A stretch of 64,000 bases of DNA from assembly GCA_018883245.1 (NCBI GenBank), contig VEQL01000005.1:1-64000 (forward strand), in the 5' to 3' direction. Every line of letters starts with the position of its first letter. The stretch's first letter is position 1. The DNA comes from Chthoniobacterales bacterium (lineage in GTDB: Bacteria; Verrucomicrobiota; Verrucomicrobiia; Chthoniobacterales; JACTMZ01). Below are positions 1 through 64,000 of the stretch, piece by piece. Position numbers and translations under genes: made by a program. Below the pieces are notes generated by a model that was given only the letters and a program-made list of their open reading frames with translations, made no database searches and was not told where the DNA came from.

Positions 1-2
1 GC

Positions 3-101
3 GCACCATGGGATGTGGCATTCAAACTGGTGCGCAACGAATACCGCCAGCGCGTGAGTATGCAACTCGAGGTGCAACATCTCCGCTCCGCCGCCAGCTG
101 A
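3..101 (+). CDS. recJ: RecJ C-terminal end (partial, runs in from the left)
   Basis: Thirty-two codons remain before the TGA. The peptide begins APWDVAFKLVRNEY and continues with RVSMQLEVQHLR, which resembles the end of the C-terminal OB domain of the single-strand-specific 5'-3' exonuclease RecJ, where a (P)xDVxFxxxxNEYxGxxxLQL pattern is typical. RecJ degrades ssDNA in RecF-pathway recombination and in mismatch and base-excision repair. The catalytic DHH domain lies outside the window, so the call rests on about 30 residues only. Confidence 0.7.
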   Translation, partial: APWDVAFKLVRNEYRQRVSMQLEVQHLRSAAS

Positions 102-273
102 CGTCGAACTTCTCAAAGCGACGCCTACCTATGCTCTCCTTGGATGAACTTCTGGGAGGATGCAGGATTGAAAAACTCCACGGCTTGCGATCCTGTGCGC
201 CGCCCAGGTGGTAATGCCCCGGGCCACCTCTGCCTTCGGACGCGTCCCCAGCAAAAACGTTGGAGGCGAGAAA

Positions 274-346
274 TGGAGCCATGGGGATTCGAACCCCAGA
301 CCTCCTCAATGCCATTGAGGCGCTCTACCAACTGAGCTATGACCCC
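274..346 (-). tRNA. tRNA-Ala (anticodon GGC)
   Basis: Read on the minus strand, the 73-nt sequence folds as a complete cloverleaf. The 7-bp acceptor stem is GGGGTCA with TGGCTCC, and the D arm contains AGCTCAGTTGGTAGAGC. The anticodon stem CCTCA/TGAGG encloses the loop ATGGCAT, giving anticodon GGC, and the T arm contains GGTTCGAATCC. The discriminator is A, and CCA is not encoded. It reads the GCC alanine codon, which suits a GC-rich genome. Confidence 0.97.
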
Positions 347-445
347 TCGGAGAAGACAGGAAACTAAGGGCGGCGCGTTTTTGTGTCAAGGATGCCACCA
401 GCAGCAAACCGCACAAGGCGGACGGATTGCATCACCGGGACCGGT

Positions 446-688
446 CTACTGCTCTTTTTTCCATTGCTTGAACGACATGATCCGTGACGGCGGGAGGCCT
501 GACTTTTCGCGTTCAAGGTTGGCGGACTGCTCGCGTCGGACGTAGGCGCGGTAACCTTCCTCATGCCGCACATTCATGTCGTTGACCATCGTTCCGACAC
601 CAACGCCGCAAGCAACCAAGGAGCAACCCTGCAAGGCAAGCAAACACGCGAGCGAGGCGGCAATCAGGAAGACTTTGGGAAGTTTCAT
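446..688 (-). CDS. Small hypothetical lipoprotein
   Basis: An 80-residue protein. I chose the ATG that begins MKLPKVFLIAASLACLLALQ rather than one six codons upstream, because it gives a standard lipoprotein signal peptide ending in the lipobox LQGC. The mature part is short and charged (QSANLEREKSG) and ends FKQWKKEQ. A Val/Gly-rich stretch with a further Cys (ACGVGVGTMVNDM) follows the lipobox. It is probably anchored in the outer membrane or periplasm. No family was recognised. It lies alone between two tRNA genes, next to the cytochrome b562-like gene. Confidence 0.6.
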   Translation of the reverse strand: MKLPKVFLIAASLACLLALQGCSLVACGVGVGTMVNDMNVRHEEGYRAYVRREQSANLEREKSGLPPSRIMSFKQWKKEQ

Positions 689-761
689 CGCTGACAAAGT
701 CAACAACAGCGCCGCGACTCACCAAGGATATGGGCGCTGACGCAGGGCGCCACGCCGAGAA

Positions 762-1187
762 TCACTCGTCATCGCTCATGAATTCCTTGTGGCCTTCGCG
801 TCGGCTTTGATTGATCGCCATGAGCTGATTTTTTGCCTCTTCCCAGTTCCCCGCCGTGATGGACTGCGCAAGGCTGTCGGTCAGTTTGATCAGTTCATCA
901 ACCTGCTGGCGGTAGCTTTCCAAGAACGCGGCCTGCTGGTCAGCCGGAATTTCGGAGAGTTTTTCAGGCTTCAGCTCCTTGGCCGCCACTGCGGCGTCCT
1001 TTAGCTTCGCGGCGAGGTCGAGATAAGTTTGTTTGTCCGCCTCGACGGGCGCCTCCATCGCTGTCTTGAGCCCGCGATAAGCATCCTTCATGTGCTTCAT
1101 CTCGCTTTCCAACTCGGTGCCTGCGCGCAGGGTCAGAGCAGAAGCGACGATGAGAGAGACGGAAAGAATTGCTGCGCGATGTTTCAT
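762..1187 (-). CDS. Cytochrome b562 family periplasmic protein
   Basis: 141 residues with a Sec signal peptide (about 1-22). The mature part begins TELESEMKHMKDAY, which lines up with the first helix of E. coli cytochrome b562 (ADLEDNMETLND). This places Met30 at the position of the axial Met heme ligand. The end, SRREGHKEF, lines up with the helix bearing the axial His, here His133. There is no CXXCH, so any heme would be bound non-covalently as in b562. The middle is helical and Ala/Lys rich, fitting a four-helix bundle. The likely role is small-scale periplasmic electron transfer or heme binding. The start was chosen to give a normal signal peptide; a longer frame upstream adds a poor N-terminus. 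No redox partner is adjacent. Confidence 0.72.
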   Translation of the reverse strand: MKHRAAILSVSLIVASALTLRAGTELESEMKHMKDAYRGLKTAMEAPVEADKQTYLDLAAKLKDAAVAAKELKPEKLSEIPADQQAAFLESYRQQVDELIKLTDSLAQSITAGNWEEAKNQLMAINQSRREGHKEFMSDDE

Positions 1188-1242
1188 GCACACGGCATAG
1201 CACCATCTTCCAGCGAAGCAAAGCGCCCACATCCACAAGGAA

Positions 1243-1314
1243 AGCCGGCAGTCGGGCTCGAACCGACGACCGCCCGATTACAAATCGGGTGCTCTACCAC
1301 TGAGCTATGCCGGC
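1243..1314 (-). tRNA. tRNA-Thr (anticodon TGT)
   Basis: The minus strand gives a 72-nt cloverleaf. The acceptor stem is GCCGGCA with TGCCGGC, and the D arm contains AGCTCAGTGGTAGAGC. The anticodon stem CCCGA/TCGGG encloses the loop TTTGTAA, giving anticodon TGT, and the T arm contains GGTTCGAGCCC. The discriminator is T, and CCA is not encoded. It reads ACA and wobble ACG threonine codons. Confidence 0.96.
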
Positions 1315-1350
1315 GCTAAAAGAAAAAGCATCACCCGCGCGCGCGCGGTG

Positions 1351-1902
1351 TCAAGGCACGAAGAAGGCGGGCATCTCACCGGCAGGGCGCAAACCGCGCG
1401 GCTTGCCGAGAATTTCCGCGAGGATGACGGCGTGGCGTTGGTTGGCACGGCCGGACAGCAAAGATCGAATCCCGGAAACCCGCGGGGGTTCAGCGACGCG
1501 TTCAGCGGCGGCGAATGCCCCGGCCAAACGCGAAGTCTTTTCGTCCGGTTTTACCGGTTGAGTTCGTTTGATCGCTGGTGACGAAACAACCGGCGCGGCT
1601 GTTTCGAGCGAGGCAAACTCTTCGACTTCCTCCTCGAAAGGCATCGCGGGACGCCGGGGCAGAGGCGGCGGCGATTCCTGCGCCGGAAGTCCAAGGGCCT
1701 CCATCAATTCGCGCATCGGATCCTGTCCGGGCGTGGGGGTCGGAATGCGCGACGGTTCGGCCCGCGGGCGGATTTGGCGCCGATCGGCCATTTCGCCGGG
1801 AGATTTATGACGCGCGGCCTCGCGGCGTTCGGCAGCCTTCTGCAGAACCCAATTCACCAGGCTGATGAGCCCGATGATGACAAGGAGGACGAGTTGTTCC
1901 AT
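1351..1902 (-). CDS. Small membrane-anchored protein downstream of floA
   Basis: 183 residues. One N-terminal membrane helix (about residues 3-20, MEQLVLLVIIGLISLVNWVL) is followed by a charged, Pro-rich linker and a short C-terminal block, RHAVILAEILGKPRGLRP. That block looks conserved: I recall a similar AVILxEILGxPxxLR ending in small proteins next to SPFH-domain genes in planctomycetes and verrucomicrobia, but this is unverified. The gene starts 21 bases after the floA stop and is probably in the floA-nfeD operon. A role as a membrane-microdomain partner is inferred only from position. Confidence 0.6.
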   Translation of the reverse strand: MEQLVLLVIIGLISLVNWVLQKAAERREAARHKSPGEMADRRQIRPRAEPSRIPTPTPGQDPMRELMEALGLPAQESPPPLPRRPAMPFEEEVEEFASLETAAPVVSSPAIKRTQPVKPDEKTSRLAGAFAAAERVAEPPRVSGIRSLLSGRANQRHAVILAEILGKPRGLRPAGEMPAFFVP

Positions 1903-1923
1903 GACGCGGAACGGCGGAATTTA

Positions 1924-2943
1924 TCAGCGAGCCTCGGCCGGACCACGCTCGGAGCCGGCGATAGATTCGCGCATTTGCGAGTCGGCCTGGATGTTCTTCA
2001 TCCGCATGTAGTCCATGATACCGAGGTTGCCCGAGCGGAAGGCCTCGGCCATGGCGAGCGGCACCTGCGACTCGGCATCGACGACTTTCGCGCGCATTTC
2101 CTGCGTTTTCGCGCGCATTTCCCCTTCGAGCGCAACGGCCGCGGCGCGGCGCACTTCGGCCTTGGCTTGTGCAACAACCTTGTCCGCCTCGGCCTGCTCG
2201 GCCTGCAGCTTGGCGCCGACGTTTTCGCCGACATCGACGTCGGCGATATCGACCGACAAAATCTCGAATGCCGTCCCGCTATCAAGCCCCTTTTGCAGGA
2301 CGACCTTGGAAATGTTGTCCGGGTTTTCCAGAACATCTTTGTAGGAAGCGGCAGAACCGATCGATGTGACGATGCCCTCGCCCACGCGCGCAATGATCGT
2401 TTCCTCGGTTGCGCCGCCCACGAAGCGGTCGAGATTCGAGCGCACGGTCACGCGGGCTTTCACTTTCACGCCGATGCCGTCGCGGGCCACGGCGTCAATG
2501 GTCGAACGGCCCGACTGGGCGCCGGGACAATCGATGACCTTCGGGTTGATGCTCGTGCGCACCGCTTCCAGGACGGTTTTGGTCGTTCCCTTGATGGCGA
2601 GATCGATGGCGCAAGCGCGGTTGAAATCAAGTTTGATCCCGGCCTTGTCCGCCGCAATGAGGGCTAGCACCACCTGGTCCACGTTGCCGCCGGCGAGGTA
2701 ATGGGCCTCGAGTTCGTCGGTATCCAGCGGGATGCCGGCTTTCACCGCGGTGATGCGGCTGTCCACGATCATTCCGACGGGAACGCGACGGAGCCGCATG
2801 CCGACGAGGCGGGCGAAAGAGACGGGCGCGTCGGCGATCTTGGCGCGCAGCCAGATGCCGAAAAAGTTGAAGAGGATGATAAGAAGGACCAGGCCGACAA
2901 CGATGACCAGCCCCGTGATGACAGTGATGATGATAGGACCCAT
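1924..2943 (-). CDS. floA: Flotillin-like protein FloA
   Basis: 339 residues, the normal length for bacterial FloA (YqfA). A hydrophobic N-terminal hairpin (about 1-32) precedes the SPFH/band-7 region, with the typical stretches [29 protein letters not shown] and [19 protein letters not shown]. An Ala/Glu/Lys-rich coiled coil follows (about 230-300, [20 protein letters not shown]). FloA oligomers mark ordered membrane microdomains and affect membrane fluidity and protein complexes. It lies 9 bases after nfeD, the usual partner. Confidence 0.95.
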
Positions 2944-2952
2944 GTCTTGAAG

Positions 2953-3456
2953 TTAGGCACTTTCCGGCCGGTGCTCCAACCTCTCTTTTTGGCGCACCAC
3001 AGTGCGCATCCCGTCGGCGGCAACGACGACAACTTTCTCGCCTTCGGCAAGAAATTCCCCGTCGGTGGAAACATCGATGCGCTTGCCGTCGAAACGGGCC
3101 GTGCCGGCGGGACGCAGCGGTGTGAGCGCGATGCCCTCGGCGCCGACAAGATCGCGGCGCCCCGCGGACGCGGAGGGAGAATTTTCACTGCGCCGGAGGA
3201 TGATGCGCCGTCCGACAAAGCTGCGCGGAAAAAGATAAAGCCAGAGCATGAATCCGGACGCCCCGAGAACGACCACGGCAAAAGAAGCGGCGAGGCCGGC
3301 AGCCGAACCGTAATGCGCGAAGACCAAAGCAACGGACACGACAAAACAAAGGCCGCCGAGAATCCCGAGAATGGCACCGGGGAGAAAGACCTCCGCGGCG
3401 ACAAGAATCAGGCCGGCCGCAAACAGCGTGACGATGAGGACAGGTCCGTCGGGCAT
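2953..3456 (-). CDS. NfeD family membrane protein
   Basis: 167 residues from the chosen ATG (MPDGPVLIVTLFAAG). Three to four hydrophobic segments (about 5-75) are followed by a soluble C-terminal OB-like domain with LVGAEGIALTPLRPAGTARFDGKRIDV, which fits the NfeD C-terminal fold. It lacks the N-terminal ClpP-like protease domain of long NfeD, so it is the short NfeD1b type. This type is normally paired with flotillin genes and thought to support flotillin assembly. It sits between a secreted-protein gene (4-base gap) and floA (9-base gap). An upstream in-frame ATG would overlap the preceding gene by over 130 bases and was rejected. Confidence 0.88.
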   Translation of the reverse strand: MPDGPVLIVTLFAAGLILVAAEVFLPGAILGILGGLCFVVSVALVFAHYGSAAGLAASFAVVVLGASGFMLWLYLFPRSFVGRRIILRRSENSPSASAGRRDLVGAEGIALTPLRPAGTARFDGKRIDVSTDGEFLAEGEKVVVVAADGMRTVVRQKERLEHRPESA

Positions 3457-3460
3457 GGCA

Positions 3461-4228
3461 TCAGTGGTTGCCCGGCTTCGATTGCGCAGGTGGACGGCCC
3501 ACGAAGAAGGCGCTGATGCTGTCGCCGACACGAATCGCGGTGTTCGTCGTGGACTGCCAGGTTTTTTCGCCCCAGCGGGATACATGGCCGACAAGTCCTC
3601 CGCCCTCGACCCACCGCTCCCCGAGGTCGCCGCTGCTCGCCGACTGCGTGGAAGTTGTCGCGGACGATGACGACGAGGGCGCGGAAGGTTCGACCATGTC
3701 AGCCTTGCGCAAAGGTGTGACGATCGATCCGTCTTTGGCGGAAATCTCGATCATGCCGACTTCCGTGCCGCCGGCGTCGAAGAGCCGGACAGTCCAAACC
3801 GGCGCACCGCCGCGGTTCTGAAGACGGTAGTCGAGCGAGGAAAAGCCGAGTTTGATTTTGTCCGCTTCCTTGTTCGCGGCGGCGAAAGCGCCGGTTGAAT
3901 CGAGATTGAGTCCGGCGGCGGCCATCGTTCCCGATTCGGCAAGCGACTGCGCCGCCACGGGAGTGCGCTCGCTGGTGATGCCGGTCGAGGTGACGACGAA
4001 TTCGCGGATCCCGCCCCGCGCGGCGATGTCCTTGAAACTCAGCATCCATCGTGCGGGCTGCGGGTTGCCATCCGAACCCTTCATTTCAACAAGAGTGGAG
4101 AGAAGAGATTCACCCCTTTCGCGGCCCACGGTGCGCAAAGCGCTGTAGGCGGGAAGCTGCCCGGACTGGGCCGAAGCCACGGCCATGGTGGCGAAGGCAA
4201 AAAGCAAAACGCAGAACAAACGGTTCAT
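3461..4228 (-). CDS. Hypothetical secreted protein
   Basis: 255 residues beginning MNRLFCVLLFAFATMAVASA, a clear Sec signal peptide cleaved near ASA-QS. The mature protein has two weakly repeated beta-rich halves (ARWMLSFKDIAARGGIREF and APVWTVRLFDAGGTEVG), a layout reminiscent of PepSY-type domains, although no motif proves that. A Ser/Thr-rich linker (SAPSSSSSATTSTQSASS) leads to a C-terminal segment, TAIRVGDSISAFFVGRP. The gene lies directly upstream of nfeD-floA with a 4-base gap and is likely cotranscribed. Function unknown. Confidence 0.6.
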   Translation of the reverse strand: MNRLFCVLLFAFATMAVASAQSGQLPAYSALRTVGRERGESLLSTLVEMKGSDGNPQPARWMLSFKDIAARGGIREFVVTSTGITSERTPVAAQSLAESGTMAAAGLNLDSTGAFAAANKEADKIKLGFSSLDYRLQNRGGAPVWTVRLFDAGGTEVGMIEISAKDGSIVTPLRKADMVEPSAPSSSSSATTSTQSASSGDLGERWVEGGGLVGHVSRWGEKTWQSTTNTAIRVGDSISAFFVGRPPAQSKPGNH

Positions 4229-4290
4229 GCGTTTATTTAGAACCTGCTCCGCCGCCATTTCCAGCGCGGAAAAAACGCAAGCGGCAAGGC

Positions 4291-5286
4291 TCAAGCTGGC
4301 GCCCCGCTGCGCAGGCGGACTTTCTCCTGTTCAGGCAAGAAAGCGATATCCCAGGCGTTTTCCAAAGCGCGGGCCACGAGCGTTTCGTCGAGCCCGGCCG
4401 CGGGTGCGGCCACATCGAGTTCGTGCGGCAGGTCGATGCCGCTGATTCCGGGGTCGTCGGTGTTGATGGTGGCAAGGAGCCCGGCTTCGAGAAACCGCTT
4501 CAGCGGATGTGAGGCGTAATCCCTTACCGTGCTGGTCTGAACGTTGCTGGTCAGGTTGGCCTCAATACCGATGCGCTGATCACGGAGCATATCAATGACG
4601 GAAGGATCCTCCACCGCGCGCACCGCGTGGCCGATGCGGACGGCGCCAAGTTTTTCCACGGCGGTGGCGATGCTCGAGGCACCGGCGGCCTCCCCGGCAT
4701 GCACGGTGACCTGCCAGCCGGCATCACGGGCCGCGCGGAAATGTTCGACAAAAAGTTCCGCCGGCCAGTTTCCTTCGTCTCCCGCAAGATCGAGGGCCGT
4801 CAGATGCCCGCGGTGATCGAGCAACGCACGCAACTCGCGACGTGCCCGAACCGGACCGTAAGTGCGCGTGAGGATTCCGATGAGGTTGACGCGCACACCG
4901 GTGGCGCCTTCGCCCTCGCGCGCACCTTCGACAACAGCCGCCGTGACGCGCGACGGGTCGAGATTATGGGCATCGGCCATAAAGAGCGGGCTGAAGCGCA
5001 ACTCGATGTAGCGGATCCCCTCGCGCTTGGCGTCCTCGACATTTTCCCGTGCAACGCGGCGACACGCGTCATAGTCGGCGAGAACGGCGGTCATCCATTT
5101 GAATTTGGCGAGAAACTCCACGAGACCCGGCTGCGGTGTGGTGACGACGACATGCGGACGCAGACCGTCCGGCGTCCAAGCGGGCAGCGGGATGCCATGT
5201 TTGCGCCCCAGGTCGAGAATGGTTTCGAGGCGCACGCTGCCGTCAAGATGACGGTGCAGATCGATAAGCGGAGGGCGCGGCAGCAT
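4291..5286 (-). CDS. add: Adenosine deaminase
   Basis: 331 residues, close to the 333 of E. coli Add. The metal site is visible: His11-x-His13 in IDLHRHLDGS, His196 and Glu199 in TVHAGEA, and Asp277-Asp278 in INTDDPG. The central block RFSPLFMA is also typical. The enzyme hydrolyses adenosine to inosine in purine salvage; specificity for adenine or another aminopurine cannot be excluded. I chose the ATG at 5286 because it puts HxH at the usual distance from the N-terminus. Longer in-frame starts at 5331 and 5367 exist but have no clear ribosome-binding site. Confidence 0.9.
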   Translation of the reverse strand: MLPRPPLIDLHRHLDGSVRLETILDLGRKHGIPLPAWTPDGLRPHVVVTTPQPGLVEFLAKFKWMTAVLADYDACRRVARENVEDAKREGIRYIELRFSPLFMADAHNLDPSRVTAAVVEGAREGEGATGVRVNLIGILTRTYGPVRARRELRALLDHRGHLTALDLAGDEGNWPAELFVEHFRAARDAGWQVTVHAGEAAGASSIATAVEKLGAVRIGHAVRAVEDPSVIDMLRDQRIGIEANLTSNVQTSTVRDYASHPLKRFLEAGLLATINTDDPGISGIDLPHELDVAAPAAGLDETLVARALENAWDIAFLPEQEKVRLRSGAPA

Positions 5287-5338
5287 TCGGCGAAAAAGAA
5301 TCCCGCGCAGCCGGAGCCGCGACAAGACCATTCGGGGA

Positions 5339-6208
5339 TCAATCCACGATGTCGCGCAGGGCGGCACCGACGTCCGTGAACACGTAGTCGTAACCGCCGG
5401 CGAGCGCCACCCCGGGGAGAACGCGCGAGCTGTCGAGAAGAAGCGATGCCATGCGGCCGAGCACCAGACGCAGCAAAAACGAGGGCGCGTGGAAAATCGC
5501 CGGGCGATGAACGGCGCCGGAGAGATCGCGGGTGAACTCCGCGTTTGTCAACGGATGAGGCATGACTGCATTGAGAGGTCCGCGCACGGCCCCATTCTCC
5601 GCGGCCCAGAGCGCCATGCCGGCCACATCATCCACGTGGATGCACGACATCCATTGACGGCCGCTGCCAAGACGTCCGCCCAATCCGGCGCGGAAGACCG
5701 GAAGCATGATGTTCATCGCCCCGCCACGACCGAGAACGAAACCCGTGCGCAGCAGCACGAGGCGCGCGCCCGATCGGGAAATTTTTTCCGCCTCGCCTTC
5801 CCACGCGCGGCACACATCGGCGAGGAATCCGGAACCTGCAGGGGACTGCTCGGTGACTTCGTGATCGCCGGTGTTGCCGTAGAAACCGACGGCCGAGCCG
5901 CTGACAAGGACGCGCGGCGGTTGCTTCGAGCGCGCAAATCCTTCGGCGATACTCCGCGTGCCGAGCACACGGCTGGCCATGATGCGATTCCGCTTATCCG
6001 CGGTCCAACGGCCAAACACCGGCTCTCCGGCCAGATGCAGGACGGCATCGAGGCCGTCAACATCCGCCGGTCGACCCGGCACGAACAGGCGGGCGGAGGA
6101 TTCCCGCGGGCGGCGGCTGAAAGGCACCACGTCCCATCCTCGTGCGGCGGCCAGCTGCATCGCGCGGGAACCGATGAAGCCGCTTGCCCCGGTGATGCCG
6201 AGCCTCAT
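5339..6208 (-). CDS. TIGR01777-type sugar-epimerase-like protein
   Basis: 289 residues. The N-terminus MRLGITGASGFIGSR carries the extended-SDR Rossmann motif GxxGxxG. The family markers AVLHLAGEPVFGRW and LVSGSAVGFYGNTGD (with the SDR Tyr) and the C-terminal LGRMASLLLDSSRVLPG identify the YfcH/TIGR01777 group. Members bind NAD(P) and resemble nucleoside-sugar epimerases, but no substrate is established. The start codon overlaps the stop of the upstream amidase gene by one base (TGATG), which implies translational coupling. Confidence 0.88.
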   Translation of the reverse strand: MRLGITGASGFIGSRAMQLAAARGWDVVPFSRRPRESSARLFVPGRPADVDGLDAVLHLAGEPVFGRWTADKRNRIMASRVLGTRSIAEGFARSKQPPRVLVSGSAVGFYGNTGDHEVTEQSPAGSGFLADVCRAWEGEAEKISRSGARLVLLRTGFVLGRGGAMNIMLPVFRAGLGGRLGSGRQWMSCIHVDDVAGMALWAAENGAVRGPLNAVMPHPLTNAEFTRDLSGAVHRPAIFHAPSFLLRLVLGRMASLLLDSSRVLPGVALAGGYDYVFTDVGAALRDIVD

Positions 6209-7347
6209 CAGTCGAAGCGGCGGTGAAGCCAGCGGTAGGGGAAACGGTTCCCGGGGCAATCGGTAGGCTTCGGGTTGATCTCACGGTGCGCCTTGACGAT
6301 GACGGCGCGACCTTTGCTGCGGCCGACACGCGAGCGCAGATAGCGGATGAGTTCCTCCAGCGCGCCGAGCTGCGCGGTCGTGGGTGTGTCCCGGTTGAAA
6401 TCGCCGACGAAACAAATGCCGAGGGCAATGTTGTTCAGGTAATCGCTGGCCACATGCCCGCCATTGATCTGCCGCGTCCAGCGCGGGCCGATCTCGATTT
6501 CGCCGTCACCGGACGAAGTGCCGTTGCCTATGACAAAGTGGTAAGCGAGGCCGTTTTCCATGCGCCGAACGTTTTTGTGGTAGTGGTCGAAGATCCGAGC
6601 ATTACCCTGCCGCGTGCCGCTGTTGTGCACCACGATGTATTGCCAGCGCCCGCGTTTGACGGGCGCACGATCGATGGCCGCACGGACCGGGCGCGTGAGG
6701 TAACGGTAGCGCGGGCCGCCGAGTCCGAGAAATCCTCCGCGCTCAGGCGGGGGTGGCGGAACCAGTCCCTGATCTTCCTCCAGTCCCGACTTTTCGACCA
6801 CAATCTGGGCCTCGGGAGCCTCGCCGGCAGCGGGCGCAGGAGAAGCCGCGGCGGATTCCGAAGGACGCGGAGGAGGAAGCTTGATGATGTCCTCCTGCGT
6901 TTTTTCACGAGGCGGGGCTTTGATCACCGGTGTTGCTTCCTCCCGAGCCGGGGACAGAACAAGGTCGTCCGGCTCGTCCACCACGAGCGGCACCGCCTCG
7001 TTTATGGCCGGTGTCGCCTTCGGCTTCGGTGGGGGAGTCTGCTTCGGGGCGGGACGCGGCTTCGGCTTGTCAGGCGTCGGAGCCGGCTTGGGCGGAGGAA
7101 GTTTGATATCCTCACGCGGCGCTTCCTCGGCTCGCGCCGTCGGACGCGGGCGAGGTTGCGGACGCACGGGCGCGGGCGCCGGCGCCGATGCAGGTTCGGG
7201 TTCGATCGATTCGCGTGCGCGAAGGAAAAGTTCGCGTTTCCTTTTTTCCTCATCGGAAACCTGCGCCTTCAGTGCGGGTGCGCTCAACCGCACGAAGCAC
7301 AGGCACAGGAGAGTGAGGACGATGACTGGGCGATGCGCGGGACGCAC
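6208..7347 (-). CDS. Secreted N-acetylmuramoyl-L-alanine amidase with Pro-rich spacer
   Basis: 379 residues. A signal peptide (about 1-28, ending LKAQV) is followed by about 180 residues rich in Pro, Lys, Ala and Glu. The C-terminal amidase_2/PGRP fold carries WQYIVVHNSGTRQGN (zinc His), NGLAYHFVIGNGT, GGHVASDYLNNIALGICFVG and VKAHREINPKPTDCPG (second zinc His and the Cys ligand or equivalent). Such enzymes cut the MurNAc-L-Ala bond of peptidoglycan. The spacer could let an anchored N-terminus reach the sacculus. It is coupled to the downstream TIGR01777 gene and preceded by truA. Confidence 0.88.
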   Translation of the reverse strand: MRPAHRPVIVLTLLCLCFVRLSAPALKAQVSDEEKRKRELFLRARESIEPEPASAPAPAPVRPQPRPRPTARAEEAPREDIKLPPPKPAPTPDKPKPRPAPKQTPPPKPKATPAINEAVPLVVDEPDDLVLSPAREEATPVIKAPPREKTQEDIIKLPPPRPSESAAASPAPAAGEAPEAQIVVEKSGLEEDQGLVPPPPPERGGFLGLGGPRYRYLTRPVRAAIDRAPVKRGRWQYIVVHNSGTRQGNARIFDHYHKNVRRMENGLAYHFVIGNGTSSGDGEIEIGPRWTRQINGGHVASDYLNNIALGICFVGDFNRDTPTTAQLGALEELIRYLRSRVGRSKGRAVIVKAHREINPKPTDCPGNRFPYRWLHRRFD

Positions 7348-7379
7348 GGCTGCAAAGTATGGGCGCCGGGAAAGCTAAT

Positions 7380-8138
7380 TCAACCCTGATGCTTGCGGCG
7401 CACATAATCGACGCGCACCAGGTAGAGACCCGCGGCCGGCGCAACTTCACGGGGAAGCCGCGAGTCGCAACCTTCGAGCCGGGCAAGGAGGTCCCCAAGA
7501 CCGGCCTTTCCTTGGGCGAAGCGCACCATGGCGGCCGCAAGCATGCGGACCATTTTGTAGAGGAAGCCGTCGCCTTCGAAGCGCAAGCGAACACGCGGCC
7601 CCCGCGCCGTGACGGTCACGGAGCGCAGGTGCCGCACGGTGCTATGGACGGGCGTGCCGCGGTTGGCGGCGAAGCCGCGAAAATCGTGCCGTCCCCGCAG
7701 GGCTTGTGCGGCTTGGCGCAGCAGGCTGACATCGGGCGCGGGACGCACATGCCAACAGCGGCCGGCGAGATGCGGCGGCAGCACTTCGCCGGTCCAAATC
7801 AAGTAATCGTAAGATTTTCCGGTGGCCGAATACCGCGCGTGAAAATCACGCGACGCGCGAATGCATGAGAGAATGCGGACGGATGGAGGCAGCACGGCGT
7901 TGACGGCACGCTGCCAGGATCGCGGGTCGCGGCCGTCGGGCACATCGACATGGGCAACCTGTCCGGTCGCATGCACGCCGGTGTCGGTGCGGCCGGAACC
8001 CTGCACCGAGACCGGGGCACCCCCGGCGCAGCAAGCGAAGGCTTCGCGCAGGACATCCTGCACCGCACCGCCTTCGCGCTGGCTTTGCCAGCCGCGGAAG
8101 GCCGCACCGTCGTAAGCAACCCGGAGCTTCAGTCGCAT
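7380..8138 (-). CDS. truA: tRNA pseudouridine(38-40) synthase TruA
   Basis: 252 residues. MRLKLRVAYDGAAFRGWQSQ and the catalytic block VQGSGRTDTGVHATGQ identify TruA; Asp52 is the nucleophile. RYSATGKSYDYLI and GDGFLYKMVRMLAA are also conserved. The enzyme makes pseudouridine at positions 38-40 of tRNA anticodon arms. The chosen ATG overlaps the end of ruvX by 10 bases; another ATG six codons upstream is possible. Confidence 0.95.
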   Translation of the reverse strand: MRLKLRVAYDGAAFRGWQSQREGGAVQDVLREAFACCAGGAPVSVQGSGRTDTGVHATGQVAHVDVPDGRDPRSWQRAVNAVLPPSVRILSCIRASRDFHARYSATGKSYDYLIWTGEVLPPHLAGRCWHVRPAPDVSLLRQAAQALRGRHDFRGFAANRGTPVHSTVRHLRSVTVTARGPRVRLRFEGDGFLYKMVRMLAAAMVRFAQGKAGLGDLLARLEGCDSRLPREVAPAAGLYLVRVDYVRRKHQG

Positions 8139-8542
8139 GGATTGCGGTCGAGCCAACTCTGCAGGAGAATCTGCGCCGCGACTTGATCGACAACTTCGCG
8201 CTGGTCGCGCGCCTTGCGTCCGCTCTCACGCAGGGCGCGCTGGGCCGCCACGGTGGTGAGTCGCTCGTCCCACAGATCGACGGGACAAGCCGCACGGGCG
8301 CGCAATTTTTCCGCGAACGAGCGCGCCGCCTCGGCGGCGGGTCCGTAGGTGCCGTCCATGTTTCGCGGCAAACCGACGAGCACCCTCGATGGCCGCAATT
8401 CATCGACGGCGGACGCCACGGCGTCGAGGGCTGCCTCACCGCCGGGCAGTGTTTTCCATGGTTGGGCCAGCATCCCGAGTTCGTCGCTCACGGCGACGCC
8501 TGTGCGGGCGGACCCCAGATCGACGGCCATGACACGGCTCAT
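8129..8542 (-). CDS. ruvX: RuvX/YqgF RNase H-fold pre-16S rRNA nuclease
   Basis: 137 residues, full length. The RNase H-like active-site motifs are present: VMAVDLGSARTGVAVSD (first Asp), VLVGLPRNMDGTYG, and DLWDERLTTVAAQRAL. YqgF was first proposed as a Holliday junction resolvase and is now linked to 5' maturation of 16S rRNA. The gene starts 3 bases after the mannose-1-phosphate guanylyltransferase stop and overlaps truA. Confidence 0.94.
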   Translation of the reverse strand: MSRVMAVDLGSARTGVAVSDELGMLAQPWKTLPGGEAALDAVASAVDELRPSRVLVGLPRNMDGTYGPAAEAARSFAEKLRARAACPVDLWDERLTTVAAQRALRESGRKARDQREVVDQVAAQILLQSWLDRNPCD

Positions 8543-8545
8543 CGC

Positions 8546-9610
8546 TTATTGCAGCCGCTCCGGCAACTGCGGGACAAGTTTCTTGATGTTTTCCGCTTCG
8601 CTGCGGTGGCAGACCAAAAGAGCGTCGTCGGTGTCCACGATGATGAGATCTTTCACGCCGAAGAGTGCCACGTGTTTGCCGCGCGAGGAAAAAACAATGT
8701 TGTCGGCAGAGTTGCATCCGGTCACCGGAACATTCGCGGCGTTGCCGTCCGCGGTCTTGCCGAGGTAGTTGGCCGCGGCGAGCCAACTCCCGACGTCGTC
8801 CCAGTCGAAACCGGCCTCCAGCTCCAGAACATGCGCCGCTTTTTCCATCACGGCGTAATCGACGGATATTTTCGGGAGTTTCGGGAATTCGGACCGCAGC
8901 AGATCGGGAAGATCCGCGGCCGTCCTCATGCGCGCGACAAACGCCGCGAGTTCCGGCGCGTGCTTGGCCAGCTCGCCCATGATCGCGGGGATGGACCAGA
9001 TGAACATGCCGGCGTTCCAGCGGAAATTCCCCTGCCGGAGAAAAGACTCGGCCATTTCGGGATCGGGCTTCTCGCGGAATCTCTTCACCTCGTGAATCGC
9101 GGGCTCCCCGTCGTTGATACGGCGGCCCTGTTCGATGTATCCGAAGCCCGGACAAGCCCAAGTCGGTTTGATTCCTATGGTCAGCAGCGCACCGGACTCC
9201 GCGGCGGCGCGTGCACCGGCGCGCAGATCGCGTCCGAACGTCGCGGTGTCTTTGATGAGATGATCGGCCGGCAGCACGGCCATGACAGCTTGTGGGTCGC
9301 GCCGCAGGACCAACCCGACACCAAGCGCGACAGCGGGAGCGGTGTCCCTCTTTGCCGGTTCGGCCACGATATTCCCCGGTGGCAATGCGCCGCACTCGGC
9401 ACGCACGGCAGCTTCCTGCTCGCTGTTGGTGAGCACGAAGATCCGGTCCGACGGAACGATGGCGGAGACCCGGGCCAGCGTCTCACCGAGCATCGTGCGT
9501 TCGGAAAAAAGCTTCAGAAGTTGCTTGGGACGGGCGCGACGGCTGCAGGGCCAGAACCTCTCGCCGCTGCCGCCGGCGAGCACGAGGACATAAAGATCGG
9601 GATCCATCAT
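8546..9610 (-). CDS. manC: Mannose-1-phosphate guanylyltransferase
   Basis: 354 residues. LVLAGGSGERFWPCSRRARP is the nucleotidyltransferase signature and is followed by the lysine-bearing KQLLKLF. Further markers are VLPADHLIKD, NFRWNAGMFIWS and FDWDDVGSW. The enzyme makes GDP-mannose from mannose-1-phosphate and GTP for surface glycans. It has no fused phosphomannose isomerase cupin, so it is the short form. The start is the first of two adjacent ATGs. The frame stays open about 400 bases further upstream, but that extension is not protein-like. Confidence 0.92.
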   Translation of the reverse strand: MMDPDLYVLVLAGGSGERFWPCSRRARPKQLLKLFSERTMLGETLARVSAIVPSDRIFVLTNSEQEAAVRAECGALPPGNIVAEPAKRDTAPAVALGVGLVLRRDPQAVMAVLPADHLIKDTATFGRDLRAGARAAAESGALLTIGIKPTWACPGFGYIEQGRRINDGEPAIHEVKRFREKPDPEMAESFLRQGNFRWNAGMFIWSIPAIMGELAKHAPELAAFVARMRTAADLPDLLRSEFPKLPKISVDYAVMEKAAHVLELEAGFDWDDVGSWLAAANYLGKTADGNAANVPVTGCNSADNIVFSSRGKHVALFGVKDLIIVDTDDALLVCHRSEAENIKKLVPQLPERLQ

Positions 9611-9770
9611 GCACAGTCTGTCCGCTCCGCCGCCGCGGGTGCAACAATAGAACCTGTGCCGAAACTTGGGGCGGTGGCGCAGGACCCGGATTGAGATTTC
9701 GGTCGAAAAAAATCCCGCGGCTGTCTGTTGCGGTTGCAAGGCGGCCCTCGTTGGGGTATGGGTCACCTTC

Positions 9771-10067
9771 ATGGCTCCCATCTTGGACAAGTTTTCCCGA
9801 AATCTTTCGGCCACATCCGTTGCCGCGGCGGCTGAAATGGCCGTCGGCGTGGGCGCGGGCCTGCTGGTTGCAGACCAACTCGGCAAAGGCGCGCGCCAGA
9901 AACTCGGACTGATCGCGCTTGTCGCGGGGCTCGCCGCCACCGTTCCGTTGCTTATAGGCGCCGGCGTGCGCGTCAACCGCGAACTCGGCGAAGGCCGGCG
10001 CACGCGTCGCCGCCTCGAGACCATACGTCACGACCACGGATTCGCGGACGACGGCGATTTTTATTGA
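9771..10067 (+). CDS. Small membrane protein upstream of maf
   Basis: 98 residues starting MAPILDKFSRNLSATSVAAA. Two hydrophobic stretches are visible (about 19-32 and 43-62, LIALVAGLAATVPLLIGAGV), followed by a basic tail, EGRRTRRRLETIRHDHGF. It is probably a two-helix inner-membrane protein. Its TGA overlaps the TTG start of maf, so the two are coupled. No family recognised. Confidence 0.55.
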   Translation: MAPILDKFSRNLSATSVAAAAEMAVGVGAGLLVADQLGKGARQKLGLIALVAGLAATVPLLIGAGVRVNRELGEGRRTRRRLETIRHDHGFADDGDFY

Positions 10068-10636
10068 GCTGTCCGCGCATCGTCCTGGCGTCCGCCTCGC
10101 CCCGGCGACGGGAGCTTCTCGCCAAGGCAGGCGTGGAGTTCACGGTCGACGCATCGTCAGCGGCTGAATCCTCGGAAGCCGGGGAAGGCTTGGCCTCTTT
10201 GGTCCTGGCCAATGCGCGGGCGAAGGCCCTCGAGGTGGCGGCGCGGCATCCGGGGGCCGTGGTCATCGGCGCGGACACGCTGGTGTGGATGGACGGGCGC
10301 CCCTTGGGCAAACCATCCAACAAAGACGAGGCCCGCGAAATGCTGGAGGCGCTTTCCGGGCGCGTGCACGAGGTGGCCACCGGCGTGCATCTGGTGCGCC
10401 TTGAGCCCCGCAGGCATGCGGAGTTTCACGAGGTGACGCGTGTCCGGTTCCGGCGGCTCGATGACCGTGCTATCGGGGGCTACCTCGCGAAGGTGGATGT
10501 GCTCGACAAGGCCGGGGCTTACGCGTTGCAGGAGTTCGGGGACCTGCTGGTGGAATCCCTCGAGGGCAGCCGATCGAACGTCGTGGGGCTTCCGGTCACG
10601 CGGACGCTCGCGGCGTTGGAGCGCTTCGCGGGTTGA
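10064..10636 (+). CDS. Maf-like nucleoside triphosphate pyrophosphatase
   Basis: 190 residues. IVLASASPRRRELLAKAG is the Maf N-terminal motif. GADTLVWMDGRPLGKP and DKAGAYALQEFGDLLVES complete the family pattern, and EGSRSNVVGLPV closes the substrate pocket. Maf enzymes hydrolyse dTTP, UTP, CTP or modified pyrimidine triphosphates; specificity cannot be assigned here. Translation most likely starts at a TTG overlapping the stop of the preceding gene (TTGA). The 3' end faces dnaB with a gap of only 6 bases. Confidence 0.92.
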   Translation: MSCPRIVLASASPRRRELLAKAGVEFTVDASSAAESSEAGEGLASLVLANARAKALEVAARHPGAVVIGADTLVWMDGRPLGKPSNKDEAREMLEALSGRVHEVATGVHLVRLEPRRHAEFHEVTRVRFRRLDDRAIGGYLAKVDVLDKAGAYALQEFGDLLVESLEGSRSNVVGLPVTRTLAALERFAG

Positions 10637-10642
10637 CGTCCG

Positions 10643-12112
10643 CTACTCGCCTTCGCCGGGGTCGCGCTCGAAGGCGGCGTTTTCGAACCGTGTGTATTCC
10701 CTGATGAACGTGAGCGGAATGTCGCCGATCGGGCCGTTGCGCTGCTTGGCAATGATCAGATCCGCCTTGCCGGCGACGCCTGCGCGGTCTTCCTGGTTTT
10801 CTTCGTAAACCTCGGGACGCACGAGAAGCGCGACGACGTCGGCATCTTGTTCGATCGCGCCTGATTCGCGTAGGTCGGAAATGCGCGGCTTGCCGCCCGT
10901 GCGCTGGTCGGGCTGGCGGTTGAGCTGCGAAAGCACGATGATGGGGATCCCGAGTTCCTTGGCCAGCGCTTTGATCCCCGAGGAAATTTCCGCGATTTCG
11001 ATCTGGCGGTTGTCCTGTCCGCGCCGGCTCGTCGAGCGGCAAAGCTGCAAGTAGTCGATGGCCAGCAACTCGATGCGCTCGCGATCGCGCAGCCGTCGGG
11101 CCTTGGCGCGCAACTCGAGGATGCTGAGGCTCGGCGTGTCGTCGATGAAGATCGCGCTCTCGCTCAGCACGGCCGCCGCGTCGTTGAGCTTGCCGTGCTC
11201 GGCTCGCGCAAGCATGCCGGACCGGATTTTCTTCATGTTGATCCGCGCACGGGAGCAGAGCATGCGCTGCACGAGTTGCTGCGTGCTCATTTCGAGACTG
11301 AAGACGCCCACCGGCTTGGGCTCCTCGGGATTCAGCGCGATGTGCTCGACGATGTTCATGGCGAGCGCGGTTTTGCCCATCGAAGGGCGCGCCGCGATGA
11401 TGATCATCTCGCCGGCGTGGAGACCGTCGGTCATCTGGTCGAAAAGGGTGAAGCCCGTTGCCAGACCGCTGATCCTCCCCCGCTGCTGATACATTTTCTC
11501 GATGTTTTCCAAGGCGGAGAACACCTCGTCGCGCATGGCCGGCGAAGCTTTGCGGTGACGCGTCTCGCCGATGGAAAAAATCTCGCGCTCCACGTCGTCG
11601 AGCAACTGCGGCACGTCGCCCTGTTCGTCATAGCAACGCGCGGCAGCGGTCGTGCATGCCGTGATCATGCGCCGGAGGAGCGATTTTTCGCGGACGATCT
11701 CCAGGTAATGCGCGGCGTTGGCCGAGGTGGGGACGTAGCCGAACAATTCGGTAACGGCACCCGGCCCACCCACGCTGTCGAGGAGGTTGGTGTCGCGCAA
11801 ACGGTTGGTCAGCGTGATGACGTCGATCGGTTGGTTGCCCGACCACATCTCGACGAGCACGCGGAAAATCGTGCCGTGGGCCGGCGTGTAAAACGCCTCC
11901 TCGGTGATTTGTTCGGCGCACTCGTTGAGCACATCGCGCGGCGAGAGCAGGATCGAACCGAGCAAGCCTTTCTCGGCATCGGTGTTCTGCGGCAGGGTCC
12001 GGTGAGCGTCGGTTGCAACCGCGGCCTTGGATGCGGCTTGGCCGTTGCGCCGTGGGCCGGAACCGCCGCGCCGCGCGGCAGATGCTCCGGTCAGATCAAC
12101 CTGCGGTGTCAT
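10643..12112 (-). CDS. dnaB: Replicative DNA helicase DnaB
   Basis: 489 residues. The N-terminal primase-interacting domain follows a Gly/Arg/Ala-rich leader (PQNTDAEKGLLGSILL). The RecA-like C-terminal domain has the Walker A motif ARPSMGKTALAMNI, FSLEMSTQQLVQRM, the Walker B region LLAIDYLQL and VLSQLNRQPDQR. It is the hexameric helicase of the replication fork. There is no intein. It lies 89 bases downstream of rplI, a common bacterial arrangement. Confidence 0.97.
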   Translation of the reverse strand: MTPQVDLTGASAARRGGSGPRRNGQAASKAAVATDAHRTLPQNTDAEKGLLGSILLSPRDVLNECAEQITEEAFYTPAHGTIFRVLVEMWSGNQPIDVITLTNRLRDTNLLDSVGGPGAVTELFGYVPTSANAAHYLEIVREKSLLRRMITACTTAAARCYDEQGDVPQLLDDVEREIFSIGETRHRKASPAMRDEVFSALENIEKMYQQRGRISGLATGFTLFDQMTDGLHAGEMIIIAARPSMGKTALAMNIVEHIALNPEEPKPVGVFSLEMSTQQLVQRMLCSRARINMKKIRSGMLARAEHGKLNDAAAVLSESAIFIDDTPSLSILELRAKARRLRDRERIELLAIDYLQLCRSTSRRGQDNRQIEIAEISSGIKALAKELGIPIIVLSQLNRQPDQRTGGKPRISDLRESGAIEQDADVVALLVRPEVYEENQEDRAGVAGKADLIIAKQRNGPIGDIPLTFIREYTRFENAAFERDPGEGE

Positions 12113-12201
12113 GGGGACGATAAGTTTGCCGCCGGAGGGAGTCCGCGGTCAAACGCGGACAGACCGGCATGGCAAAAAATGGCGGGGCCGGCGAAGCTTT
12201 C

Positions 12202-12741
12202 TCAGGCCTCGGCGTCAGGCTCTTTGCGGGCGCGGGGGCGGGGCTTCGAGTCGGCAGCCGCCTCTTCGTCGGCCACGGGCTTCGGATTTTTCGAGGCAAC
12301 GCTGAGCTTGATCGCGGCGTGCACTTCCGGGTGGATGCGGACATCCACCTGAAAATCGCCCGTTTCCTTGATCGGACGCTCGAGGGCAATGCGGTGGCGG
12401 TCGATTTCCTGGCCTGTTTCGGCTTTGACGCGATCGGCGATATCTTTGGCGGTTACCGCGCCGAAAGCCTTGCCGGAATCGCCGGTTTCCAGAACGAACG
12501 AAAGCTTGAGTTTGCCCAAGCGCTTGGCGAGGTCGTTGGCCTCGTTGAGTTCGCGCGCCTCGCGCTCGGCACGGCGTGCTTTGAGACTGTTGGTCATGCG
12601 CAGGCTGGCGGGCGTCACTTCATGGGCCATACCGCGCGGAATGAGAAAATTGCGGGCGTGGCCGCGGCGGACTTTGACGATGTCCGCCTCGGAGCCGAGG
12701 CCGGGGATATGCGCAACGAGGATTACTTCGGTCTGAGACAT
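12202..12741 (-). CDS. rplI: 50S ribosomal protein L9
   Basis: 179 residues. The N-terminal domain (EVILVAHIPGLGSEADIVKV, then ARNFLIPRGMAHEVT) and the long connecting helix are typical. The C-terminal domain has TAKDIADRV and RIALERPIKETGDFQVDVRIHPEV. A charged tail of about 30 residues (ADEEAAADSKPRPRARKEP) extends beyond the usual 150-residue length. L9 binds 23S rRNA near the L1 stalk and affects frame maintenance. It is followed by dnaB. Confidence 0.97.
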   Translation of the reverse strand: MSQTEVILVAHIPGLGSEADIVKVRRGHARNFLIPRGMAHEVTPASLRMTNSLKARRAEREARELNEANDLAKRLGKLKLSFVLETGDSGKAFGAVTAKDIADRVKAETGQEIDRHRIALERPIKETGDFQVDVRIHPEVHAAIKLSVASKNPKPVADEEAAADSKPRPRARKEPDAEA

Positions 12742-12806
12742 GGCAAGAAAAGGTTTTGAGCGAACGATGAGGATGCGGCGGAACGATGGGCCTTGTCAAT
12801 CACGCA

Positions 12807-13787
12807 TCAGGCTTCGGCGACCCGGACCGGTGAAAACAACTCGACGCGGAGGCGCGCAGCGAGGTCCGCCGACCGGTCCAAGGGCGCGAGCGAACCGAAA
12901 CCCGGCAGGTGATCGAGGCGCACCTCCGGCTCGGGGCGCGAAAGGGCGGCGGGCAGATGGCCCGCGAGGTCTGGCCACAACACTGTGACCGGGACGCAGA
13001 CGTTCTCGAGCCGAGGCAAAGCCCCGGTGGCGAAACGGCCTGACATGATCCGCTGGATGGCCCAGCCCGCACCATATTGCCGGGCGAAAGAGGAATAAAC
13101 AGACACCGGCTCTTCAAGATCCAGGGCGGGCGGTCCTTCGCTGCGGCGCGAGGAAAGCCATTTTCCGATGGCTGCGGGCGGAGCGCAGTAGTTCGCGTAG
13201 ATCCAACGCCGTCCGCGCCCGGACCACGAAGCAGCCCGAGCCGGCGCCGGCGCCCAGCCTGCCAGCCAGCCCTCCGTGCCGGACGGATGAAAAAGAATCA
13301 GCCGGGAGACGAATTCGGGATGCTGTGCCGCCGCGAGGCAAGCGAGCGCCGCACCGATGCCGGACGCCACGATCACCGGGCGTCGCCCTGCGCACGTCGC
13401 GCGGCAGAACTCGAAAAGGCTCTGCGCGTAATCCTCGGCACGCAGCAGGCGGTCCGGCCGCTCGCTCTCGCCGAAACCGATCCAATCGGGAGCCACGACA
13501 CGCCGCGCGGGAACAAAAGCCGGGTAAATCTTCGACCATTCGTAGGACGAGGCGCCCGGGAAAAAATCGTGCAGGAAAACCACCGGATCCCCTTCCCCGC
13601 TGGCGTGGTAAACCATCTGTCCGCGCGTCGTGCGTTGCACGCGACGGGCGAAAACCGAGGGCGAGATGATGTCCGGCAGCGACGGTGCGGGAACGGGCCT
13701 CGTGCGCAGACGGAGTGCGACGACCGCGGCGCCGAGCAACCCGGCACCGAGGCCAACGCCGAATCCTTTTTTCCAGAAGGCGGACAT
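12807..13787 (-). CDS. Alpha/beta-hydrolase fold protein, nucleophile missing
   Basis: 326 residues. An N-terminal hydrophobic segment (about 8-26) probably anchors it in the membrane. The fold markers DPVVFLHDFFPGASSYEW (oxyanion-side loop) and VVAPDWIGFGESERPDR are clear. At the nucleophile elbow, where G-x-S-x-G is expected, the sequence is VIVASGIGAAL, so the nucleophile position holds Gly. The late region DHLPGFGSLAPLDRS has no obvious catalytic His in the usual GH pattern. It may be a non-enzymatic member or use a different chemistry. Confidence 0.75.
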   Translation of the reverse strand: MSAFWKKGFGVGLGAGLLGAAVVALRLRTRPVPAPSLPDIISPSVFARRVQRTTRGQMVYHASGEGDPVVFLHDFFPGASSYEWSKIYPAFVPARRVVAPDWIGFGESERPDRLLRAEDYAQSLFEFCRATCAGRRPVIVASGIGAALACLAAAQHPEFVSRLILFHPSGTEGWLAGWAPAPARAASWSGRGRRWIYANYCAPPAAIGKWLSSRRSEGPPALDLEEPVSVYSSFARQYGAGWAIQRIMSGRFATGALPRLENVCVPVTVLWPDLAGHLPAALSRPEPEVRLDHLPGFGSLAPLDRSADLAARLRVELFSPVRVAEA

Positions 13788-13872
13788 TGCCGCCGGATGC
13801 TAAGGACGGCGCCGGTCCTTGGCAACGCGACGCTCGCTTGCGCGTCGCGGGTCAGGACGACAGCATGGCGCC

Positions 13873-14331
13873 GTGCCGAAAAAATACCGCCCCAACGTCG
13901 CCGCCGTCGTGCAAGCATCGACGGGACGAGTCCTTATCGGTCAGCGCTCCGACTACCCTTCGAGCTGGCAGTTTCCCCAGGGCGGCATCGACCGAGGGGA
14001 AAGTCCCGAGGACGCGGTGAAACGCGAATTGGCCGAGGAAACCGGCGTCCTGCCCGGGACTTATCGCATCCGCGCGCACCGCGGACCTTACCGCTACGAT
14101 TTTCCGGCCGGGCCGGACCGCCGCGGATTCCATGGACAGGAGCAAACCTACTTCCTTTGTGTGCCCGACGAGGAGGGGGAACCTTCGCCCGACTTGGCAG
14201 CGACCTGCGGCGAATTTTCCGCCCTGCGTTGGGTGCACCCGGAAACGTTTCCGATCGATGAAGTTCCCCCCATGAAAAGGGACGTTTACCGCACCGTCTT
14301 GCGCGACTTTTTCGGGCTGAGGATCCAGTGA
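13873..14331 (+). CDS. rppH: RNA pyrophosphohydrolase, Nudix family (RppH-like)
   Basis: 152 residues from a GTG start giving VPKKYRPNVAAVV, which matches the YRPNVG opening of RppH. The Nudix box is intact: GGIDRGESPEDAVKREL followed by AEETGV (GX5EX7REUXEEXGU). WQFPQGGI is typical of RppH and plant Ap4A hydrolases. The enzyme removes pyrophosphate from 5'-triphosphate RNA to trigger decay, or cleaves diadenosine polyphosphates. In-frame starts further upstream exist, but the sequence there is not conserved-looking. The downstream genes run in the same direction. Confidence 0.88.
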   Translation: MPKKYRPNVAAVVQASTGRVLIGQRSDYPSSWQFPQGGIDRGESPEDAVKRELAEETGVLPGTYRIRAHRGPYRYDFPAGPDRRGFHGQEQTYFLCVPDEEGEPSPDLAATCGEFSALRWVHPETFPIDEVPPMKRDVYRTVLRDFFGLRIQ

Positions 14332-14377
14332 TTCGCGTTGACGCGCGGTCGGGGCGGGCTAACGTTACGAAACAACC

Positions 14378-14470
14378 ATGTTCGGTTTCGCATCACTACT
14401 AGCGGTTGTGGTCACGGCCCTGCTTGGCACCATATGGTGGGCCTCGCGCCACGACGACCGCAGTTCCTGA
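14378..14470 (+). CDS. Possible 30-residue single-pass membrane protein
   Basis: A short frame, ATG to TGA, encodes MFGFASLLAVVVTALLGTIW followed by WASRHDDRSS. One hydrophobic helix (about 3-22) ends in aromatic residues and a charged tail, the typical layout of bacterial small membrane proteins. It fills the gap between rppH and the acetyltransferase gene. No strong Shine-Dalgarno sequence is visible just upstream. Composition and position support it, but nothing proves translation. Confidence 0.4.
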   Translation: MFGFASLLAVVVTALLGTIWWASRHDDRSS

Positions 14471-14490
14471 GAGACCAACGTTCCACCGCC

Positions 14491-15036
14491 ATGCCCATTC
14501 CCTCGAAGCCCCTTCAACTTGCAACCTTCCGCTGGAAACTTTCCGGTCCGGTTGGCTCGGGGGCAGTTTTGCCCAAGCCCTACATTCTGCGGGAAGCCGG
14601 CGACCAGGAGCTTGAGGACGCCCTTCGTGTGGTGCAATCCAGCTACAACCTCGACCCGGAATGGAGCGGCGGCGGCAAACACATCGACGAAATCATAATT
14701 CCCTCGGTCAAGAGAACCTTCACGCGCGGCGCCAACTGTCTCTTTGTGCTGCACGGCAATCGCGTGATCGCAGCATCGGTTTTCGACCCGGAGCCCCCGG
14801 ATGGAATCCATCTGATCAGCGGCCCGTGCGTGTTCATCGAATACCGCAACCGCGGTATCGGCGGCGCGTTGCTCGGTGCAACCCTCGAAGCACTGCGCAG
14901 TCGAGGAGTGACCGAAGTTCGCGGCCAGACCCGCCCCGGAACGCCTTCAGCCAAATTCCTTTGTTCAAAATTCGGTGGCGAATCCGTCCCTCCTGCGGCA
15001 CCGGTTGTCGCCGAGGAGTCAGCCGTCGCGGCCTGA
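14491..15036 (+). CDS. GNAT family N-acetyltransferase
   Basis: 181 residues from the ATG giving MPIPSKPLQLATFRWKLSG. The acetyl-CoA binding motif A is CVFIEYRNRGIGGALLGATL (R-x-x-G-x-G/A), preceded by the beta strands VIAASVFDP and GIHLISG. The second half, VTEVRGQTRPGTPSAKFLCS, fits motif B. The substrate is unknown. The frame continues upstream, but that part overlaps the small 14378 gene and looks non-coding. Confidence 0.8.
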   Translation: MPIPSKPLQLATFRWKLSGPVGSGAVLPKPYILREAGDQELEDALRVVQSSYNLDPEWSGGGKHIDEIIIPSVKRTFTRGANCLFVLHGNRVIAASVFDPEPPDGIHLISGPCVFIEYRNRGIGGALLGATLEALRSRGVTEVRGQTRPGTPSAKFLCSKFGGESVPPAAPVVAEESAVAA

Positions 15037-15069
15037 GCGGGCACACCCGCCTCCCCGCTTACACTCCTG

Positions 15070-15900
15070 CTATTGCCCGAAAGGCGGAACGTGCCGCACC
15101 GACACTTTGCCGGTGTCGAGTCCCAGAACGCTTCCCGCGACACCGAGAAACCGGTCCGGAGGATCGGTGAAGGAAATCGCGAGGGAACCTTCGCCATCCC
15201 GGGGCGTTCGGAGATTTTCCCGGTCGAGGATGGCGGCGACAGACCGCGCACAGTTGGCCGCCGAGTCCACAAGGCGGATGCCCGGGCCCGCGGCAAGCGC
15301 AATGGCCGGGGCAAGCAGCGGATAGTGCGTGCATCCCAGCACCATGGTGTCGGCATCGGTCCCGCGCACGGCGGACAAATAGCGCTCGAGAACGGCTTCG
15401 GTGATCCGGTCCTCCAGCAATCCTTCCTCGATGAGCGGCACGAGCAGCGGACACGCCACGCTCGTCACGCGGATATCGGCCCGTGCCGAACGCAGCGCGT
15501 GCTCGTAGGCCGCGCTGCCGATGGTCGCTTTGGTGCCGATTACCGCCACATGACCGCTCCGCGTTGTGTCGAGGGCGGCCTGCACACCCGGGTCGATCAC
15601 CCCGACGACCGGAACCGGGCAGGTATCCCGCAGTCGCGGCACGGCCAGGGCCGAGGCGGTGTTGCACGCCACGACGATCATTTTGGCCCCCTCCGAAACG
15701 AGCAAATGGGCGATCTCGGCCGCATACCGCTCGATGGTCTCGCGCGATTTTCCCCCGTAGGGCACCCGCGCTGTGTCGCCCAAATAAACAATGTCCTCGG
15801 CCGGCAGTTCGCGCCGCAGTGCCGACACCACGGTAAGCCCCCCCACGCCGGAATCGAAAACGGCGATGGCCGCTTCAGCAGACGGCGCGACGTGAGGCAT
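15070..15900 (-). CDS. murI: Glutamate racemase
   Basis: 276 residues. The two catalytic cysteines are present: Cys79 in IVVACNTASALAVPRL and Cys190 in VLGCTHYPLL. IAVFDSGVGGLTVV and YLGDTARVPYG are the N-terminal family motifs. The cytosolic enzyme interconverts L- and D-glutamate and supplies D-Glu for peptidoglycan stem peptides. The gene starts 9 bases after the ugd stop and is probably the last gene of the galE-lptD-ugd-murI series. Confidence 0.95.
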   Translation of the reverse strand: MPHVAPSAEAAIAVFDSGVGGLTVVSALRRELPAEDIVYLGDTARVPYGGKSRETIERYAAEIAHLLVSEGAKMIVVACNTASALAVPRLRDTCPVPVVGVIDPGVQAALDTTRSGHVAVIGTKATIGSAAYEHALRSARADIRVTSVACPLLVPLIEEGLLEDRITEAVLERYLSAVRGTDADTMVLGCTHYPLLAPAIALAAGPGIRLVDSAANCARSVAAILDRENLRTPRDGEGSLAISFTDPPDRFLGVAGSVLGLDTGKVSVRHVPPFGQ

Positions 15901-15909
15901 GCAGGCGGA

Positions 15910-17226
15910 TCAGGCCGTGCGGCCGATGCCGGAATAGCGGAAGCCGAGTTCCTTCATCGTGCGTGGATCAAAAAGATTGCGGCCGTCGAAAACCAGCGGC
16001 GTGTGCATGGCTTCCTTGACCGCACCGAGATCGATCCCGCGGAACTCATCCCACTCGGTGGCAATGACGAGGGCCTCGGCATCTTTGACCGCATCCATGG
16101 CTGATCCGGCGAATTCCGCGCCCTCGATAAGCTTGAATTCACGCGCTTTCTCCGCGCCCTTGGGATCGTAAACGCGGACTTTCGCGCCTTCAGCCAGAAG
16201 ATCGTTCACCACATCGATCGCCACCGAGGAGCGCACGTCGTCGGTGTCCGGTTTGAAGGTCAGGCCCCAGACGGCGATCTTCTTGTCGCGCAACACCCAG
16301 AGAGCCTCGCGGATTTTTTTGATGAACCGGGCCCGCGCCTCGCGGTTGATGCGCTGGACCTCTTTCAGCAGGTTGAAAGAAACGCCGAGGTCGTCGCTGA
16401 TGGCGATGAACGCGGCGATATCCTTCGGGAAACAAGAGCCGCCGTAACCGATGCCGGCGTTGAGGAAGTTCCGGCCGATGCGTTTGTCCAGACCGATGCC
16501 GTCGGCCACCATTTCCACGTCCGCGCCGCTGGCCTCGCAGATGGCCGCCACGGCGTTGATGTAGGAAATTTTCAGCGCGAGGAAGGAATTGGCAGCGTGC
16601 TTGATCAACTCGGCGCTGTTGATGTCGGTGACGAGCACGGGGGCCTTGAACGGCTCGTAAATCTGCTGCATCAGGCTGACCGCGCGCTCGCTGGCCGCAC
16701 CGATGACGATGCGGTCGGGGTTCATGAGGTCGCCGACCGCGCAGCCTTCGCGCAGGAATTCGGGGTTGCTCACCACGTCGAACTCCGCCTTGTGCTTGTT
16801 GTAGCGGCGGATGGTATCGGCCACTTTTTCGCCGGTTTTCACCGGCACCGTGCTTTTGTCCACGATGACACGGTATTCCTTGAGCACCCCGGCAATCTCG
16901 CGGGCGACCTGCTCGATGAAGGAAAGATCCACGCTGCCGTCGGGTTGCGGGGGCGTCGGCACGGCGATAAACACCACATGCGAATCCGCAACGGCCTCGC
17001 CGATGTCCCCGGTGAAATGCAGTCGTTTGGCAGCAACGTTGCGGTGGACCAGCTCCTCGAGGCCCGGTTCGTAGATCGGAATTTTACCCGCGCGGAGGGA
17101 CTCGAGTTTGCGCGGGTCATTGTCAACGCAGATGACGTTGTGACCGACCTCGGCGAAGCAGGCTCCGGTGACGAGGCCGACGTAGCCCGAGCCGATGATG
17201 GCGAGTTTGACGGATGGTTTGCTCAT
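15910..17226 (-). CDS. ugd: UDP-glucose 6-dehydrogenase
   Basis: 438 residues. The Rossmann motif KLAIIGSGYVGLVTG begins the NAD domain. IVDKSTVPVKTG and VVSNPEFLREG are family motifs, and the catalytic Cys265 lies in GYGGSCFPKD. AVWGLTFKPDTDDVRSS marks the C-terminal UDP-binding domain. The enzyme oxidises UDP-glucose to UDP-glucuronate for surface polysaccharides. A closely related nucleotide-sugar dehydrogenase specificity is possible. It lies 48 bases downstream of lptD. Confidence 0.94.
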   Translation of the reverse strand: MSKPSVKLAIIGSGYVGLVTGACFAEVGHNVICVDNDPRKLESLRAGKIPIYEPGLEELVHRNVAAKRLHFTGDIGEAVADSHVVFIAVPTPPQPDGSVDLSFIEQVAREIAGVLKEYRVIVDKSTVPVKTGEKVADTIRRYNKHKAEFDVVSNPEFLREGCAVGDLMNPDRIVIGAASERAVSLMQQIYEPFKAPVLVTDINSAELIKHAANSFLALKISYINAVAAICEASGADVEMVADGIGLDKRIGRNFLNAGIGYGGSCFPKDIAAFIAISDDLGVSFNLLKEVQRINREARARFIKKIREALWVLRDKKIAVWGLTFKPDTDDVRSSVAIDVVNDLLAEGAKVRVYDPKGAEKAREFKLIEGAEFAGSAMDAVKDAEALVIATEWDEFRGIDLGAVKEAMHTPLVFDGRNLFDPRTMKELGFRYSGIGRTA

Positions 17227-17274
17227 GGGAAAATTCAATGCGCTTTGCCGATCGTGGATCGGACTGCGGGATGA

Positions 17275-19590
17275 TCAATATTGCTGGCCCTGCTGCTGGT
17301 TGCCAAGCACATCGAAGGCCAGCGGGAGGTTGACCTTCGGTGCGTCCTTGAGGGTGATCATGAGAAGGAGGCCCACGCCGACCTCGCCGCTGGTCTGGCC
17401 CCCGTAGGTAGCGCGGTTGTCGGTGACCAGAAAGCCCGCGGAAACGAGCCAGGAACTGAGGTCGCGATGCACCATGTAGCGCTGCACGTCCCATGAACCG
17501 TAGGTCACATCGTAGCGGGTGGACGCGCTCACAGCCCAGTTGTCATTGATGCGCCAGTAGCCGCCCACCGTTGCCTGGCTGTCGTTCTGGAAATACGGGC
17601 TGTTCTGGATATAGCGCTGCGCGACGAAGAAGGAAAAATCCGGGACCGGCTGCCAGTTGATGTAGGAATTCAAATCGGTGAACCCGCCGCTCGAAACGGC
17701 CGACAAGGGCAACTGTGTCTGAGCACCGACGGTGAACCAAGGGACGGGCGAGAATGCCACGTTGTTGTAGATGTTGGAAAATTGCCCGGGGTCGTCGAGG
17801 TAAGGATTTTCGAAATTCACGTCGAAAAACGTGTCGAGCGTGAACCACTCGTGGTTGCCGTCGTCGCGGCGCGTGATCAGCCGGTTGTGCACGCCAAGGC
17901 GGAGCAGGTTGGAAGACGCAATGCCGTCGATCATGGAGAATTGCGGAAAGTTGAGCGAGGGCAGTATGGACGAAGGCACCACGCGGTCGAACTGGAGTAT
18001 TTCTTCGGGCGCGAGACCCATGTTCTGCACCCACGCGTAATTGGCAAACGGCTGGATGACATGCATCAGCCCGTCCAGCCCGAGGAGGGTCGATTGGACC
18101 TGCTCGAACTTCGCCGAGAGCTTGAACGAGGCCTCGATGCCGGCGTTGACGATCGGGCGGAACGTGCCGTTGTTGTATTCTCCGGTGTAACCGATGTAGT
18201 CCGGTGACAGCGTGTCCGAATTCCCCGTGCGGCTGTAGTAAGTGCCGCGGAATCCGACGCGAGGCGTCAGCGAAAGCCACCCGAAGTAAGTCTGCGGGAA
18301 AGACAGTTGATGGAACGTGTCGAAGCGGAAAGCGGAATAGTTCTCTAGTCCGGCGGTGTTGCTCAGGACGCCGGGATTGAAGACGGCATCTTGCAACTGC
18401 GTGATGTAGCTCGGCGTGTCGCCGGAGGGAAAGTTGCGCTGCAACCAACCGGCCCTGGTCGAACCGTCGTAGAAGATCGGCAGTCCGAAAAGCGGCGTCT
18501 GCTTGGCAGTCCAGCTCAGCTCGGGTAGGCGCGAAGTGACCTCCTGCCAGTTGTTCATCTGCCAGCGGACAAGAAGATTCACCTGGAAATTTTCGGTCAG
18601 CCAGTTGAACGAGCTGTTGCTGTCGGGCTGCGGGTCCATGACGAATTCGCCGGGAAAAAAGTCCTGCAGGAAATACTGGTCGCTGATGCTGTTGATGTCC
18701 GTCGTGGCGTAGATGTCCTCGTTGACAACGAGACGGTTCTGGAAGGAAACAATCCAGCGGTCGTTGCCCGGCGGGTCCGTGCGCGGATAGGCCGTGTCGT
18801 TGTTGCCGGGATTGATGTCGTTGGCGTAGTAGGCGCGGAAGCGGCCGTTGCTCGTGTCGTTCGGCCCGTATTTCCCCGAAGTGTCGATGCCGAATGCCAC
18901 GCCACGCTCGGTGCGGTAATCGAAGCGCGCCAAAGCATCGATTTTGTCGGTCACCGGGAACCGGTAGCCCAGCAAGAAGAAAGCGCCCCAGGTGGAATTG
19001 TAGCCGGGTTGGATGTCCCAGCCCGCCTTGCCGAGCGGCGCGTAGAGGTAGGGAAACCAGAACACGGGCGTCTGCCCGACATAGAGCGCGGCATTGGTCA
19101 GAATCACGCGATCGTCGGGATAGATGCGCGCACCCTTCGCCTTGATGTGGTAGTCCGGCTGGGAATTGTCGCTGGTGGTGAGCGAGAGCGTGCTCGCCTG
19201 GAATTGCTTCAAGCTCGGAGCCCGCAGGCTGACCGCACGGAACTTGTAGATCTGGTCGCCGCCTTCGAAATCCAGCGCGGTGACCTGCCGCTTCTCCAGA
19301 TTGTAAACCGCGCGCTGCCCGTTGAGGATCTGGCCCTCGTTGTAGATGCGGATGTTGCCGACGAGCAGCACCTCGCGGGTCTCGGGGTTGTATTCCGCGT
19401 AGTCGCAATAAATGTCCGTGCCGCGGAAATGGATTTGCACGTTGTTCTCCGCCACCGCGACGCCGCCGTCGAAGCGCGTCTCGCCATCCGACCGGATTTC
19501 AACGGGCACATCTGTGAAGCTTCCGAATTGGCCCAGCGCCAAGGACCCGGTCCAAAGGACGGCGAGCAAAGCTACGGCGGGTTTGCGCAT
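17275..19590 (-). CDS. lptD: LPS-assembly protein LptD
   Basis: 771 residues. A signal peptide (about 1-20, SLALGQ) is followed by an OstA/LptA-like beta-jellyroll (about 30-200: GVAVAENNVQIHFRGTDIYC, VLLVGNIRIYNEGQILNGQR). A C-terminal beta-barrel follows with regular aromatic-polar strands (YFGWLSLTPRVGFRGTYYSR, SFFVAQRYIQNSPYFQNDSQ). LptD with LptE inserts LPS into the outer leaflet. Only one cysteine is visible (in DIYCDYAEY), so the disulfides used by E. coli LptD cannot form. Neighbours are the sugar-nucleotide genes galE and ugd; a candidate lptE is about 36 kb away. Confidence 0.88.
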   Translation of the reverse strand: MRKPAVALLAVLWTGSLALGQFGSFTDVPVEIRSDGETRFDGGVAVAENNVQIHFRGTDIYCDYAEYNPETREVLLVGNIRIYNEGQILNGQRAVYNLEKRQVTALDFEGGDQIYKFRAVSLRAPSLKQFQASTLSLTTSDNSQPDYHIKAKGARIYPDDRVILTNAALYVGQTPVFWFPYLYAPLGKAGWDIQPGYNSTWGAFFLLGYRFPVTDKIDALARFDYRTERGVAFGIDTSGKYGPNDTSNGRFRAYYANDINPGNNDTAYPRTDPPGNDRWIVSFQNRLVVNEDIYATTDINSISDQYFLQDFFPGEFVMDPQPDSNSSFNWLTENFQVNLLVRWQMNNWQEVTSRLPELSWTAKQTPLFGLPIFYDGSTRAGWLQRNFPSGDTPSYITQLQDAVFNPGVLSNTAGLENYSAFRFDTFHQLSFPQTYFGWLSLTPRVGFRGTYYSRTGNSDTLSPDYIGYTGEYNNGTFRPIVNAGIEASFKLSAKFEQVQSTLLGLDGLMHVIQPFANYAWVQNMGLAPEEILQFDRVVPSSILPSLNFPQFSMIDGIASSNLLRLGVHNRLITRRDDGNHEWFTLDTFFDVNFENPYLDDPGQFSNIYNNVAFSPVPWFTVGAQTQLPLSAVSSGGFTDLNSYINWQPVPDFSFFVAQRYIQNSPYFQNDSQATVGGYWRINDNWAVSASTRYDVTYGSWDVQRYMVHRDLSSWLVSAGFLVTDNRATYGGQTSGEVGVGLLLMITLKDAPKVNLPLAFDVLGNQQQGQQY

Positions 19591-19663
19591 GAGCCATGCA
19601 GATTAAAAAGCCGCCCCGCCGAATCCAATCAAATGTTGGCCCCGGACCCCGGATTTGACCGGT

Positions 19664-20635
19664 TCAATCCCCGTAGCCGCCGGGATTTTTCACATGCCAG
19701 GCCCAGGCGCTGCGCACTATGGCTTCGATATCCTGGAATTTCGGCTGCCAGCCCAACTCGGAGCGGATCTTGTCGGAGGAGGCAATGAGGCGCGGCGGAT
19801 CCCCGGGGCGGCGCGGCTTTTCAACGGCCTTGATCTCGCGTCCGGTCACGCGCCGGCAGCAGTCGATCACTTCTTTCACGGAAGTTCCGCCCCCCGTTCC
19901 CAAGTTGTAAAATCCGCTCTGCGCTCGGTCCAGGGCGCGGATGTGCGCGTCCGCCAAGTCGAGGATGTGGATGTAGTCGCGGATGCACGTTCCATCGGGC
20001 GTCTCGTAATCTGTGCCGTAGATCTCGACGGCGTCTTTTTGACCGAGCGCGACCTTCAGAATGTTGGGGATGAGGTGCGTCTCGATGCGATGATCCTCGC
20101 CGAATTTTTCCGAGGCCCCGGCGGCATTGAAATACCGCAGCGCCGTGAAACGCAACCCGTGGATCTCGTCATACCAGCGGAGGATTTTTTCGAACAGCAG
20201 CTTGGATTCCCCGTAAGGATTGATCGGCCGCTGCGGCAGTGATTCGTCGATCGGCATCTTCTCCGGGATGCCGAAGGTGGCGCAGGTCGAAGAGAAAACG
20301 AAGCGCTTTACCCCGTGCTCGACCATCGCATCGAGGAGGTTGATCCCGCTGGCCACGTTGTTGCGGAAATATTTCGACGGATTGGTCATGGACTCGCCGA
20401 CCAGCGCGTTGGCGGCGAAGTGCATCACTGCCTCCGGTGCGAACTCCCCCACGGCCAACCCGACCGCCACGCGATCCGCCAGGTCGGCATGGTAAAAAGT
20501 CGCCCGCGGATCGACTGCCGCTCGGTGACCCTCGGTGAGATTGTCCAGGACGGCGACCTCGTGCCCGCGGTTCAGCATTTCCTCCACGCAAATGCTCCCG
20601 ATGTAACCCGCACCGCCCGTGACAAGAATCCTCAT
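19664..20635 (-). CDS. galE: UDP-glucose 4-epimerase
   Basis: 323 residues. MRILVTGGAGYIGSICVEEM carries the NAD-binding GxxGxxG. The catalytic pair Tyr141-x3-Lys145 lies in NPYGESKLLFEK, with Ser in VFSSTCATFG. DGTCIRDYIHILDLADAH and FYNLGTGGGTSVKEV are typical GalE blocks. It interconverts UDP-glucose and UDP-galactose for LPS and exopolysaccharide. It precedes lptD by 73 bases. Confidence 0.96.
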   Translation of the reverse strand: MRILVTGGAGYIGSICVEEMLNRGHEVAVLDNLTEGHRAAVDPRATFYHADLADRVAVGLAVGEFAPEAVMHFAANALVGESMTNPSKYFRNNVASGINLLDAMVEHGVKRFVFSSTCATFGIPEKMPIDESLPQRPINPYGESKLLFEKILRWYDEIHGLRFTALRYFNAAGASEKFGEDHRIETHLIPNILKVALGQKDAVEIYGTDYETPDGTCIRDYIHILDLADAHIRALDRAQSGFYNLGTGGGTSVKEVIDCCRRVTGREIKAVEKPRRPGDPPRLIASSDKIRSELGWQPKFQDIEAIVRSAWAWHVKNPGGYGD

Positions 20636-20666
20636 AGGGGCTTTATAGCCGCGCTCCGGCGACCGC

Positions 20667-23600
20667 TCAACGCTCTTCGCCCCGACGGTTGGCCAGAAAG
20701 AAGAGCACCGGCACCGCCATGCGGCTGAGCAGCAGGGACGCGATCTCGCCGGCCATGAGCGAAATCGCCAAGCCCTGGAAAATCGGGTCGAACAAAATCA
20801 CGCCTGCGCCGACCACGACCGCCATCGCGGTGAGCAGCATCGGACGGAACCGCACCGCACCCGCGTCGATCACCGCTTGGTCGAGCGGCATGCCCTGCGC
20901 GCGCCGCAACTGGATGAAATCGACAAGAATGATCGAATTGCGAACGACAATACCGGCGCCGGCCATGAAACCGATCATCGAGGGCGCGCTGAAAAACGCG
21001 CCCATAAGCCCGTGCGCCGGAAGGATCCCGACCAGCGAGAACGGGATGGCCGCCATGACCACCAGCGGCGTGATGAAGGACCCGAACCACCCGACCATGA
21101 GGAGGTAGATGAGGACCAGCACGGCGGCGAAGGCCAAACCGAGATCGCGAAAGACCTCGATCGTGATGTGCCACTCGCCATCCCATTTCAGCGCCGGCTG
21201 GAAATCGGTGAACGGGATCGTCGCGTTGTAGATTTCCACCCCGCCCTTCGCGCCGCCGAAGTCCGACGCGTCCAACCCGGCCAGGCGCTTGTTCATTTCG
21301 AGGATCGCGTAAACCGGACTCTCCACTTCCCCTGCGACGTCGGCCATCACGTAAACCACGGGCATGAGGTTTTTGTGATAGATGCTTTTGTCCTCGTGCA
21401 TTTTGTCCACGCGAACGAGTTCGCGCAGGGGAACGAGCGGAGCGGTGCCGCCCGAACCCGGCTCGGGCAGAGCGTTGGCGTCGCCCGACCGCACGCGCAG
21501 CGAGAGCAGCTGCTCCGGCGACGACTTTTCGCGATTGGGCAGCTCGAGAAAAATATTCACGTCCTCTTTCTCGCGCGGCTGGTGGATGAGATCGACCGAT
21601 TGGCCCCGCGTCGCGATCGCCAGCGTGCGGGAAATGGTGTCCGCACTGATTCCGTTGAGCGCCGCTTTTTCCTTGTCCACGACGAAGCGCGCTTTGGGCT
21701 GGTCGGCCTCGACATACCAATCCACGTCAACCACCCCCGCGGTCTCCTCGAAAATTTTCTTCACCTCCGCGGCCAGCTTGAGACGCGAGGCGTCATCCGG
21801 ACCGTAAATCTCGGCCACCAAGGTCTGCAGCACCGGCGGCCCGGGGGGGACTTCGGCCACTGCGAGCCGCGCGTTGTGTTTTTTCGCGATCTCCGCCAAG
21901 CGCGGACGCACCCGTTTGGCTATGTCGTGGCTTTGCACTTTCCGTTCGTGGCGCGGGAGCAGATTGACCTGCAAGTCCGCGACCGACGGCCCGGAGCGCA
22001 TGAAATAGTGACGGACAAGACCGTTGAAATTGAACGGCGATGAGGTGCCCGCATAAATCTGCACGTCGCGCACTTCCTTCTCCGGCAGCAACGCATCGGC
22101 CATCTCGCGAGCCACGGCCGCCGTCTGCTCGAGGGAACTGTCCTCCGGCATGTTGAGGATCACCTGGAACTCGCTCTTGTTGTCGAAGGGCAGCATTTTC
22201 ACCTTCACGAAGCCGAGCGGAACAAGGGCGAACGAGGCCAGCAGAAGCCCGACGATGGCCGCAAGGAACGCCCAACGCCATTTCGCGTCGTGGATGAGAT
22301 GCCCCATCCACCGCCGGTAAAGCAGCGTGAACCTGCCCTCCTTTTCCCCTTCCCCGTGATGCACCTCGACTTCGCGCGCCAGCATCCGGCGCGCCGCCCA
22401 CGGCGTGACGATGAACGCGATGAGCAGCGACCAGAACATCGCCGCGCTCGAACCGATGGGAATGGGACGCATGTAAGGTCCCATCAGCCCGCTGACGAAG
22501 GCCATCGGCAAAATCGCCGCGATGACCGCGAGCGTGGCGAGAATCGTCGGGTTGCCCACCTCGGCAACCGCCTCGACGGCAACCTCGCTCAGATTGCGCG
22601 CGCGGTTCCCGGGCATGCGGTAATGCCGCACCACGTTTTCCACCACGACAATCGCGTCATCGACGAGAATGCCTATGGAAAAAATCAGCGCGAAAAGCGT
22701 GATGCGATTCAGCGTGTAGCCGTAGAGGTAGAAAACCAGCAGCGTCAGCGCGAGCGTGGTGGGAATCGCGATGGCCACCACCAGCGACTCGCGCCAACCG
22801 AGCACGAACATGACCAGCAGCGACACGCTGACCACCGCGATGGCCATGTGGAAAAGAAGCTCGTTCGATTTCTCCGCCGCCGTCTCGCCATAATCGCGGG
22901 TCACGGTCACCTCGACGTCTGACGGCAGGATCCTGCCACGCAGTTCGTCCGTTTTGCGCATCACCGCGTGAACGACATCGACCGCGTTCGCACCGGGTTG
23001 CTTGGCCACACTGAGAGTGACGGCAGGCTCGATCCCTTGCCCGCGCGAAGCCTGGTAAACATAGGCCCGGGGTTCCTCGGGTCCGTCCACAATCTCGGCA
23101 ACGTCACGAAGGTAAACCGGACGTCCCTCGTAAACCCCGACCACCACCTGCCCCGCCTCGGCGGCGTCTCCGATGAACCCGCCGGACTCGATGAGCACCG
23201 TGCGGTTTTCCGAGGTGATGCCGCCAGCCAGAGTCTGGCGGTTGCTTTGCTGCAACATGGGCACGATGCCCGCCGGACTGATCCCGCGCGACGCCATGCG
23301 CACCGGATCGAGCAGCACGCGGATCTGGCGCCGCAGCCCGCCGATCAGCTTCGTCTCCGCCACCTGCGGGATCTGTTTCACTGCATCCTGCAATTCCGCG
23401 GCAAGTCGCCGCAATTCCATCGGACCCTGCACCGCGCTGTGCAGGGTGAGCGCGAGAATCGGGACGTCGTCGATCGTCCGCGGCTTGATCAGGGGCACCG
23501 ACACCCCGTGCGGGATGCGATCAAAGTTGGTCTGCAGTTTCTGGTTGAGTTTGACAATGCTGTCCTCGAGATCGGATCCGACCTTGAAACGCACGATCAC

Positions 23601-23918
23601 CAGACTCTCGGCCGGCCGCGAGGTCGAATAGACGTATTCCACGCCCGGGATTTCCCAGAGGAGCTGCTCCATCGGACGGGTCACCCGCTCGGCCACCTCG
23701 CGCGCGCTGGCTCCCGGCATCGACACCATCACGTCGATCATCGGCACCTTGATCTGCGGCTCTTCCTCGCGAGGAAGCAGGATCACGGCCGCCAGGCCGA
23801 GCAGGACCGAGGCCACGATAAGCAGCGGCGTCAGCTTGCTATCCACAAACATCCGCGCGACCCGTCCGGCCGCGCCGTCGGAAACCATTTCGACTTTGTC
23901 CGGTTCTTGCCCGCTCAC
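20667..23918 (-). CDS. RND efflux transporter permease (AcrB superfamily)
   Basis: 1083 residues with the normal twelve-helix RND layout. TM1 is near residues 28-48. TM4 carries the proton-relay pair in [20 protein letters not shown] (DD). In TM10, where AcrB has Lys940, the sequence is [13 protein letters not shown], so Arg takes the Lys position. [20 protein letters not shown] and [17 protein letters not shown] mark the porter domain start. Trimeric inner-membrane pump, proton driven. The start overlaps the adaptor stop in an ATGA, so it is an operon with the adaptor gene. The substrate is unknown. Confidence 0.92.
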
Positions 23919-24946
23919 TTCACCGCCTCCACCGCGGCTCCGTCGGTCAAAAGCTGGGCGTCTTGCGCTACCAAGCTTTCACCGCCGGACAAACCGCCGA
24001 GAATTTCCACCTCGCCGTTCATTTTCCTTCCGGTCTTGACCAACCGCAACCGCGCCACGCCGTCCTGCACAACAAAGACACTTTCGATCTGCCCGCGACG
24101 GACAATCGCACCAGCAGGAACAAGGACGGCCGGGCGCTCCCGCACCGGAACTCGCACGCGCCCGAACTGCCCGGCGCGCAGTTTTTCGGCCGGCGGAAGA
24201 TCCAGTTTCACAAGGAACGTGCGGGTGCCCGCCGAGGCGGAAGGCGCGATTTCGGAAACCTTGCCGGCAAGCTCGGCACCCGCCGCATCCACGAGCACCG
24301 GCAATCCGGCTCCCATGGCCACGCGGTCGATCAGAGCCTCGGGAACCTCGCATTCGAACCGGAGGAGCGAGGAGTTCTCCATCTCGAAAAGAGGTTTCCC
24401 CGGAGTGGCAAGGTCCCCTACTTCAGCCATTTTGCGCGTGACCACCCCGTCGAAAGGCGCGGTGATCGCCGTGTATTGCAACATGGTGCGCGCCTCGACC
24501 AGCGCCGCGTCCGCGGTGCGCAAACGCGTGGTCGCCGCATCGAATTCCTGGCGGGTGGATGACCCGCTTTGCAGCAGCCGCTCGATGCGGGCAAACTCCC
24601 TCTGCGCCTGCTCTTGCGCGGCAACTGCCGAGTCGAGCCTGGCTTTGATCTCCCGGGCATCGATGGTCGCCAAGACCGTGCCGCGTTGGACCTGAGCGCC
24701 CGGCGCCTTGTCGACAGAATCGATCACCCCGGTGATTTTGGCCGACAGCACGGCGCGCTGCGCCGCGCCGACCGTTCCCACCACCTCTTCCTCATCCCAC
24801 ACAGGCCGCTGCGCCGCATCGGTCACCGCCACGCTCACCGGCGGCTGCGCCCCGGCAGGTGCGGCGGATTCACCGCTCCTGTCCCCGCATCCTGAAATAA
24901 GCAGGACCGCAACCAGCGCGCCGCGCAAAAGTTTCGCGTAGATCAT
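23915..24946 (-). CDS. RND adaptor (membrane fusion) protein
   Basis: 343 residues. The N-terminus has a lipoprotein-type signal ([16 protein letters not shown], lipobox ISGC). The HlyD-like body follows: a lipoyl half ([20 protein letters not shown]), an alpha-helical hairpin (about 105-160), a second lipoyl half ([20 protein letters not shown]) and beta-barrel/membrane-proximal domains. It connects the RND pump to an outer-membrane channel, which is not encoded nearby. It is divergent from an ArsR-type gene, with a palindromic site 10 bases upstream of its ATG. Confidence 0.92.
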
Positions 24947-24956
24947 AGGCTTGCAA

Positions 24957-24974
24957 TATTACCCACCGGTAATA
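24957..24974. promoter_or_regulatory. Palindromic operator between the RND operon and the ArsR-type gene
   Basis: The sequence TATTACC-CACC-GGTAATA is a perfect 7-4-7 inverted repeat. It lies between the divergent starts of the adaptor (24946) and the regulator (24990), in an AT-rich patch within GC-rich DNA. ArsR-family dimers bind such short imperfect or perfect palindromes, so autoregulation plus repression of the pump is the straightforward reading. Confidence 0.65.
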
Positions 24975-24989
24975 AATAGGAAGCGAAAA

Positions 24990-25268
24990 ATGCGTCCGCC
25001 CACACCGCGCCAACTCGCCCGCATCGCGGCCCTTTTTGCCGTCCTCGCCGACCCCGTGCGCCTGCGCATCCTCCAGTGCCTGCGTCGCGGACCACGCAGC
25101 GTAGGCGAGATACAGCGTTCCTGCCGCCTCAAGCAGGCGAACACTTCCAAGCACCTGCGCGTCCTGCGCGAAGCGCGCGTCGCGGCTCCGCGGCGCGCGG
25201 GCAACAGCGTGCGCTACGAAATCACCGACCCGCGCGTCTTCGCCCTCTGCGACTTGCTTTGCGGTTGA
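24990..25268 (+). CDS. ArsR-family transcriptional regulator
   Basis: 92 residues. A winged-helix domain is clear: LARIAALFAVLADPVRLRIL, then the recognition region RSCRLKQANTSKHLRVLREA, then the wing RRAGNSVRYEITDP. The classic ELCVCDL metal site of ArsR/SmtB is absent; the only cysteines are scattered (QCL, SCRL, LCDLLCG). The start at 24990 is preceded by AGGAAG at a good distance; a TTG at 24951 would extend it but overlaps the operator. It is transcribed away from the RND operon and likely represses it. The inducer is unknown. Confidence 0.85.
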   Translation: MRPPTPRQLARIAALFAVLADPVRLRILQCLRRGPRSVGEIQRSCRLKQANTSKHLRVLREARVAAPRRAGNSVRYEITDPRVFALCDLLCG

Positions 25269-25319
25269 GGCGGAGGATTTGGACTTGAGGGGCGCGCATC
25301 CTTCGCCCACAAACCTCGC

Positions 25320-26609
25320 GTGTTCTTACTTGCCGCCGCGGCGACAACCGCACCCATCGAGCCGAATCCGTGGATGATCCTCCCGTTCATCCTCATGCTT
25401 CTTTCCATCGCGCTGATGCCGTTCATCCACGCGCATTGGTGGGAGCACAACTATCCCAAAATCGCCGTGGCCCTCGGATCCTTCACCGCGTCTTACTACC
25501 TTTTCGTGCTCGGCCAAGGCCCGCGGCTGGCGGAGGTCGCGCATGAATACATCAGCTTCATCGCCCTCATCGGATCTCTTTTTGTCGTGGCCGGCGGGAT
25601 CCACATCGCCGTGCGCGGCGAGGCGACGCCGGCGCGCAACGTGATCTATCTGGCCATCGGTGCTGTCTTGTCGAACTTCATCGGCACCACAGGCGCCTCG
25701 ATGCTGATGATCCGCCCGTGGATCCGCATGAACAAATACCGCATCACCGCGTTCCATGTGGTGTTTTTCATTTTTATCGTCAGCAACGCCGGCGGCTGCC
25801 TCACGCCGATCGGCGATCCCCCGCTCTTCCTCGGCTACCTCAAAGGCGTGCCGTTTTTCTGGACTGCGGAGCACCTTTTCTTGCCGTGGCTTGTGACAGT
25901 CGGATGCCTGCTGGCCGTGTTTTACGTGCTGGACCGGCGGAATTTCGCGCGCGCTCCGGAAGCGGTGCGCGAATTGGAAACGGCCCAAGAGGAATTCCGG
26001 ATCGACGGGAAACGCAATTTTTTCTTCATCGCCGTGATACTGTGCGCCGTGTTCGCTCCTTCGCCGTGGCGTGAAATCGTCATGGTGATCGCGGCTCTGG
26101 CGTCTTGGTATGCCACGCCGAAGCTGGTGCATGAAAGAAACCGGTTCAATCTGCACCCCATGAACGAGGTCGCATGGCTTTTCTTCGGCATTTTCGGCAC
26201 GATGGTTCCTGCTCTGGATTACTTGCAGATTCACTCCGATGCGCTCGGCGTTTCCTCGCCGATCCAGTTCTACGCTTTCACCGGCGTGCTCTCCGCTTTC
26301 CTCGACAACGCGCCGACTTATCTCACCTTCCTCGCCGCGGCACTCGGACAGCAGGGACTGGGCATATCCAACCCGTCCGAAGTGGCCGCTTTTGCCGCAA
26401 GCCACGCGCACACGCTGGAGGCCATCAGCCTCGGCGCGGTCTTCTTCGGTGCCGCCACCTACATAGGCAACGGACCGAATTTCATGGTCAAAGCCATCGC
26501 GCAGCACGCCAAAGTCGAGACGCCGTCGTTCTTCGGATACGTGCTGCGATTCAGCCTTCCCGTGCTCTTGCCCATCTTGATTTTCGTGGGTTGGTTTTTC
26601 CTGCACTGA
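25320..26609 (+). CDS. nhaD: NhaD-type sodium/proton antiporter
   Basis: 429 residues with about twelve hydrophobic segments. It belongs to the ion-transporter superfamily, with the blocks GAVLSNFIGTTGASMLMIRP, NAGGCLTPIGDPPLFLGYLK and SAFLDNAPTYLTF, and ATYIGNGPNFMVKAI near the end, as in NhaD-type Na+/H+ antiporters. It probably exports Na+ in exchange for H+ at the inner membrane. The best start is a GTG at 25320, although ATGs lie inside the first helix. It follows the regulator gene by about 50 bases, but a functional link is not evident. Confidence 0.85.
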   Translation: MFLLAAAATTAPIEPNPWMILPFILMLLSIALMPFIHAHWWEHNYPKIAVALGSFTASYYLFVLGQGPRLAEVAHEYISFIALIGSLFVVAGGIHIAVRGEATPARNVIYLAIGAVLSNFIGTTGASMLMIRPWIRMNKYRITAFHVVFFIFIVSNAGGCLTPIGDPPLFLGYLKGVPFFWTAEHLFLPWLVTVGCLLAVFYVLDRRNFARAPEAVRELETAQEEFRIDGKRNFFFIAVILCAVFAPSPWREIVMVIAALASWYATPKLVHERNRFNLHPMNEVAWLFFGIFGTMVPALDYLQIHSDALGVSSPIQFYAFTGVLSAFLDNAPTYLTFLAAALGQQGLGISNPSEVAAFAASHAHTLEAISLGAVFFGAATYIGNGPNFMVKAIAQHAKVETPSFFGYVLRFSLPVLLPILIFVGWFFLH

Positions 26610-26625
26610 GAACAGCGGGCGCCGT

Positions 26626-26653
26626 TTGACATGGCACCGCGGGATGTTAATTT
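26626..26653 (+). promoter_or_regulatory. Possible sigma-70-type promoter before the Cys-rich genes
   Basis: A perfect -35 box TTGACA (26626-26631) is followed after 16 bases by TAATTT (26648-26653), a weak -10. Transcription would begin almost at the ATG at 26660, giving a leaderless or near-leaderless message. The -35 is convincing, the -10 less so. Confidence 0.35.
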
Positions 26654-26659
26654 TCCGCC

Positions 26660-26989
26660 ATGAGGGCAGTGCTCCTGCTTTTGCTTTTGGTGCCGATGGC
26701 ATTCGTGTCTCTGGCCCCGGCTTCGGGTCTTTTCCCGTCTGCCCAAGCCGCATCGGAACCCTGCGACATGCCGTGCTGCAACGGGCCCAAATCCGCGGCG
26801 GCGGAGGGCTGTGCGCCCGCATGCGGTTGCCCTGTCGCCTGCATTGCCTCCTCTCAAACCACCGGGCTCCTGCCGGGAGCCCCGGAAGTGTTCCCGCCGG
26901 AGTTCTCGCGCGCCTTGTCGCGGCACATTCTTGATGAGACCGCCGCCGCACGCAACGCCCGCCCACCCGTTCCACCCCCGCGCGCCTGA
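26660..26989 (+). CDS. Secreted Cys-rich small protein
   Basis: 109 residues. A signal peptide (about 1-30, ending SAQAAS) precedes a compact Cys cluster: CDMPCCNG, then CAPACGCPVAC. That gives eight Cys in about 27 residues, enough for a metal site or a disulfide knot. The C-terminal half is Pro/Ala-rich and probably disordered, ending RPPVPPPRA. It lies 70 bases upstream of the metallothionein-like gene. No family recognised. Confidence 0.6.
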   Translation: MRAVLLLLLLVPMAFVSLAPASGLFPSAQAASEPCDMPCCNGPKSAAAEGCAPACGCPVACIASSQTTGLLPGAPEVFPPEFSRALSRHILDETAAARNARPPVPPPRA

Positions 26990-27006
26990 TCCTGCCCCGA
27001 CGCCGG

Positions 27007-27028
27007 CCTCCGTCCTTGCGGACGGAGG
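27007..27028 (+). other. Perfect 9-bp hairpin in the leader of the metallothionein-like gene
   Basis: CCTCCGTCC-TTGC-GGACGGAGG is a perfect 9-bp stem with a 4-base loop, 30 bases upstream of the next ATG. No T-run follows, so it is not a standard terminator. It may be an attenuator, an mRNA-stabilising stem or a protein-binding site. Confidence 0.6.
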
Positions 27029-27058
27029 GTGAACGAAACCTCAACGGAGAAACTCAAA

Positions 27059-27190
27059 ATGAAAAATATCATCTTCGCAGCTCTCGCGGTTGTCGCCTTG
27101 GCATTCACAGCCACGGCGAAACCGGCCTGCAAGTGCACTGACTGCGGCGGCAAATGCTGCCCCTGTGACTGCAAGGCCGGCTGCTGCTGA
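27059..27190 (+). CDS. Exported metallothionein-like Cys-rich peptide
   Basis: 43 residues. MKNIIFAALAVVALAFTATA is a clear Sec signal peptide. The mature part is KPACKCTDCGGKCCPCDCKA followed by GCC: nine Cys in 23 residues, in CxC, CC and CxxC spacings typical of metal-thiolate clusters. A ribosome-binding site GGAG (27046-27049) lies 9 bases before the ATG, and a strong terminator follows directly. Classical bacterial metallothioneins are cytosolic; this one should be periplasmic or extracellular. Metal binding is inferred from composition only. It is probably linked to the Cys-rich gene upstream. Confidence 0.75.
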   Translation: MKNIIFAALAVVALAFTATAKPACKCTDCGGKCCPCDCKAGCC

Positions 27191-27215
27191 GCCGTCTGCA
27201 AAGCAAAATCACATG

Positions 27216-27246
27216 CGCGCCCCGGGTGACCGGGGCGCGTCGTTTT
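27216..27246 (+). terminator. Rho-independent terminator after the Cys-rich genes
   Basis: CGCGCCCCGG-GTGA-CCGGGGCGCG is a perfect 10-bp stem closed by a GNRA-type GTGA loop and followed by TCGTTTTT. It ends the plus-strand Cys-rich unit 26 bases after the stop and separates it from the convergent Bat operon. Confidence 0.85.
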
Positions 27247-28032
27247 TCAATGCATTTTCAGAGATTGGAGTTCCGCGAAAACGGCGCCGACGAACACTTT
27301 CACCTCGATGCGCAGAGGCATGCGAACTTCGTCGTCGCTCACCCACACAGTGCCACGTTTGAACTTTCGATGCGGCTGCAGGGTGAAATCCTTGCCGATC
27401 CAGTCGATGTCCAGCGAAAGGCGGATCACTTTTCTTTGCTCGCCTTGCCAAGGCAGTGATTCCCGCCCCTCCACCTTCGCTCGCACGAGATACATCCATT
27501 CCCCCGGAAAGACGGCAAGATGGAGCAAGTCGCCGTCGTTCAACGGCTGACTGCGGGCAAGCAGCATCGCCCCGGCCATGTCGCGCAGGCCGGGGACGTA
27601 GAAGTTCATCCACTCCGGCTTTCCGGCGTCCGCCTTCGTGTTCCACCGCAGCGACCTGACTCCGCCGCCGCGGAATTCGCAAACCTCTTCCACGCGGTAG
27701 CGCCGGTATCGCTCGGCGAGGAAAGAAGAAAGCGAACGCCAATCTTCGCTTTGCGTCACAGCCTCGTAATCGGCATCCAATTGCCACAGGCGCCTTGCCG
27801 CCCCGGTTGTCCCGCCTCGCACCATCGCTTTCCAGACAGCTCCCTCGCGCCGGAGCTGCACATCGGCAGCCGCCGCCTCGATCCCGCCCCAACCGAACAC
27901 GTAGCGCGCGGTTAAGTCGGCAGGTGGCGCAAATTCCCCGGCGCGCAGAGCCGCGACTTCTTCGCGCCAACCGGCACGGGCCGCGTCAATGAAGGCAAAA
28001 CACAGAGCCGCGCAGACAAGGCGCGCGGTCAC
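27247..28032 (-). CDS. DUF3108-like secreted protein at the end of the Bat operon
   Basis: 261 residues from a GTG that overlaps the batE stop (GTGA). The signal peptide is VTARLVCAALCFAFIDAARA. The mature protein is beta-rich, with pairs of strands such as LTARYVFGWGGIEAAAADVQ and GEWMYLVRAKVEGRESLPWQ, and ends with TVWVSDDEVRMPLRIEVKVF. The repeated pattern VWVSDDxxRxPLRIExKxxVGxV is characteristic of DUF3108 envelope proteins. Its in-frame extension upstream lies inside batE and was rejected. Function unknown; the coupling suggests it acts with the Bat proteins. Confidence 0.78.
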   Translation of the reverse strand: MTARLVCAALCFAFIDAARAGWREEVAALRAGEFAPPADLTARYVFGWGGIEAAAADVQLRREGAVWKAMVRGGTTGAARRLWQLDADYEAVTQSEDWRSLSSFLAERYRRYRVEEVCEFRGGGVRSLRWNTKADAGKPEWMNFYVPGLRDMAGAMLLARSQPLNDGDLLHLAVFPGEWMYLVRAKVEGRESLPWQGEQRKVIRLSLDIDWIGKDFTLQPHRKFKRGTVWVSDDEVRMPLRIEVKVFVGAVFAELQSLKMH

Positions 28033-28796
28033 CGTGACGCGGGCAGCGCACCCGGAAAAATCGGTTCGAGGGAGGAACTGCGCACCCAGCCATCCACCCC
28101 GAGCGGCAAACGAACCAGGGACCAATTGTCGCGCACCGCCAGCACGCGCACAGGCGTGCCGCGCGGCAAGTCGGCCAATTTTTGTCCGTTGTCCGCCGGT
28201 GCGCTGCGAGCGTCCACCGCATCCGCGGTCACGATGGAGCTTTGGGACAATGCGATGCGCGAATCCCCGGCCCATGCCACCGCCACCGCGGTTGCACCCA
28301 GCACGGCAACGAATGCTCCCGCCACTGCCAGACCCGTTTTGCGGCGCACGGAAAAAACCGCGAACACCACAGCGATGATTCCGAGCCAGAAGAGCAGGCT
28401 TCCGAGCAGAACAAGAAGATCGAACGATATGTAGCGTCCGGCGATTTCCGCGGCGCCGAGACCCGGGGCGGGCACGCCGAGGGCGGACATCACATGTTCG
28501 AGGCTGGCACGCGCGGCGGAGTTTCCGGGATCTAGGGCCAAGGCACGGCGGTAGTTGATCGCTGCGGGCACCTCGTTGCCCAAACGGTATTCTGCATGAC
28601 CGAGGTTGAGAAAAACCGAAGGGTTCGACGTTCCGGCTTTGACGAGCTTCTCGTATCCGTCGCGCGCCGCACCGTAATCACCTTGCGCGTAGGAACGGTT
28701 GGCCTCCTCGAAAGTCGCGCTTTCATCAGCGGGCTGCGCGGATGCACCGGCGGCGCACAGAACGAGGAAGGCAAAAAAGAAAAGTTTTCTAAACAT
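28029..28796 (-). CDS. batE: BatE-like protein: TPR, two membrane helices, SH3-like domain
   Basis: 255 residues. A signal peptide (MFRKLFFFAFLVLCAAGASA) precedes TPR-type helices (about 25-100: ATFEEANRSYAQGDYGAARD, SVFLNLGHAEYRLGNEV). Two membrane helices follow (about 125-180). A C-terminal bacterial SH3-like domain closes the protein (SSIVTADAVDARSAP, GTPVRVLAVRDNWSLVRLP, DGWVRSSSLEPI). This is the usual BatE architecture. The ATG overlaps the batD stop by 8 bases. Bat proteins are linked to stress or aerotolerance in Bacteroides and Leptospira, but the mechanism is unsettled. Confidence 0.88.
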   Translation of the reverse strand: MFRKLFFFAFLVLCAAGASAQPADESATFEEANRSYAQGDYGAARDGYEKLVKAGTSNPSVFLNLGHAEYRLGNEVPAAINYRRALALDPGNSAARASLEHVMSALGVPAPGLGAAEIAGRYISFDLLVLLGSLLFWLGIIAVVFAVFSVRRKTGLAVAGAFVAVLGATAVAVAWAGDSRIALSQSSIVTADAVDARSAPADNGQKLADLPRGTPVRVLAVRDNWSLVRLPLGVDGWVRSSSLEPIFPGALPASR

Positions 28797-30714
28797 GGTT
28801 CGAGGAAAATTTTTCCAGCAATTCGACGACGCGGCGCTTTTCGTGCGCTTCGAGGGCATTGCTGCCGCCGCCGCCATACTTCAGTTCGTCGCAGCGGGCG
28901 AGCACGGATTCCAATTCCCGGCGGATCTCGGGATCCGGCACACGGCGCGCCAGAGCTTCCGCGGCATCGATCAAGCCGGCTGGTTTGTCGTCCCACAGGG
29001 CGAGCTGCGATTGAACAAACTGTGCTGCTGCACCGTAGAATTCCGGCCGCGTCGCGGCCTTCTGCAGATTGCCACGGGCCGACCGCAGCGCGGCCTCGAG
29101 GCCGGCGGTGCGCTCGCTTTTCATCGCACGCCGGCGTATCCAGACAAGCCAGGGGACGGAAATAAGCAAAGCGGCCAGCACGGCAATGTTGACGATGCGG
29201 AACCACGGACGCGTGAGCCATGGCTCGAAGGATGGAGCATGACGCGAGAGGGTCGTGGCCGGTGCGGCAATGTCGGGAACACCCGCTCCCTGAGCGGCAG
29301 GCAACGCCTCGTCCTCGCGTGACGGCGTCTGCGCGGCCGTTTTGGCGTCTGACGACTCGCCGGCTTTCGCCCCCCCGCCCGCGGCAGTCACAGCCACCGG
29401 CTCGGTCTTGAGCGTGACGTATTTTTTCTTCAGCGGATCGAAATAAGAAAACTCCGCGCCTGGCGTTGAGGTCTGGTCGGTGCGCGCCACCATGCTGACC
29501 TCGAACGTCTTCGTTCCACCGTAGCCGATGGCATCGGCACCCTTGAAGCTTTCCTTTGGCGCGTAAGTGCGCCATCCGTCCGTCCCCGTCAGCGCGGGCG
29601 GGGAAATGGCGTCGAAGTTGCCGCGTCCCTCGACCGCAAGCGCGAGAGTGACAGGTTCGCCGGCCTTCACCGTCCGCGGCGTAGCGGAAGCGTCGATGGT
29701 GAATTGACCGATCGCCCCGCTGAAATTTTCAGGACGTCCTTCCTTCGGCAACGGCAGCACCTCGATCTTGCGCGGATTGGTGCGTGCCTGGATATTCTCC
29801 GCCCGGCCGAAGCCCGGCATCGGGATGTTCTGGAAAAATTGGTCGAAAAACGGGTCCATGCCGGACGGCGCGCCGGCGGACATCATCCGCCCCTCCATCA
29901 TGGCCGCAGGAATTTCGATTTCACCCGACTTCACCGGCGTGATCGCGCTGCGGAAAGTCACGATGTTGTAGGGGACATCGTCGATGTATTGCTCGGTCTG
30001 CTCCGGTTCGGTGAGGGGCGCCGCGGTGAAACCGTCGCCGCCAAAACTCGGACGCTGCAAATTGTCAAATTGGCTGTCGGCGCGGAAATAGAACCGCAGT
30101 TCGACCGGCACCACTTCGCCGACATAGGCCGATTTGGCACCCATCACGATCTCCCCGAAATAGGCGGCGGGCTCGCCGTCCGGACCGCGCGGCGCGGAGC
30201 GTCCAGGTGCGGGTGCCTGCGGCTGCGCAGGCAAAGAAGGCGGGGAAAGATTGGACGGCGGGTTTCCGGTTTGCGGCGGCCGCGCGGGAAGCGAAGGCGC
30301 GGGTGGCATGGATCCGCCCGGCCCTGTCACCCGCAGATTGACCGAATCCGTTCGCACCTGCTTTCCGCCGGCCTGGACGGCAAATCCCGGGATCGTGAAA
30401 TTGCCGGGCTGGTTCGGAATGACCGTGTAAGCGTAGATCATCGCGGAGGCAGTCTGGAAATTCACCATTTCCACGCGGCGCGAGGTGCCGGTCAGCCGGA
30501 TCTCGAGCCCCGGCACCATGAGCGAGCGCGGCATATCTTGAGGCGGATCGACATTGATGAACTGGTATTGCAACTGGAGCGGCACGCCGACTTGGCCCAC
30601 TTGCGAACTCAAACTTGTCACCACCTCGGCCCGCGAAGCGGACGCGAACGCCAGGTAAACCGCGGCAGCCAGCATGACGCCGTGACGGAATGAAAAACTC
30701 ATTGGCACCTGCAT
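28789..30714 (-). CDS. batD: BatD oxygen-tolerance protein
   Basis: 641 residues. A signal peptide (about 8-30, VMLAAAVYLAFASASRAE) is followed by several beta-sandwich repeats (VTSLSSQVGQVGVPLQLQYQ, SAYVGEVVPVELRFYFRADS, TVKAGEPVTLALAVEGRGNF). One membrane helix lies near residues 520-545 (IVNIAVLAALLISVPWLVWI), and a cytoplasmic helical tail ends the protein. This is the BatD family layout. A Pro/Ser-rich linker lies between the first two domains. The start is one base after the batB-batC stop (TAG-T-ATG); an ATG seven codons upstream is possible. Confidence 0.9.
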   Translation of the reverse strand: MQVPMSFSFRHGVMLAAAVYLAFASASRAEVVTSLSSQVGQVGVPLQLQYQFINVDPPQDMPRSLMVPGLEIRLTGTSRRVEMVNFQTASAMIYAYTVIPNQPGNFTIPGFAVQAGGKQVRTDSVNLRVTGPGGSMPPAPSLPARPPQTGNPPSNLSPPSLPAQPQAPAPGRSAPRGPDGEPAAYFGEIVMGAKSAYVGEVVPVELRFYFRADSQFDNLQRPSFGGDGFTAAPLTEPEQTEQYIDDVPYNIVTFRSAITPVKSGEIEIPAAMMEGRMMSAGAPSGMDPFFDQFFQNIPMPGFGRAENIQARTNPRKIEVLPLPKEGRPENFSGAIGQFTIDASATPRTVKAGEPVTLALAVEGRGNFDAISPPALTGTDGWRTYAPKESFKGADAIGYGGTKTFEVSMVARTDQTSTPGAEFSYFDPLKKKYVTLKTEPVAVTAAGGGAKAGESSDAKTAAQTPSREDEALPAAQGAGVPDIAAPATTLSRHAPSFEPWLTRPWFRIVNIAVLAALLISVPWLVWIRRRAMKSERTAGLEAALRSARGNLQKAATRPEFYGAAAQFVQSQLALWDDKPAGLIDAAEALARRVPDPEIRRELESVLARCDELKYGGGGSNALEAHEKRRVVELLEKFSSNHV

Positions 30715-30715
30715 A

Positions 30716-33076
30716 CTACCAGTCTCTTGAGACATCCTGAAAGTTCCGTCGTTCGAGAAGCTGCACTTGTTCCTCCTCGTTCTGCAATGAACGCAACAAA
30801 GCCCGCGCCTGAGATTCGCTCATCCGGCCCTCGGCCTCCGCCTGCGCTTCGGCAATCGCGGCGGCCTCTTCCTTTCCGCCCTCGCCGCCTTGCTGCGCGC
30901 CGCGGATCTCGCCTTGCTTCTTTTCGCCCGACTGCTGCGGAACAGGCGCCGGTTTTTCACCCGCTTTGTTGCCGGCCTGTTGCCGGGCGTCAGAGGGCTG
31001 GCCTTCACCCTGATCTTCGCGCTGTTCGCCCTCGCGACCTTGCTGCGCTTCGTCTTTTTTCTCCTCTCCCTTCTGTCCCGGGGATTGCTCCTCTTTTTTC
31101 TCGCCGCTTTGGCCTTGGTCTTTCTTCTCCTCCTCGCCGCCACCGGCAGGTTTCTTGTCTTCGCCCTTCTCGCCGGATTGCTCTTCCTGCTTCTCGCCTT
31201 GCGAGCCTTGCTGCTTCTGCTCGTCTTTCTTGTCATCGCCGGACTGCTGCTGTTCGTCCTTCTTCTCTTGGCTGCCGCCCTGCTGCTGGTCCTTGTTCTG
31301 TTCGCCCTGCTGCTCCTGCTCTTTTTTATCCTGACCGCTCCCTTGCTGCTGCTGGTCCTGCTTCTGCTGCTGGCCTTGCTGCTCGTCTTTTTTCTCCTGC
31401 TGTCCACCACCCTGCTGTTGCTGATCTTTTTTGTCGCCCGATTGCTGCTGGTCGTCCTTCTTCTGCTGACCGCCGCCCTGTTGCTGTTGGTCTTTTTTCT
31501 GGTCGCCCTGCTGCTCCTGCTCCTTCTTGTCCTGGCCTCCGCCTTGCTGCTGCTGGTCCTGTTTCTGCTGCTGGTCTTGTTGCTTTTGATCCTGCTTTTG
31601 CTGGTCCTTCTTTTTGTCCTGTTGCTTCTGCTCTTGCTCCGCCTGCTTGAGCAATTCCTCGACACGCTGCTTGTTTTCTTTCGCCTCGACGTAATCCGGA
31701 CGCGTCTTGAGCGCTGCCTCGTATTTGGCGATGGCGTCCTTCCAGTCGGTGATCTTCTTCTCTTTATCAGCCTGACCCTCGCCTTGGCGGAACAAGGTGT
31801 TAGCGAGGTTGAACTCCGCGGACGACCTCAGCGCGGGATCGTCGGACAGCATGGCACGGGAGAAATACTCGGAGGCTTTGCCGTAGTCCTTGAGACGATA
31901 AGCAGCGGCGCCTGCGTTGAGTTGAAGGTCGGGCGAGGCCGGCTCCATTTTGAGGCGCTTCTCAAAGGCCTGGCGCGCCGTCTCGTAATCGCCGTGTTCG
32001 TAGGCCTCGAGGCCCATGGGTGCAGCCCATGATGCGGGCGCGAACGCAAGCCACACCGCGGCGGCGACCGCGGCCGCCGGGCGGCGACGGCGCTCGCCAA
32101 CCAAGGCTTGAAGGACGAGCAGGGCGATCGCCGCTCCGAGCGGCCATTGGTAGCGCTCGATGGGACGACGCGACGAATTCATGGTGATGTCAGCTTCCGC
32201 CAACTTGCCGATCCCGTCCACTGCCAGGCGCTGAGCCGCTCCGTCATCCAAGGGCGTGTAAAATCCCCCCGCAGCCTCGGCGATTTCTTTCATCCGCGCC
32301 TCGTCGAGGCGCGACTGCACAACTTTGCCGGATGGATCGCGCACGAATTCACCCGGACCGAGCGGGATCTCCGATCCCTCGGAAGAGCCGACACCCACGG
32401 TGAAAATGCGGACTCCGTCCGCACCGGCCTGTTTGGCCGCCACCAAGCCATCGGCATCGAGTTCCTCGCCATCGGAGATGATGATGAGTGCGCGCGAAAA
32501 ACCTTCGGCTTTGCCGAAAGCTTCCTCGGCGGTGGCAATAGCCGCCGCGATATTCGTGCCACCCTTCGGAATGACCGTGGTGTCCAGTTCGTCGAGCGCC
32601 GCGAGCACAGCCCCATGGTCGAGAGTCAGTGGAGCTTGCAGGAATCCGGACCCGGCGAACGCCACCAGACCGACACGATCGGCGCCGAGTTCGCTGATGA
32701 GATCTTCGGCCAGAAGCTTCGCCCGGTCGAGGCGCGACGGCGCGACATCCGGCGCGAGCATCGAACGCGAGACGTCCATCGCGATGATGACATCGCGACC
32801 ACGGTGCGGCACCTCGAGAGTGTCATAGCCGAGCTGCGGACCGGCCATGGTGACAACGAGCAACCCGAGCGCGCCAAGGATACACGCGCTGCGAAACCAG
32901 CGGCGCGCGGGACTGCTGCTACCCGCAAGTTGCGAGCGCAGCTTGGGAGCGACGATGCGGCCGATCATGGCCTGACGCCGCCGTTCGGCCCACCAGTAGA
33001 GCGCGACCACCAGCGGCAGCAGCCAGAGGAAGTGCAGAAGCGCGGGACGGGCAAAAGTCAGGGCAGACGTCTCCAT
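30716..33076 (-). CDS. batB: BatB-BatC fusion: VWA domain, TPRs and Gln/Lys-rich tract
   Basis: 786 residues. Two N-terminal membrane helices (about 10-30 and 62-80) flank the start of a von Willebrand A domain, whose MIDAS motif is Asp101-x-Ser103-x-Ser105 (AMDVSRSML). FAGSGFLQAPLTLD and IIISDGEELDADG continue the domain. Another membrane helix lies near 310-330. BatC-like TPRs follow (about 350-470: LEAYEHGDYETARQAFEKRL, AEFNLANTLFRQGEGQ). Residues about 475-690 are almost only Gln, Lys, Asp, Glu and Gly in irregular repeats. The C-terminus is a charged helix (EEEQVQLLERRNFQDVSRDW). In many bacteria BatB and BatC are separate genes. It overlaps batA by 19 bases. Confidence 0.88.
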   Translation of the reverse strand: METSALTFARPALLHFLWLLPLVVALYWWAERRRQAMIGRIVAPKLRSQLAGSSSPARRWFRSACILGALGLLVVTMAGPQLGYDTLEVPHRGRDVIIAMDVSRSMLAPDVAPSRLDRAKLLAEDLISELGADRVGLVAFAGSGFLQAPLTLDHGAVLAALDELDTTVIPKGGTNIAAAIATAEEAFGKAEGFSRALIIISDGEELDADGLVAAKQAGADGVRIFTVGVGSSEGSEIPLGPGEFVRDPSGKVVQSRLDEARMKEIAEAAGGFYTPLDDGAAQRLAVDGIGKLAEADITMNSSRRPIERYQWPLGAAIALLVLQALVGERRRRPAAAVAAAVWLAFAPASWAAPMGLEAYEHGDYETARQAFEKRLKMEPASPDLQLNAGAAAYRLKDYGKASEYFSRAMLSDDPALRSSAEFNLANTLFRQGEGQADKEKKITDWKDAIAKYEAALKTRPDYVEAKENKQRVEELLKQAEQEQKQQDKKKDQQKQDQKQQDQQQKQDQQQQGGGQDKKEQEQQGDQKKDQQQQGGGQQKKDDQQQSGDKKDQQQQGGGQQEKKDEQQGQQQKQDQQQQGSGQDKKEQEQQGEQNKDQQQGGSQEKKDEQQQSGDDKKDEQKQQGSQGEKQEEQSGEKGEDKKPAGGGEEEKKDQGQSGEKKEEQSPGQKGEEKKDEAQQGREGEQREDQGEGQPSDARQQAGNKAGEKPAPVPQQSGEKKQGEIRGAQQGGEGGKEEAAAIAEAQAEAEGRMSESQARALLRSLQNEEEQVQLLERRNFQDVSRDW
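31010..31650 (-). repeat. Degenerate in-frame repeat coding the Gln/Lys-rich tract
   Basis: On the minus strand this stretch is built from variants of CAG-CAG-CAG, AAG-AAG-GAC and GGC-GGC blocks, coding units such as KKDQQQQGGGQ and KKDEQQQSGD. Unit lengths vary from about 9 to 20 codons, so it looks like past slippage and unequal exchange rather than one clean tandem repeat. The opposite strand reads as a long Leu-rich open frame, which is an artefact. Confidence 0.85.
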
Positions 33077-34080
33077 ATCGTTTGTCCGAGCAGGGTTTCC
33101 GCGGCGAGCAGCACCGCGCCGACGAGCACGAACCACGGAAAAAGGTCGCGGTATTGCGCGACTTTCTGGATTTCCACCTGCGATTTTTCCAGCTCGTCGA
33201 TTTCGTTGAAAATGCGCTGCAGCGACTGCGTGTCTGTCGCGCGAAAATACGATCCGCCGGTCATGGAGGCGATTTCCTTGAGGCTTTCCTCGTTGAACTC
33301 CACGGGGATCTGACGGTAAACCGTGCGTCCGAAGGGATCGACGAAGGGGAACGGTGCGTTGCCGCGGCTCCCCGCACCGATGGTGTAAACTTTGATCCCC
33401 AAGGCCTTGGCCGCCTCGGCTGCGGTGAGCGGCGTGACGCGACCCATGTTGTTGTCGCCGTCGGTGAGCAACACGACGAGTTTCGATTTGGCTTCCTTGT
33501 CTTTCAGGCGGTTGGATGCCGCGGCCAAAGCCGACCCGATCGCGGTGCCATCCTCGACCAGACCGATGCGCGTGCGGTCGAGATTTTGCGTGAGCCAGTC
33601 ATGGTCGAGAGTCAGCGGGCTGACCAGATAGGGCCTGCCGGCAAAAGCCACGATACCGATGCGGTCGTTCGGACGCCCCGCGATGAACTGGTCGGTCACG
33701 CGCTTGATCGCCTCCAGCCGGTTCGCGCGCTGGCCGCCGATGGTGAAATCCTCCGCCAGCATCGAACGCGAGACGTCGATCACGAGCATGATGTCCACGC
33801 CGCTGGCTTGCGTGCGGGTGATCGTTTTGCCGAGTTGCGGGCGCGCCAGCGCGAGGATCAGGCAGGCCAAGGCAAAGTAGAGAAGCCCGGTGAGAAAATC
33901 GCCGGCGCGCGAACGGCGGCGTCCGCCGATTTTTCCCACGGTCTTCGTGGTCGAAAACAAAACCCCGGGGGTCCCGCCGATCTTGCCCTTCAGCCACGAG
34001 ACCAGGGGAATCAGCAGCAGAAGCCAGAGGAACTTCGGCTGCTGGAAAGAAAGCGCGGAAAAATCAGGCAGCCACGACAT
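33058..34080 (-). CDS. batA: BatA: membrane-anchored VWA protein
   Basis: 340 residues. The layout is N-terminal helix (about 15-30, FLWLLLLIPLVSWL), second helix (about 64-80), VWA domain, then a C-terminal helix (about 315-335, LFPWFVLVGAVLLAAETLL). The MIDAS Asp102-x-Ser104-x-Ser106 lies in VIDVSRSMLAEDF. GIVAFAGRPYLVSPLTLDHD and VVLLTDGDNNMG match BatA. The VWA domain probably faces the periplasm and binds a partner through a divalent cation. It overlaps both neighbours (17 and 19 bases). Confidence 0.92.
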   Translation of the reverse strand: MSWLPDFSALSFQQPKFLWLLLLIPLVSWLKGKIGGTPGVLFSTTKTVGKIGGRRRSRAGDFLTGLLYFALACLILALARPQLGKTITRTQASGVDIMLVIDVSRSMLAEDFTIGGQRANRLEAIKRVTDQFIAGRPNDRIGIVAFAGRPYLVSPLTLDHDWLTQNLDRTRIGLVEDGTAIGSALAAASNRLKDKEAKSKLVVLLTDGDNNMGRVTPLTAAEAAKALGIKVYTIGAGSRGNAPFPFVDPFGRTVYRQIPVEFNEESLKEIASMTGGSYFRATDTQSLQRIFNEIDELEKSQVEIQKVAQYRDLFPWFVLVGAVLLAAETLLGQTIWRRLP

Positions 34081-34594
34081 CGGTCGCTCCTCCTTTCACC
34101 AGATCCTCGGCCAATTCCGTGAGTTCGGAATTGTCGGCGCCCGTGGCCGCAGCCCGGGCGAATTTGATCATGTCCGCCTTGTCGAGAAACCGCGTCAAGT
34201 GCGCCAACCGCTCCGCGTCGAATATGCCGCTGCCGCGCGCGGTCTGCAGGAACTCGTAGGACGTCTGGGTCGTGGCGGGCAATTGATGCTCGCCCGCGAG
34301 AAAATTTCGCAGCACGTCGCACACCTCGATGCTGAACTCGTAAGGCGGGGTTTGCGCGGCCTGTTCGCGGGCCTTGGCCAAAGCCACAAGTGCTTTTTCT
34401 CGCGCGGTGAGCGGGCGGCGGTTGCGGCGCCGCCGCCAGGCGATCAATCCCCACACCGCAGCCGCCAGAAGAAGGAGCGCAACCACGCCGGCGGCAATCA
34501 TGACCGGCATCGGGTAGGGCAGACACCAAACGGGTCCCGCGATTTCGTGCGGCAGCAAGTCGGCGGGCGCGGGCGTGTTGGTGGCGGGCGGCAT
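34064..34594 (-). CDS. DUF4381 membrane protein of the Bat operon
   Basis: 176 residues. One membrane helix (about 29-53, PVMIAAGVVALLLLAAAVWG) is followed by a basic stretch (RRRRNRRP) and a cytoplasmic helical domain with EFSIEVCDVLRNFLAGEHQL and TQTSYEFLQTA. DUF4381 proteins sit between DUF58 and batA genes in many Bat operons, so the position supports the call. It starts 2 bases after the DUF58 stop and overlaps batA by 17 bases. Confidence 0.85.
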   Translation of the reverse strand: MPPATNTPAPADLLPHEIAGPVWCLPYPMPVMIAAGVVALLLLAAAVWGLIAWRRRRNRRPLTAREKALVALAKAREQAAQTPPYEFSIEVCDVLRNFLAGEHQLPATTQTSYEFLQTARGSGIFDAERLAHLTRFLDKADMIKFARAAATGADNSELTELAEDLVKGGATDVVAA

Positions 34595-34596
34595 GG

Positions 34597-35484
34597 TCAG
34601 GCGCTGAGTTGACGCTGCTCGCGGCGGTCGAAGAAAGAGCGGAGCACGTGCAGGTAATCCTCGTTGGTGCGCAAGGGGATCATGTCGATTCCCAGCTTGT
34701 TGAACTCCTGGTCGATCATCTTCTTCCGCCTTTCCTCGAGGGCGAGGTAGGCTCCGCGCAGCGCACGGCTCGATGTGTTGATGTCGATCTGCTCGCCGGT
34801 CTCCGGATCCTCGAGGGTGACAATCCCCACATCCGGCAGATGTTCCTCGCCCGGATCAACCACCGGGATGGCAATAAGATCATGACGGCGGGCGGTGACC
34901 GCCAGCGGACGCGAGTATCCTTCGTCGAGAAAGTCGGAGATGAGAAAAACGACCGCGCGCCGGGTCACCACCTTGTTCAGATACTCGAGAGCGGCGGTGA
35001 TGTTTGTCCCGCGGTGCCGCGGTTTGAAATAGAGCATCTCGCGGATCAGCCGCAGGGTGTGGAGGCGTCCTTTTTTCGGATGGATGAAAAGCTCGACCTC
35101 GTCGGTGAAAAGCAGGAGCCCGACCTTGTCGTTGTTGCGGATGGCGCTGAACGCGAGGATCGAAGCGACCTCGGCCGCAAGTTCGCGCTTGCTCGACTCA
35201 ACGCTGCCGAAATCGCCCGACGCGCTGACATCGACCACCAGCATGACCGTCAACTCGCGCTCCTCGGTGAATTTTTTAACGAAGGGCGCGTTCATGCGCG
35301 CCGTGACGTTCCAGTCGATCGAGCGGATCTCGTCGCCGGGCGTGTATTCGCGGACCTCCTCGAAATTCATCCCGCGCCCCTTGAACACGCTGTGGTAGGA
35401 GCCGGCGAACATCGAATCCACCAGACGCCGCGTGCGCAGCTCGAGGCGCCGGATTTTTTTGAGGATCTCGCGGGTTTCCTGCAT
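34597..35484 (-). CDS. DUF58 domain protein of the Bat operon
   Basis: 295 residues. The family block FKGRGMNFEEVREYTPGDEI, followed by RSIDWNVTARM, is diagnostic for DUF58. A VWA-like second half has MLVVDVSASGDFGS (a DxSxS-like MIDAS), GLLLFTDEVELFIHPKKG and AVVFLISDFLDEGYSRP. These proteins are adaptors that work with MoxR ATPases. The start is uncertain between two ATGs three codons apart. It is followed closely by the DUF4381 gene. Confidence 0.92.
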   Translation of the reverse strand: MQETREILKKIRRLELRTRRLVDSMFAGSYHSVFKGRGMNFEEVREYTPGDEIRSIDWNVTARMNAPFVKKFTEERELTVMLVVDVSASGDFGSVESSKRELAAEVASILAFSAIRNNDKVGLLLFTDEVELFIHPKKGRLHTLRLIREMLYFKPRHRGTNITAALEYLNKVVTRRAVVFLISDFLDEGYSRPLAVTARRHDLIAIPVVDPGEEHLPDVGIVTLEDPETGEQIDINTSSRALRGAYLALEERRKKMIDQEFNKLGIDMIPLRTNEDYLHVLRSFFDRREQRQLSA

Positions 35485-35490
35485 GAGATG

Positions 35491-35589
35491 CAAAGATTTT
35501 AAGTTTTTGAGTCTTGGGATTTAAGTGAAGGCCTGCCACCGCGGGTTGCGCGGCTCTTCAAACTTTCACCTTGAAACTTGAAACTCTCC
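35491..35589. repeat. Small inverted-repeat-like spacer element, copy 1
   Basis: An AT-richer spacer between moxR and the DUF58 gene. The left part (35491-35526) contains AAGTTTTTGAGTCTTGGG. The right part (35556-35589) contains TTCAAACTTTCACC and TTGAAACTTGAAACTCTCC. The right part, reversed, resembles the left (GAGTTTCAAGTTTCAAGG), around a GC-rich core. A spacer of the same plan and overlapping wording occurs at 60400-60490. Confidence 0.45.
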
Positions 35590-36579
35590 CTACGGCACCG
35601 GCAGCCCGGCGAAGATCTGCTCGATGATGTGCTCGCTGGTCATTTCCTCCGCCTCGGCCTCGTAGCTTACCGCGATGCGGTGGCGCAAAACGTCCGGCCC
35701 CACCGACTTGACATCCTGCGGGGTCACGTAGCCACGGCCGTTGAGGAAGGCGTGGGCCTTGGCCGCGAGCGTGAGGAAAATGGTCGCGCGCGGCGAAGCA
35801 CCGTAGCGGATCATCCCGTCGAGTTTGAGCCCGTAGGAAGCCGGCTGGCGGCTGGCCCACACGATATCGACAATGTAATCTTTGACGCGGTCATCGACAT
35901 AGATGGCGTTGACCAGCGCGCGAGAGGAAATGATATCCTCCGGACGCACGAGGGCGTTGACCTCGAGCTTGGGAGCCGAGGTGGACATCGCATCGAGAAT
36001 CGCCCGCTCTTCGGTGCGCGTCGGGTAGCCGACATTGACCTTGAACATGAAACGGTCGAGTTGCGCCTCGGGCAGTTGGTAAGTTCCTTCCTGCTCGAGC
36101 GGGTTTTGGGTGGCCAAAACAAGGAACGGATCGGGCAACTTGTAGGTCTGGTCGCTGATCGTCACCTGCCGCTCTTGCATAGCCTCGAGCAAGGCGCTCT
36201 GCACCTTGGCCGGCGCACGGTTGATTTCGTCGGCGAGGATCAGGTTCGAAAAAATCGGCCCCAGCTTGGTGGTGAATTGCCCGTCGCGGGGATTGTAAAT
36301 AAGCGTGCCGATGAGGTCGGCCGGCAAAAGATCGGGCGTGAACTGCAACCGCTGGAAACCCGTGTGCAGGCAGGAGGCCAACGTGCGGACGGTCAATGTC
36401 TTGGCCAGCCCCGGCACGCCCTCGAGCAGGACGTGGCCGTTGGTCAGCAAACCCATCACCAGGCGCTCGACGAGCAATTTCTGCCCGACGACGACTTTTC
36501 CGACTTCCGAAAACAGCGGCTGAACCCATTGGCTGCTGCGCTGCACCTGCTCGTTCAATTCATGCGTTGTTTGACTCAT
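35590..36579 (-). CDS. moxR: MoxR-family AAA+ ATPase
   Basis: 329 residues. Walker A is GVPGLAKT (residues 54-61) and Walker B lies in LILADEINRAPAK; the next motif, LLEAMQERQVTI, is MoxR-typical, as is LATQNPLEQEGTYQLPEAQL with the sensor Asn. The C-terminal lid contains GASPRATIFL. It is a cytosolic chaperone-like ATPase that remodels VWA-domain clients, here the products of the genes after it. The ATG at 36579 was chosen over one 20 codons upstream whose leader is not conserved-looking. Confidence 0.94.
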   Translation of the reverse strand: MSQTTHELNEQVQRSSQWVQPLFSEVGKVVVGQKLLVERLVMGLLTNGHVLLEGVPGLAKTLTVRTLASCLHTGFQRLQFTPDLLPADLIGTLIYNPRDGQFTTKLGPIFSNLILADEINRAPAKVQSALLEAMQERQVTISDQTYKLPDPFLVLATQNPLEQEGTYQLPEAQLDRFMFKVNVGYPTRTEERAILDAMSTSAPKLEVNALVRPEDIISSRALVNAIYVDDRVKDYIVDIVWASRQPASYGLKLDGMIRYGASPRATIFLTLAAKAHAFLNGRGYVTPQDVKSVGPDVLRHRIAVSYEAEAEEMTSEHIIEQIFAGLPVP

Positions 36580-36672
36580 AAAATCTTTTCTGCGCCACGG
36601 CGCGCGGTGGGCCCGCCTGCCGCATTCAAAAAGAGACAAGCGCGCGGGCGGAACGTTCGATCTGCGGGCGGC

Positions 36673-37023
36673 TCACGGGGTCGGCACCACGAAATAATCG
36701 TCCCCCACCTTCACGGCATCGTAGGCGCTTTTATCCACCCAAACGTTGAAAACGCGGGAACCGTCGGGCGTCTGCACTTTGAGCAGGTATTCGCCCTCAA
36801 TCCTCGTGCTCTGCAATCCGCCGCTGCCCACGGTGATCTCCTGGGCCGGCTGGGGGGTGAATTCCATGGCCACGATCTTGCCGGTGAAGGCGCCGCTGCT
36901 TTTGTTGCTGCTGTCGAGATAGAGCGTGGCCCAAACAAAGAAACCGAGGACAACCACCGCCAGAATTATTCCGCCCCAGAGAATTTTCGCGCGGTGAGGA
37001 TCGCGGTAAACTTTCGGTTTCAT
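36673..37023 (-). CDS. Single-pass membrane protein, function unknown
   Basis: 116 residues starting MKPKVYRDPHRAKILWGGII. One membrane helix (about 14-33, LWGGIILAVVVLGFFVWATL) is followed by a periplasmic beta-rich domain with GKIVAMEFTPQPAQEITV and GEYLLKVQTPDGSRVFNVWV. It lies 93 bases upstream of moxR on the same strand and might head the Bat operon. It is divergent from the acyltransferase-heptosyltransferase gene. No family recognised. Confidence 0.6.
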   Translation of the reverse strand: MKPKVYRDPHRAKILWGGIILAVVVLGFFVWATLYLDSSNKSSGAFTGKIVAMEFTPQPAQEITVGSGGLQSTRIEGEYLLKVQTPDGSRVFNVWVDKSAYDAVKVGDDYFVVPTP

Positions 37024-37126
37024 ACGGCCGAAATTGCCACGCACCGCGGCCCGCTGCACGCCCAAAGAGCGCCGATGAAAACCTTCCGCCGGCGCGCGCG
37101 GCCCGCTATTTTGGGCCGCTCTCATC

Positions 37127-39013
37127 ATGGATTACGCGGCCTACTTGCTTGTGCTGGGACTGCTCGCGGTGCTCGGACGGTTGCCATTGGAACTGGTCTT
37201 CCGAGCCGGGGCCCTGCTCGGGCTCGGGGCCTGGGCACTTCTGCCCGGCTACCGCCGGCTCGCGCGGCGCAATATGCACATCGCGTTCGGTCACACCATG
37301 ACCGAACGCGAGATCGGTGCGGCCGTGCGACGCCACTTCATGACACTCGGAGCCAATCTGCTCAGCGTGCCGCGACTCGCACGCATGCCGGTGCACGATG
37401 TGGACCGGCGCGTCGAACTCATCGGCCTGCCGGGATTGCGCGCAGCGCTCGATCGCGGGAAGGGAGTGGTGATGGCCATCAACCACATCGGGAACTGGGA
37501 GCTTTATGCGCAACTGATCAGCCATGTGAGCGACGTTCCGGTCGGAGCGGTTTTCCAATCGCAGAGGAACAAATACCTCAACAGGCTCATCGACCGCGAC
37601 CGCCGGCGACTCGGCCTGCAGACCTTCGACAGACGCAAGGGCTATCTCGGCGCCGCCGATCTCGTCGAAAGCGGCGGCATCCTCGCCATCCTCGTGGACC
37701 AGCACGCCGGCGATGCCGCGCTCTGGACGCCGCTTTTCGGACGCATGGCTTCGACTTCCACGCTGGCAGCCATCATCGCCCAGAAAACCGGCGCGCCGCT
37801 TGTCTCGGTTGCCATCCACACCACGGGAACCGCGCGCTGGCGGTGCGTCATTGAACCGCCGGTGGAGCCGGCAGGCAAAACCGTGGAGGAACTGACCGCC
37901 GGGTTGAACCGGACACTCGAGCGGCAGATCTCCGGATCCCCGCCCGACTGGTTCTGGGTCCACAACCGCTGGAAAATCCCGGGTCCGTTTCTCCTGGGAC
38001 GCGCGCGGCGCGGATTTTATCTCCCGCCGGACGAATCGATGAAGGACATCCAGCCCTTCCGTCTTCTGGTGCGCTCGAGCAACTGGCTCGGCGATGCCGT
38101 GATGAACATCCCGGCCGTCGAGGCATGCAAAAAATCCCGGCCCGACCTCCATCTCACCATATTGACGCCGGCAAAACTTGCACCCCTCTGGCGGCGGGTC
38201 GCCGGCGTTGACGATGTCATCGAAATCCGCGGGAAAGAATCCCCGCTCGCTCTCCGCAAACGCGTGCGGCGCGAGTTCGACGCCGCCATTCTTTTTCCCA
38301 ACTCGCTCCGCTCCGCTCTTGAGGCGAAAGCACTCGGCGCGCGGCGGATCGTCGGCTATCCGGGCCACTGGCGCCGCTGGCTGCTGGGGGGTGTTCCGAA
38401 ATTCACCGCGGACTCGCAAGGACACCACGCCGAGCGCTACCTGCGGCTGGTCGAGCACTTCGGCGCTCCGAAACGCGATGAGCCGGCAACGTTCGCCCCG
38501 CGCCCTGCAAGGGCGCGCCCGACCGTGCCACGGATCGGCATTTGCCCGGGCGCCGAATACGGCCCCGCCAAACGCTGGCCGGCGGAGAAATTCGCCGCAG
38601 CCATGCGATTGTTCCACGGGTCGGTGCCGGCGGAGTTTGTCATATTCGGAGTCGCCGGGGATGCGGAACCGGCGCAAACCATCGCCGGAAATGTCCCGTT
38701 TCCTGTCCGCAACCTCGTCGGCCGCACCTCGCTCGACCAACTGATGGATGAGCTTGCCGCGTGCGACGCGCTGCTGACCAACGATACGGGGACAATGCAT
38801 CTCGCGGCGTTCCTCGGTGTCCCGACGGTAGCCGTGTTCGGATCCACCGAACCGGAACTCACGTCACCGCTGGGCGATTTCCACCGGATCCTGCGGCACA
38901 AGGTCGAGTGCAGCCCGTGCTTCCTGCGCGTATGCCCGATCGACTTCCGGTGCATGACCCGCCTCGCACCCGGGGAGGCGGCAAAGTCCTTGCACGAAGT
39001 TATCGGGCTCTGA
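37127..39013 (+). CDS. Fused lipid A acyltransferase (LpxL-like) and heptosyltransferase (WaaF-like)
   Basis: 628 residues. Domain 1 (about 1-285) is an LpxL/HtrB-type acyltransferase: an N-terminal hydrophobic helix, the catalytic HX4(D/E) motif His120-IGNW-Glu125, GILAILVDQHAG, and the closing DWFWVHNRWK. Domain 2 (about 311-625) is a glycosyltransferase family 9 heptosyltransferase: LLVRSSNWLGDAVMNIPAVE, GICPGAEYGPAKRWPAEKFA, LLTNDTGTMHLAAFLGVP and FGSTEP. Domain 1 would add a secondary acyl chain to lipid A and domain 2 an inner-core heptose. The join (about 285-310) is short and has no stop or frameshift. An internal ATG at residue 305 (38039) could also start domain 2 alone, but no ribosome-binding site is evident. 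Confidence 0.88.
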   Translation: MDYAAYLLVLGLLAVLGRLPLELVFRAGALLGLGAWALLPGYRRLARRNMHIAFGHTMTEREIGAAVRRHFMTLGANLLSVPRLARMPVHDVDRRVELIGLPGLRAALDRGKGVVMAINHIGNWELYAQLISHVSDVPVGAVFQSQRNKYLNRLIDRDRRRLGLQTFDRRKGYLGAADLVESGGILAILVDQHAGDAALWTPLFGRMASTSTLAAIIAQKTGAPLVSVAIHTTGTARWRCVIEPPVEPAGKTVEELTAGLNRTLERQISGSPPDWFWVHNRWKIPGPFLLGRARRGFYLPPDESMKDIQPFRLLVRSSNWLGDAVMNIPAVEACKKSRPDLHLTILTPAKLAPLWRRVAGVDDVIEIRGKESPLALRKRVRREFDAAILFPNSLRSALEAKALGARRIVGYPGHWRRWLLGGVPKFTADSQGHHAERYLRLVEHFGAPKRDEPATFAPRPARARPTVPRIGICPGAEYGPAKRWPAEKFAAAMRLFHGSVPAEFVIFGVAGDAEPAQTIAGNVPFPVRNLVGRTSLDQLMDELAACDALLTNDTGTMHLAAFLGVPTVAVFGSTEPELTSPLGDFHRILRHKVECSPCFLRVCPIDFRCMTRLAPGEAAKSLHEVIGL

Positions 39014-39018
39014 CGGCC

Positions 39019-40434
39019 TCAGGGCTTGAGATTGGCGTAGGTTTTCTGCCCGTCGCGCTCGATCAGAAGAGTCGTCGATTCTCCCGGCGCCAATTTCGCC
39101 ATCGCCGTGGCGAAGCCATCGGTTCCGGCAATAATATCATCACCGACCGCGGTGATCACATCGCGACGGCGCAACCCAGCCACACCGGCGGCGCTGTCGG
39201 GCTCAACATGCGTGACAATCACCCCGCCGGCCTCCAGACCCATTTTTTTTGCCATCTCGGGGTCAAGATTCTGCAACTGAAGCCCGAGCGATTCGAATTC
39301 CACGCCCTCGCCCGGCCCGGGCGGCCCGTCGTTCGGCCCGCCGCGCGCTTCCACGGGCGACTGAGGCAACTCGGCCGTTGTGACTTCCATCTCGCGGAAC
39401 GCCCCGCCGTCCGCACCTCGGCGCCAGACATTGAGCCGCACGGCCTGCCCGACTTTTTTGCGCAAGATCGCCTGCTGCAGCTGGCGTGCCGTTTCCACCG
39501 GTTCGCCATCCACCGCAACAATGACGTCGGCCGGACGCACCTCGCTGTGCGAAGCCGGCGCGTCCGGCTCGAGACTGCGCACCAGCACACCCCGCTCGCG
39601 ACCGATCATCTTCTGCAACGCCGGATCATCGGACAAAGTCTCGATCCGGATGCCAAGCCACGGGCGCACCACGCGTCCGCTGGCGATGAGTTCGTCGCTC
39701 ACCGCTTTGGCGATCTTCGAGGGAATGGCAAAGCTCAGGCCGCGATTGAGACCGTTGATCAGCGTGTTCACGCCGACCACATGCCCGTCGAGATCGCAAA
39801 GCGGACCCCCGCTGTTGCCCGGGTTGATGGATGCATCGGTCTGGATGTAGTCCTCGTAAACTGTGCTCGTGAGGTTGCTGCGCCCTTTGGCGCTGACGAT
39901 CCCCGCCGTCAGCGTGTAATCCAACTCGAAGGGCGCCCCGATCCCGCAGACAAATTCGCCCACGCGCAACGAGTCGCTATCGCCCCATGTGATCGCGGAC
40001 AAGCCCTTCGCGTCGGCTTTGAGGACGGCAATGTCGGTCTTGTCGTCGATTCCCACGACGCGCAGCGGCATGCGCGTGCCGTCCTTTTGCCGGGCCACGA
40101 CGCCGCGGTCGGGGTCCGCGCCCTCGATGACATGCGCGTTGGTGATGATATATCCGTCGGGGCGGATTATGAATCCCGAGCCCTCGCTTTCCTCGACACG
40201 CGGGCGCGCGCCGGGCAGACGGCGGTCGCGCAGCAGGAACTCCCACGCGAAAGTTCCCTCGTCCATCTCCGCTTCTTGCTTCGCCACTTCAAGGACCACC
40301 ACACTCGGCGCGACTTTTTCATAGACGTCGGCAAAAGCGTTGCCCAGAGCACGCACCGGAAGCTTGGAATTTTGCGCCGACGCGGGACCGCAGCAGCCCC
40401 AAACGGCGAAAAGCAGAATCAACGCGCTTCTCAT
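39019..40434 (-). CDS. HtrA/Deg-type periplasmic serine protease with two PDZ domains
   Basis: 471 residues. A signal peptide (about 1-20, CCGPASA) precedes a trypsin-like domain with the triad His101 (ITNAHV), Asp134 (DDKTDIAVL) and Ser208 (NPGNSGGPL). PDZ1 starts near residue 255 (RPWLGIRIETLSDD). PDZ2 starts near 385 (FESLGLQLQNLDPEMAKKMG). It degrades or refolds damaged envelope proteins. The frame continues far upstream, antisense to ppk1, but the ATG at 40434 begins the signal peptide. It is convergent with the acyltransferase-heptosyltransferase gene, 5 bases away, and divergent from ppk1. Confidence 0.93.
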   Translation of the reverse strand: MRSALILLFAVWGCCGPASAQNSKLPVRALGNAFADVYEKVAPSVVVLEVAKQEAEMDEGTFAWEFLLRDRRLPGARPRVEESEGSGFIIRPDGYIITNAHVIEGADPDRGVVARQKDGTRMPLRVVGIDDKTDIAVLKADAKGLSAITWGDSDSLRVGEFVCGIGAPFELDYTLTAGIVSAKGRSNLTSTVYEDYIQTDASINPGNSGGPLCDLDGHVVGVNTLINGLNRGLSFAIPSKIAKAVSDELIASGRVVRPWLGIRIETLSDDPALQKMIGRERGVLVRSLEPDAPASHSEVRPADVIVAVDGEPVETARQLQQAILRKKVGQAVRLNVWRRGADGGAFREMEVTTAELPQSPVEARGGPNDGPPGPGEGVEFESLGLQLQNLDPEMAKKMGLEAGGVIVTHVEPDSAAGVAGLRRRDVITAVGDDIIAGTDGFATAMAKLAPGESTTLLIERDGQKTYANLKP

Positions 40435-40533
40435 GCGTCGGAATCTACCACAAGCGGGCGCAGGGGGCCACACGCTCCCGCGCCTTTCGCTTGCGCTGCG
40501 CGTCCCGCGGGACGAATCTATGAAGTCAGCCTT

Positions 40534-42609
40534 ATGGATCTTTCGGATCCCAAGTTTTACATCAACCGCGAGCTGAGCTGGCTCGAGTTCAACCAGAGGG
40601 TGCTGGACCAGGCCACGGACCCTGCTGTCCCCCTGCTCGAGCGGCTGAAATTCCTGTGCATCGTCTCGTCCAATCTCGACGAATTTTTCGAGGTGCGTGT
40701 GGCCGGTCTCAAGCAGGTGCTGCAGGCCGGTTCCATGTCCACCGGGCCCGACGGCCTCACGGCCGCGCAGCAGCTCGACGCCATCAGCGACCGCGTGCGC
40801 AGGATGGTGCGCGACCAATACGCTTGCTGGCGCCAGGAAATCCAGCCGGGCCTCGCACAGAACGGCGTGCGCTTCCACCGCTATCCCGACGTCGGCAAGG
40901 AAGCCCGCAAGCATTTCACCGAGTATTTCGAACGCGAGATTTTTCCCGTCCTCACACCTCTCGCCATCGATCCCGCCCACCCCTTTCCCCAGCTGCTCAA
41001 CAAGAGCCTCAACCTCATCGTCGAACTCGAAGGGGACGACCTTGACGCTGACCTCGCCGTCGTGCAGATCCCCCGCATCCTGCCGCGCGTCCTGCCGTTC
41101 CCGAAAAAAAAGGGCGCGCAAGGGGACGATTTCATCTTCCTCGGCAATCTCATCCAAGCCCACGTCGGGCGCCTCTTTCACGGGGTCAAGGTCCGCGGCG
41201 CACACATGTTCCGCATCACGCGCAACAGCAACCTCTACGTGGACGAGGAGGAAGCGCGCAATCTCCTGCGCGCCATCGAGGATGAACTTCGCAAGCTCAA
41301 CCGCGGCAACGCCGTCCGCCTGGAGGTGCAGGGCTGCCCGAAAGACCTGACCAAGCGCCTCTGCGGCATCTTCAATCTCGAGGAGGACGACGTTTACCGC
41401 GCGGAGTGGCCGCTCAACATGGTGCGGCTCATGCCGATCGCGACGGAACTCGACCGGCCCGAGCTGAAATACAAGCGCTTCACGCCGGTCACGGTGGTCG
41501 GTCTCGGCGAGGAGCGGGACATCTTTTTCCACATCCGGCGCGGCGATATTCTCCTGCATCATCCTTATGACAGCTTCCAGACGGTGCTCGATTTCATCGG
41601 GCAGGCCGCGGAAGACCCGCAGACACTCGCCATCAAGCAGACGCTCTACCGCACGAGTTCGGATTCCCCGATCATTCCGCTCCTCATCCAGGCTTCCCGT
41701 CAAGGCAAGCAGGTCGTGGTGGTCATCGAACTCAAAGCGCGCTTCGACGAGGCGGCCAACATCAAATGGGCGCGTCAGCTCCGCGAGGCGGGCGTGGACG
41801 TGGTCTACGGCGTGGCCGGCCTCAAGACCCACGCGAAAATGGCCATGATCGTGCGCAAGGAATACGACGGCATCCGGCGCTACGTGCATCTTGGCACCGG
41901 CAACTACCACCCCTCGACGGCGCGCCTCTACACCGACCTGAGTTATTTCACGGCACGGCCCGACATCACGGAGGATGTGGCCAATCTTTTCAACACCGTA
42001 ACCGGCGTCTCGCAGTTGCCGCCGCCGAACAAACTCCTCGTCGCACCGTGGCATCTCCACAAGCGCGTGCTCGCGCTGATCGAGGCCGAGACCGAAAACG
42101 CCAAGGCGGGGCGCCCGTCCGGCATCTTCGCGAAAATGAACTCGCTCGTGCAGGAGGAAGTCATCGAGGCGCTCTACCGCGCATCCTGCGCCGGAGTGAA
42201 GGTCCGCCTGCTGGTGCGCGGGATCTGCGCGTTGCGCCCCGGCATCGCGGGGGTGAGCGAGAACATCGAGGTGCGCAGCATTGTGGGGCGATTTCTCGAG
42301 CACAGCCGCGTTTACCGATTCGAGAACGGCGGGGATCCCCTTTTTTTCCTGGGCAGCGCCGACTGGATGGAGCGCAATTTTTTCCACCGCGTCGAAGCCG
42401 TCTTTCCGGTCGAGAGCGACGGCATGAAAGAGCATGTGCAGGAAATCATCGACTGCTTCTGGCGCGACAACGTGAAGGCCGAAATTCTCCAACCCGACGG
42501 CGACTACCTTCCGGCACCGGGCGGCGAAACGCCTTGGGACGCGCAGGAGGAATTTCTCGCGGAAGCCGCGCAGCGCCGCAAACGCCGCGCCGCGGCCGAA
42601 CAAGGATGA
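40534..42609 (+). CDS. ppk1: Polyphosphate kinase 1
   Basis: 691 residues, standard for PPK1. The N domain opens [37 protein letters not shown] follows. The two catalytic regions are [16 protein letters not shown] and [20 protein letters not shown], with the phospho-accepting His in the phospholipase D-like fold. [19 protein letters not shown] is also typical. It makes polyphosphate from ATP. The stop overlaps the msrB start (ATGA). Confidence 0.97.
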
Positions 42610-43148
42610 TCAAGCCCCCCGCCACGGCATATCTCGCCATCGGCCTCGCGCTTTGCACGCCGGCCATCGCCGCGGACACGCGGCCGCAAACGGTGAATGT
42701 CTGCTTGCTCGGTGCAAAAGGTGAAACATTGCCCGCACAAACTATGGAAAAAGTGACCAAAACCGACGATGAGTGGCGCGCCCAGTTGGGTGACGGCGAA
42801 GTTTACCGCGTGACACGCGGAAAGGACACCGAGCGTCCTTTCTGCGGCGCGTTTCACGACCACAAGGAGCCGGGCGTTTATCGTTGCGTCTGCTGCGATC
42901 TGCCGCTCTTCCGTTCGGACGCCAAGTTCGATTCGGGCACCGGGTGGCCCAGCTTTTTCCGTGCCGTTGCACGAGAAAACGTCGTCACCGCGGTCGATCG
43001 CAGCCACGGCATGGTGCGCGACGAGATCCTTTGCGCCCGCTGCGATGCGCACCTCGGCCATGTTTTCCCCGACGGGCCGCCGCCGACCGGGCTTCGCTAC
43101 TGCGTCAACTCGGTCTCGCTCGAGTTCGTCCCCTCCGCGAAAAAATGA
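42606..43148 (+). CDS. msrB: Exported methionine-R-sulfoxide reductase MsrB
   Basis: 180 residues. A Sec signal ([20 protein letters not shown], ending AIAAD) precedes the MsrB fold. Zinc ligands are in [11 protein letters not shown] and [27 protein letters not shown] is conserved; the catalytic Cys is in [11 protein letters not shown]. It reduces methionine-R-sulfoxide, and the signal peptide places it in the periplasm. It is coupled to ppk1 upstream and msrA downstream by ATGA overlaps. Confidence 0.93.
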
Positions 43149-43723
43149 GAGCGGCCGCGTTCGTCCTGGCGCTTGCAACCGCGGCCACCCACGCCGACAA
43201 CCAGACTGTGAAAACCGAAAAAGCCACACTCGGGGGAGGATGCTTCTGGTGCGTCGAAGCCGTTTACGAACGCATGCCCGGGATCCTCTCCGTCACCTCG
43301 GGCTACGCCGGAGGAAACACCGCAAACCCGACCTACGACGAAGTCTGTTCCGGAAAAACCGGACACGCAGAAGTCGTGCAGGTCGAATACGACCCGGAAA
43401 AAATTTCCTACGAAAAGATCATCGATCTTTTCTGGGATGCCCACGACCCGACCACACTCAACCGCCAAGGCGCCGATGTCGGGACACAATACCGCTCCAT
43501 CATACTGACCACGGACGAAGACCAAGCGCGCATGGCAGTGGAATCCAAAGCGCGGGCTCAGGGAAAATTCAAATCACCCATCGTCACGGAGATCGTCCCG
43601 CTGGAAACATTTTATCCCGCCGAGGGATACCATCAGGATTTTTACCGCAACAATCCGATGCACCCCTACAACAGGGCGGTCATCACCCCGAAGCTGCAGA
43701 AGCTCGACGCGAAAAAGGACTGA
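43145..43723 (+). CDS. msrA: Exported methionine-S-sulfoxide reductase MsrA
   Basis: 192 residues. The signal peptide is [18 protein letters not shown]. The catalytic motif [15 protein letters not shown] is intact. [29 protein letters not shown] and [10 protein letters not shown] follow, and [11 protein letters not shown] is near the end. It reduces methionine-S-sulfoxide, complementing MsrB. Both are separate exported proteins rather than the MsrAB fusion of some bacteria. The start overlaps the msrB stop. Confidence 0.95.
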
Positions 43724-43729
43724 GGCCCT

Positions 43730-44236
43730 TTACCGCCGCGGGGCAAGTTCGGAGCCGGATGACCCCGTGAGCGGGGCTGTTGACCAGCTTTGCGGGAAGT
43801 AAAACTCGAACGGACTGTCGTCCATGTAGTAGGGATCGCGCCAGTAAGGGCTGTTGAGGAACGCCTGTGTCGTGGGGTTGTCGAATCCCTGCGTCACGGG
43901 TTTGGTCGGCGGCGTCTCGAGGAATTTCACCAGCACCGGACCGGCACCGGCCGAAGCCAGACGGTTGATCTGCGACTGGCTGAAAACATACGGGGCGCGC
44001 GTGGCCTTGAGGTAATCGGTGATCTTGTCCCCGGGAATGCCTTTCTGCACCAAGTCGTAGATGTCGTCATAGGTGAGCACGCGGCCATGGCTGACGCGCG
44101 TGTAGGTGCCCGGGTCCACCCCGCGCTGCTGGAGCACCGCGAGATAGGGTGAAGTAACGCGGGTCCCTTGGGTGGCGCAGCCGGCCAGGACTGCCGTGGT
44201 GGCGGCAAAAACAATGGCGATTGTGGGATTTTTCAT
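43730..44236 (-). CDS. Hypothetical lipoprotein
   Basis: 168 residues. A lipoprotein signal (IVFAATTAVLAGC, lipobox LAGC) is followed by a helical region with LAVLQQRGVDPGTYTRVSHG, DDIYDLVQKGIPGDKITDYL and SQSQINRLASAGAGPVLVKF, resembling small proteins with a repeated helical "LVKKGIPDxxI" pattern. The tail is aromatic (WRDPYYMDDSPFEFYFPQSW). The in-frame extension upstream was rejected because it overlaps the transaldolase gene. Function unknown. Confidence 0.65.
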   Translation of the reverse strand: MKNPTIAIVFAATTAVLAGCATQGTRVTSPYLAVLQQRGVDPGTYTRVSHGRVLTYDDIYDLVQKGIPGDKITDYLKATRAPYVFSQSQINRLASAGAGPVLVKFLETPPTKPVTQGFDNPTTQAFLNSPYWRDPYYMDDSPFEFYFPQSWSTAPLTGSSGSELAPRR

Positions 44237-44253
44237 GGGATACGAGCTGGGGT

Positions 44254-45210
44254 TCAGGCAAGTTTCTTGGCGATGATGGATTCGAGTTTGACGATATCTT
44301 CGGAAAACTTCCGGATGCCCTCGGCAAGCTTTTCCGTGCCCATGGCGTCCTCGTTGAGCATCCACCGGAATGATTTTTCGTCGAGAGGAATTTTTACCGC
44401 GGCCGAACCCCGCGCCTCCTCGACCGACAGCCTCCGGTGCACCGGACCGTCGGAGCCCTGCAGTTCCGACAACAATTCGGGACTGATGGTGAGAAGATCA
44501 CAACCGGCCAATTCAAGGATCTGCGAAGTATTGCGGAAGCTCGCCCCCATGACCTGCGTCTCGTAGCCGAACTTCTTGTAGTAGTTGTAGATCGTCCGCA
44601 CGGACTTCACCCCCGGATCCTCCGCACCGCGATACTCCTGCCCGGTCTTGGCCTTATACCAGTCGTAGATGCGGCCGACGAAGGGCGAGATGAGGCGGAC
44701 CTTCGCCTCGGCACAGGCAATGGCCTGAGGCAGCGAAAAAAGAAGCGTCAGATTGCAATTGATCCCTTCCTTTTGCAGCACTTCGGCCGCGCGGATACCT
44801 TCCCATGTGGAGGCGACTTTGATCAGCACACGCTCGCGCGGAACTTTGCGCTCCGCGTAAAGACCGATGAGTTTGCGCGCTTTCTCGATCGTGGCCGGCG
44901 TATCGAAGGACAGCCGAGCGTCCACCTCGGTGGAAACGCGCCCCGGCACGATCTGCAAAATTTTCTCGCCGAAAATCGTCAGCAGGTCGTCGATAATATC
45001 GCGGATGAGTTCCTCGCGCGGCACATTCGAGCCCTTGCGCTCCTTCACCGCCTGGTCGAGAAGCGGCGCGTATTCCGGTTGCGTGACAGCCTTGTAAATC
45101 AGCGACGGGTTCGTCGTCGCGTCCTGCGGCGAAAATTGCCGGATACTTTCAAAGTCGCCGGTGTCGGCGACGACGGTGGTGAACTGCTTCAGTTGTTCGA
45201 GCCGGCTCAT
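44254..45210 (-). CDS. tal: Transaldolase (TalB type)
   Basis: 318 residues. The Schiff-base lysine is Lys131 in [25 protein letters not shown] near the N-terminus, [13 protein letters not shown] and [17 protein letters not shown] are family blocks; the end [20 protein letters not shown] is typical of the TalB class. The enzyme moves a dihydroxyacetone unit between sugar phosphates in the non-oxidative pentose phosphate pathway. The start ATG gives [20 protein letters not shown], the normal N-terminus. Confidence 0.96.
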
Positions 45211-45265
45211 AAGCGGAGATGTTATGTTAGGAGCCGCCCGGAAGGTTGGCAAACCCGCGCACAAG

Positions 45266-46882
<1,617 letters not shown>

Positions 46883-47005
46883 CTATCAGGTCGCAGCGGT
46901 TTTTGACACGGAATAACGACGATACTTTTTCCGGCAGCGAACATCTGCAGAACGGGCGCGCGGAAGGCAGCTGCACAACGGCTGCAAACATGATCCCGGA
47001 CGCCC

Positions 47006-48214
47006 CTAACCCGTCGCGCCGAAAACAAACTCCGCAGCCTGCTGGACGTCCTTGTCCCCGCGGCCGGAGAGATTCACGAGGATGATCCGATCTTTCGCCA
47101 TCTTCGGGGCGACTTTGATCGCGTGGGCCACGGCATGGGCGCTTTCAAGGGCGGGAATAATGCCTTCGACTTTGGCCAATGTCCGGAACGCATTCAGCGC
47201 CTCGTCATCGGTGGCATAATCGTATTCCACCCGCCCCGCATCGCGAAGGAAGCTGTGTTCGGGCCCGACCGCCGCGTAATCGAGTCCGGCGGAGACGGAA
47301 TGGGTAAGCTCGATTTGTCCGTCATCGTTCGCCAGCAGGAACGTCTTGCATCCTTGCAACACACCGAGCTTGCCGCCTTGGAAACGCGCGGCGTGCCGTC
47401 CGGGTTTGATTCCCTCGCCACCGGCTTCAACACCGACCATGCGGACGTTTTTGTCCTCGAGAAAAGGATAGAACAGACCGATGGCATTGCTGCCCCCGCC
47501 CACGCAGGCCACGAGCAAATCGGGCAGGCGTTCCTCGCGCTCGAGGATCTGGCGGCGTGCCTCCTCGCCGATCACACGGTGGAAATTGCGCACCATCATG
47601 GGATACGGGTGGGCCCCGTAAGCTGTGCCGAGAATGTAGTGGGTCGAACGCACGTTGGTGACCCAATCGCGCATGGCTTCGTTGACCGCTTCCTTCAACG
47701 TGGCCTGGCCTGCGGTGACCGGCACAACTTTCGCCCCCAAAAATTTCATGCGCGTGACATTCAGCGCCTGGCGTTTCATGTCGACTTCGCCCATGTAGAC
47801 GACGCATTCCATGCCGAAACGTGCGGCGGCCGTCGCTGTGGCCACGCCGTGCTGACCCGCACCGGTCTCGGCAATGACCCGCTTTTTGCCCATGCGCTTC
47901 GCGAGGAGGATCTGCCCCATCGCGTTGTTGATCTTGTGCGCGCCGGTGTGCAGGAGATCTTCGCGTTTCAGATAAATTTTCGCCCCGCCGAGCTGCGCCG
48001 TAAGACGTTCAGCCAGATAAAGCGGCGTCGGACGCCCGACAAATTCCGCAAGCAGCTGGTTGAGTTCGTGCCGGAATTCGGGATCCTTGCGCGCCGCTTC
48101 GTATTCGCGCGTCAGTTCCTCGAGCGCGGTCATCAAGGTCTCGGGCACGAAAACGCCACCATAGGGACCGAAGTGGCCCTTGATGTCGGGTTGGGACGTG
48201 ATGGCAGCGGACAT
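47006..48214 (-). CDS. trpB: Tryptophan synthase beta chain
   Basis: 402 residues. The PLP lysine lies in [36 protein letters not shown] opens the protein, [20 protein letters not shown] is conserved, and [15 protein letters not shown] is the phosphate-binding loop. [11 protein letters not shown] ends the fold. It joins indole and serine to give tryptophan. trpA is not next to it in this window. mutY lies 4 bases upstream on the same strand, an unusual pairing. Confidence 0.97.
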
Positions 48215-48218
48215 TAAG

Positions 48219-49226
48219 TCAACTATGCGCTTCGCCCCGCACCTTGGCAATGGCCCGGCGATGCGGAGACGGGATGGCGACTTGCTCCAGCTCCAGCAAA
48301 CAGAACTCCCTGCGCGGCTCGGCGGATGCCGCCAGCGTCCGCCTCGGCACACGGTGCACCCGCAATGTCACCCGCTCGCGCACAATGCTGTAGGTCAGCT
48401 CGGCGGCAGGTCCTTCGGGCGGTCCGGTATCGAGCGGCGGCAGACGCCAAAGCCCCACCCAGCGCCGCGCCGTTGATTGCTGCAGAAGGACCGTTTTGCC
48501 ATCCGAGACCCAAGCCGCTTGCTCGGTCCTGGCCTTGAACGGCGCCTTCGGCGCTTTGACCGGAAGTTTTTCCGGATTCTTCGCCGAGCAGAATTTTTTC
48601 ACCGGGCACAGCAGGCAATCCGGACGCCCGGCACGGCACACGAGCGCACCGAGTTCCATCAAAGCCGAAACAAATTCGCATCCGCTTTTCGCGGGCAGCA
48701 GACCCTCGAGCTTGGCCCGCACCTTGGACATCCCCTTGGCGGTATCGACCCGCGTGCGAATGTCGCAGAGGCGTGCCACCACCCGGGTCACGTTGGCATC
48801 GAGCACAGCCGCCGGCTCGTCAAAAGCGAAGGCCCGCACCGCTTGGGCCGTGTAGTCCCCGACTCCCGGCAGGCTGCGCAATGCCTCATAGCCCCGCGGA
48901 AACACCCCGCCCATCTCATCACGAACTTTTGTCGCGGCCGCGCGCAAACTTCGTGCGCGGCGGTAGTAACCGAGCCCCTGCCAGAGCGCCAGAACCTCCG
49001 ACTCATCGGCCGCCGCCAACTCGTGCACGGATGGGAATCTCTTCATCCAGCGGTCGTAGTAAGGCAGCACAGCAGCAACGGTTGTCTGCTGCAGCATCAT
49101 TTCGCTCACCAAAATGGCGTAAGGATCGCGCGTCCGCCGCCAAGGCAGATCGCGTCCATGACGGCGGAACCACGCGCGCAGACGCTGGGTGAACTCCGTT
49201 TTATCCACGTGAATCGCGGTCAGCAT
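48219..49226 (-). CDS. mutY: A/G-specific adenine glycosylase
   Basis: 335 residues. The helix-hairpin-helix glycosylase core has the catalytic Glu42 in [20 protein letters not shown] and the catalytic Asp in [15 protein letters not shown], with the HhH loop [14 protein letters not shown] [4Fe-4S] cluster site is present (C-x6-C-x2-C-x5-[18 protein letters not shown]). The C-terminal Nudix-like domain recognises 8-oxoG. It removes A mispaired with 8-oxoG. The start overlaps the end of the upstream membrane-protein gene by 26 bases. Confidence 0.94.
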
Positions 49227-49899
49227 CGACAAGCGCCCTCGCGCGCCGCCAGTTCGACAGGGCGAAAATAAAAAAGCCGAGGGCGAGGAGAAGTTCCGCC
49301 GATTCCTGCTCGTTCCATTGCAGCCACGGAAGGCCGATCTCGATTCCTTCGCGGAAATACTCTCCGACGGAAAAGAACAGCGCCTCGGCGAGAAAATACG
49401 GGGCGCAATACCAGTCCGGCACAACGAAGGACCACGGCGATCCGCGGCCCGTTTTCGAAAAGCGCAGAAACAGCCACCCTAGACCGCCGTAAAGCCCGAC
49501 CGCTATATACCCGAGATTGAGCGGCGATGCCCCGAGCCAGTCGCGGTAATTTTGCAAAATCCGTAGGTTGTGAAGCGTGGTTTCGCCCTGGGCATTCATA
49601 ATCTCGAGTTCCTGGGGCGCTTTGAATCCGAAGATCCGCTGGCCCCAGCTGATCTCCTCGAGCGCGACAAAAACGAGGCCGAGAAACAAAGCCACGTGCA
49701 GCCATCGCAGGCAACGGCGGTTTGATTTTGCCAAGAACAGCAGGGTCCTCAGGGCAACCGCGGCGGCGGAGACATAGACGACAAACTGCGTTCCCTCGAG
49801 AATACCGCCCTCGCCGGACAGACCGATGTAGGTCTCGGACGCAAAGAGCTTCATCCATGTCAGAATTCCGGCGACAACGAACGGGAGGCAGAAAATCAT
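49201..49899 (-). CDS. Multi-pass membrane protein, function unknown
   Basis: 232 residues from the chosen ATG (MIFCLPFVVAGILTWMKLF); an ATG 19 codons upstream is also possible. About six hydrophobic segments are visible. A conserved-looking loop, EEISWGQRIFGFKAPQELEI, sits between helices 3 and 4, with QGETTLHNLRILQN next. Acidic, aromatic-rich loops of this kind suggest a membrane enzyme or transporter, but nothing identifies it. The 3' end overlaps mutY. Confidence 0.65.
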   Translation of the reverse strand: MIFCLPFVVAGILTWMKLFASETYIGLSGEGGILEGTQFVVYVSAAAVALRTLLFLAKSNRRCLRWLHVALFLGLVFVALEEISWGQRIFGFKAPQELEIMNAQGETTLHNLRILQNYRDWLGASPLNLGYIAVGLYGGLGWLFLRFSKTGRGSPWSFVVPDWYCAPYFLAEALFFSVGEYFREGIEIGLPWLQWNEQESAELLLALGFFIFALSNWRRARALVDADRDSRG

Positions 49900-50065
49900 C
49901 CATTGCACACCCCGTGGAAAAATGGCGCCGGGGCGACCATGACAACTCGAACTCATGCAGGGCGATCATCATGTCGGCCGAACGGCGATTTACAAGACGA
50001 GTCAGGCGCGGACGGCCGCGGGCTTCGCTTGCTCCTTCGGTCCGGACGAACCATAACTACGTGCC

Positions 50066-50992
50066 ATGCCGCCGCTCCGATCCCACACCGTGGCCCTCAC
50101 CACCGACCAAGCGGATACGCTGCGCGCTCTGCTCGATGAGCAAGGCTTCAAGTTCGAGCCGCGGCCTTACACGCTTTACTTCGCCCAGAAACCCGGACTT
50201 ACCGTGGCGGTTTATGAAAAGGGTCCCAAAGCGGTGATCCAAGGCAAAGACACGGAAGGCTTCATCCAGTTCACCCTCGAGCCCGCCGTGCTGGGCGAAG
50301 CCCGCCTCGGCTACGAGGAACTCCACCACCCGGAGCGCTTTGCACCGCACTTCGGCATCGACGAAAGCGGAAAAGGTGACTTCTTCGGACCTCTCGTCAT
50401 AGCCGGCGTTTACACGGACGGGCCGATTGCGCGCCAGCTTCTGGACGCCGGCATACGCGACAGCAAGTCGATCGGGTCGGATGCTCAGATACGCAAGCTC
50501 GCGGAGGTCGTGCGCAGAATCTCCGGGCTGACCAGCGAGGTCGTCGTTGTCGCCCCGGAGAAATACAATCCGCTCTACGAAAAGATCGGGAATTTGAACC
50601 GCCTGCTTGCCTGGGGCCATGCGCGCGTGATTGAAAACCTTTGCGCGGCAAAGCCGGATTGTCCTTCGGCCTTAAGCGACCAGTTCGCCAACCCGCGCGT
50701 GCTCCAGCGTGCGCTCATGGAAAAGGGACGGAAGATTGATTTGCGCCAGCAGACGAAGGCCGAAAGCGACTACGCCGTGGCTGCAGCTTCGATCCTGGCG
50801 CGCGAGAAGTTCATCGATTGGATCGCCGATGCGGAGAGAAAATGGGGCGTCAAATTCCCCAAGGGCGCATCGGCTGCCGTCTTGGAAGCCGCGCGTGCGT
50901 TGGTGCACAGCCACGGACCCGACGCCCTGCGATCCACAGCGAAACTGCATTTCAAGACCGCGCAGCAAGCACTTACGCCGACGGCGCAATAA
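50066..50992 (+). CDS. rnhC: Ribonuclease HIII
   Basis: 308 residues. The N-terminal TBP-like substrate-binding domain (about 1-90) distinguishes HIII from HII. The catalytic motif is HFGIDESGKGDFFGPLVIAG (Asp99, Glu100; HIII-type DEXXXG). RDSKSIGSD and ESDYAVAAASILAREKFIDW complete the type 2 RNase H fold. It cuts RNA in RNA-DNA hybrids. RNase HIII is limited to some lineages, including Bacillota and Chlamydiae, which helps place the organism. Confidence 0.95.
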   Translation: MPPLRSHTVALTTDQADTLRALLDEQGFKFEPRPYTLYFAQKPGLTVAVYEKGPKAVIQGKDTEGFIQFTLEPAVLGEARLGYEELHHPERFAPHFGIDESGKGDFFGPLVIAGVYTDGPIARQLLDAGIRDSKSIGSDAQIRKLAEVVRRISGLTSEVVVVAPEKYNPLYEKIGNLNRLLAWGHARVIENLCAAKPDCPSALSDQFANPRVLQRALMEKGRKIDLRQQTKAESDYAVAAASILAREKFIDWIADAERKWGVKFPKGASAAVLEAARALVHSHGPDALRSTAKLHFKTAQQALTPTAQ

Positions 50993-51029
50993 AAAACCCC
51001 GCAACATCCACGAGGACGCTGCGGGGTTT
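50991..51029 (-). terminator. Terminator after ilvC
   Basis: The arms AAACCCCGCA (50994-51003) and TGCGGGGTTT (51020-51029) form a 10-bp stem with a 16-base loop. On the minus strand the stem runs directly into TTTTTT (50991-50996 region), so it terminates ilvC. The other face has only TTT, and the stem overlaps the last bases of rnhC. Confidence 0.75.
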
Positions 51030-51045
51030 CGAGGAGGAAATCGGA

Positions 51046-52074
51046 TCAGGAATACGAGGCCTGCGCGCCCTTGAGGTTGCGCTTTTTGATCCACGGCATG
51101 AGACCGCGGAGACGAGCTCCAGTTTTCTCGATGCTGTGCTTCTCGCCCTTTTTGAGCAGCGCATTGTATTTTTTGCGGCCTTTCTTGTCCTCGGCGATCC
51201 ATTGGCGGGCGAACTTGCCGGACTGGACATCTTTAAGCACGCCTTTCATGCGCTTCTTGACACTCGAATCGATGACCTTGGGACCGACGAGCACATCGCC
51301 CCACTTGGCGGTATCGGAAATGCTGAAACGCATGCCCGCGATGCCGGCCTCGTTCATCAAATCGACGATGAGTTTCAACTCATGCAGACATTCGAAGTAA
51401 GCCATCTCGGGCTGGTAGCCGGCTTCGACGAGCGTCTCGTAGCCGGCCTGGACCAAGGCGGAAGCACCTCCGCAAAGCACGGCCTGCTCGCCGAACAAAT
51501 CGGTTTCGGTTTCTTCCTTGAAAGTCGTCTCGAGAACACCGGCGCGCGTGCCACCGATGCCTTTGGCCCAAGCCAGCGCGGTCTTTTTGGCCTGCTTGCT
51601 TGGATTCTGGTAGACGGCGATAAGTGAAGGCACTCCCTTGCCCTCGAGGAACTGGCGGCGGACGATGTGGCCCGGGCCCTTGGGGGCAACCATAATGACA
51701 TCGATATCTTTCGGCGGCTTTATCGTCTTGAAATGGATGGCAAACCCGTGGCTGAAGAGGAGCGTTTTACCCTTGGTGAGATAGGGTGCGATATCCTTGT
51801 TGTAGACAGCCGGAATACGGGTGTCGGGCACGGCGACGAAAATGACGTCGGCTTTTTTCACCGCATCCGCGGTGTTGAACACTTTGAAGCCTTTCTTCTG
51901 TGCGACGGCGCGGCTTTTGCTGCCCGGATAAAGGCCGATGATGACCTTCACGCCGCTTTCCTTGAGGTTGAGGGCGTGGGCGTGGCCCTGCGAACCGAAA
52001 CCGATGACGGCGACCGTTTTGCCTTTGAGGTGTTTGAGGTCGGCGTCCTTGTCTGTGTGGATTTTTGCTGCCAT
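51046..52074 (-). CDS. ilvC: Ketol-acid reductoisomerase
   Basis: 342 residues, class I length. The NADPH-binding motif is [40 protein letters not shown] and [20 protein letters not shown] hold the metal-binding acids; [20 protein letters not shown] is the knotted helical domain. It converts acetolactate or acetohydroxybutyrate in branched-chain amino acid synthesis. It starts 8 bases after ilvN. Confidence 0.97.
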
Positions 52075-52082
52075 GGGATGAG

Positions 52083-52568
52083 TTATTCGCCGTCGGCCGC
52101 GCGCTTCAGCGCGACCTTGCCGGTGCGGGTGATTTCGGAGATTCCGAAATTTTCCATCAATGAAATAAATTTCGCGACTTTACCTTCGTTGCCGGTGATC
52201 TCGATGAGAAGCTTGTCGAGGCGCACATCGACGATTTTGGCGCGGAACACGTCGCAAATCTGCAAAACCTCGGAGCGCGTCTGCGGCGTCACATTGACAC
52301 GCATGAGGACCAGCTCGCGATCGACGAATTCGCCGTCGCGGAAATCGTCCACCTTGATCACATCGACCAGTTTCTCGGTCTGCTTCACCACCTGCTCAAG
52401 CGTCTTGTCGTCGCCGCGGACCACGATGGTCATGCGCGACATGGACGCGTCGAGCGTCGGCGCCACATTGAGGGTGTCGATGTTGAAACCGCGGCCGCTG
52501 AACATACCGGCCACGCGTGTGAGCACGCCGAAGCGGTTTTCGACCAGGACGGACAAAGTGTGGCGCAT
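52083..52568 (-). CDS. ilvN: Acetolactate synthase small (regulatory) subunit
   Basis: 161 residues. The ACT domain opens [20 protein letters not shown] and contains [16 protein letters not shown]. The C-terminal part has [20 protein letters not shown]. It binds valine and controls the catalytic subunit IlvB, which is not encoded in this window. The ATG at 52568 is the standard IlvN/IlvH start. The gene is followed by ilvC in the usual order. Confidence 0.95.
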
Positions 52569-52606
52569 AAAAAGGTTTGATAGACTCCCAGAATTACGAG
52601 CGGGCG

Positions 52607-53752
52607 TCAATCGCCCATGCCCGCGGGACCCAGACGCTGCACAGCCTGCACCAGAGCATGCAAAGCTCCATCGACATCGTGTCCGGTGTTCATGCGGCTG
52701 AAGGAGAAGCGCAGGCTGGCCCGGGCCTCCCCATCATCGACCCCCATGGCCCGGAGCACATGCGAGGCGTCGGGAACACCGCTGCTGCAGGCCGAACCGA
52801 TCGAGCAGGCAACACCGAGGCGGTCCAATACGGCGAGCAAGCTCTGGGCATCGAGTCCGGGCAGGGCGAAGTTGGACGTGTTAGGCAGCCGGAATTCGCG
52901 GTGCCCGTGAAAAACGACGGAGGGAAAACGCTCGCGCAACCCGTCCTCAAAGCGATTGCGCATGGAAAGCACGCGGGGCATTTCCTGCACTGATGCAAGT
53001 TTTGCAAGCTCTGCGGCCACGCCGAAACCGACGATGCCCGGCACGTTCTCCGTGCCGGCACGGCGCCCGTTCTCCTGCCCGCCGCCGAGGAGCAGCGGCG
53101 GAAGCCCGAGACCCGCGCGCACGAAGAGAGCGCCCGCGCCTTTGGGGCCGTGGAGTTTGTGGGCGGAAACGGAAACCAAGTGCGCGGGAAATTCACGCAA
53201 ATCGATCGCCACCTTGCCCGCGGCTTGAACCGCGTCGGCGTGGAAGACAATGCGGCGTTCGTCGGCGATGCGCGCCATTTCCTCCACCGGGAAAAGAACG
53301 CCGGTCTCGTTGTTTGCCCATACCACCGTGACAAGCGCGGTATCGTCCCGCAGGGCACGCCGATATTCGTCGAGATCCGGCCGCCCGTCCGCGTCCACTC
53401 GCAGCCGAGTCATGGCCCAACCCTCGCGCTCGAGTTGCTCGCAAAGATTTTTCACCGCGCTGTGCTCGATCGACGAGGTGACAACATGGCGCTTGTGCGG
53501 CTGGGCGGCGAGCGCACCGCGGATGGCGGTGTTCACCGATTCGGTGCCGCCGCTGGTGAAAACAACCGATTCCGCGGGCGCACCCAGCAGGGCCGCGACC
53601 TGCGCCCTTGCCTCTTCCACAGCGCGCCGTGCCTCGCGTCCGGCTGCGTGAGGGCTCGAGGGGTTCCCGTATTTCTCGCCGAGGAACGGAAGCATGGCAT
53701 CGCGCACCCGGGGATCGACGGGCGTTGTTGCGTTGTTATCGAGGTAGATCAT
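52607..53752 (-). CDS. Cysteine desulfurase (NifS/IscS family)
   Basis: 381 residues. MIYLDNNATTPVDPRV is the standard opening. The PLP lysine is Lys199 in SVSAHKLHGPKGAGALFV. The active-site Cys lies in SIGSACSSGVPDASHVL, on a long group I-type loop. SIEHSAVKN and GGGQENGRRAGTENV are conserved. It releases sulfur from cysteine for Fe-S clusters or tRNA thiolation. No iscU, sufU or mnmA gene is adjacent, so the destination is not shown. Confidence 0.95.
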   Translation of the reverse strand: MIYLDNNATTPVDPRVRDAMLPFLGEKYGNPSSPHAAGREARRAVEEARAQVAALLGAPAESVVFTSGGTESVNTAIRGALAAQPHKRHVVTSSIEHSAVKNLCEQLEREGWAMTRLRVDADGRPDLDEYRRALRDDTALVTVVWANNETGVLFPVEEMARIADERRIVFHADAVQAAGKVAIDLREFPAHLVSVSAHKLHGPKGAGALFVRAGLGLPPLLLGGGQENGRRAGTENVPGIVGFGVAAELAKLASVQEMPRVLSMRNRFEDGLRERFPSVVFHGHREFRLPNTSNFALPGLDAQSLLAVLDRLGVACSIGSACSSGVPDASHVLRAMGVDDGEARASLRFSFSRMNTGHDVDGALHALVQAVQRLGPAGMGD

Positions 53753-53814
53753 GCGGTGATCGGGGAGCGCGTCGCGAGTTGAGAGACAAAGCCGGCAGGC
53801 CTCAACATCATCTT

Positions 53815-54543
53815 TCAGCCCCCGGACGTTTCGCGCCTTTCATACCAGTAGGCACACCGGTCGCGTCGTGCACGGTTGCCGGGCCACGCGCAAAGCAGCA
53901 CCTGGCGGAAAGTCTCGAAGAAGGTGTATTGGCGGATCTTGCGCGCCGAAGAAGGCACGGCGTGAGGCAGCACGCGGAATTCGAGGCCGCGCGCGCGGCC
54001 CCACTTTTTGAGCGAAAGCGCGAAGCCCAGTTCCTCGCCGGCGTAAACGGATTCGTCGAACCCGCCGGTTTGCTCCCAGCCCTCGCGCACCGCGAAGAAA
54101 TACGACCCGGCGGCGAGCCGGAAATTCCTGGCTACCCAATTCCACGAGTTCATCGCGGAACGCGAAAACCAGTCCAGTTCCACGCCCTCGAGCACCACAT
54201 GCGCACCGCCCCCGCAGACGCGACCCGAATCGAACGCCTGGACCGTGGAAGCGAGAACTTCAGGCGTCAGGATCGCATCCGCATCAAGCCAGATGAGCCG
54301 CCGCCCCGAAGAAGCAGCCGCAGCAGCATTCCGCGCCCGGGCGATTTGGCGGTGCGCTTCTTGCACCACCGTCGCCCCGGCCTCGCAGGCCACGGCGGCC
54401 GTGCGATCGGTTGAGGCGTTGTCGCACACAATCACCTCCCATGCGGCAAGACCGCACCCGGCCGCCGAGCGCTGGACAGAGCCGACCGCGCGGGCGACGA
54501 ACTTCTCCTCGTTGAAGGCGGGTATGAGAAAACTGGTCTGCAT
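53815..54543 (-). CDS. Family 2 glycosyltransferase
   Basis: 242 residues from MQTSFLIPAFNEEKFVARAV. The GT-A fold shows VIVCDNASTDRTAAVA and the metal-binding DxD in RLIWLDADAIL. GGFDESVYAGEELGFALSLK is the acceptor-side block with the catalytic Glu-Glu region. It probably adds a sugar to a lipid-linked or surface glycan. It lies upstream of, and in the same direction as, the cysteine desulfurase, and diverges from the bamD-like operon. Confidence 0.88.
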   Translation of the reverse strand: MQTSFLIPAFNEEKFVARAVGSVQRSAAGCGLAAWEVIVCDNASTDRTAAVACEAGATVVQEAHRQIARARNAAAAASSGRRLIWLDADAILTPEVLASTVQAFDSGRVCGGGAHVVLEGVELDWFSRSAMNSWNWVARNFRLAAGSYFFAVREGWEQTGGFDESVYAGEELGFALSLKKWGRARGLEFRVLPHAVPSSARKIRQYTFFETFRQVLLCAWPGNRARRDRCAYWYERRETSGG

Positions 54544-54661
54544 AGCGCCCGAAAATGCCATGTGCCCGTCCGCATGCAACACCGGCGCCGACAGCGGACC
54601 CCGGTTGATGCCCGATGGCGGCTTGACGCCCGAGGGCGCCCTTCCTACGGTCAAAACGCCA

Positions 54662-55861
54662 ATGCAAAGACTCCGTCCGATCCCCGCGCTTTTCGCCACC
54701 GCCTTCCTCTTCGCAGTCCACACGGCCGGGGTCAGCGCCCAAGAACCCGCCACCTCCGGCAGCTACAACAGCGAGGCTGCCGCCCTCCTGCAGCAGGCGC
54801 GAGACTGGGACAACGCCGGCAGCGTTTCCCGCGCGATCGGCGACTACCGCACGGTGGTCAAACGCTACCCGGTTTCGCCCTCGGCCCCGGCCGCGCAGTT
54901 CCGTATAGGCGAGCTTTATGACGCTGCCGGCAACACCAAGCGCGCGTTCGATGCATACCAGAAATTGCTCGAGAACTACCCGCAGTCGCGCGAATTCGAC
55001 CGTGCGGTCGATGCACAGGTCGCGATAGCCGACGCGCTGATGGACAGCCGCCGCTACGAGCGCGCGGCCGAGATGTATGAGTCCGTCCTCAAAACCGCGC
55101 CCTACGCCAAATTCGCCGCTGCCGTGCAGTTCAAACTCGGCCAGGCTTACGAGAACCAGAGCGAATGGGACAAGGCCACGGCGGCCTACCAAGGCGTCAT
55201 CGACCGTTATCCTGACAGCAGCTACGCGAGCGACGCGCTTTACCAGATCGGCTACGTGCAGTTCACCGAGGCGAACTCGCGTTCCAAGGATCTTTCCGCG
55301 GCGATCGATGCGAAAAACACGTTCGAGGAATTCCTCATGGAGCACCCGAAGAGCGAGAAGGCCGCCCAAGCGCGCGAAAACCTTTCGCAAATGAGCGGAC
55401 GCGAGTCGCTCGACCTGCTCTCCATCGCGAAATTCTACGACCACAACGACAACTACCGGGCCGCGGTCATTTATTACAGCGACGTGGTCCGCCGCCAGCC
55501 GGGCACGCCCGACGCGGAACTTGCCAGCGCACGTATCGAGGAAATCCGCGCCACCGTCGGCGAGGATGAATTGCGCCAGCCCGAGCGCGAAGAAACGGGC
55601 ACGCGCGCGGCCATGCGGCGCCGCATGCAAAACGAGGTTCAGACATCGGCTTTGAGCAATTACGCGGGGCCGCCGGTTTCGGCGGTCAAACCGCCCGAAG
55701 AATTGGCTCCCGCGCGCCCGCGTTTGCGCACATCGGCCGACGATATGCGACCGCAGCGGGGAGGCGGGACATCCGAACCCGCCGACATGCCCGCGCCCGA
55801 TCTCCCGCCGGTCGAGCCCGACCTGCCGTCCCTCGACCAGGGCCTGCCGTCCCTCGAATGA
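54662..55861 (+). CDS. BamD-like TPR protein without a lipobox
   Basis: 399 residues. A Sec signal (MQRLRPIPALFATAFLFAVH, ending GVSAQ) has no Cys, so unlike BamD it is not a lipoprotein. Five or more TPR units follow (about 35-270: VVKRYPVSPSAPAAQFRIGE, LLENYPQSREFDRAVDAQVA, YQGVIDRYPDSSYASDALYQ). The YP-x-S/D-x-A-xx-A pattern is typical of BamD/YbgF proteins. The C-terminal 90 residues are Pro/Arg-rich and end DLPSLDQGLPSLE. It is coupled to the LptE-like gene by an ATGA overlap. It may be a BamD or a CpoB/YbgF-type partner. Confidence 0.72.
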   Translation: MQRLRPIPALFATAFLFAVHTAGVSAQEPATSGSYNSEAAALLQQARDWDNAGSVSRAIGDYRTVVKRYPVSPSAPAAQFRIGELYDAAGNTKRAFDAYQKLLENYPQSREFDRAVDAQVAIADALMDSRRYERAAEMYESVLKTAPYAKFAAAVQFKLGQAYENQSEWDKATAAYQGVIDRYPDSSYASDALYQIGYVQFTEANSRSKDLSAAIDAKNTFEEFLMEHPKSEKAAQARENLSQMSGRESLDLLSIAKFYDHNDNYRAAVIYYSDVVRRQPGTPDAELASARIEEIRATVGEDELRQPEREETGTRAAMRRRMQNEVQTSALSNYAGPPVSAVKPPEELAPARPRLRTSADDMRPQRGGGTSEPADMPAPDLPPVEPDLPSLDQGLPSLE

Positions 55862-56361
55862 TCGCCCGCGGTCTCCTGCTTGCCGCTGCCGCCGCGCTCC
55901 TTACCGGCTGCTACACGCTGGGCGACGCGCGTCCGGCGATGATGCGAGACATCACCACCCTGGCGGTTCCCGTTTCGAAAAACCAGACCCTCGAGCCGAA
56001 CGTCGAAGCCATGCTGGCCGATACCATCACCAAAGCATTGCAAACGGACGGCACATACAAGATCGCCTACAGCGACCGTGCCGATGCCGTGCTCGAGACC
56101 ACACTGGTGAGCGCACAGCGCGTCCCCGCCCGGTCCCTGCGGGGCAACGTCATCGCGACGAGCGAATACATGCTGCGTACCACGGTGCGCTACGACGTCG
56201 TCGAGCAATCCACGGGGCGCTCGCTCATGTCGGGTCAGGTCACCGGCCAGACAAGCTTCTTCGTCACAGCCGACCTGCAAACCGACGAAGCCCAGGCGCT
56301 TCCGCTGGCTTTCTCCGACACTGCGACAAAGCTGGCGAGCCGTCTGGGCGAGGGATTCTGA
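55858..56361 (+). CDS. LptE-like LPS-assembly lipoprotein
   Basis: 167 residues. The signal peptide ends in lipobox LTGC (LLLAAAAALLTGCYTLGDAR). The mature part fits the LptE/RlpB fold: ITTLAVPVSKNQTLEPNVEA, MLADTITKALQTDGTYKIAY, ADAVLETTLVSAQRVP, then SEYMLRTTVRYDVVEQ. In the outer membrane LptE plugs the LptD barrel. lptD is about 36 kb away. The start overlaps the bamD-like stop. Length and pattern fit the PVC-type LptE-like family. Confidence 0.78.
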   Translation: MIARGLLLAAAAALLTGCYTLGDARPAMMRDITTLAVPVSKNQTLEPNVEAMLADTITKALQTDGTYKIAYSDRADAVLETTLVSAQRVPARSLRGNVIATSEYMLRTTVRYDVVEQSTGRSLMSGQVTGQTSFFVTADLQTDEAQALPLAFSDTATKLASRLGEGF

Positions 56362-57027
56362 TTGCTCACGCTTGTCCCCACGCCGGTCGGGAATTTGGAG
56401 GACATCACCCTCCGCGCGTTGCGCATCCTGCGGGAAGCCGACGTCATCGCCGCTGAAGACACGCGGCACGCCGGAATCCTGCTCAAGCACCATGGCATAA
56501 GCCGTCCGCTGGTCAGCCTGCACGAGCACAATGAGGCGACGCGCGCCAAGGAAATCGCCGGCCGTCTGGCTGCCGGTGAAAAAATCGCGTTGCTCACCGA
56601 CGCAGGCACACCGGGCATTTCCGACCCCGGCTACCGCGTTGTCCGCGAGTGCCTGGATCACGGACTGGAATTCACGGTGCTCCCCGGGCCGTCGTCGATC
56701 CTTCCCGCGCTCGTCGGATCCGGTCTTCCGTTGCATGAATTTTATTTCGGGGGCTTTCTTCCGGTGAAATCCGGGCGGCGCCGCGCGGTCCTCGAGTCCG
56801 CTTTGCAAAGAACGGAGACATCGGTTTTTTTCGAATCTCCGCATCGCATCGCCAGATCGCTGGCTGTGCTGGCGGAACTTTCGCCCGAACGCCGGGTCTG
56901 CGTGGCGCGCGAATTGAGCAAGAAATTCGAGGAATACTGGCGCGGAACCGCTGCCGAACTTTCGGAGCGGGCCGCCGCGCAGCCGCCTCGCGGAGAAATC
57001 TGCCTGTTGGTCGCAGGGCAGGACTGA
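56362..57027 (+). CDS. rsmI: 16S rRNA (cytidine1402-2'-O)-methyltransferase RsmI
   Basis: 221 residues. Translation starts at a TTG directly after the preceding TGA. LVPTPVGNLEDITLRALRIL is the RsmI opening; EDTRHAGILLKHHGI, LLTDAGTPGISDPGYRVV and VLPGPSSILPALVGSGLP are the SAM-binding blocks. The protein lacks the C-terminal extension of E. coli RsmI (286 residues). It 2'-O-methylates C1402 in the ribosomal P site. It is the third gene of the bamD-like/lptE-like operon. Confidence 0.93.
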   Translation: MLTLVPTPVGNLEDITLRALRILREADVIAAEDTRHAGILLKHHGISRPLVSLHEHNEATRAKEIAGRLAAGEKIALLTDAGTPGISDPGYRVVRECLDHGLEFTVLPGPSSILPALVGSGLPLHEFYFGGFLPVKSGRRRAVLESALQRTETSVFFESPHRIARSLAVLAELSPERRVCVARELSKKFEEYWRGTAAELSERAAAQPPRGEICLLVAGQD

Positions 57028-57034
57028 AAAGGAA

Positions 57035-57058
57035 GCGCCGCCGGTTTCCCGGCGGCGC
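57035..57058. terminator. Possible bidirectional terminator hairpin
   Basis: GCGCCGCCGG-TTTC-CCGGCGGCGC is a perfect 10-bp stem between the convergent rsmI and glnN genes. No good T-run follows on the plus side. On the minus side the sequence is TTCCTTTTC. It may work as a Rho-independent terminator for glnN or as a 3'-end stabiliser. Confidence 0.5.
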
Positions 57059-57084
57059 GCCTGTGTCCTGAATTTCGCCGAGGA

Positions 57085-59238
<2,154 letters not shown>

Positions 59239-59320
59239 AAATTTGGATAGGTTGCTGGTTTCTGAATCTGGATTCCCCGGCCTGTGTGAATCGGACAAGG
59301 AATCCTTGGCCTTAGATGAA

Positions 59321-59336
59321 GCACGAAGCATGCCAA
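59321..59336 (-). promoter_or_regulatory. Candidate sigma-54 promoter of glnN
   Basis: On the minus strand the sequence is TTGGCATGCTTCGTGC followed by TT. It has the -24 GG and -12 GC exactly ten bases apart, and fits TGGCAYG-N4-TTGCW with one mismatch (GTGCT). It lies about 80 bases before the glnN ATG. Nitrogen control of glutamine synthetase by sigma-54 is common. No NtrC-binding site was identified. Confidence 0.4.
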
Positions 59337-59438
59337 GCAGTGTTTAGCACCACAAACCACCGCTTTCCATCTCAATACGCAAACGCCAAGTGATCAAAAC
59401 TCGCCATTCCGCCGGGCATTGTCGTTATTTAGCCATAT

Positions 59439-60386
59439 TCAGGACTTGGCCAGAGCCGGCGGGTAAGACGGGCGCCAGCGCGCCGCCACCCAAAAGCCGA
59501 TGCCGACCAAGAGGAGAAAAACGGAGAGAAACTGCCCCTTGGTGAGAAGCCAGACGTAGCCGGAATCGGGTTCGCGGAAAAATTCCCCCAAGCTCCGCAG
59601 CACGGCGTAGCCGACGAAAAATGCCCCGGTGATGACCCCGTTGGCTGTGCGGACTTTGGTGCGAAGAATCCAAAGCACCGCGAAAAGCAGGAGACCTTCG
59701 AGCACCCCTTCGTAAATCTGCGATGGATGACGCGGCGTGAGAAATTGTCCGAGCAAATCATGCCACGACGCATCCGATCCCCGCGCCAAGGCCGCCACCT
59801 GGTCCAGACTTGCCGGGCCGCCGAGCAACTCCTGCGCCCGTGCCAGCAATTCCCGCTGGGTCTCGAGCGGCAGTTCGTAAACCTCCGAGGGAAATTTCAC
59901 CGCCCACGGCAAATTGGACGCGCGTCCGTAGAGTTCGCCGTTGATGAAGTTCGCCATCCGTCCGAAAAAAAGTCCGAGCGGCGCACCGACCACGAGATTG
60001 TCGCCCAAGCCGGGCCAGTTCACCTTGTGCCGCCATGCATACCAGAGCGTGTAAAGCACCACGCCGAGGATGCCGCCGTGGGCCGACATCCCGCCTTCCC
60101 AGACGCGGAAAAAAATCAGCGGGTCATCAATGAAAGCGGGGAAGTCATAAAACAGCATGTAGCCGAGGCGCCCGCCGATCAACACGCCGAACACCGCGCA
60201 CCCCGTGATGAAGTCGCCGACCATGGCCGCGGGAATTACCGCGAATCCGCGCCGCGCGAGATTCCGGTAAATGAGATACGCGGCGGCGAACGCCGCGAGG
60301 TAAGCCAGACCATACCAGCGTATGCCGAAGCTCTCGCCGAACCGGATGGCGAAAGGGTCAAGGTTGTGGAGCCAGTAGGCGATCAT
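59439..60386 (-). CDS. lgt: Prolipoprotein diacylglyceryl transferase
   Basis: 315 residues with about seven hydrophobic segments. IRWYGLAYLAAFAAAYLIYR is the N-terminal signature. GGMSAHGGILGVVLY contains the conserved HGG, and GRMANFINGELYGRASNLPW the phosphatidylglycerol-binding Arg/Asn/Glu. GFWVAARWRPSYP ends it. It transfers diacylglycerol to the lipobox cysteine in the inner membrane, serving the several lipoproteins in this window. A loop of about 60 residues (PSEVYELPLETQRELLARAQ) is longer than in E. coli Lgt. Confidence 0.95.
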   Translation of the reverse strand: MIAYWLHNLDPFAIRFGESFGIRWYGLAYLAAFAAAYLIYRNLARRGFAVIPAAMVGDFITGCAVFGVLIGGRLGYMLFYDFPAFIDDPLIFFRVWEGGMSAHGGILGVVLYTLWYAWRHKVNWPGLGDNLVVGAPLGLFFGRMANFINGELYGRASNLPWAVKFPSEVYELPLETQRELLARAQELLGGPASLDQVAALARGSDASWHDLLGQFLTPRHPSQIYEGVLEGLLLFAVLWILRTKVRTANGVITGAFFVGYAVLRSLGEFFREPDSGYVWLLTKGQFLSVFLLLVGIGFWVAARWRPSYPPALAKS

Positions 60387-60399
60387 GGGGCGATGCGCA

Positions 60400-60490
60400 G
60401 TTGAGAGTTTGAAGTTGAGGATTTAGAGAGCCGAAAAGACGAGAGCTCGGAGGTTTTGTTTTTTCAACTTTCATCCCCAACCCTCAGCCA
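60400..60490. repeat. Small inverted-repeat-like spacer element, copy 2
   Basis: A spacer between lgt and the lipocalin gene. The left part reads GTTGAGAGTTTGAAGTTGAGG. The right part reads TTTTTCAACTTTCATCCCC followed by AACCCTCAGC, an imperfect inverse of the left. The middle contains GAGAGCTC. It shares wording with the 35491-35589 spacer: GAGAGTTTGAAGTT there appears reversed as AACTTGAAACTCTC. Confidence 0.45.
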
Positions 60491-60492
60491 GC

Positions 60493-61017
60493 CTAGCTTT
60501 GCGGCACCTTCCGAAAGCGGGTTGCGTCGTATCCCTGCGCGGCCATCACCTTGAGCACCGCCGCATAATCGGCATCGCTCATGCGCTTTTCGCGTGCCAT
60601 CACCCATCCGTAATCACGCGAAGGATGACCCACCGCCATGAAGCGGTAGCTGGGATCAAGATAGATCACGTAGTAAGGCAATGCGATCGGCCAGAGAAAT
60701 TGAACGCGCCACTCGGCGTTGGATTTTTTGTCCACCACCCACGCAAGCCCGTTCATCACCTTTTCCGGCCCGTCGAATCCGCCCTGCCGGTAGCTGAAGA
60801 TGTTGTCCATCTTGCCGTCCGGCCGCATGCGATAGGTATCCTTCGAATCATAGGTGTCGCGCTCCAGCCAGTAGGGAATGTGTGCGATCACCCACCAGTC
60901 GCCCATGAAGCGCGGAAGATCGACATAATCCACCGGCTTGAGCGGCGGCTTCGATGCGCATCCGCAAAGCAGAACCAAGCCGCAGACAAGCGGAATCGCG
61001 GAAACAAGTCTTTGCAC
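60493..61017 (-). CDS. blc: Blc-type outer-membrane lipocalin
   Basis: 174 residues from a GTG start. The signal peptide with lipobox LCGC (Cys20, VCGLVLLCGCASKPP) anchors it. VDLPRFMGDWWVIAHIPYWL holds the lipocalin G-x-W motif, DGKMDNIFSYRQGGFDGPEK follows, and VQFLWPIALPYYVIYLDPSY and DYGWVMAREKRMSD match bacterial Blc. Blc binds fatty acids or lysophospholipids at the outer membrane. An upstream ATG would give an atypical leader and was not used. Confidence 0.85.
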   Translation of the reverse strand: MQRLVSAIPLVCGLVLLCGCASKPPLKPVDYVDLPRFMGDWWVIAHIPYWLERDTYDSKDTYRMRPDGKMDNIFSYRQGGFDGPEKVMNGLAWVVDKKSNAEWRVQFLWPIALPYYVIYLDPSYRFMAVGHPSRDYGWVMAREKRMSDADYAAVLKVMAAQGYDATRFRKVPQS

Positions 61018-61137
61018 GGCGCGAGCAAAACATCCCGCGACCCCCGAGTCAAATGCGCCCGAGGAACATGCGGACGCCCGCATGCAGCAGCAAAAATCAG
61101 TTGATGCCGGAGCCTTCCGGCATTATCGACCGTTCTT

Positions 61138-61467
61138 GTGAAAAAGCTCCCCCTCACCCTGATCGTCCTTGCGTTATCCTTTGCAACCTCCGCTTTAGCC
61201 GCCGACCTTCCGAAAGATCTTCAAAAAAGACTCGTCGGAACATGGGTCGGATTCCCCCACCCGATGACATTCAAGAAAAATGGGGAGGCCACTGCCGGCT
61301 TGGGGAATGGATATTCCAGGGGCACATGGGAGCTCGTGGGCGACACGATCCGCGTGACCATGCCGAGAACGGGGTTGCACCTTTTCAAAATTCTTGCGTT
61401 CAACACCAAGACCAACCAAGTGCTTGGTGAATACAAGGGCAAGAAATACCCTGTTTTGAAAATGTAG
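61138..61467 (+). CDS. Small secreted protein
   Basis: 109 residues from a GTG giving VKKLPLTLIVLALSFATSAL. The signal peptide is cleaved near ALAAD. The mature 85 residues are beta-rich: RLVGTWVGFPHPMTFKKNGE, GYSRGTWELVGDTIRVTMP and TNQVLGEYKGKKYPVLKM. A GTW near the start and a small barrel-like strand pattern suggest a lipocalin-like or copper-resistance-type fold, but this is not firm. It diverges from the lipocalin gene. Confidence 0.6.
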   Translation: MKKLPLTLIVLALSFATSALAADLPKDLQKRLVGTWVGFPHPMTFKKNGEATAGLGNGYSRGTWELVGDTIRVTMPRTGLHLFKILAFNTKTNQVLGEYKGKKYPVLKM

Positions 61468-61488
61468 TTGGCCGGCCGCCCGGATTCG

Positions 61489-61944
61489 ATGTTTCTACGC
61501 CAGCCCTATATGCACACCGCATCAATGCACAGCGAGGTATCGGCAAGTGCCATTCTGCCGCTGTTGATGCTCCTTGTCATGGCGTCCGCGCTATTCGCAG
61601 GCCAACCCCAAGAAATTCCCAAGGACTCCGCTTTGCGCACGGAGCTTTTCGATCTGGCGCGACCGGCCGTGGAAGAGCAGGCCGGTCGGCCCGTCAAATT
61701 TCACGGCAGCCTCAAGAAACTGGACGACTGGGCGTTCTTCAAAGGCGAGATCGTCGATACAAAAGGCCGCCCAATCCTGCTGCACGAGGTGGGAAGCGCC
61801 GAGGCATGCATCCTCTGGAAAAGGAGCAAAGGCGGGTGGAAAGTGCTGCGCGCTTTCGCAGGCATCACCGACGTGGCATGGGAGCCTTGGCCGGAGGAAT
61901 TCGGCGCACCGCCGGAACTTCTCGGTGTGCAGGATTTGCGCTGA
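61489..61944 (+). CDS. Small exported protein, function unknown
   Basis: 151 residues from the ATG at 61489. A TTG directly after the preceding stop (61468) and ATGs at 61510 and 61525 are alternatives. A hydrophobic export signal (SAILPLLMLLVMASALFAG) is clear. The mature part contains LRTELFDLARPAVEEQAGRP, VKFHGSLKKLDDWAFFKGEI and GRPILLHEVGSAEACILWKR. I recall a similar "LR..LLDALRP.VE" then "DWAFV.G" pattern in uncharacterised secreted proteins of Gram-negative bacteria, unverified. It follows the previous small secreted gene closely. Confidence 0.6.
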   Translation: MFLRQPYMHTASMHSEVSASAILPLLMLLVMASALFAGQPQEIPKDSALRTELFDLARPAVEEQAGRPVKFHGSLKKLDDWAFFKGEIVDTKGRPILLHEVGSAEACILWKRSKGGWKVLRAFAGITDVAWEPWPEEFGAPPELLGVQDLR

Positions 61945-61945
61945 C

Positions 61946-62386
61946 TCAGCGCACGTAGGGCGCGGCCGCTTGGCGGTAAGCCACGAACTCGTCGTAGGTC
62001 ACATAGCCACTGTGCGAGGTGTCCGCCCCATCGAAGGGTTTGACGAACTGTTCACGCACGATCGTGCTGGCCTTGGCATCGGCCAAAGTGACCCTGCCGT
62101 TGCCGTCGCGGTCGATCTTGCGGAACGTGGCCGGGGTTCCTCCGCCGGCGACGAACTCTTCCAACGTCACATAGCCTTTGCCGCTCTTGTCATAGAGCGC
62201 ATAGGCCTCGGTGATCATGAAATCCGTGAATTCGTCGCGTGAAACTTTGCCGTCGCGCGAGGCATCCGCCTGCTTGAATCTCTTCATCAGCGCCGCGTTG
62301 CCGGACTTGGGTTGAAGCAAGGAACAACCGGTGACGCAAAGAGAAGCACCAAGAACGGCGAGGGAAAGGATGCGAAGAGATTTCAT
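61946..62386 (-). CDS. Lipoprotein with four EF-hand motifs
   Basis: 146 residues. The lipobox is VTGC with Cys21 (LCVTGCSLLQPKSG). Four EF-hand loops are visible at about residues 41-52 (DASRDGKVSRDE), 66-77 (DKSGKGYVTLEE), 92-103 (DRDGNGRVTLAD) and 122-133 (DTSHSGYVTYDE). Loops 1-3 keep most calcium-binding positions; loop 4 has His at position 4. It is probably a periplasm- or surface-facing calcium-binding or structural lipoprotein. The 3' end is one base from the convergent gene. Confidence 0.85.
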   Translation of the reverse strand: MKSLRILSLAVLGASLCVTGCSLLQPKSGNAALMKRFKQADASRDGKVSRDEFTDFMITEAYALYDKSGKGYVTLEEFVAGGGTPATFRKIDRDGNGRVTLADAKASTIVREQFVKPFDGADTSHSGYVTYDEFVAYRQAAAPYVR

Positions 62387-62461
62387 GTCGGCTGCTAACG
62401 AATCGCGGGGCGCCATGCGCGGTCAAGGCAATTCCATATCCGGCGGGGGACAAAGCGACAT

Positions 62462-64000
62462 TCAGGCGGGCTTGGCCTGACCGGCAGGCACGACCGCCGC
62501 CCCGTCATGCGCGGCCGTTCGGGCGAGCTTCGAAGTATCCTTCGCGATGAGCATGTAAAGACACGGGATGATGAAGAGTGTGAAAATCGTTCCGATCGAC
62601 ATGCCGCCCACGAGCACGAGACCGATCGAGTTGCGCGCGGCCGCCCCCGCCCCCGTGACGAGCACGAGCGGAAAGTGGCCCGCCACCGTGGCAATGGTGG
62701 TCATAAGCACGGGCCGCAAGCGCACGCGCGCCGCTTCTCGAATGGCCGCCAATTTGTCCATCCCCGAGAGCTGGCACTTGTTGGCGAACTCGACGATGAG
62801 GATGCCGTTTTTCGCTATGAGGCCGACCAGCGTGACCAGACCCACCTGCGAGTAGATGTTCATCGTCGTGGTCCACCCGCTGGTCCAGAAAGGCACGTTG
62901 GGGGCAGGCATTTTCAAAAAGGTGAAAACGAGCGAGCCGAACATCGCCAGCGGAACGGACCCGAGGAGGATGATGAGGGGATCGCGGAAGCTGTTGAACT
63001 GCGCCGCGAGGACCAGGAAAATCAACAACAGCGCGAGTCCGAGCGCCGGGAGGAACTTGTTGCCCTCCTGCCGCAACTGGCGCGATTCGCCGGTGTAATC
63101 TATGACATAGCCCTGCGGAAGAATCTTGCCGGCCTCGTCCTCGAGGAAACGCAGCGCTTCGTCGAGCGGACGGATCGCGACACCGCTCAGCTTCACCGCG
63201 TTGAGCTGCTGGAAGCGGTTGAGCGAGCGCGGCTCGGCCGTGTTGCTGATCGTGCCGACGGAGGCCAAGGGAATCAGGCGCCCGCCCGGGCCGGTGACAT
63301 AGATGCTCTGCAGTTGGTCGGGGTTGAGCCGCCCGGTGCGCTGGATCTGCGGGATCACCTTGTAGCTGCGGCCCCCGATATTGAAACGGTTCACATAGTT
63401 GCCGCCCATCATGGCCGACAAATCCTCGCCCACCTGGCGCATATCCAGGCCCATGGACGCCACCTTGTCGCGATCAAGGACGACCTCCGCCTGCGGCTGG
63501 TCGATCTTCGTGTCGATGATCGGCGGAAACGCGAACATCCCGCTGGCAGCCGCCTTCTCCTGCAACTGCTTGGCGAAAGCGAGGATATCCCCGGGTTCGG
63601 CCGTCGAGGCTATGACAAACTCCACCGGGAAATTTCCGCCACCGGGGAGCGAGGGCGGCACGACCGCGCGCATGCTTATCCCGGGGATTTCCGCCAGCTT
63701 GGCGGAAACGCCGGGAAGAATTTCGGACGGCGTCCGTTCACGCTCGCTCCACGGCTTGAGCCGCAACCCCGCGATGCCCGAAGATGGTTGGGTGAGTTGG
63801 AAAACAAAGTCCGCCTCCGGCTCCTCGAAGAATATGTCCTTCACGGCGGCCGCGTAGCGCGCCGTTTCCTCGATCGTGGCGTTTGCCGGCGCCTCGACAA
63901 TGCCGAAGATAATGCCCTGGTCCTCAGTGGGCGCGAGTTCACCGGGCGACATCCGGAACATCGGGATGGTGAGCGCCGCGAGCACGAGCCACACGGCGTA
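62462..64000 (-). CDS. RND efflux transporter permease, HAE1/AcrB type (5' part outside)
   Basis: About 512 C-terminal residues are inside the window; the frame is open through the right edge. The porter repeat appears (ELAPTEDQGIIFGIVEAPAN). PSLPGGGNFPVEFVIA and VVLDRDKVASMGLDMRQVGE follow. Membrane segments close the protein, with the TM10 lysine in LVTLVGLIAKNGILIVEF (Lys940-like). GMSIGTIFTLFIIPCLYMLI is the last helix. It is a proton-driven drug or metabolite pump, separate from the 20667-23918 pump and of a different subgroup. The adaptor, if adjacent, lies beyond the window. Confidence 0.9.
   Translation of the reverse strand, partial: YAVWLVLAALTIPMFRMSPGELAPTEDQGIIFGIVEAPANATIEETARYAAAVKDIFFEEPEADFVFQLTQPSSGIAGLRLKPWSERERTPSEILPGVSAKLAEIPGISMRAVVPPSLPGGGNFPVEFVIASTAEPGDILAFAKQLQEKAAASGMFAFPPIIDTKIDQPQAEVVLDRDKVASMGLDMRQVGEDLSAMMGGNYVNRFNIGGRSYKVIPQIQRTGRLNPDQLQSIYVTGPGGRLIPLASVGTISNTAEPRSLNRFQQLNAVKLSGVAIRPLDEALRFLEDEAGKILPQGYVIDYTGESRQLRQEGNKFLPALGLALLLIFLVLAAQFNSFRDPLIILLGSVPLAMFGSLVFTFLKMPAPNVPFWTSGWTTTMNIYSQVGLVTLVGLIAKNGILIVEFANKCQLSGMDKLAAIREAARVRLRPVLMTTIATVAGHFPLVLVTGAGAAARNSIGLVLVGGMSIGTIFTLFIIPCLYMLIAKDTSKLARTAAHDGAAVVPAGQAKPA

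Follow-up and report, generated by a model that had tools for sequence, protein, structure and literature searches.

Lipopolysaccharide (LPS) synthesis is generally described as the work of one separate enzyme after another. The substrate of LpxL in E. coli is Kdo2-lipid IVA, a membrane-bound acceptor to which heptoses are attached by WaaC first and WaaF second; the late acyltransferase and the heptosyltransferase are separate proteins. A fusion of lpxC and fabZ is found in Bacteroidetes, Chlorobi and Verrucomicrobia (PMC3087551). The same paper, a survey of the evolution of Kdo2-lipid A, does not contain the terms 'heptosyl', 'fusion' or 'two-domain'. No description of a fused late acyltransferase and heptosyltransferase was found in the literature searched, which consisted largely of papers outside subscription. 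Domain databases may already list the architecture.

The gene described here joins these two kinds of enzyme. It lies on the forward strand of the window (the whole 64,000-nucleotide stretch of Chthoniobacterales DNA that was analysed) and forms a single open frame without an internal stop. Its parts are as follows.

37127-39013, + strand: complete fused gene, LpxL-type acyltransferase plus GT9/WaaF-type heptosyltransferase, 628 codons plus stop (open reading frame, Pfam, NCBIfam)
37130-37180, + strand: predicted N-terminal hydrophobic helix, residues 2-18 (predicted secondary structure, sequence)
37133-37975, + strand: LpxL-type acyltransferase domain, residues 3-283 (PF03279, fold match to PatA and LpxM)
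37484-37501, + strand: HX4E catalytic motif HIGNWE, residues 120-125 (H120 and E125 invariant in the alignment)
37976-38056, + strand: linker, residues 284-310, ~27 residues (alignment; pLDDT about 90-97)
38039-38041, + strand: internal ATG, M305, a possible but unsupported start (alignment with 80 relatives)
38057-39010, + strand: GT9/WaaF-like heptosyltransferase domain, residues 311-628 (Pfam, TIGR02195, fold match, identity to WaaF)
38546-38578, + strand: donor-site block PGAEYGPAKRW, residues 474-484 (PGAEYGPAKRWP being 474-485) (alignment)
38780-38800, + strand: ADP-heptose-site block NDTGTMH, residues 552-558 (NDTGTMHLA being 552-560) (alignment)
38909-38953, + strand: four-cysteine cluster C595-x2-C598-x4-C603-x5-C609, called invariant; CSPCFLRVCPIDFRC (alignment)

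Both Pfam domains score more than 110 bits above their curated cut-offs. PF03279 (Lip_A_acyltrans) covers residues 3-283 (E 4.6e-44, 151.2 bits against a gathering score of 22.3) and PF01075 (Glyco_transf_9) covers residues 375-604 (E 1.4e-39). The acyltransferase half is closed by DWFWVHNRWK at residues 274-283. The original prediction had called both domains complete, quoting HIGNWE, DWFWVHNRWK, PGAEYGPAKRWP and NDTGTMHLA, and had described a join of about 25 residues without stop or frameshift; all four motifs are indeed present, and the linker within the single frame measures about 27 residues. The start MDYA is common to the window's protein and its four nearest relatives. By analogy with the LpxL/LpxM family, the helix at residues 2-18 is a probable inner-membrane anchor. 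Elsewhere in the window, an open frame of 806 codons on the reverse strand (30716-33136) has a very long low-complexity C-terminal part rich in Gln, Lys and Glu.

The first half is named LpxL-type, and not LpxL, because no LpxL or LpxM model of NCBIfam reaches its cut-off (TIGR02207, 95.5 against 297.8; TIGR02208, 63.3 against 336). Within these bounds the LpxL-type assignment of the original prediction agrees with the PF03279 match. H120, E125, R159 and D191 are unchanged in every fused and truncated row of the alignment, and H120 and E125 are invariant in the separate LpxL rows as well. The GT9 half scores 175.8 against a cut-off of 134.6 for TIGR02195, the heptosyltransferase II equivalog; three other GT9 proteins of the same genome were scored, and none reaches this cut-off. 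It is 32% identical to E. coli WaaF and 21% identical to WaaC, and the WaaF-type name given to it earlier is therefore retained. D323, K482 and N552-H558 align with the catalytic Asp, the Lys and the NDxGxMH motif of E. coli WaaF, and a PGAExGPAKRW-type block is common to the GT9 half and E. coli WaaF but not WaaC. Six of these positions (D323, K482, N552, D553, G555 and H558) are invariant in the alignment across the window's branch, E. coli WaaF and a second branch that we call Opitutaceae-type, a label that is a guess for groups f10, f15, f16, f7 and f13.

A different sugar as the substrate of the GT9 half, for instance HepI or a core hexose in place of HepII, is rather improbable. The GT9 family does include proteins other than WaaF, and the inner core of Akkermansia muciniphila contains three Kdo and one heptose (PMC13135019). 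However, the score against the WaaF model, the PGAExGPAKRW block and the higher identity to WaaF than to WaaC all speak for HepII, and a separate WaaC-like GT9 protein is encoded in the genome. Moreover, the GT9 half is degenerate in the Akkermansia-like relatives described below, so the single heptose is no argument for HepI activity.

To find relatives, 84,980 species' genomes were scanned and 80 proteins of 42-72% identity were kept. Both domains occur in the same order and in a single frame in 80 of 80, a recurrence too regular for chance and the outcome expected from the homologue search that the original prediction had proposed. Three frames continue past the end of their contig and a fourth starts at the edge of its contig; the junction is unbroken in every one of the 80. 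The 80 include the isolate Chthoniobacter flavus Ellin428 (L012), and the join is also present in single-contig genomes, for example G036, G018 and G221. Among 289 genomes drawn from the phylum, with domain content checked by profile in the fetched loci, the fused form was found in 44 further genomes, from 12 family groups of the class other than the window's own. Unfused GT9 genes are found in two groups of the class, f9 and f12, and at nine loci from other classes, and for the other classes of the phylum no row spanning both domains was among the matches listed. Judged from these sequences, the fusion is old and real, is common to most of the class Verrucomicrobiia and is not peculiar to the window's genome. 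The related genomes are mostly metagenome assemblies, which might favour an assembly or sequencing artefact joining two neighbouring genes, but the recurrence of the join in all 80 contigs, in the isolate and in single-contig genomes makes the chance of this negligible. The error at the junction for which the original prediction had allowed is thus set aside.

One of the 80 named contigs (L040) is titled Proteobacteria bacterium and carries the fused gene at 45% identity; this is probably a mislabelled metagenome bin. In genomes of groups f10 and f15, the fused gene has a second GT9 gene in its close vicinity (L099, L100, L102-L104, L109, L112 and L113). In groups f9 and f12 (L135 and L138), the frame that precedes the separate GT9 gene resembles, by eye, a shifted LpxK (VGNLTVGGTGKTP), and from this sequence lpxK may adjoin waaF in both groups. 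Long open frames had hinted that GT9 in f9 and f12 is fused to another domain, but Pfam found GT9 only; the surplus length is apparently an alternative frame of the gene upstream that goes unused. Finally, the fused gene appeared to be split in G281; the frame breaks within the GT9 half and not at the junction (L097 945-2946), through either a sequencing error or a real frameshift.

In the window's branch the linker conforms to TPxPNFLLxxYKRGxxLP...LxPF, a few rows of the alignment having longer inserts, and in the Opitutaceae-type branch it takes a different version of 30-35 residues. Among close relatives 33-78% of its residues are identical, compared with 67-90% in the domains, as expected for a linker. 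An AlphaFold2 model built with 60 relatives as input has a mean pLDDT of 93.4 and a pTM of 0.90, with no segment below 50; this confidence means that the two halves are predicted to stand in a defined mutual arrangement. A Foldseek search returned WaaF (1psw) first, with a TM score of 0.80 by target length, followed by PatA and LpxM, and the leading solved matches each span one half only. It is very unlikely that the gene yields two separate proteins, whether through an internal translation start at ATG 38039 or through proteolytic cleavage of the linker. An in-frame ATG does stand just 5' of the GT9 domain, and the linker is the least conserved stretch among close relatives. However, M305 occurs in the window only and in 0 of 80 aligned relatives, no Shine-Dalgarno-like sequence lies 5' of ATG 38039 (nor is there one 5' of 37127), and the linker has a class-wide pattern and is modelled at high confidence. 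The case raised in the original prediction, in which translation from ATG 38039 always gives a separate protein, accordingly lacks support.

In the LpxL tree, the acyltransferase halves of every fused or truncated protein group together in a single clade, apart from 19 separate LpxL-type rows (100/99, in all bootstrap trees). Because of this clade, a single fusion followed by vertical descent in Verrucomicrobiia appears to be the most likely origin. The GT9 halves fall into two groups in the free tree, but a single clade was not rejected (p-AU 0.288) in a test that left out long and paralogous rows. The first GT9 tree had pointed to two fusions independent of each other, which are unneeded at this p-AU and contrary to the LpxL tree.

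The window's genome encodes one Kdo transferase (WaaA), five GT9 proteins, of which one is WaaC-like, and one further LpxL-type gene. HldD is found above its cut-off, and the HldE kinase domain scores 329.5 bits against a cut-off of 345. With good but not full confidence, we propose from the family assignments that the gene product is a membrane-tethered bifunctional LPS enzyme, acting in late lipid A acylation and in HepII transfer. The first helix would fix the N-terminal half to the inner membrane on its inner face, and there this half would, like LpxL, use acyl-ACP to attach a secondary acyl chain to Kdo-lipid A. The C-terminal half, a WaaF-type and otherwise peripheral enzyme that the N-terminal half would keep at the membrane, would add HepII, the second heptose of the inner core, from ADP-heptose in the manner of WaaF. 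The benefit would probably be co-location and a 1:1 supply of both activities on the same pool of Kdo-lipid A substrate; strict substrate channelling is less likely because a separate WaaC-like HepI step intervenes. The fusion itself, its conservation and the keeping or loss of motifs are observed directly; both activities, their positions on the substrate and this benefit are our inferences.

The fused protein is the sole PF03279 protein in six genomes (G060, G164, G211, G173, G149 and G221), and G018 has one PF03279 match below the cut-off in addition. These counts come from single sampled genomes of groups f10, f15, f16, f7 and f13 and of the Akkermansia-like groups. Since no other PF03279 protein there scores above the cut-off, the fused protein is likely to be the main late acyltransferase in these groups.

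The two halves have met with unequal fates in one branch. In genus g9 of family f8 (16 genomes; L106, L110 and L154-L167), the GT9 half is kept near full length and scores 61-113 bits in 14 genomes and 38 and 3 bits in the other two. In the 15 rows aligned, E takes the place of D323 and K482 is missing; D553 is the one survivor among the N-D-T-G and M-H residues of the NDTGxMH block. The LpxL residues of these fused proteins are intact, and the four-cysteine cluster is kept in 14 of the 15 rows. The GT9 half of g9 is, on this sequence evidence, a probable pseudo-heptosyltransferase, which would have decayed later in this branch while the acyltransferase half stayed intact. In six further genomes (L128-L133; genera g37, g44 and g46) the LpxL domain is followed by a tail of ~110-165 residues, whose similarity to GT9 is marginal (E about 0.005 at best) and which may be a GT9 remnant.

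These observations bear on a different reading of the whole family, in which the acyltransferase half is essential and the GT9 half serves mainly a structural or regulatory purpose, its heptosyl activity being secondary, weak or absent. The 16 genomes that keep a GT9 half without catalytic residues beside an intact LpxL domain, the six relatives with just a tail, and the conserved linker pattern would all suit it. However, the WaaF-type active-site residues are invariant in the window's and Opitutaceae-type branches, which argues for selection on heptosyl transfer in those two branches, and the window's GT9 half reaches the cut-off of the WaaF model when the other scored GT9 proteins of the genome do not. 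We consider this reading unlikely and prefer a bifunctional enzyme for the window's protein. Nonetheless, the loss of GT9 catalytic residues in the Akkermansia-like branch means that activity of both halves is no general requirement of the fusion. The original prediction that fusion ties lipid A acylation to heptose addition survives as the proposed benefit, but not as the whole story, for a degenerate GT9 half persists in that branch.

Genus g9 is probably Akkermansia or close to it. A sequence that we take to be an Akkermansia 16S primer (CAGCACGTGAAGGTGGGGAC) was used as a marker for the genus; it matches G221 at three places, with one mismatch, and none of nine further genomes, five of which also belong to g9. 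As an identification of g9 this match is weak and suggestive only. In A. muciniphila HW07, JFJHEM_01585 is described as a 'potentially new acyltransferase' with 23.7% identity to LpxL, and the part of that description available to us mentions no second domain (PMC12527988). As the sole PF03279 protein of the Akkermansia-like G221 is the fused one, JFJHEM_01585, likened to it by description, is possibly the Akkermansia form of the fused protein. The single heptose of A. muciniphila LOS would fit a missing HepII transferase, and the two reports together fit a live LpxL half beside a dead HepII half. We tentatively suggest, with somewhat less than even confidence, a class-wide bifunctional acyltransferase-heptosyltransferase of one origin, of which Akkermansia keeps the GT9 half only as a dead module. 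If true, the dead module would account for the one heptose in the inner core of Akkermansia LOS, and it would follow that a pseudo-glycosyltransferase domain plays a non-catalytic part in the acylation of lipid A.

Several consequences follow for LPS synthesis. Most of a bacterial class would have a single polypeptide for late acylation and for the addition of inner-core heptose, and in several groups, each represented by single sampled genomes, no other late acyltransferase was found. Physical coupling of acylation and heptose addition thereby becomes testable. The fused protein is also a candidate for the seat of the Akkermansia late acyltransferase and for the reason why the core might hold one heptose. 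Lastly, the family offers a natural series from intact through degenerate to truncated, with a glycosyltransferase domain inside a conserved host protein.

Compared with LpxL/LpxM (HtrB/MsbB, PF03279), the fused protein has a complete domain with HX4E, the conserved R and D and the N-terminal helix, and is alike in fold, A. baumannii LpxM (5kn7) and mycobacterial PatA being matched; it differs by about 345 further residues, which make up the linker and the second enzyme. The likeness to WaaF (RfaF, CAZy GT9) lies in the TIGR02195 score, all donor-site blocks and the top fold match, 1psw. However, WaaF is a separate protein, and its counterpart here is the C-terminal half of an acyltransferase. 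E. coli WaaF also lacks the four-cysteine cluster of the window's GT9 half, and in the alignment the Opitutaceae-type fused proteins lack it too. The cluster is a possible metal site; the iron finger of TibC (PMC4358343) embodies a similar idea, as an analogy only. The lpxC/fabZ fusion, also present in this phylum, likewise joins enzymes that make lipid A and fatty acids (PMC3087551), but involves other genes and another step of the pathway. Both parts of the present protein belong to known families; the novelty lies in how they are combined, how widely the combination has spread and how one half has decayed.
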